From Cristatella mucedo (Eukaryota > Bryozoa > Phylactolaemata > Cristatellidae): a stretch of DNA of 64,000 nucleotides. Position 1 is the stretch's first letter; each line of letters starts with the position of its first letter. A program made the translations under genes and the position numbers. A model generated the notes under the pieces. The model had not been told where the DNA came from and searched no databases. It saw only the letters and a list, made by a program, of their open reading frames with translations. The stretch is taken from positions 168,501-232,500 of the forward strand of contig WPIO01000040.1 in the NCBI GenBank assembly GCA_009760855.2, written 5' to 3'. This document shows positions 1 through 64,000 of the stretch, one piece after another.

Positions 1-1060
1 ATCGCCAAGTTTCAGGAAATTTGTGCCATACACAATCGATTTTCTGATAGACGTGTTTATCAGCCGCTGCAGCAGATTCCCACAGTTGTAATGACAAACA
101 CGGCTGAGTATCGTCAGCATAAAGGTTATAGGCTATTCAATGGGGCTGAATCACTTTTCCCAGAGCTCAAGTATACATGGAGACCAACGAAGAAGACGAA
201 CCTTGTGGGACTCCACAGGTGACTGGTCTGGTGAATGAGACCCGACCCCCACACGACACGGACTGAATACGACCGAACTAGTAAGATTTGAACCATGCCA
301 GTGCCTCGTCTGCCAGACCGGTCGTTGTTCTCAATCATTCAAGTAGGATACCACGATCAATAATGTCGAAGGCAGCCGATAGATCCAGCAGTGCTAAGTA
401 TCATTGGTTACACGGAGGAGAGCAGTTTCAGAGGAGTGGTGTCGCTTGAACCCCGAATTAAGTTCTTCCCAAAAGTCATTCTTTTCAATGTGCGCTGCAA
501 GCTCCTTTGCGACAATTTTTCAAGGATCTTTGACCAAAAAAAGGAAAAATGGGAACTGAGCGACTGTTGCTGGAACCTCTGAATCTAATCCAGACATTTT
601 AAGTATCGGTCTAACGATGGCCGATTTGAAAGACTTTAGTGCAATCACTTTTTTCCAGAGATGCATTCAAAATCTCAATTATGGCTTGGCTAAGTTTGTC
701 TGCCAGTGAAGACCACAAAGGGGATGGTATTAGGTTTTCAGGAGCCGAGCTCTTTTTTATGACTTAATAAAGGTAGCCACATCGTATGCAGAAACCTAGG
801 AAAATCTCTTAAGGAAGGTCACATGCTTCGACTCAACAACTGCTTTACTCAATAGGGGCTTTATAGAGGCACGAATGTGCACACGTTTTTCGGCGGAGAA
901 AGCTGAAAAGTTGTCGGCCGAGCCGTTAGTACTTGGGGAGTGAGACCTCTCAGAATGGCAAAGGAAATTGTTAATAGTTATGGAAAACGATTGACTGACC
1001 AGTGCAGACCTCCTGGCGATCTCCATAAGCAGCTGCACAAACCCAAAGACATGCTAGAAG
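1..1060 (-). mobile_element. LINE family B, reverse transcriptase fragment
   Basis: This is degenerate CR1/L2-like ORF2, read on the minus strand. It carries an EKRVHIRASI stretch just before the polymerase, FKSAIVRPILK, ALLDLSAAFD, CGVPQGS and the catalytic YADDTQ (around 103-120), in order but with stops and frameshifts. It sits in or beyond the last BLTP1 intron seen and is cut by the window edge. Confidence 0.85.
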
Positions 1061-1333
1061 TGGACACTACCGGAGACTTAGTCATTTGATGGCCGACAAG
1101 TCTATGTTTTCTTCGCCCACCGGCTTACAACTAGCCCCCCCCCCCTGCACGGTACTCCACGGTCCCTAGAGTATAATCAAAGCAGAGCATTGTTTGCTCG
1201 AAATATGTACCTGCAAGAATACACTGTCATACACAGATAACATGATAACAAATGGGCTTGCACTTGAGCAGTCTGCTTGATGCATCCTCTTGCCAAGATA
1301 TCAATTAGCTACAGCCTAGGGCAAAGTATGCAC

Positions 1334-1440
1334 GTGCACACACACGCACGCACATACATGCGTGTGCGCGCTCACACACATACATGCGTTTGCGCGCGCA
1401 CACACATACATGCGTTTGCGCGCGCATGCGCACACACAGA
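1334..1440. repeat. (CA)n / CACGCA microsatellite
   Basis: Imperfect CA repeats are mixed with CATACATGCGT and GCGCGC units. The tract lies just downstream of the BLTP1 exon 25 donor in the gene's direction. Confidence 0.9.
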
Positions 1441-1485
1441 GGACAGCAGCTGAGTTAGGTACCTGAACGGCTAGAGATTACTAAC

Positions 1486-33850
<32,365 letters not shown>

Positions 33851-33957
33851 TCTCCTTGGCGTTCCAACCGAGTGATCGGTTATGTAATCCAAGTAACCTG
33901 CAAAGAACCAACCGCTGCAAAGCCCATCTTCCGATCATGCGCTGAACTTGCAGCCTC

Positions 33958-34112
33958 TATATATAATTATATATAATTCATTTGTATAGCACCCCAAGAG
34001 AACTTAATCTCTATTCAGGCGCTTCACATATGCCTCGGGGCTCGAGCCCACGACCTCGGCATGACCTCGGTCGGGGGTGTGCACCTTAACCGCTGGACCA
34101 AACCAGCTCGGC
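33958..34112 (-). mobile_element. SINE2 copy
   Basis: On the minus strand it starts GCCGAGCTGGTTTGGTCCAG CGGTTAAGG (tRNA-like A box). B box is GGGCTCGAGCCC. The tail is GAAGCGCCTGAATAGAGATT followed by AAGTTCTC, then an ATATAATT end. It lies about 60 bases upstream of the BLTP1 exon 1 acceptor. Confidence 0.9.
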
Positions 34113-34683
34113 CTTTCAGGTGCTGGCCCAGCAGCACCTGCTGGTCATTGTAGCCACTGACTGCTCTTGTGTGTCGCTGCTTCCTGTTACCGTTTGCAGC
34201 AGCCGCTGTTGATGCCACCAAGCTGTGCAAGGGGGACCTGCCATACCAACCGAATCGGCCACTGGAGCTGCCATGCTGCGGCTGCCTACGTTGCTTAGTC
34301 GCAGCAACAGACTCGAACTTAACGCACTTGCTGTTCAAGCAGCAATGGAAACTTACAAGCCGTAGCCTATGCGTAAAACTGCCCACGAGCACACTACATT
34401 TGCCAGGTTAAATCTGGAGGTATGCCTAACTAGTTACCTTAGGCACACACACTAGAAGTGATGCAAAGCCCTGCACCTTGTCATAACTTTTCCTACCCCC
34501 CCCCTTACGTGCCGATCATAAACTTTCGATTCTGATCGGTTCCAACATTACCCTAGCGACTTCAAACTAGTGGTGAGCAAAGGAAAGCTGATGTTTTGCT
34601 GGTAGTGTAAAAGATGGTGTCCACTAATTTTTTAGCTCTTCTTCCACCTTCTGATCGATCGTTCCTCTAGGGTAGCTCACTGT

Positions 34684-34727
34684 CTGTGTGTCTCTCATTC
34701 TACCTCTCACTCTGCCTCTCACTCTCC

Positions 34728-34804
<77 letters not shown>

Positions 34805-34835
34805 GCTCTTCTCTCCTTCTCTATTCTCTCTCCAG
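34684..34835. repeat. (CT)n microsatellite
   Basis: CT tract with CTCACTCTGC and CCTCT interruptions at both edges. Confidence 0.95.
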
Positions 34836-35254
34836 TTCGTTACCAATATTTGTGCTGAGATACATTTTAGCACCTGCATGCATCGATCGCGTTTTTCCTA
34901 CCAGTTTTAATCTCCTTTTGACGTGGTTCAATCTTTATTGTGGCAGCTCGTCCCTCGCGCCCTCAGGACTCGTGCAACAAATCCTCAAGCCCAACGTCAG
35001 CCAGCTCGTCTGCAATCTGCAACCATTCTTACCGGTCCCATTAGCATGCGTGCAACTATAATAGTTCTGGTTCCCTGCCCCTGGATGTGCTTGCACATTC
35101 AACCCACTTCCCTACACATTAGCGTGACACTCAGAGCAAACGGCACCCACTTTGCTCTCAGACGACTTCCAAACCAGCCCGGGCAGATAAAATCCAAGAA
35201 CGAGCTAGCAGAGAAAGATACCCCAAAAACTCACTCAATTCAGACCCTCTCATG

Positions 35255-36090
35255 ATATAATAATAATAATAATAATGCACTTGATAAAGTGCCCTCAGAG
35301 AACTCAATATCTTTCTAGGCGCTTTACATCTGCTGCAAAGGGAAACGCAATTGAATGGTGAGTAATATCATGCTTGATAAACAACATGAATAAAATGGTT
35401 AGGGGTGACATGCACAGGGTCAGCATGCAAATGTGGTTAGTGGCAGCATGCACAGTGTCAGCACACAAAATAACATGAAGGATGAATCACAGGGACCCAC
35501 TAAATGCTGTCCTAAATAGGTGTGTTTTCAAGTTCTTTTTAAATGTGGTCGAGTCAGGGGATGTTCTGACGCAAGTCGGGAAGGAGTTCCAGGGTTTGGG
35601 AGCATACGAACTAAATATGCATGGTCTCCAAAGGATTTGAGGTTTGTACGAGGTATTGGTAGACTGTTGGATTCCGAAAAGCGGGTGGTACGATGCTTGG
35701 CCTGATAAGGTAGTATATCTGAGAGATAGCCTGGAGCCCAAGAATGAAGTGGCCTAAAAGTGAGCGACAAAACCTCGAAGTCAATCCGTTGCTTGACTAG
35801 TAGCCAGTACAGGTCGGCAAGAAGTGGTGTAATGTGGCAACATCGACACTCACGACAGAAAAGCCTAGTGCAGAGTTTTTCACCAGCTGCAATCGCCTGA
35901 TCGCACATTCTGGTAGACCAGTCAGCAGTGAGTTGCAGAAGCCGAGATGGGATGTCACGAATGCATGGACCAACTTAGACGTGGTATCCTTATCTAAACA
36001 ACCCCGAATTTTAGCAATGCTATGTAGCTGAAAGTAGGCAGATTTTACTGAGGAGCTGACATACCGCGACATGAGAGGACAATGTGTGAC
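35255..36090 (-). mobile_element. LINE family A, 3' half
   Basis: Minus translation gives KDTTSKLVHAFVTSHLGFCN, SLLTGLPECAIRRLQLV and the C-terminus to THLFRTAFSGSL, then stem-loop and (ATT)n. A few frameshifts are present. It lies upstream of the BLTP1 start. Confidence 0.93.
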
Positions 36091-36438
36091 TGAGTGCAAC
36101 TATCCACGCTGTGCTGAGGGCATGTTAAGCTGGCAAAATAGAGGCAGTGTCTCTGCAAAGCTTGCACAGACAAAACAGCAATGATCAAGAGCTAGAAAAT
36201 TAATGTCTCCTTAACCATGCACATTGGAAATCTAGTAAAAAGACGGTGCCAGCGAGTCAAAGTAGCCGACTGCATCGGTTGCTTCGCCGGTAAGACAAAT
36301 CGATGCTCATCTCATACAAAGGGGCTCCGAGAAATCGGCTGCGGGGAATCGCATGCAGAATTGCACAGTCGCTAATCATGCACATACAACTCTGGCCTTT
36401 TCACATCTGCTGGCATGGCGCGCCACGCATTGAGCTAT

Positions 36439-36503
<65 letters not shown>

Positions 36504-37260
36504 GCGGGCACCATATGCTGACTGCAACCCTTGGCTTATATTTCCGCTACCCTCAGCGCTCGTAGACCGTAGAACGAGCGCTGCCTTCGAATTGAACCCA
36601 CTATCCGAAGGCGCGTAGAAGCTGCGTTCTTTGGAGTGAGCAGGGTCGTGATAGGAAGCGGGCGTGAGTATCTACAAGCGTGCGCTCGTAGCAGCTGCCC
36701 AGTGCATAAAATTCGTAGCATACACATGCTGGGCTAAGAAACTGCGCCACGGAATTCGCGGTATTACTGTCTATGCAGCACGGCTTTAACTCGTCTGAGA
36801 AACGTCCTATTCACAACCACTTTTGCCGGTAAACGTATGCTGCACTTATACGGTTTGCAGTCAAGGAAACTGCTCGGCTCCTTACGAAGCCGCACATAAC
36901 TAAAAAAAAACAGTTGGACCGCAATAGCAAGTATCGTTCCACTCGTATGGCGCCACAGCTCTACGCACGGTTCCCTCCAGCAGCAGACGAGAAAATTCCG
37001 GCGGTCGCCGCAGTCAATCCTGGACCCAGCCACTCAGCGCCCTGTCAAAAGAATTCACATAGTCGAGCTTATGAAATGCGCATTCCTACAAGCCTTACCT
37101 GTTGACGTTGCGCTTCGCCCATAACGACCTGGTAGAGGCGAAGACCAGGAGCACGGGCGCCAGCTACTCGGATGAGAGCCGGAAACTTGTATTGGTTTAG
37201 GTCAAGGCCGCCAATCCCGGCTACGGAAGGGGGCGTCACCCTAGCGTCAGTACGACGGCC
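36090..37260. other. Spacer: no gene seen
   Basis: It contains only the (CT)n tract at 36,440. No coding frame of interest was found. Confidence 0.5.
36440..36500. repeat. (CT)n microsatellite
   Basis: About 30 pure CT units. Confidence 0.97.
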
Positions 37261-37271
37261 AAGACGAGAAT

Positions 37272-37315
37272 AACAATACATTCGTTATAGCGCCCTCAGT
37301 GAACTCAGATGCCCC
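37272..37315 (-). mobile_element. LINE/SINE tail scrap
   Basis: It holds AATACATTCG, TAGCGCCCTCAGTGAACTCA only, the terminal stem-loop half of family A or SINE2. Confidence 0.55.
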
Positions 37316-37679
37316 CAGAATAAGGGGCCGTGCGGCCTCATGTCAAAGGTCAGGTTTTGCCCTAGCCAGTGACTATTTACACGCCATATCACATTTCATC
37401 GATCCTAGGCAGGCGACTGCATAATAGTTGTGATTGTGCGTACCTAGTATCGCTTCGTTATCGTATTTCAAATGAATTCATAGATGTTATATCTGTTGCA
37501 AAAATCCGATAATTACGCACTAGCATAGAAAAGGTGCCCTGGAGCCGACGCGGGGGCCGGGGCCGCGAGCTGAGATGCCGCTTGTTTGGCGGGAACTGCG
37601 AGCTGAGTACCCGCTCGTTTGGTATTCCTAGCATTGCCTTTAACTACTCAGCGCGTTCTCCTTCAAGCGATACTGTAAA

Positions 37680-37789
<110 letters not shown>

Positions 37790-37937
37790 AGTGGTCATTA
37801 GGCCTGCTGCAACTCCGGCACCTCAACGCTTGTCTTTAGAATCTTCATTAAACGTAAAATAAACCCCTATAAATAAGAGGCCTTATTTCTAAAAAGAAGG
37901 CCTCAATCCGCTCACCTTTACGAAAACTTAGCTAAAA

Positions 37938-38390
37938 TTGGTAAACTGCCCGACAGTTAAGGACGTGACCCCGACTGGCTTCTTCTTCTTTCACATCGCT
38001 AGGTCAAACGAATCTGGAGCTGGAGCAGCTGTTAGAAAACGCTCCAACTACGATTTCAAACCATTTGCAGTATCCCCGAAGCAGTCTTTAGAATCTATTG
38101 TCTTGATTTCGCTCGAAAACAGGCTACAAATAGTGGCAGTAGTCTATCGCCCACCAGTTACCAAGTCCTCGTTTATCTCAGATTTCTCTGATTTCATTTC
38201 GATTCTGTGCGCAAGAAATCAAGCTTTGCTCACTATGCTTGATTTCAAAATTCATTTTGATAACTTATCTGACATTTTCAGTACTGAATTTGAATTTGGT
38301 GCACTGGCTGACTTCTTGTCTCTTTTGGCTCATGTGCACGACCCTAGTCACATCAAGGGCCACGAACTCGACCAAATTTTCACATAATAC
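37938..38390 (+). mobile_element. LINE endonuclease (APE-type) fragment
   Basis: The 150-codon open frame contains SLENRLQIVAVVYRPP, DFSDFISIL and HIKGHELDQIFT, the order of an apurinic-endonuclease-like domain in CR1/L2 LINEs. The usual GDFNxH motif reads LDFKIH, so the catalytic Asn is lost. It ends directly against an oppositely oriented family A tail. Confidence 0.8.
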
Positions 38391-38391
38391 T

Positions 38392-38431
38392 AATAATAAT
38401 ACGCTTGATGTAGTGCTCTCGGAGAACTCAA

Positions 38432-38502
<71 letters not shown>

Positions 38503-38530
38503 TTGTCTCTAGGTGCTTTACATTTGAAAT
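38392..38530 (-). mobile_element. LINE family A tail with internal (CT)n expansion
   Basis: ATA/ATT tail, GCTTGATGTAGTGCTCTCGG and AACTCAATCTCTTTCT start the tail, and AGGTGCTTTACATTTG ends it. Between them the normal short CTCT is replaced by about 75 bases of CT repeat. Confidence 0.88.
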
Positions 38531-39134
38531 TTTGTCAATGCTTGATAGGCATCCAGTGAAGCTCAGACTGATGCAATGCTATTTAGCAGTTACACTGATG
38601 ACGACCTACCGGACGAGCTGTTGTGTTTAATGCATAACAAAAAATCAATGCATTTTGTCTTCGTAGTTCTGCCTCGGCCAACGGTTTGTACTGGCTACCA
38701 CTATAGCCATCGGAGAAGCTAACTTTTTTTTAATCTTAGTAGTCCAATCTGGCTGCCAGACGATGCTATCAACAACTCCATTTTGCCTACCATTTTGACT
38801 TTCAATGTGTTGGCGTGCCGAGCGTTGGACGTTCGGCCTCATGCTCATTGTAGGATGTGTAGCGACATTGTTCTGTCGAATGTGAACCTGAACTGCTCAT
38901 CGAATATTGTCCATGGAACATTATCACTAATCTGCGAATCTCAAGCACATTACATCCAAATCTTGAAGCTCTTGCCAGCCTACATAAAAACGTGGCGGGT
39001 CTTGTCCTCGCGATGAAAATCCTGACTCCTTCTCTGCTTAACTCTATCCAAGAGTGCACTTTAGCATCAGAGCACGAGTGCTCCTCTCATTAGTTACAAA
39101 TATCTTTCATATGATAATATAATGAATGGCAGTT

Positions 39135-39300
39135 CATTTTTATTTCGCCCTGTGAGAACGAAACCTCTATCAAGGCACTTCAGTTAAGCCGCAGGGCTTG
39201 AACCCACGACCTCGGTAATCAAATGCATTCAAGTTGACCTCGGTCAATAAAGGCGAGCCCCCCCCCCCCCGAACCACTGGGGCCAAACCAGGGCCACCAA
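39135..39300 (-). mobile_element. SINE2 copy, diverged
   Basis: Reverse-strand head (GGCCAAACCAGGGCC on plus), a run of C, B box remnant GCTTGAACCCACGACCTCGG and tail CCTCTATCAAGGCACTTCAG. Confidence 0.75.
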
Positions 39301-39629
39301 TAATCATTAAGTATTGCCGTTATAAATTTTCAAGTATACTTGATCACCTGGTTTGCCAGCCTGTACGTAACTACCTGTGTTGGTGCTTATTTATGTACTT
39401 TGTTTGTAGCTGCCGGCTTGGTCATCCGGTCTTACGTTTCAAGCGACGGAACGATTGAACCGAATGTTAAGGCGTAGTTACAAACAGAAATAGTCATTTA
39501 TTTCAGCGGCTTTGCAGCCCTTTAGTCACAGCCGGAGATGCATCTGCTTCGCTAAGCTTTTCCCCATAGTTGCCTTCGTTCAGCTCGGGAGATAAGGTTT
39601 CCGCCTTTAAAGACCGAGGTCAAGATTGA

Positions 39630-40690
39630 TCCCTCCCAGCCTTTGAGCACCTCAAATTCTCTCAACTCACTTGCAGCATGTATTGATGACATCCGCACAC
39701 GGATGGCAGCAAATTTTCTAAAACTAAACGGTGATAATACTAACTTACTAGTTATGGGCAAACCCAGTGTGATTCACAAATTGGAAAGGCTGACGCTCAA
39801 AATTGGCTCTGCCAGCATATCTCTTGTTGAATCAGCTAGAAATCTAGGTGTCATATTCCAAAGCGACTTCTCTTTAGACGACCTTATCAGCTCCGCAGTC
39901 AAATCTGCTGACTTTCAGGTTCATAACATTGATAAAATTCGGGGTTATTTAGATAAGGATACCACGTCCAAGTTGGTCCATGCATTCGTGACATCCCGTC
40001 TCGACTTCTGCAACTCACTGCTTACTGGCCTACCAGCATGTGCGATCAGGCGATTGCAGCTGGTGCAAAACTCCGTAGCTATGCTTGTCTGTCGTGAGCG
40101 TCGCAGTTGTCCCATTACACCACTTCTCGCCGACCTGCACTGGCTACCAGTCAAGCAACGGATTGACTTCGATGTTTTGTCGCTCACTTTTAGGTCACTT
40201 CATTCTTGGGCTCCAGGCATTCTCCCCGATATACTACCTCATCAGGCCAAGCATCGTACCACCCGCTTTTCGGAATCCAACAGTCTACCAATACCTCGTA
40301 CAAACCTTTAATTCTTTGGAGACCGTGCATTTAGTTCGTATGCTCCCAAAGCCTGGAACTCCTTCCCGCCTTGCGTCAGAACATCCCCTGACTCGACCAC
40401 ATTTAAAAAGAACTTGAAAACACACCTATTTAGGACAGCATTTAGTGGGTCCCTGTGATTCGTCCTTCATGTGCTTATGCGTGCTGGCACTGTGCATGCT
40501 GCCACTAACCACATTTGCATGCTGACCTTGTGCATGTAACCCTAATCATGTTATTCATTTTGTTTGTTTATCAAGCATGATATTACTCACCATTCAATTG
40601 CATTTCCCTTTGCAGAAAATGGAAAGCGCCTAGAGAGAGAGATTGAGTTCTCTGAGGGTGCTTTATCAAATGCATTATTATTATTATTAT
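39630..40690 (+). mobile_element. LINE family A, best preserved 3' third
   Basis: A 222-codon open frame holds ANFLKLNGDNTNLLVMGKPS, SARNLGVIFQSDFSLDDLIS, VTSRLDFCNSLLTGLPACAI and PLLADLHWLPVKQRIDFDVL. A frameshift leads to the remaining C-terminus. The untranslated segment, stem-loop and (ATT)n follow. This is the best local reference for family A. Confidence 0.95.
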
Positions 40691-40704
40691 CATTATTAAG
40701 ATGA

Positions 40705-40818
40705 TCCCTTTATGGCCAAGGTCGTCGGCTTGAGCCCTGTGGTTCTTGGGAAGCTCTTGAAAAGAGATTCAGTTCTCTTATGGCGCTATGCGCTATACGA
40801 ATGAATTATATACTATAA
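40705..40818 (+). mobile_element. SINE2, 5'-truncated
   Basis: B box remnant GGCTTGAGCCCT and tail AAAAGAGATTCAGTTCTCTT with GGCGCTATGC and GAATGAATTATATA. It directly follows a LINE A (ATT)n tail. Confidence 0.7.
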
Positions 40819-41682
40819 GAGGAGCTCATTGCCCGTGGACTCGCTTCGCTGAGTCATAGTAGCTCCGTCACGGGAAGACAACGCTGCACCATCTTGCCGC
40901 TTGACGGAAGCCCACCATCTTGCTACGTGTCGCAAGTGTGCCATCTTGCGGCGTGAAAGATTCTCTCGCTTTAATTAGTAGAGATATATGGTGTCGTTTT
41001 CGTCTTTTTGCGTTCCTGTCTGCTCTGTGTACCAGTGCATGATTCGGTGCATGCTACTAGCGAAACGTCTGACTAATAGCTTTCTCCCTTGTCGTCTTGC
41101 GTAAATATAAAAATGGAGTTTTTCAAATGCACTACAGGTTAAGGCAACAGCTCGTGCGAAAATAGAGCAGCCTGTTCACGTGTCACGTCTTCGCACAGTC
41201 TATTGTCTCTCGCTGTGTCTAGACGCCAAGATCGAGCCGTCGCACGTGCCGTCGTACGCAAACATTCCACTTTGTCCCGTCGCGCTTTCCTTCAATGCTC
41301 GCCCGAAATTCCAGCCGAGCGACCCGGACGATTGAAAAGTTATGCCGCGTGCTCCTTTCGCTTGCTTGATCTGATCTGGCACTTTGGCGTCTTTCAGAGT
41401 CCTTGGGCGACGATTGGGCGAAACGGACAATTAGGATTCGGCACAGCAAGGTTTGTTTTTATCGTCAGAGAGCGAGCTTCAGAATCACTCTCTCGACAGG
41501 CGAGGGTTCCACAGACGAGTCGGAGCCAACCGGCATTCGCTCCTTGGCAACCGGCATTCGCTCCTTGGCACATTCAGCGCAAGGCTATCGCGGGTTACTT
41601 CGCTGAGGCGCGGGCGCGTGTGCAGCGCGAGCGCGCCTCAGCGAAACTAGCTGCCAGTGTCTCGAGCTCGGCGCTCTAGTGT

Positions 41683-41731
41683 ATCCTTGGTGGGTCTCTG
41701 CGATTCGTTCTTCGTGTGCATGTACCAGCTT
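41683..41731 (+). mobile_element. LINE family A untranslated scrap
   Basis: GGTGGGTCTCTGCGATTCGT and CTTCGTGTGCATGTACC match the segment at 59,988-60,030. A SINE2 copy begins exactly where the match stops. Confidence 0.65.
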
Positions 41732-41870
41732 GCCGAGCTGGTTTGGTCCAGCGGTTAAGGTGCTCACCCCGATTATGGTCTGGCTGAGGTCATGGGCTCG
41801 AGCCCCGACGTATATCTGAAGCGCCTGAATAGAGATTAAGTTCTCTTGGTGCGCTCTATATATGAATTGT
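41732..41870 (+). mobile_element. SINE2 copy
   Basis: GCCGAGCTGGTTTGGTCCAG head, GGGCTCGAGCCCC B box, tail GAAGCGCCTGAATAGAGATT and a short T-rich end. It is the clearest plus-strand copy. Confidence 0.92.
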
Positions 41871-42009
41871 TTTTTTTTAAACTAAGCTTGCTGATAGCAG
41901 TTGTTACCGCAAAGCATTTGGCAATTGCTTTCTATACAGCCTCTGAAAAGTGCCTAGACAAGGATTTTGTTCTCTGAGGGCACCATGCAAATGTACAATT
42001 AATATTATC

Positions 42010-44240
42010 TTTCTGAGCTAATGGGCGGCTGTGAAGACGCTGCGCGGTCTCGCGATTTTGAGCCGTCGGAAGTTCGTAGACGAATGGAAGAGTCGCAGAT
42101 TGTAGGAGTACTGCCCATCTCCGTATTTGTATGGTTACGTCAGGTGTTCGCAGGGCGAAGGGCGAAGCCAGGATTTTCGTGGCCTTGGTACAAGCGCAGT
42201 TCTTGACGTTGCCGTGGCGAACGGTGTCTTACGAAATCTGTTCCGGGCCACCACTCATAGGCCTTGTTGAATTTTTTATCCGAAATGTCGTCGTATTTTC
42301 GTTTATCCTATTATGAGCGGATAGTTTAGCTCTTACAAACTTGAGAAAATCTGCAGCTCCGTACTGAATGCTCGCCACCGGAAACTCGCTTTTGACTCAA
42401 GAAGTCACGGAATGCCATCTTTGCTCCAAGTTGAAGAGCCTGTAGCAGCTCGCTGTTGGTGAATGAACGGGCACCTTTAGGTCTCCCCGGAAGCGTAATC
42501 ACCCGTTTAGCAAACTGAAAAAAAATCCTGCCTCACAATGAATACTCTTTTTCGGACACAACACACACAAACTAAACCTGTGCACTCTGGAAGCCTTTCA
42601 GGGCAATAATGTGGAAAATAACTGTTTTCTCTTCGCGGGGAGGGGTTCGTTTTATTTGAGTTCCGGAGGCGCGATGCGACCGCCATTCACGGTAGTACTC
42701 TACATTAAATAATTAAATAATAAATAATAAAAATATATAAAAAAAAAAAAAAATTTAATAAATAATAATAAATTTAATAATTAAATAATTGCATGCACTA
42801 AATTTCTATCGCCCAGTCGGTCAGTTGCAGGCTTTCTGCTACTGCTCGTCTTTGCTGGCCGTGCGACCATTTCACTAAATTTCACTACAATTTTAATTAA
42901 TTTCACTACATTTCACTAGCTAGTTGCTCGATAAGTCTCCAGAGGTAGCAACCGAGAGCTATATATCCAGATCGCCTATCGTCAGTTTACTGCGGCTGCC
43001 GAAACCGGGAGACCATCGTCTCTGGCTCGTGGGGACGCGCCTTTACGATTGATCGCCGTTGCATCGTTGATCTCCCGACTACTTGTCCATCCGATTTCCT
43101 ATAAGCGACGGCCCTTTCAAGCAGCAGCAGCAGATCTGGGTTCACTCTCGATCGACTGCAGAATAAAGACCAGAGCCACTAATGAAATGGCTCAACGTTG
43201 AAAGGAAGTTGCTTGCATCTGAAAACTTGCTTCGGACATGCAGCCGCCGCGTGCTAGTATCAGTGCGATAATATGAACTGCTCTATGTATCAAGACAAAA
43301 ATGATGTGCACGAGGAAACAAAGTAGGCGTGCCTGCCTGCCTGCCAGGCTGGATAGCTGGATTGCCAGGCGGCTGCAACGGTTGCTGCAACCCGTACAGG
43401 GTAGCCGAAAGCATAATTGCATGCACTAAATTTCTATCCCCGCCTCTGAAAAAAGCTGCGGCAGCCACACGGGAAGAGCAGCGGAAGATATGGAATTTCG
43501 AAGCATGCGGAAAGGTTCACAATGGTGATCGCTCGAGAGGCCTCGATCTCGCGCTGGAGCTACTAGGAGCTTGCTATGGCTCGTAGCCTGTAGAGGCTGT
43601 TTTGGTATCCTAGCGCACCGAGTTGCTGTAATAAATAAATCTCCTAGCAATTATTTAGCCGTAGCGCTGCAGAACTCTTTGGCTCCTCCCACACTTAAGA
43701 GACCAGGCCCGTAAACCGGAGCTTTGCTGGGGCAAACTTCCCCCCCTGAGCCTTTTCAACATCCTTCAAAGCCAGACGGCCCCTCAAAAGACAGCGTTAA
43801 TTTTCGCAAATTTGCGTCAAATGCGCACCGTCCTGCAGTGGCGTCTTCTGTTTCTCTTCAATTAATATTGAGTAAATTATTTGAAGAAGCGATGTGTAGC
43901 CGTTCGTCTAGACGCCAAATCCGAAATCTCTCTTTGAAGAAGCTCTGATAAGATGGCTCCTTGAGCTTTCCTGAGAAAAACTGGCCGCGCCATATTTTGG
44001 TACAGCCCGAAGACCGTCGCTGAAAGAGCCTCGCCTCGAGGACCTTCCGCGGCCACGAGGCGTAAAAAGAGGCGAGACAGCTCAGTCCGATGGCTCATTT
44101 GGACGTTTTTGTGAAAGAATATTACCGCCTAAGCGACTCTAAAAAATAAATACGATTTCCCTCTGGAAAAAACGACAGCTCACATGAAATGCACGCCGAG
44201 CTTGCAGCGTTTTCTCGCCTCGTCCAAGAAAGAATTAACA
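42010..44240. other. Spacer: no gene seen
   Basis: It contains an AT-rich tract and a 26-base direct repeat (about 42,785 and 43,412). Short open frames lack protein-like character. Confidence 0.5.
42700..42792. repeat. AT-rich low-complexity tract
   Basis: TTAAATAATAAATAATAAA units with a 14-A run. It is almost free of G and C, in contrast to the CpG-rich surroundings. Confidence 0.9.
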
Positions 44241-44241
44241 G

Positions 44242-44242
44242 A

Positions 44243-44329
<87 letters not shown>
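44242..44329. repeat. (CT)n microsatellite
   Basis: CT tract with TTT and CCC interruptions. Confidence 0.97.
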
Positions 44330-44330
<1 letters not shown>

Positions 44331-44865
44331 AAGCATCTTAAATCTGTACACCAAAGGCGCGCCGTGCCGCAGACCGACAACCCTTTCAGATAAAAGGCAA
44401 AGTAGCTACAACTTGTCCAACTTGCAGCGGTCAATAAAAAATTGCCTGCTGCTAGACTCGAGCACCTGGCTGGATTGTCAGGCGGCGCGAGCCTCTAGCC
44501 CCAGGGCTAAGACCTGTGGGGGGCACTTGGATTGATCTCGAAGCCTGGCAATGTCGACCTATTTAGTAGCTTTTTATAGAGCAGCAAAGGCTCCTTTGCT
44601 ACTATCAATTCCTTGCTCGCACTAAGCAATAAAGATTTCGCTGCTGCAGGACTCGTAAACACGACGTCGGGTCGTGAAGTGGTAGCACTTTTTTCCGGTC
44701 AAAGATCGGGGTCTTTCCGTGGGGGCCTAGCGGCTACCCGGAAAGGAATATCCAAGGGGTATCCAACAAAGGCTGTAAGAGACCATTTTGCAGGAGGGGC
44801 GGAGGCTTGATCGGCTGCGCCTTGGGCTGGAGACAACCCAGCGCTTGCGTAGGGCTGGTTAGGTA

Positions 44866-44970
44866 GACCACGATAGCCTAGGGGCTATGTGCTCACACTC
44901 CACGATACAGATCATGGGTTCGAGTCCTGCGGCACAGAATTCTGTATTGCTCACTGGCAAGCGGGAGTTA
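44866..44970 (+). mobile_element. tRNA-like SINE head, possibly a separate subfamily
   Basis: GTAGACCACGATAGCCTAGG head and B box GGGTTCGAGTCC, then a CTGTATTGCTCACTGGCAAG body unlike SINE1. It directly abuts a SINE1 copy. Confidence 0.6.
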
Positions 44971-44971
44971 T

Positions 44972-45145
44972 GCCGTGACGGCACTCTAGGTAAGGCGGTT
45001 GCTTTTCATTTCACGACCTCGATCCCGAGATCGCGGGTTCGGACCCTGCGGTGGGCAATCCTATATTGCCTCTGCAAGCGGTGGTGATAGCCGTAAAAGC
45101 CCTTCTGTCGCTATACAAAAGAGGCTGTTAAATCAGCTACCGTAC
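44972..45145 (+). mobile_element. SINE1 copy
   Basis: GACGGCACTCTAGGTAAGGC head, GGGTTCGGACCC at the B box, body with CTGCAAGCGGTGGTGATAGC and GCTGTTAAATCAGCTACC end. Confidence 0.87.
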
Positions 45146-45982
45146 GGCCCCTCTGCCTGCTATATAAAAAACGCTGTCAAATGTGCTAATCCCCACGTTC
45201 CTTTAACACACACTCTCGTCAGGCCAGGACTGGGTCGCCATTGGCGTAGCGGCTCGGGAAAAAGAGCGTGGGGGCGTTGGCGCTGGCTCGCCGAAGGACA
45301 GCGGTGCGATAACTTCCAATCCAGACGCCCACGTGACGTCGTTCGCCTCTCACCCAAAGGATACTGACATGCTACGTCAGCCAAGCAACGAAAGCCGCAC
45401 GAAAGATTATAAGTGCTTGCTGAATTATACAGCCCATAGCGATGATCGAACATGTCGAAATCGGCAGCTTAGCAAGTACAGCTGGGCGCCTGAAATAACG
45501 GGTCGTCTGCTGCACCGCGGGCTTCAGAAGAGAGCGGCGCGCCTTGGCTGGTATCATGGCTTCGCTAGCTAGTGTGGCCCTCTATGGCCGTCGAATAGAC
45601 CGCTCTGCGCGAAGGACGCTGACATACTGTCATGTCCGCGAACCTTTACCGCCGAAATAGCTGCGCGCGAGCGCACGCTGCGACAGCTGCTCTTTAGCCG
45701 CGCTTTCGCGGTGCCAGTATTCGCTAGTAGTCAAGGGTTCAACTCAGCGTTCGTTTGTCGAGCAATTACCCATTTATTAACTGCGCCAGTCACCGCGTGT
45801 CGGAAAGGACTAGAAGCGAGCGCTATGGGTTCTGTAACGTCGAAGGCTCGCGGAGCAGGCTTGACCGGCCGCTCACCTAGCGGCGTAACCAATCGATTAT
45901 TGCCATTCGGTGCGCGCCTGCGGCGAAATAAGCAGGCCTCCACGAAACGAGCGCTTCCGGCGCTGACCTACTTATCGTTACT

Positions 45983-46105
45983 AATCAAGCATGACTTTAC
46001 TTACCATCTAATTGCATTTCCCTTTGCAGCAAATGTAAAGCGCCCAGAAAGAGAATAAGTTCTCTGAGGGCGCTTTATCAAGTACATTATTATTATTATT
46101 ATTAA
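45983..46105 (+). mobile_element. LINE family A tail
   Basis: ATCAAGCATGACTTTACTTA, then TGTAAAGCGCCCAGAAAGAG, GAGGGCGCTTTATCAAGTAC and (ATT)n. It is the terminal 120 bases only. Confidence 0.9.
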
Positions 46106-46432
46106 AGGGGCTCGTGAGTCCGCGGCGTGAATTGGAAAGCGAGACGCACACATTGAGGATTTTACTGAGCTTTATTCCCAAGCGCCCAAAGTCGCTGCGC
46201 GCGTCTAGCTCAGCTTTATCTTCACACTCCTCGCACGCTCTCAACAGCACAGGCGCTCTTGCGGAGGGAATACGTCCCCGAACTTAGGCTAACCGCGTCT
46301 ATAGTGGGGAACGACCCAAATAAGACGAAGAGCCCGAACCGGAGCCTAGACCCTGACTGGAGAACTAGGGCTTCGCTTCCACCTTACGGCAGGAATACCT
46401 CACACAATACATCAAGTACTCTTGGCGACGAG

Positions 46433-46466
46433 ACCACACACACACACACACACGCATGCACGCACG

Positions 46467-46505
<39 letters not shown>

Positions 46506-46510
46506 GCACA
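46433..46510. repeat. (CA)n microsatellite
   Basis: CACACA with GCATGCACGCACG interruption. Confidence 0.95.
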
Positions 46511-47182
46511 CAAAATACGAAACACAAACATAAAAATGCGAGCTAGAGCGCTATACGACCGTATTCGGCATCTACCGAATTCTTCTAATGTTGATTCTCT
46601 CCGTCTCGTCCATTGCCCGCGGACACAGCCCGCTCTCTTCCATTGTTTTCAGAGAAACGAGTCCGGCAACTACCGGCGACTACTTTGAGACGGAGCCGAA
46701 GACGAAGAAGGAACCCTTAGCGAGCGGCGCCCTATCATTATGTAGCCGCGCAGAAGCTCGTCCACCGGTTCTCTACCGGTGGATGGTGTAGTGCAGCGCT
46801 GCAGCGCGGTTAAAACACAGGCGGCCACAACTGGGTGCCGAAAGCAACAGTTTATTGTGGGCCTGTTAGTAGTGGTTACGCGCCGGCGCAAGCGCTTTAC
46901 GTGGCGCGAACCGGACCGACCGGGTTAGCTGCGTGAGAACTCCCGAAGCCCGACTCCAGTAAGCCACCACACGCCTGTGTCGCTAGCAGTGGTCCCGTCC
47001 CCGAAGGCGGACCGCTACAGCACCTCAATATATGAGCAGCTAACTGAGTAGCCGGCAGAACACAACAGCGCAGTCTAAGTTGCACTTCGCTGTTTGTCGA
47101 CTTTCGTACTCTCGAGGCGTAGTCTCTGATCAACTACCGAAGCTGCAGCCCTGAGCAGCTCTGTCCTTCATGTCGTTTATAT

Positions 47183-47196
47183 TCTCTCTCTCTCCC

Positions 47197-47252
<56 letters not shown>

Positions 47253-47297
47253 TCTCTCTCTCTCTCCCTCTCTCTCTCTCTCTCCCTCTCTCTGCCC
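47183..47297. repeat. (CT)n microsatellite with CCCT units
   Basis: CT tract with regularly spaced CCCTCTCT interruptions. Confidence 0.95.
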
Positions 47298-48427
47298 TCT
47301 TGACCTTCAGCGTAGCTGCTATTTTTGTCGGACCCTAGCTCTCGGTGTCCGTCCTCGGCTTATTCGCGTCTGCCTGCAATTTATTAGATTGCTCCTCCGC
47401 CAGCTTGCCACCCTTTCTCTCTTTGTCTAGTGGAGCACAGTAGTCGGTCCACATCCTGACCGCTCTTTGTCTAACCAAGCTCCATTCTAACCTGAGCGGA
47501 TCTCGCTGTCAAACTGACGCCTCGCTCCTCTCCCGGTTAACTAATGTGTCCCCCTACCCAATTCTTCTTAGCTAGTCCGCTACGTACGGGTTGCTCAAGG
47601 GCCCTAGTCAGACCCACTAAGGCAAGGGCTAGTATCGCGGCTAACCTGAGAGCTGCACGAGTGCAATTGTATAACTAGCCGGGACAGCGGGGTTTCAATC
47701 GCCTCAGCGAACTCTGCGTCCCCTGCTCACAGCTCGAGAGCGCAGGTGCTCTTCACCCACTTCTTTTATTCTCACGGAAACCGTCCAGCAACTCTAGGAC
47801 GGCTGGCGGCGACAGCGACCCTGGGCGAGCGTTGCCCTTTTCTTAAATTGCCAGTCGGGACTATAGGGTTGACAGGCCAACCAATATCAATCACCTCACG
47901 ATCCTACTACGATGGCTGCGTCCTCTTGCTCGAGGCTCTAGGACAGAGTCGTTTCCGCCGCGCAGCTCTTATGCGCTCTAAAACTGCGTCAGGCCGGCGC
48001 TGTTGCACTTCGATGTTTGCTGCTTTGAGTTCGCCGCTTTGTGGATTTTATTAAAGTTCGGAAGCAAATAGTTCACGCTTGTGGCACTGCATAGTTCTTG
48101 CCCTTGCCCTCTTCGCAGTAAGCACTTGTATCCTGGTCTTTTGCCTCTCTTACCTCTGTAACTTCCTGCTGGACGCTTCGGCTACCCAGCGGGCTCAGCG
48201 CACCGACGGAGTGGGCGCGGCGGCGCCGCGCGTGCCACCCTCGGTGGGCGGGCTTCTCGTGCGACGTCACGCGCCGATTAGGCTCGGAGACAAAGGAGGG
48301 GGCGGTTTCGCAGCGACCGGCGACTGCGCTTTCAGTTATTGCTAGGTCACGTGATCGCGCGCCCCCCCGTTGTTGTCGTCGTACCCTCACTGCGAGAAAG
48401 GCCCGCGCACGAAGAGATCTGGTGGTA

Positions 48428-48484
48428 ATGTTAAAAAAATTAAGGAAATTGGTGCCTGTTTTCGCTGCAGCCGTTCTAGTACTG
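48428..48484 (+). CDS. GT92 exon 1: start codon and membrane anchor (predicted)
   Basis: There are 19 codons, MLKKLRKLVPVFAAAVLVL, followed at once by donor GTAAGC in phase 0. G at -3 supports the ATG. If unspliced, the frame continues VSALSSS and stops after about 35 further codons. The Lys/Arg-rich tip followed by a hydrophobic segment is the usual start of a Golgi glycosyltransferase. The exon is too short to be sure of by itself. Confidence 0.5.
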
Positions 48485-51400
48485 GTAAGCGCCCTCTCAT
48501 CTTCAAATGGCCAGCACACGGATCCATCGCACTGCCCGTGCCATTATGGCGGCGTCGGCCACCTAGTTCTGACGACGCTGAGCACTTAAGCGACACTCTT
48601 GCTAGCTTCGTGCTCGGCTAAGCTCGCGCGCGTTCCTGATAAATTGTATCAGACCCTTTGGCTGCAAGCGAAATCAAGCGGACTCTTAATAAGCAGCAGC
48701 ATTGGGGGGGGGGGGGGAGCGCGGGCTGCAGTGCGTCAGCTCGGCTTTCGCGATGAATTTCGGCTTCGAATGTTGGTTGGCCACTCGTCCTCTCTGCTGC
48801 TTCGGCGCCGGTGTCGTGCTATCGTGCCTTTGGTTCCAGCGACGGAGCTGCTTGCACTCGACCTATGACCCCTCTCATGCCTAAATACGTTGTGCCTCCT
48901 GCTGCTGCTTTGAGTTCTGCACTGTATATAGGTCGCCACATTTTCCTATCTAGAACGAGCTTAGTCATCTGTCCAGACGAATCGGTAGGACCTTTAAGAC
49001 TTCTCTGGGCTTCTTTGGCTTCAATAACTAGCGAGGGCAGCGCCCTCGACCTCGAACGTGACCCGGCCAATAGAAAGCCAAACCTGGAAGGTGAGCTTGG
49101 AGAACACGTTAGAAAAGGCCTGTGCCAGCTGCTAAAATGGGATGCCCGTATACGCCCGGGATGACGAGTGCTATGGCGTGTACACACTTGAATTTCAAGC
49201 AGTAGTCCTGCAGCAAATAAAGGTCGCAAGCAACCTACTTAGTCGTCCAGCTTGAGGAGTTCTGGGATGCTTTTAGACTAAACTTTGCCAGCCTCAAGAA
49301 AGTCCTTGGCTTTGCTGACAACAGGCCATATCTGTCATGTTCCTATTTGTGCACCACGTGGTACAGCCTGACAGGTGCGATTTGCATGGCTTTTCTTCGT
49401 TTTTCTTGGGCATTAGAGCATCGATCGATCGTCTCATCGGCTGCTATGAAGCATTTTATCTTAGCCTGAAATGGCTCTAAGCCATTTAGGAAGATTCGGA
49501 GTATCATCATGCAAGTGTCACCCGATAGACGCTGACTCGATTTAGTGCTCTCTCTCTCTCTCTCTCTCCCTCCCTCCATCCATCCATCCCTCCCTCCCCT
49601 TTTCCCTCCCTCCCCCTCTCTGTGTCGCTCCTACCTTCCTCTGTCTCTCTCACAATCTAGCTCTCTATATGATCTTTCCTTCTACATAGTTTGTCTATTG
49701 TCTTGTACTCTCTCGTCCTCCCCTGTTCACATCTCTCTATCTATGTAGTAAACGGCTGACCCATCTGCTATGTGCTTTGTATCTGTGACAATTCAGAGAA
49801 CTAGACCGATTAGTGTCGTCTGTTGGGTACCAGCAAGACATGGGTGCAACCCAACCCAGCAAACCAATCATTTGGTAATGCGCTTAGTAAAGTGATTAGA
49901 AAGTGATGGCACACTAGGTAAGGTGGTTGCTTTCACGACCTCGGGACCGAGGTCGTGGGTTCGATTCCTGCAGTAGGCGATTCTTTATCGCCACTGCAAT
50001 CGGTGATGATGGCCGTAAAGGCTCTTCTGTCGCTATACAAAAAGAGGCGTTTAATCAGCTAGGAGTTATGTCTTTAAAGAGATTCAATTCTCTGAGGGTG
50101 ATAAACAAATGCATTATTATTATTATTATTATAAGTTGGCTCTAATAAGGCGACTGCATTGCATAGAGTGGTACAGCCAGCGGTAGATGCATGGGGTATA
50201 CCTTGTACCACTGTTTATTTGCATGCGTGCCAGCCTGCATTGACCTTTTTGGCACTCAAATTCATGCAATGCATGCAATCTCATGCATGCTGTGACGGTA
50301 AAGTGCTGATGGAATCCTGATCACGTGCCCTGATCCCCGCCCAATTGGCCACTCGTGGACACTTTCTTGCTCATCGATGCTTGCATGCACGTGCCTGTGT
50401 TTGCGAGTACAGCAGCAAGTTGGCAGAGGTCACGGCACTTTGGCGAAGTGTTACGGTGCACAGTAGAGAGCAAGCGTCAGCAGGTGCGTGTTTCTTCTTG
50501 GTTTTCTAGGTCCTCGTACGGACAGACATAGTTCGGTTGCTGCGAAGGCAGCTTGACCTATCACTCGGAGCGACAGGGCGCGCACACGACGCTCAGACTG
50601 CAGTGCTCCAGTTGCACCAAAATGCAGAGCAGCAGAGGAAGCAGCAGGAGGAAGGCAACGAGCGAGGACACGTCGAGAGAGTGGAAGTAACAAAGGATGA
50701 GCTAGCGCGAGAAGGTGCCAGCGCAGTAGCAAGCGAGATCTACGAGAGCAGCAGCAGCGATGACCATCACGAAAGACATGCTGCCAAGAAAGGATACTCG
50801 AGAAGCCATCACAGCTCGCGTGGGCTCTCAGGAGGCTTACAGGATCAGCAGGAGCCAGTGGTGTTGGCCCCGAAAACCAAAAATGCAGAGCCAGCCACTA
50901 AATCATCCTCTGTGGTGAGTTCTTTTGAGCTTGGCCACTCTAGAGACTACTCAGACTCTGAGCCAACTGCCGGGCTGCCTGACCGATCACTGTCGGCTAC
51001 CACCGCCGGCAAGGTCGAGGGCAAGGAGCCAACAGGTGAACTCCATAGCAGGGGAGTCGTCGGTAAGCCGCATGCACACAAAGCAGGCGAGCAAATCACG
51101 ACTGTCTCTCGCCCTGCATTTAAAGCTGACCGCCACGAGGCGCCAGGTGTAAGCCTGCAGAGCAACCAAAATGGCAGCAGCATGCCAGCAAGCAGCAGTG
51201 GTCAACCTTCCGTCCTCAAGCCGACCACTGAAAGCCAAAACACTCAGACAAGTCTCTTCGCGGTCACGTGCGAGCTTCGAGCCGGCGACGCTGCTTGGAC
51301 GATCAGCAGCGGTGGCAGCCACAGCTGCCAGGAAGCGATCTCGCTCGACAGTCGTGCTCGCAGCAGCAGCAGCAGCGGCCAGTCCGGCGGCACAGCCGAA

Positions 51401-54400
51401 CCTCAGCACGTGGTCGTCGGTGGTGGTGCATGGCGAAGCGTTGCAGCCGTCTCTCCGACGACCGGCAGCGCTCGTGCCTCTGCCAATTCATCGCCGGCGA
51501 AAAGCAGGGGAAAGCCGAACGGCAGTAACCCAACAAGGGCCGAGCTCTTGAGCTCGAACGGAGCCAGAGGTGTGGCAGGAGGTGTGGCAGCCGCAGCAGA
51601 CCTAGCCAAGTCTGACTTGCCGCTAGTGTCACGTGGCGGCGGCGTCGGCAAGTCACTCTGGAATCACACCGAGACGACTTTCGGATGGTCGAACAGCCGG
51701 GCAGATGAAGACAGAGGCTCCACTGCAGCGGCAGCAGCAGCTTGGCACACTGCTGCTGCCCCCTCCTCATCACCCGAGGTGACTGGCCGCAGAGCTGGCT
51801 TCGAGGCTCCGAGGGAGCCTCGAGCTGGAGGAACAGTACCAGAGGGCGATGCTAGCCAAAGCCTCACGACAGACAGCCCCGAGTTGGTGCTCCAATATGC
51901 AGGCCTTGTCAGCAGCTACGACTCACATTTAAAAATCTCTACTAGCCTAACGGTCGTTGCTTCAACCACCTTGGCTGCCCCAACAGCAGCAGCAAGCAGT
52001 ACAAGGGCAAGGCCAGTTAACTATGTTACCAGTGGCCAGTTAACTATGAACGCCCTGGCTTTCACCAGCAGGTCAGTATAGTTAACTAACGGCTAGCGGC
52101 TGCTGTCCTTGAGCAGCGGCTCCTACTTGGTATATGAATGCAAGCCATTGGTGTTTCGATCGGGCCTGCATGTGCCACGTCCCGAGTTTTTGATTGGTCA
52201 GCTGGTGCCACTAGCAGGCTGAGAGTGAAAGGAACTCTTCTCCTTCTTGCCGGTCAGCTGATTCGGCTTCAGCCCAAGATGTGGTGACGTTGTCGCCCAA
52301 ACCAAGGGATAATCGACACTGATTTAGAAGGAAAGTCGATAGTGTTTGCACAGCTTAAGGATGATAGTCTAGTTCTTCTTCAGGCATGTCTTATGCTTAC
52401 AGGATTTATTGGCTGCTGGTTTTTGCTTCCCGTGCAGCGATTTGCAGCAAAGCAACTGAGTAGTCGTCGAGCTCTTTTAGGGCACTAAAGTACTAAAGAC
52501 TTGCTAATATTGCTATTGTTGCCATCGTTCGAGCTGTCCGTGCTCTTGCCGTTCACATGGCCGAAGCAAGTCGTTCCGGTTCGTCTGCTCCGGCTCGCTG
52601 AGCGACTATTCGTGCCGGACAGCTTATATCACCGCCGATTGTCAAATCGCCTGCTGCAACCTCTCAGGGGCTAGGGGTGCACTCGGCTGCACATCCGGTG
52701 AAGCGAGCTCAAGTAAAAAAAAAAGATCGAACGGTTTGTTTCGCTTGCCACTCTGCTCAGGAGCAAAGCTCTTTTTCCGCCGACCCACAAGGCCTGCCAC
52801 GGCCTGGCTCCGTCATACCTAGCTGAACTGCTGCACCAGTTTCAGCATCTTCCTGACCTCAGGTCCGGTACGGAAAATAAATTAGCCGTGCCGTCCCTCG
52901 GGCTTGAAAGCCGCTGGCGGCAGAAGCTCTTGCTCCGCCTAAGCCTAAGACGTGGAGCCTGCTTCCACAGTTCGTGCGAAACGACACACGTGCTCTCCTG
53001 CTGCCGACTATGGCACATCATTGACATCATTGACATCCGATTGATCGCTGACCATTGATTATTGACAGCCAGGCTGAGCTGCTACTTCCATGCTCCGCAG
53101 CTATCTCAGCTGCTCTCCTGGCTGAGCTCTGCTTCTCACTTTCTCTTTGTTGAGTGTGATGAAGTCTGTTGCCCGTGCTTTCGCGTGCTGACACTGTTGC
53201 ATGCTACCACTAACCACACTGGCATGCTGACCCTGTGCATGTCACCTTCTAACCGCGTTATTCATGTTGCTTATCGAGAATGATGCCATTCACCATTCGA
53301 TCGTGTTTTCTTTGCAGCAAATGTAAAGCACCGAGAAAGAGATTGAGTTCTCTGAGGAGGCTTTATCAAGTCTATTATTATTATTATTATTATTAACCGA
53401 ATGCATACCGAAGGCCGCGTAGACTTTGAATTTGCTTTGCAAAAATCTCCTTCCTAACACCCGCATAGTCTGCTTGGCTTTGTGGAGTTGCAGACTGAGA
53501 TACGTTACATTAGATTCAAGAAGCAGCTGAAGTGCTGAAGACGCCCAATGGCTGCTCAGCCTAACGCTACCTTGCATGCTCCGCTGACGTAGCTGAGCGT
53601 GCTGGCGCATTTTATAGCGCCGCACGTCAGGGATTCTCGCACCATTCGTTCCCTCTTTCTTGCCTGAGCACACGTCCATGACTCGGACGTTCATTGCATA
53701 TGAATGTAGGCCAAAAATTACCTTACGAAATAAGTAATGCCAAGCGATTTTCAGCTTGTCTTTTTTCTAGCAACGAGGCACTGTTTCGCAATTCGTGCTG
53801 ACCATCCTTCGCATTTCCCACCGAAGATTATCGGTGTAGACCGCACCGAGTCGAGCATGCCAAATCTTTCATTCGGATGGATAATGGGTAGGTATGGGTA
53901 ACAGTGAGTTATGGGCTCCTGTCGCAGACTGGATTAAGCCACACGCGGCTGTCAGCGAATGCTCTGGAACAGGTGCCCTCAGGGCCTTGACTTAGCTCGT
54001 GCAGACGCTCTGCCGAGCGGAAGGAGCCGCTCCACCGCTCGGTCGCGGCAGCTCCGGAGCGTGCGCTCCGGAGCACGCACGCAGTTCCGGAGCGAGTCGC
54101 TCGTCACCCTTTTTTCTTTGTAGGCTCTTCTTGATATCGGCTTACAGCGATTTCAGAAAAAACCCGCCCACGGTCAAGATAATCATATATGCGGCTAAGA
54201 GCTTTGACGAGAGAGTGTACTGCGTGCGCCGCGCGGGCGGCGCGGCGGCGGCGGCGGCTCACCAGGCGACTCTCTCGTGGATAAATTACCCGTCCGAGGA
54301 GCTGGCGCTATGGCGAGCGGGCTATCTGCAGTGCCAGCTGCCCGATCTGACGGCGCAGGAGACGAGCGTCGAGCTGCGCCGCGGCGGCGGCGGCGACTCG

Positions 54401-55279
54401 GTCCGCATGCCGCTGGGCAATGCGCCGCCAGCCGCCGCTGCGCCGAGCGCGTTCGGCCTGTGCGTGAAGAGCGGCTACGGAGCGCCGAGCGCTCTGCGCT
54501 TCATCGAGTGGATGGAGCTGCAGTCGCTGCTCGGCGTCGCTCACGTCTTCCTGTACGATCTGGACCTGCGAGGACCGATACGGTCGGCCATGCAGCACTA
54601 CGTCGACAGCGGTCTGCTCACTGTAGTCAAGGACAACAGCAGGCGGCTAATCGAGCAGGCGCAGCCGCGCTTCATCGACCTGTTCGCCGGCTTCGACGCG
54701 ACGCGGGCCACGGGCGACGAGCCGTACTCGCAGCTCGAGCTGCTGTCCATCCAGGACTGCTTTCATCGATTCCGAGGTCTGTTCGAGTACATCGTCGTCG
54801 CCGACATCGACGAGGCCATCGTGCCCGCCGACGGCGGCACGCTGCACGACCTGCTGAGAGCGCTGCGGCGCAGAGCGCCGGCCGCCACGTCCTTCTCGCA
54901 CCAGTCGGCCGCCTACCTGCCGCACTTCGCCGCCGCGAACGCGAGCGGCCGCACGTACATGCTCGCGCACACGCGCCGCACCGAGATCACGTGGGACGGC
55001 TCCAAGGCGTTCCACAGCACGGCCGACACGGAGAGCCTCAACTGGCACCGACGCATCCGTCCCGGTAGTAACGTGGCGTACGTCGAGCCGTCGGAGGCGT
55101 GGCTGCACCACTACCGCGGCTCGTGCAAGGGCTTCTCGTGCGACAGCAATGTCAAGGTCATTGACGACGGCGCGTCCGTCCTGGGCAAACTCGCGACCGC
55201 CCTTACCTCGCGGGTCGCCGCGGTCGCGGAGAAGGTGCGCGGCGACGACAGCCGCCGAGCGGCGGTTGCCGGAGTGTGA
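48428..55279 (+). CDS. Glycosyltransferase family 92 (DUF23) gene, 3-exon model, 924 aa
   Basis: This is a predicted Golgi type II membrane enzyme. GT92 members transfer galactose; worm GALT-1, for example, adds it to core fucose on N-glycans. The model joins 48,428-48,484, 50,510-52,071 and 54,124-55,279. Exon 1 gives MLKKLRKLVPVFAAAVLVL, a basic cytosolic tip plus the start of a membrane anchor. Exon 2 gives a 520-residue Ser/Ala/Gly-rich stem without recognisable domains. Exon 3 gives the catalytic domain. Splice phases agree (0/0 and 2/2), and all four sites are GT-AG with good context (G|GTAAGC, gttttctag, CAG|GTCAGT, tttctttgtag). The catalytic domain alone is certain. Linking exons 1 and 2 to it rests on phase and site quality, not on homology. 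A stem this long is unusual for the family. Intron 1 contains a SINE and a CT-rich tract. Confidence 0.72.
49542..49750. repeat. CT-rich tract, pyrimidine strand on plus
   Basis: Short (CT)n followed by CCATCCATCC and CCCTCCCT units. In intron 1 of the GT92 model. Confidence 0.9.
49900..50130 (+). mobile_element. SINE1 copy ending in a LINE-A-like tail
   Basis: Head GATGGCACACTAGGTAAGGT, B box GGGTTCGATTCC and the SINE1 body. It continues into AAAGAGATTCAATTCTCTGA and ATTATT repeats as in LINE A tails. It lies in intron 1 of the GT92 model. Confidence 0.88.
50510..52071 (+). CDS. Long Ser/Ala-rich exon, probable stem region of the GT92 protein
   Basis: The 1,562 bases are open from a clear acceptor (cttcttggttttctag) to a consensus donor (CAG|GTCAGT), with the in-frame stop only 3 codons later. 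It begins VLVRTDIVRLLRRQLDLSLG, which looks helical, continues with a charged Gln/Glu/Arg stretch (EQQRKQQEEGNERG), then about 400 residues rich in Ser, Ala, Gly and Thr with few aromatic residues. I recognise no domain. Phases 0 and 2 fit the flanking GT92 exons. The alternative is a separate gene of unknown function on the same strand. Confidence 0.62.
52775..53520 (+). mobile_element. LINE family B 3' end, interrupted by a family A piece
   Basis: Family B text (CACAAGGCCTGCCACGGCCT, the Leu/Pro-rich SFSSAG region and on to GATGAAGTCTGTTG) breaks off at about 53,168. It resumes at about 53,397 with CCGAATGCATACCGAAGGCC and runs to the TACATTA tail. The gap holds a family A 3' end. It lies in intron 2 of the GT92 model. 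Confidence 0.88.
53168..53396 (+). mobile_element. LINE family A 3' end nested in LINE B
   Basis: This is the family A untranslated segment (CGTGCTGACACTG, GCATGCTGACCCTGTGCATG), the terminal stem-loop and (ATT)n, about 228 bases. It is bounded on both sides by family B sequence that would otherwise be contiguous. Confidence 0.9.
54124..55279 (+). CDS. GT92 catalytic exon
   Basis: The exon encodes a complete DUF23/GT92 domain (model residues about 541-910). It opens LFLISAYSDFRKNPPTVKII, the usual family start. FIEWMELQSLLGVAHVFLYD matches the family's FLEW-E-LGV-YDL block. LLSIQDCFHRFRGLFEYIVV precedes ADIDEAIVP, whose DIDE (about 767-770) is the family's DXD-type metal-binding motif. Near the end is WLHHYRGSC (His about 868 and 869), which matches the conserved HHYR. 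The stop is TGA at 55,277. The exon is very GC-rich. The acceptor (tttctttgtag) lies just before LFLIS, so open frame upstream of 54,124 is taken as intron. Confidence 0.93.
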
Positions 55280-55563
55280 ATAGCGGTCGCTATGAGAGAA
55301 GAGCTCCGGCTCCGCCGCTGCCGCGAGCCAAGTGCTGGCCGCCGCCGCGCGGTACCTTCGGCGCCGAGAGGCTCCGCTTGCTACTCCCGCGTAAATGGGT
55401 CTTGTGAAATAATTTTACATAATACCACGTTTCGGTCGTCTATCAACAAGCAAAACTTGGGATTGCATTCATGGCTCGTCTTTTGTCTGTATTTAGGCGA
55501 ACTTGAAAAAGTTGAAACGTTGACCCAATTTTTCAATCTTTCCCTGGCTATTCTCCCTGCAAG

Positions 55564-55710
55564 ACGTCGGAGCAGGAAGCCCCGGCCGCCGAGTGCTCCT
55601 CGCACCTGTCAGCGGCCTTGACCTACCTGTTTCGCCGCCGTCAACCAGACGGCTACGCAGCCGCGGCTAAGCGACGGTTCTGGCTGCGTCCGGGTTGCGA
55701 GCACCACTTT
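55564..55710 (+). CDS. Possible small exon downstream of GT92
   Basis: The 49 codons run in phase 0 between attctccctgcaag and donor GTAAGC, reading HLSAALTYLFRRRQPDGYAA and RRFWLRPGCEHHF. An alternative donor in the GT92 exon (GAGAAG|GTGCGC at 55,234) is also in phase 0, so this could be an alternative C-terminal exon. There is no homology to support that. It may be chance. Confidence 0.22.
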
Positions 55711-56811
55711 GTAAGCTGCAGCGTGAAGGTCCTCGCTGGGCTGGGTGCCCTGCAACCGGAGAGAATGCTGCTACTTTCGCTACTTGGTTGTTTCCGGATC
55801 AACTTACGGGTCAACAAGATCGGTCGCTGGCGATAGTAGTAATTCACACTCGTAGCTACGATGCCCGGCTTCTTTGGAGACTTTCAAACTGGGCAGCCAT
55901 TGCTCCCCGATCGCTAGCTGTCCTGTCCGCTTGACGTTTGCCATTTAGGAAATGAGGACGCCCGCTCTCGCTGGTGACGTGCTGAACTAACATTTCTCGT
56001 TGTCGAGTTGCGTCGTCTGCAGCTGAGGTCTTTTCGTGTGATATTTATTATTTTTCGCCACCTAAGATACGCTCAGTCATTTCTGCAAGCTCTCCAACAA
56101 GCGCGGCTTCGCTAAGGCCATGAGGCACGACTTTCGGCAGGATCTTACATGCTCTGCTTTAAATCTGTTCTGTACTCGATTGAAATCTTTTTGCATGGAT
56201 CACTTTGCGAGTACGGTACAATGTGCAGCGGGAAAGCTCGATGAAATTATATTTAAGTTTTTAAAGGCACGTACTCACATGCTGCTTTCTTTGAATCTCT
56301 TGAAGTAGCAAAAGAACTTGGCAAAAAAAGATTAAAAGACAGCACGCCACCTGTTGATCTTTGCCACGATTCGCTTTGAGCCGACGACCTGATAAATGAC
56401 CTTTTCGCACTGCCGCCTGCTGATCATCGTTAAGAGCTTTACGTACGTAGCAGTGGACCCGGCTCCAGAGACGGCCCAATTAGAATTCGCCCAATTATCA
56501 AGTACCTCAATTGGATACAAATACTTTCGATATATCACTTCTTCTTCTTGCCAAGGATTCTAGGTGTGACCTAGTAGCAGTGGAGATGCTAGACGATGTC
56601 TTCGTTCGGCACCACCGGCTCTGAACTGTTCAGCTCTGTTAGAAGGCGGTTAGAATATGCTTCGAGGTCCGGCTATGACTGATGCTAGATTATCATCGTA
56701 GCACTTTCAAGGTATTGCCTGTCAGCTCTTGGTTATGGCATTAATTGCAGGAAATTGTAAAGCACCGCGATTAAGATTCAGTTCCCGTAGGGCGCATTGT
56801 AAGTATAATAT

Positions 56812-56950
56812 TAAATATAATTCATTTGTATAGCGCGCTAGGAGAACGTAATCTCTATTCGGGCGCTCCACATATGCCGCGGAGCTCGAGCCCACGACCC
56901 CAGTCAAACCTTGGTCAGGGTGAGCATCTTAACCACCGGGGCTATACGAA
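56812..56950 (-). mobile_element. SINE2 copy
   Basis: On plus, AATTCATTTGTATAGCGCGC, AATCTCTATTCGGGCGCTCC, GAGCTCGAGCCCACGACC and TTAACCACCGGGGC, in reverse SINE2 order. Confidence 0.87.
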
Positions 56951-58046
56951 GACATATGCTATTACATTTGATTCTCTTAGGGCAATTTAAAAAAAGCTTA
57001 TATTGTTATTATTACGACTTGCTATATGGTGTTGAAGGGAACAAGATGCCAAGTTAAGATTTAAATAAATAAAATAAGGCTACCTGCACGGTGCGGCCTT
57101 TCAGGGAATCCGGCTATTTCAGCTTTTGTCGCTTGAGCTTCAAGAATGAGATTTCCGCCTAGATTCGCTCTGTTTTCAAAATATTTGTAAGTCATCTAAT
57201 CTTGAAATAGAGCTGGGCATAGTCAAGGGCGATGGTAGGAATAGGCAAAAGTGCCAAGGTCATGACTGACGGGGTTGAGCCGGGGCTCAGCTACGAACGC
57301 TCAGAACGCAGCTCCTTCGCTCAGAACGCCGCCTTTAGCCTCCCATTGCCTAGAAGCCCGATTGAACCCCTCCCCCCGATTGAATTCCCCCGCCCCCGGA
57401 TGGCTACCAGACTTCCTGGAAGGATCGCCGCACAGGCTTGCCGAGCTGGCTTTCCTGTAGGCTCGTCGAAAGTTTCGAGCTCGAAGATTCAGATATATAC
57501 CAATATATACTCAGATGTACTTGCATTCAAATGTACTAACACGCCCTCACACGAGTAGCGCCTTTGAATCATGTCACTTCACTTATAGTGATGACTCGGA
57601 AGCTACAGCTGCACTCTGCAATTCACCAGGAAGTGCCCAACGTCAAGACCTGTGCGGAATTTAGGCGAGCACGTTCCGGCACCTTTCAACATTCTTCTAA
57701 ACAGTGCAGACACTCCATCAGTGGGAATGCAGAGAACGACACACGATACAAGCGACCGAAGTTGTCAATCGTACGACGTTAATAAGCCAGAGGGCGTAAG
57801 CATCGAGCGCCAGCTATGCTGAAGGAAACTTTGGGGGAGCCAGCAACCAGATGGTTGGATTACTCTTTTGTCCCTATACCCAGGTTTAGTGATCGATCTG
57901 CCTATTTGAATCGCTAATGACTTCTGCCAGCGTTTTCTGTGGTTTCGTCCTCGTCAGGCATAGTTCACCATCTTTTCGGGTCACAACGTGTAAGCTCTAA
58001 CCTTTCAGACCAATGATGTTGATAATCGATGGAGGCAACGGAAAGC

Positions 58047-58047
<1 letters not shown>

Positions 58048-58077
<30 letters not shown>
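58048..58077. repeat. (GT)n microsatellite
   Basis: About 14 GT units next to a SINE remnant. Confidence 0.95.
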
Positions 58078-58078
<1 letters not shown>

Positions 58079-58205
58079 ACCTGATTCACGACCCAGGTCG
58101 CGGGTTCTAGTTCTTGCAGCAGAAAAAACCTGTATTGCCAGCTGCGAATTGGGTTACAGCCGCAATGGCTCATCTGCCGTCTTGCAAATGACGCTTCGGG
58201 ATCAG
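58078..58205 (+). mobile_element. tRNA-SINE, degraded
   Basis: TTCACGACCCAGGTCGCGGG, a decayed B box and CTGTATTGCCAGCTGCGAAT resemble the 44,866 element. It abuts a (TG)n tract. Confidence 0.55.
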
Positions 58206-58382
58206 TTGACCTTTGCTTTTACTTTATTCTGAATGTGTAGTCAATCGTATTTGCCGCACTCCGTCAGACAGTTAGCAGGCTCTCATTGCTCTGTGTCAAG
58301 ACGCCATATACTGGAGCAGCCATGGACTCAAGTCTCAAGGCACGTCAGCTATTAAGCAAGGCCAAGGACACAGAGTAGTCTT

Positions 58383-58528
58383 ATGCAATTCATTTGCACA
58401 GAGCCCAAAGGAAACTTAATCTCTACTCAGGCACTTCACATATGTCACGGAGTTCGAGCCCACGACCTCGACCAGACCGTGGTTGGGGCAAGCACCGTAA
58501 CCACTGGGCCAAACCATCTCGGCGTCTT
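58383..58528 (-). mobile_element. SINE2 copy
   Basis: On plus, AATTCATTTGCACAGAGCCC, TTAATCTCTACTCAGGCACT, GAGTTCGAGCCCACGACCTC and CCACTGGGCCAAACCATCTC. Confidence 0.87.
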
Positions 58529-58810
58529 GGCGAGACTCCATTCAGCGATGGCAGCGGTGCCTAGCAACGCAGAGAAATATGCTGCACAGTGTGCCTACGC
58601 ATAATCAATATATCAATGCTCTGAGCGTCAACGCCCATTGCCGTTTTTGACGAACGTGCTTTAGCTTCGATTAAGGTCCACGTGAATATTGGCGCAGTGA
58701 GGCATTGATGTTCTCACGGCAATCGATATTTAAAGTACACAGACACGGGAATTAGGCTGAGAAAAGAACTATTCTTTTTTGGCTAGCATTGCCAGTGAAC
58801 GATCGAATGA

Positions 58811-58985
<175 letters not shown>

Positions 58986-59424
58986 TGCTTGAATAGTGAA
59001 TATCGCGAGGAAGAAAGTGTGCGAGAACGACAGAGCTGTAGAGGGTGAGTGAACTGGAGATGAATGGGCAAGAACAAACTGTCTTTTTTAACCTAGTAAT
59101 CGCTGAGCTGGGAGCGGCAGGGCTCCGTCTTCAGTAGATTGCCCGTCTCGGTTGGGCTGTTGCTGGCTGATTGATGAGCAGTGAGTAATTCAAGCGGGAA
59201 GTCTTGAAGCACAGGTGGCAGGTGATCCGCTGATCCCAACGTGGCCTCGCCCGCTCTCGCCTAGAGCTGCAGCTCTCCGCTGAAATACCCGCATGAGGTA
59301 GCAAAATCCTTGCAAAGGTGACGGCGTGTGAGCAAAAGTCGTGTGTGCGCATAGTGGGCGTGCTTGTGTGCTCGCTCGCGTGTGGGCGTGCTTGAAGGTG
59401 GCCAACAGCGACACTGCAAGTTCC

Positions 59425-60110
59425 TGCAGCTAGGCTTGTCTATCGTGAGCGTCGCAGCTGCCACATCACACCACTCCTCGCCGACCTGCACTGGCTCCCA
59501 GTCCAGCAGTGCATTGAATTCAACGTTCTGTCACTTACTTTTAGGTCCCTTCATTTTCTGGCTCCAGACTAACTGCTTGCTGGCCTACCGGCCTTACGGC
59601 TGGTGCACAAACTCTGCAGCTAGTCGGGTCTGTCGCAAACGTCAGAGTTGTCACACCATACTACTTCTCGCCGACCTGCACTGGCTTCTAGTCAAGCATC
59701 AAATCGAATTCAAGGTTCTGCCACTTACTTTTCGTTCCTTTCATTCTCTGGCTGTAGTCTGCCTACCAGAACTACTCCCTCACCGGGCGAAGAATCGTAC
59801 AACCTGCTTTTCTGACTCGAATTATTTAGCCATACCTCATATGAACTTCAAAACCATTGGAGACCGTGCCTTTAGTTCTTATGCTCCCAAAGTCTGAAAC
59901 TCACTACTGACGCACACCACAACGTCCCCTGACGTGACGACATTTGCAAAGAAGCTTAAAACGCACCTTTTTTTTATTACACCTCTTGGTGGGTCTTTGT
60001 GATTCGTCCTTCGTGTGCATGTACCTACTTACCTGCTCGGGACTGCTGCTTGGTGCGTCTGCTGCTTGCGGGTGTTACCGCCGAATATTTGTTAATGCTT
60101 TATATGCAGC
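59425..60110 (+). mobile_element. LINE family A, duplicated polymerase segment
   Basis: The block from SVAAATSHHSSPTC through LADLHWLPV to the PFIFWLQ region appears twice in tandem (59,430-59,580 and 59,625-59,770) with different substitutions. The second copy continues through FKTIGDRAFSSYAPKV to the untranslated part. Confidence 0.88.
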
Positions 60111-60125
60111 ATCTGTAAAGTGCCC

Positions 60126-60218
<93 letters not shown>

Positions 60219-60249
60219 GGAGAGAGAGAGAGGGAGGGAGAGAGAGAGG

Positions 60250-60281
<32 letters not shown>

Positions 60282-60325
60282 GGGATTCAGTTCTCTGAGG
60301 GCACTATACAAATGTATTATTATAA
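60105..60325 (+). mobile_element. LINE family A tail with internal (GA)n expansion
   Basis: The tail starts GCATCTGTAAAGTGCCCTAG and ends GATTCAGTTCTCTGAGGGCA with ATTATT. The usual AGAGAGAGA of the stem is expanded to about 160 bases of GA with GGGA interruptions. Confidence 0.9.
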
Positions 60326-60334
60326 TTACTATAG

Positions 60335-60690
60335 TCTACCTATTAGACCTACTTCCCACAGACTAGGCATAGTAACACCCGCTTTTGTGTATCAAATCCT
60401 GTATCAACATCTCGTGCGAATCACAAATCCTTTTGAGACCGTGCGTTAGTTCGTATGCTCCCAAAGCCTGCAACTCACTTCCGACTGAGGTCACGACATC
60501 TAATGACTTGAAGACATTTAAAAAATAGCTAAACGCATCTATTTGTCGCAGCATTTAGAGGGTCCGTGTGATTCTTCTTTGCGTGCTAATACGTGCTAAC
60601 ATTCTGCATGCTGCCACTTAACCATATTTGCATGCTGACCCTATGCATACCGCCTCTAACCACGTTACGCTTCTTGTCATTGAGCGTGGT
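60335..60690 (+). mobile_element. LINE family A 3' coding end
   Basis: Degraded polymerase tail (TCGTATGCTCCCAAAGCCTG, AAGACATTTAAAAAATAG) and untranslated CATGCTGACCCTATGCAT segment. The copy breaks into another RT piece near 60,690. Confidence 0.85.
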
Positions 60691-61640
60691 GCTATAATTC
60701 ATTCGATTATTCTATTAATCATCATAGGAATGCAGACATGGGTAGAGCTTCTCTGCTTGTTGTGCTCAATTTTTCGGCAGCTTTTGATACTAATGAACAC
60801 CAAGTCCTTCTTGAGTGCCTCTCGTCTCGCCTGAGCATCACTGGCACAGATCTGCAATGGTACAGGTCAAATCTCGGCGGAAGACTCTACGAGTATTCAT
60901 GTAAATGAACATAGATCATCCGAGGTACCTCCGAAATATAGGGTACCTCAGGGCTCCGTGCTAGGTCCGGTTTTTTCACGGTTTATACTCTCCCACAGAG
61001 TCACTTGCCGATGTGATTGCCAAGCACAATCTAAGCTTTCACTCCTATGCGGATAATAATAATACGGTCAGTTGTACTTTTGCTTTGACCCCTCCCAGCC
61101 TTCAAGCACCTCGAATTTTCTCAACTCCCTTGCTGCATGTATTGATGACATCCACATGGAGGGCAGCACATTTTCTTAAATTAAATGATGATAAAACTAA
61201 CTTACTAGCTATTAGCCTGCCAAGTGTGATTAAGAAATTGGAAAGGCTAATGCTAAAAGTTCGCTCTGGCAGCATATCTCCAGTTGAATCTGCCCGAAAT
61301 CTAGGCGTCCTGTTTCAAAGAGACGTTTCTTTAGACAGCCACATCAGCTCCAAAATCAAGTCTGCCTACTTTCAGCTTCATAACATTGCTAAAATTTGGG
61401 CTGGTTTAGATAAGGATACTACATGTAAGTTAGTCCATGCATTTGTGACATCCCGTTTTGACTTCTTTAACTCACTGTTTGCTGGTTTACCGGCATGTGC
61501 AATCAGGCGCTTACAGCAGGTGCAAAACTCTGCACTTGGCTTGTCTGTCGTGAGCGCGGAAATTGTCACACCATACCACTTCTCGCCGACTTGCACTGGC
61601 TCCCGATGGGTAGGCTGGAGCCAAAGAATGAAGGGACCTA
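60690..61640 (+). mobile_element. LINE family A, RT core to thumb, inactive
   Basis: LVVLNFSAAFDTNEHQVLLE and a VPQGSVLGPV block precede a 212-codon open frame with HSYADNNNTVS, so the catalytic YADD reads YADN. AARNLGV-like, ISSKIKSAYFQLHNIAKI and VTSRFDFFNSLFAGLPACAI follow. At about 61,605 the text switches to a minus-strand family A scrap (GGAGCCAAAGAATGAAGGGA). Confidence 0.92.
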
Positions 61641-61742
61641 AAAGTGAATGACAAACGATCTTTTGGATTATCGCTCTCGATGCTCAAATCAAATCTAACC
61701 CAGATCAAAATATGGCGACGAATGTTTTAATATTTTACTGAC

Positions 61743-62018
61743 CTTTGTTCGTATTTGCGAGAGAAACATGTGAAGTATTTCCATTGAGACGTGCTCAGAG
61801 ATAAGATGTAACTCTGGGAGCTCGGTGGGAGTGGCGTCGGTGCACCGCCCGGTGGCCTTGACCCTATCTAAGTGGAGGTGAGCAGGATTTAGATCCACGT
61901 AAAGTACAAGCGGTGGGTGCAATAGAGTCGTGCACATGACATGATTGAACGCGGAACTTACGACCGTCATTTCACATTGCTTCGCGCCTGTCATAATAAT
62001 GTCAAAGTGGCGATACAT
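61743..62018 (-). CDS. Candidate coding exon of an unknown minus-strand gene
   Basis: The 92 codons are open in phase 0 between acceptor ctttctcctccag and donor AAAG|GTCAGT, both good. The translation reads like a folded protein rather than repeat debris: MYRHFDIIMTGAKQCEMTVV, LVLYVDLNPAHLHLDRVK and HVSMEILHMFLSQIRTK. The first codon after the acceptor is ATG. I recognise no family. It is on the BLTP1 strand but about 28 kb before the BLTP1 start, so it probably belongs to another gene to the right. Confidence 0.4.
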
Positions 62019-62132
62019 CTGGAGGAGAAAGGTAAGCCCTCGCCCACATTGTAACGTCGGCAGTAGACCTAGGCCCACCTCAGCGCGGCTTAAAAAAACG
62101 TGGGGTGTCGTAGGCTTTGCACCAATCATTCT

Positions 62133-62664
62133 TAATCCTGGCTTAGACGGCAAGTCTTGCTTCCTACCTGGCTCCTACCTACTTGAGTCTTTGGTGCATA
62201 CGTCACCGATATGGCTGGGTCGGTCCAAGACTTAGGGAAGACTTGACAAAGACTCAGCAGCCACACATGGTTCTACCTCTTCGGCCAAGACTCGGGCAAG
62301 ACTCAGCAAGTGACCAATACTTGGTGTCGTTCAGGCCACGCATACAGCATTGATTTGAAAGGAATCTGCGACGACGAGCCGGCGAAATCGTCGATGGGTT
62401 CAGCTCGAGTCTCTGTCTGACCTCGGCGTTCCAGCGTAAGATTTTGAGACGGCTTCTTCTGCCACGGTTTAAGCAAAGAGACAAAACGACAGCCAACTCC
62501 AATTCAGCGAGATCTGCATCACGAAAGACCCTTTCCTACCTCGCTAACAAAAGTCATTTTTCCATGAGCGCCCAGAGAGAGTAGCAAGCAGGACCGAAGT
62601 AAGACTCAAGTAGGTAGACGAGGCAGGTAAGAAGCAAGACTCGACGTCTAAGCCAGGCTTTAAA
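62133..62664. mobile_element. TIR element, about 0.53 kb, TTAA at both ends (MITE-like)
   Basis: Left arm 62,137-62,191 and right arm 62,601-62,656 are inverted copies of about 55 bases (both read CCTGGCTTAGACG inward, then GTCTTGCTTC and CTACCTACTTGAGTCTT) with about five differences and a 2-base gap. TTAA lies 1-2 bases outside each arm, as in piggyBac-type target sites. The interior has many short AAGACT direct repeats and no coding frame. Confidence 0.75.
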
Positions 62665-63384
62665 TTCTTAGGGCTAACTACGGTAAGGTCTAGATCAAAC
62701 CCACCCAGCTTACTCCTGGCTACGTCCAGCGTGGATATGCAGTGCCTATACTACGTACTACTGTGCACATACGCAGAATGCAAATAAATGTAAATATATA
62801 TGCATATTTAGTGTATGAATTCATAAAAAAGAGTGTATGTAGAGAAGTTGAGTATCGGTGACTGACAGGCTGCCTGTTCCGGCGACTGACTGCTTTTGAA
62901 ATCTCACGCTAGGGGATGGACGCTGCTGGGCCGAGGAACTACAGGGCATGTACCAGAGGGGGGGGGGGAACGGACGGTGGGCGCACGGACGGAGGACGGA
63001 CGGGTGAATGGACGCTAGCCGGGGTCTGCATTCGCGTCCGGTCGTGCGGCTATTACTCACTCCCAGCCAGCCACTGCCTCCCCATTCTTGAGTGGCAGCG
63101 TCGCCTTGCCCCTCCCTACCGCGCCCAAACCCTTTTCGCGATCCTTCGGCTAATCAATCCCACGGGACTTCCCGCCCACCTGTCGCCGCGTCGGCACACT
63201 GGCTGGTGGAGGGAGGGAGGGCGGCGGCGGCGGCGGCCGGCTCGGAGCGAGCCAGAGATCGAGCACGCGCAGGGGGCGTTACGAATGACACCGCCGGAGG
63301 TGACGCACTTGGACCGTGCACGCATGCCATTTGGCCGACCGCCGCCGCCGCCGCCGCCGCCTCGAAGAGCTCGGGAGCGTTGCG
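62665..63384. other. Spacer before the right-edge open frame
   Basis: AT-rich at the left (62,780-62,830), becoming very GC-rich with (GCC)n at 63,340-63,362. This may be the promoter/CpG region of the frame starting at 63,385. Confidence 0.4.
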
Positions 63385-63722
63385 ATGGCGCGAAAGTCAA
63401 AGGTCTTGCTCAGCTGCGCCGTCTGTGCGGCGCTCATCGTGAGTGCGACGCGCGCCGGCGAGCGACTCGCGCCGCGTAACCCGCAGTCGACGGTCGGCCA
63501 GCCGCTGAGGCCACCTCTGCTCGCCCGCTTCGCAGCGCCCGCTTCGCAGCGCCCGCTTCGCAGCGCCCGCTTCGCAGCGCCCGCTTCGCAGCGCCCGCTT
63601 CGCAGCGCCCGCTTCGCAGCGCCCGCTTCGCAGCGCCCGCTTCGCAGCGCCCGCTTCGCAGCGCCCGCTTCGCAGCGCCCGCTTCGCAGCCGCCGGCGCC
63701 TGGCGCAGCGCATCTCCGCCGA

Positions 63723-63760
<38 letters not shown>

Positions 63761-64000
63761 CGTCTCCGTCCCGGCGCCACAAAGCATCCCCGCACGTTCC
63801 GCAGCCGCCGCCGCGCTGGGCCGCCGCCGCCGAGCGGCTGGAACTTGGGCAACCGAAGGGACGGCCAGCTCCTCTAGCTCCGCCTCTCCCGTCAGCGCCG
63901 TCTGCAGCGCTAACGCTTGCTGAGCGAGACGCTACATCGACGCGTGCGGGGGCGCGCGCGTGCTGGAGAGCCCGTTGCGACGGCAGCGGCCACCTGCATA
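63385..64000 (+). CDS. Open frame with signal/anchor start and 14-residue repeats, runs off right edge
   Basis: From ATG 63,385 the frame has no stop to the window end (205 codons). It starts MARKSKVLLSCAVCAALIVS, a signal peptide or type II anchor, followed by ATRAGE. About four copies of a 14-residue repeat (ARFAAPASQRPLRS type) follow. Then come a run of about 12 Arg and a Pro/Ala/Arg-rich stretch. A donor GTGAGT lies right after ALI in phase 0, the same place and phase as in the GT92 first exon upstream. The real first exon may therefore be only 54 bases (63,385-63,438), with the rest intronic. I recognise no domain. Confidence 0.42.
63525..63692. repeat. 14-base tandem repeat (CGCTTCGCAGCGCC), about 12 copies
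   Basis: The copies are identical or nearly so. The unit length is not a multiple of three, so three units (42 bases) encode a 14-residue repeat, and all plus frames give related Arg/Ala-rich peptides. A (GGC)n run follows at 63,722-63,759. Confidence 0.97.

Follow-up and report, generated by a model that had tools for sequence, protein, structure and literature searches.

The question that this locus raises is whether three separated open blocks in the window—the whole 64,000-nucleotide stretch of Cristatella mucedo DNA that was analysed—constitute a single GT92 glycosyltransferase gene, and, if so, what the long segment preceding its catalytic domain represents. The gene model comprises the following features:

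48160..48427, + strand, probable promoter and 5' UTR of the GT92 gene, as suggested by CpG content
48428..48484, + strand, exon 1 (57 nt), with the start codon, the basic tail MLKKLRK, and the first part of the membrane anchor; exits in phase 0
48485..50509, + strand, intron 1, bounded by GTAAGC and TTTTCTAG
50510..52071, + strand, exon 2, the stem exon (1,562 nt, 520 residues); enters in phase 0 and exits in phase 2
52072..54123, + strand, intron 2, bounded by GTCAGT and TTTGTAG
54124..55279, + strand, exon 3, the GT92 catalytic exon (1,156 nt, 384 residues plus the stop), with the conserved SAY start

When joined, exons 1, 2, and 3 form a single open frame of 924 codons with one terminal stop, the base missing at the end of exon 2 (TMNALAFTS/R) being provided by exon 3. 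The first-pass annotation had proposed exactly these coordinates and phases—a 57-nt exon, a 1,562-nt exon entered in phase 0 and left in phase 2, and a completion by one base—all of which were borne out; and the splice sites that it had judged to be good ranked accordingly, the acceptors being 6th and 2nd among 4,622 AGs and the donors (that of exon 1 being CTG/GTAAGC) 25th and 40th among 3,245 GTs of the + strand of the window, as scored by a generic splice matrix. Between 44001 and 54123, exon 2 was the sole internal candidate that exits in phase 2 and whose two sites both score above 3.5, and exon 1 the sole start exon with a hydrophobic stretch, the latter being also the sole phase-0 candidate running from an ATG to a donor scoring above 5 in 45000–50480. 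Since no start exon with a donor above 5 and a hydropathy above 2.5 was present in 88 kb of control sequence, the start exon is hardly a product of chance. In translation, Met is absent from residues 1–224 of exon 2 and from exon 3 upstream of the SAY motif, so that each of these two exons requires an exon upstream; and we infer that the three are spliced together in vivo.

The ratio of observed to expected CpG was 1.34 in 48251–48500 versus 0.86 over the whole window. Neither AATAAA nor ATTAAA was found within the first 1 kb after the stop, the nearest such signals being at 56331 and 57064. As to the introns, a tRNA-like stretch with a terminal (ATT)n tail was recognized by eye in intron 1 at about 49780–50135, part of which recurs in L020, L021, L022, and L026, while intron 2 holds a fragment of a frame that by eye resembles a LINE-type reverse transcriptase, at about 52717–53055.

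The identity of exon 3 was established through the profile comparison that the first-pass annotation had proposed: against GT92 (DUF23; PF01697) the exon scored 87.5 bits, far above the cut-off of 23 (E 1.5e-24; profile positions 3–217 of 249). A profile search at E values up to 1 returned no domain other than GT92, a lectin domain included among those absent. The DxD motif lies in VADIDEAIVP, of which D227, D229, and E230 (in exon-3 numbering) are invariant in the six copies aligned—A, the gene in the window, plus its paralogues B, D, E, F, and G, the frame-broken copy C having been excluded—as are the cysteines C33, C70, C113, C212, C334, and C339. The only credible solved relative found was a plant-type galactan synthase (PDB 8d3t, 8d3z), which we take to be GALS1; the six-copy exon-3 profile matched 8d3t weakly (E 1.5e-6), the alignment being over two short stretches that include the D-x-D-E region. 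GT92 proteins are described in PMC2727005 as having two cysteines with conserved spacing. An immunoglobulin-like receptor (PDB 2otp) matched exon 3 weakly (E 0.19) and was rejected. Relatives of exon 3 were found in neither viral contigs, nor prokaryote contigs, nor phage records, as is to be expected of a eukaryotic gene.

The 572-Mb genome contains 33 matches to the GT92 exon, among which we examined seven loci, designated A to G; one additional, distant frame was found with exon 3 in contig 453. The acceptor of exon 3 falls at the same residue in all seven copies. The protein encoded by the catalytic exon is 40–77% identical to that of A in B, D, E, F, and G, while copy C is 89–97% identical along the greater part and 69% identical at the start, and bears a 7-nt deletion that breaks its frame. 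The last 128 bp of intron 2 differ from those of copy C by only one 1-base gap. Within the tandem cluster the catalytic exon exhibits tracts of 95–100% identity, whereas the stem exons are unalignable; and because the identity is thus mosaic, the dN/dS of 0.56 obtained for A versus B was set aside.

A stem exon running from phase 0 to phase 2 was accepted, as the candidate with the top splice score, in five of the seven copies, with lengths of 520 residues in A, 133 in B, 127 in C, 71 in F (a weak case), and 40 in E, so that the stem of A is some 4 to 13 times longer than those found in its sisters. The 3' ends of these exons are related between A and C (a likeness reached by 2 of 20,000 shuffles), between A and B (14 of 5,000), between B and either C or E (0 of 5,000 each), and between A and E (81 of 5,000). 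The end in copy F is not significantly like that of A (1,011 of 5,000), and F (score 6.0) was kept as doubtful, leaving four of the five accepted exons with related ends. Beyond their end the stems of A and C could not be aligned, their local score being reached by 286 of 500 shuffles, and therefore the homology of the stem exons rests solely on position, phases, and 3' end. D offered a 110-nt candidate scoring 5.4 and G one of 98 nt scoring 2.3, both of which were rejected for weak sites and for ends that, by eye, were unlike the others.

A start exon encoding a membrane anchor was likewise accepted in five of the seven copies (A, B, E, F, and G) and in neither C nor D. Under lax criteria the 88 kb of control sequence yielded five candidates, so that the start exons of E, F, and G (donors 3.2, 4.7, and 5.8) may individually be due to chance. 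Candidates not accepted were one in B that exited in phase 2, one in C lying about 14 kb upstream of the stem exon with a donor of 3.0, and one in D with a hydropathy of 1.71. The tandem neighbour B was assigned the following features:

63385..63438, + strand, probable exon 1 of paralogue B (54 nt; MARKSKVLLSCAVCAALI), exiting in phase 0 at ATC/GTGAGT
C343:242047-242447, exon 2 of copy B
C343, from 243995, exon 3 of copy B

This exon 1 of B, which was picked from the list of open reading frames, has CpG-rich surroundings and the same layout as that of A; its donor is weak, the score of 1.4 falling short of the scan's thresholds. The open frame, the unique exon candidates, and the layout of the paralogues together support the three-exon gene that had been proposed.

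That exon 2 were instead a separate gene, with exon 3 served by some other upstream exon, might be argued from the stop at 52079–52081 that its frame meets no more than 10 bases beyond the donor and from an AATAAA some 800 bp downstream, at 52876; but the absence of Met from residues 1–224, the availability of exon 2 alone in the roughly 10 kb upstream of exon 3 (sites above 3.5, phase-2 exit), and the equivalent exons with related ends ahead of exon 3 in B, C, and E make that arrangement highly improbable.

We next consider whether the 520 codons are coding throughout. In 1,000 first-order and 1,000 second-order Markov sequences of the composition of exon 2, an open frame of at least 520 codons never occurred in any of the six frames, the longest being 366 and 414 codons, respectively; and in 50 simulated windows of 64 kb the longest reached at most 292, so that chance hardly accounts for the open frame. 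With trinucleotide runs masked, the period-3 signal of exon 2 remained high at 6.5; among 240 equally long windows in 1–48000, 2 attained this value. In a genome-wide search exon 2 matched only itself, and no relatives were found in viral contigs; a resemblance to CENP-R (Pfam) was rejected as a weak match under its cut-off (E 0.035). A hidden intron or partial use of the exon, the real stem measuring some 100–300 residues and the rest being a stop-free intron or exitron, would agree with the paralogue stems of 40–133 residues and with a fair donor at 50915 (score 5.3) followed by weak acceptors at 51126 and 51779. None of those internal acceptors, however, scores above 1.1, and the good internal donor, being in phase 0, is incompatible with exon 3; moreover, G is highest at codon position 1 in all eight 195-nt blocks of the exon (with one tie), and T by codon position amounts to 0.05–0.26, mostly below the 0.22–0.32 of the introns. 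We accordingly regard such a shortened stem as improbable.

Slightly less improbable, though still unlikely, would be that A is a decaying copy, whose long stem represents a neutral low-complexity growth in a protein that is not made or not needed. The broken frame of sister C would fit that reading, as would the Ala/Gly runs that are present within the catalytic exon of A and absent from that of B, along with the long Ser/Ala/Gly stretches of a BLTP1-like exon frame elsewhere in the window, which might reflect a tendency of this genome to such growth. Against decay stand the intact 924-codon frame, the good splice sites, the CpG-rich, promoter-like start, and an open stem of a length that chance would not have maintained.

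What the three-exon gene encodes is very probably a GT92 enzyme of the Golgi with type II topology. The join of exons 1 and 2 creates the anchor-like segment LVPVFAAAVLVLVLV, which, with a mean hydropathy of 3.13, is the top 15-mer of the protein and follows the basic tail. The earlier claim of a stem longer than the catalytic domain is supported by the 520 residues of the stem exon versus the 384 of the catalytic exon; the claim that this stem is disordered fared less uniformly. The composition—23% Ser plus Thr, with 17 aromatic residues in 510—fits disorder, but the Uversky charge-hydropathy measure places the stem marginally on the ordered side; and AlphaFold without an alignment, though giving a pLDDT below 50 at 439 of the 520 residues, scores the catalytic exon alone, which should fold, at a poor mean of 35, so that the low values in the stem are no evidence of disorder. 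Disorder is plausible. The same AlphaFold mode also places some 50 residues adjoining the membrane in a helix.

To call this a new architecture, as had been done, is too strong: according to PMC12838155, the stem of GALNT5 spans 470 residues from the anchor to the catalytic domain, and because there are precedents for a long stem among enzymes of this sort, A is an unusual variant rather than a new kind of system. GALNT5 is likewise a long-stemmed type II Golgi transferase with over 400 residues in that region, but belongs to another transferase family and carries a C-terminal lectin domain, whereas in A, a GT92 protein, neither GalNAc-transferase nor ricin-type lectin domains were found. The GT92 domain itself is common to A and to the animal proteins GALT-1, SRF-2, and BAH-1 of C. 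elegans and the GALT-1 homologues of planarians, the last being described in PMC5936828 as type II proteins bearing a DxD motif. SRF-2 comprises 515 residues in all (PMC10151413) and BAH-1, with a predicted signal peptide, 461 (PMC2727005), in contrast to the 924 codons of A, of which 520 lie in the stem exon. The paralogues B to G share the exon layout of A where it was found, with stem exons of 133 (B), 127 (C), 40 (E), and 71 (F) residues against 520.

The explanation that we favor, and hold to be likely as a whole, is that of a type II Golgi enzyme consisting of a short basic tail, an anchor (about 15 residues, shared between exons 1 and 2), a stem of some 510 residues, and the catalytic domain. 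The stem would possibly begin with a helical neck, about 50 residues long, and continue as a long, low-complexity tether rich in Ser, Ala, Gly, and Thr, most likely flexible and probably O-glycosylated, from which the catalytic domain might reach acceptors far from the membrane. That domain would use the DxD motif for the metal and the UDP-sugar; the sugar transferred is most likely galactose, with UDP-galactose as the donor and a glycan fucose or galactose as the acceptor. In the tandem family, gene conversion, to which we would attribute the tracts of identity, may keep the catalytic exons alike, while the stem exon of each copy would drift freely in length and sequence.

The stems of Golgi enzymes are often regarded as passive spacers. 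A more tentative proposal, and one that we consider rather doubtful, is that by combining a uniform, gene-converted core with diversifying stem exons this family varies its reach or its Golgi address and not its specificity, the tethers measuring 127, 133, and 520 residues within the cluster and as few as 40 in a more distant pair; if that were true, the copies would differ widely in tether length while performing nearly identical chemistry. The locus also illustrates that a three-exon gene deduced from raw sequence is testable by means of its paralogues, without RNA. Near-identical catalytic cores bearing stems that vary several-fold in length within one genome would constitute a natural experiment on the length of the stem.

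The GT92 gene of the window, hereafter copy A, is predicted to consist of three exons:

48428-48484, + strand: exon 1, a start exon with a hydrophobic anchor stretch, leaving in phase 0
50510-52071, + strand: exon 2, the stem exon
54124-55279, + strand: exon 3, the catalytic GT92 exon

These three blocks, as proposed in the first-pass annotation, do lie at those coordinates and, once joined, constitute one frame of 924 codons whose sole stop is terminal; the GT92 profile check suggested there for exon 3 likewise returned PF01697 (E 1.5e-24; 87.5 bits versus a cut-off of 23). Among solved structures the galactan synthase 8d3t was the sole credible relative found for exon 3, with an E of 5.7e-4 when exon 3 alone served as the query and of 1.5e-6 with a profile built from six copies. 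A second structure match, 2otp (E 0.19), was taken as chance.

At least 520 open codons in any of the six frames occurred in none of 1000 first-order and none of 1000 second-order simulated sequences having exon 2's own composition, in which sets the longest open frames were 366 and 414 codons, respectively; in 50 simulated 64 kb windows the longest was 292. The period-3 power of exon 2 was 9.7 unmasked and 6.5 once 204 bases of trinucleotide runs were masked, which latter value was reached by 2 of 240 equal-length windows in 1-48000, a comparison stretch that includes exons of another gene. When exon 2 was divided into 195-nt blocks, G peaked at codon position 1 in all eight (one tie with position 2). 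Of 4,622 AGs scored with a generic splice matrix, the two acceptors of copy A ranked 6th and 2nd; its donors came 25th and 40th of 3,245 GTs. Within 44001-54123, exon 2 was the sole internal exon candidate that left in phase 2 and had both sites scoring over 3.5, and exon 1 the sole start exon candidate having a hydrophobic stretch; start exons of the quality of exon 1 (donor >5, hydropathy >2.5) were absent from 88 kb of control sequence, which contained five laxer candidates.

The assembly (572 Mb, 688 contigs), of which the window is C343:168501-232500, holds 33 GT92 exon matches, and a genome search with exon 3 led to six paralogous loci, B to G. Upstream of exon 3 in each copy we scanned for stem exons by splice score and phase only (at least 90 nt, phase 0 in and phase 2 out).

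Loci from the exon 3 search, with the top-ranked stem exon and the anchor start exon leaving in phase 0
A: the window; stem exon 1,562 nt, ending TMNALAFTS; start exon 57 nt
B: same contig as the window, downstream; stem exon 401 nt, ending EMNVTVFND; start exon 63385-63438, within the window, with a weak donor (1.4)
C: same contig as the window, downstream; stem exon 383 nt, ending AMNTLAFSD; no start exon candidate accepted
D: contig 666; one weak stem exon candidate, rejected; no start exon candidate accepted
E: contig 666; stem exon 122 nt, ending TLDVTLFDD; start exon 54 nt
F: contig 669; stem exon 215 nt, ending PLSLVVYYE; start exon 57 nt
G: contig 669; one weak stem exon candidate, rejected; start exon 96 nt
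Distant frame: contig 453; 28% identity

In 7 of 7 copies an AG lies precisely one base ahead of the conserved motif (LFLISAY and variants), so that exon 3 is entered in phase 2 throughout, the acceptor scores being highest in A (10.3) and lowest in G (1.6) and D (-0.5). The 3'-anchored score of the A and C stem exons was reached by 2 of 20000 shuffles (0 of 5000 in a separate run), and those of the remaining pairs, per 5000 shuffles, by 14 (A-B), 81 (A-E), 1011 (A-F), 0 (B-C), 0 (B-E), 127 (B-F), 58 (C-E), 553 (C-F), and 225 (E-F); by these results a homologous stem exon is common to A, B, C, and E, and that of F is a doubtful member. At their 5' ends the stem exons of A and C had no significant likeness (2061 of 20000 shuffles reached the score). 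Since the control sequence yielded those five lax candidates, the start exons of E, F, and G lend support, though singly they are not decisive. Jointly, the paralogues back each of the three exons on grounds separate from the reasoning of the first-pass annotation. Just past the probable B start exon, at 63522-63690, a 14-bp unit is repeated perfectly in tandem for 12.1 copies.

Apparent dispersed repeats aside, the tandem copies are similar in DNA only over exon 3 and, between A and C, over a further 128 bp of intron; D and E likewise are 94% identical over exon 3 and share only repeat-like pieces upstream. The stem exons of A and C do not align except at their 3' ends. In 60-base blocks, A and C are 95-100% identical from about 100 bases ahead of exon 3 through approximately base 1097, past which the identity drops to 57%, whereas A and B are 53-93% identical at bases -42 to 617, 97-100% at bases 618-1037, which segment includes the DxD motif, and 82% or less thereafter. 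Across the tandem GT92 copies the identity is a mosaic, 95-100% in the catalytic core and far lower outside. From the alignments, this pattern looks like gene conversion of the catalytic core, with a recent partial duplication as the alternative. In copy C the exon 3 frame is broken by a 7-nt deletion.

The window also contains:

8277-33934, - strand: exon frames, in order, of a gene for BLTP1 (bridge-like lipid transfer protein)
57840-57982, - strand: a eukaryotic large-subunit rRNA fragment matching positions 813-954 of 3401 (E 2.7e-21), which may be part of a pseudogene
13268-14011, 39556-40308, 52717-53055, and 60965-61648: LINE-type reverse-transcriptase frame pieces, by eye; the two submitted had no Pfam match
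Throughout: numerous arrays of (CT)n and of (AG)n

Six of the 10 BLTP1 frames submitted match PF20413, each under the whole-protein cut-off; the matched profile positions run from 11-82, at 33.5-33.9 kb, through to 1065-1118, at 8.3-9.8 kb. One frame, 8277-9845, has 523 codons and is mostly low-complexity by eye.

Exon 2 encodes a stem of 520 residues, while the accepted paralogue stems have 133 (B), 127 (C), 71 (F), and 40 (E), the exon of A being thus some 4 to 13 times longer. Ser makes up 15.3% of protein residues 31-540, Ala 13.5%, Gly 9.6%, and Thr 7.6%; the same segment has 17 aromatic residues, two Cys, and a net charge of 0. Four N-glycosylation sequons fall within the stem. A genome search with exon 2, in which the best candidates alone were scored, gave no further match with an E of 0.01 or lower, and no Pfam match passed the cut-off of its family; exon 2 is therefore not a recognisable repeat or domain. 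The disorder predicted for the stem at first pass is likely by composition, but marginal by the Uversky measure (0.432 versus a boundary of 0.413). Alignment-free structure models, with a pLDDT of 42.6 for the stem, are uninformative on this point because the catalytic exon itself attained only 35. That stem model contains a high-pLDDT helix at exon 2 residues 5-52, adjoining the membrane; it could represent a helical neck, or else an artefact of predicting from one sequence.

Ala/Gly runs, which occur both within the catalytic exon of copy A and within a BLTP1-like exon frame of the window, suggest a genome in which low-complexity growth may be widespread, and this possibility places less weight on the long stem as an adaptation.

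According to an excerpt of PMC5936828, the GT92 enzymes of known activity transfer galactose, the acceptor being core fucose for GALT-1, the galactose of N-glycans for an avian homologue, and galactan for GALS1; by analogy, our best guess is that copy A encodes a putative galactose-adding transferase. At 924 codons its product exceeds SRF-2 (515 aa in all; excerpt of PMC10151413) and BAH-1 (461 aa in all; excerpt of PMC2727005), both short. Among the papers listed for GT92/DUF23, for GALS1 and GALT-1 with stems, and for stems and disorder, titles and the beginnings of abstracts described no GT92 stem this long. The stem of GALNT5 nevertheless has 470 residues (PMC12838155, in excerpt), so that long stems already exist in another transferase family, and the new architecture suggested at first pass is too strong a reading: the overlong GT92 stem would be a variant, not new in kind, and, by likeness to GALNT5, might serve as a flexible tether, possibly O-glycosylated.
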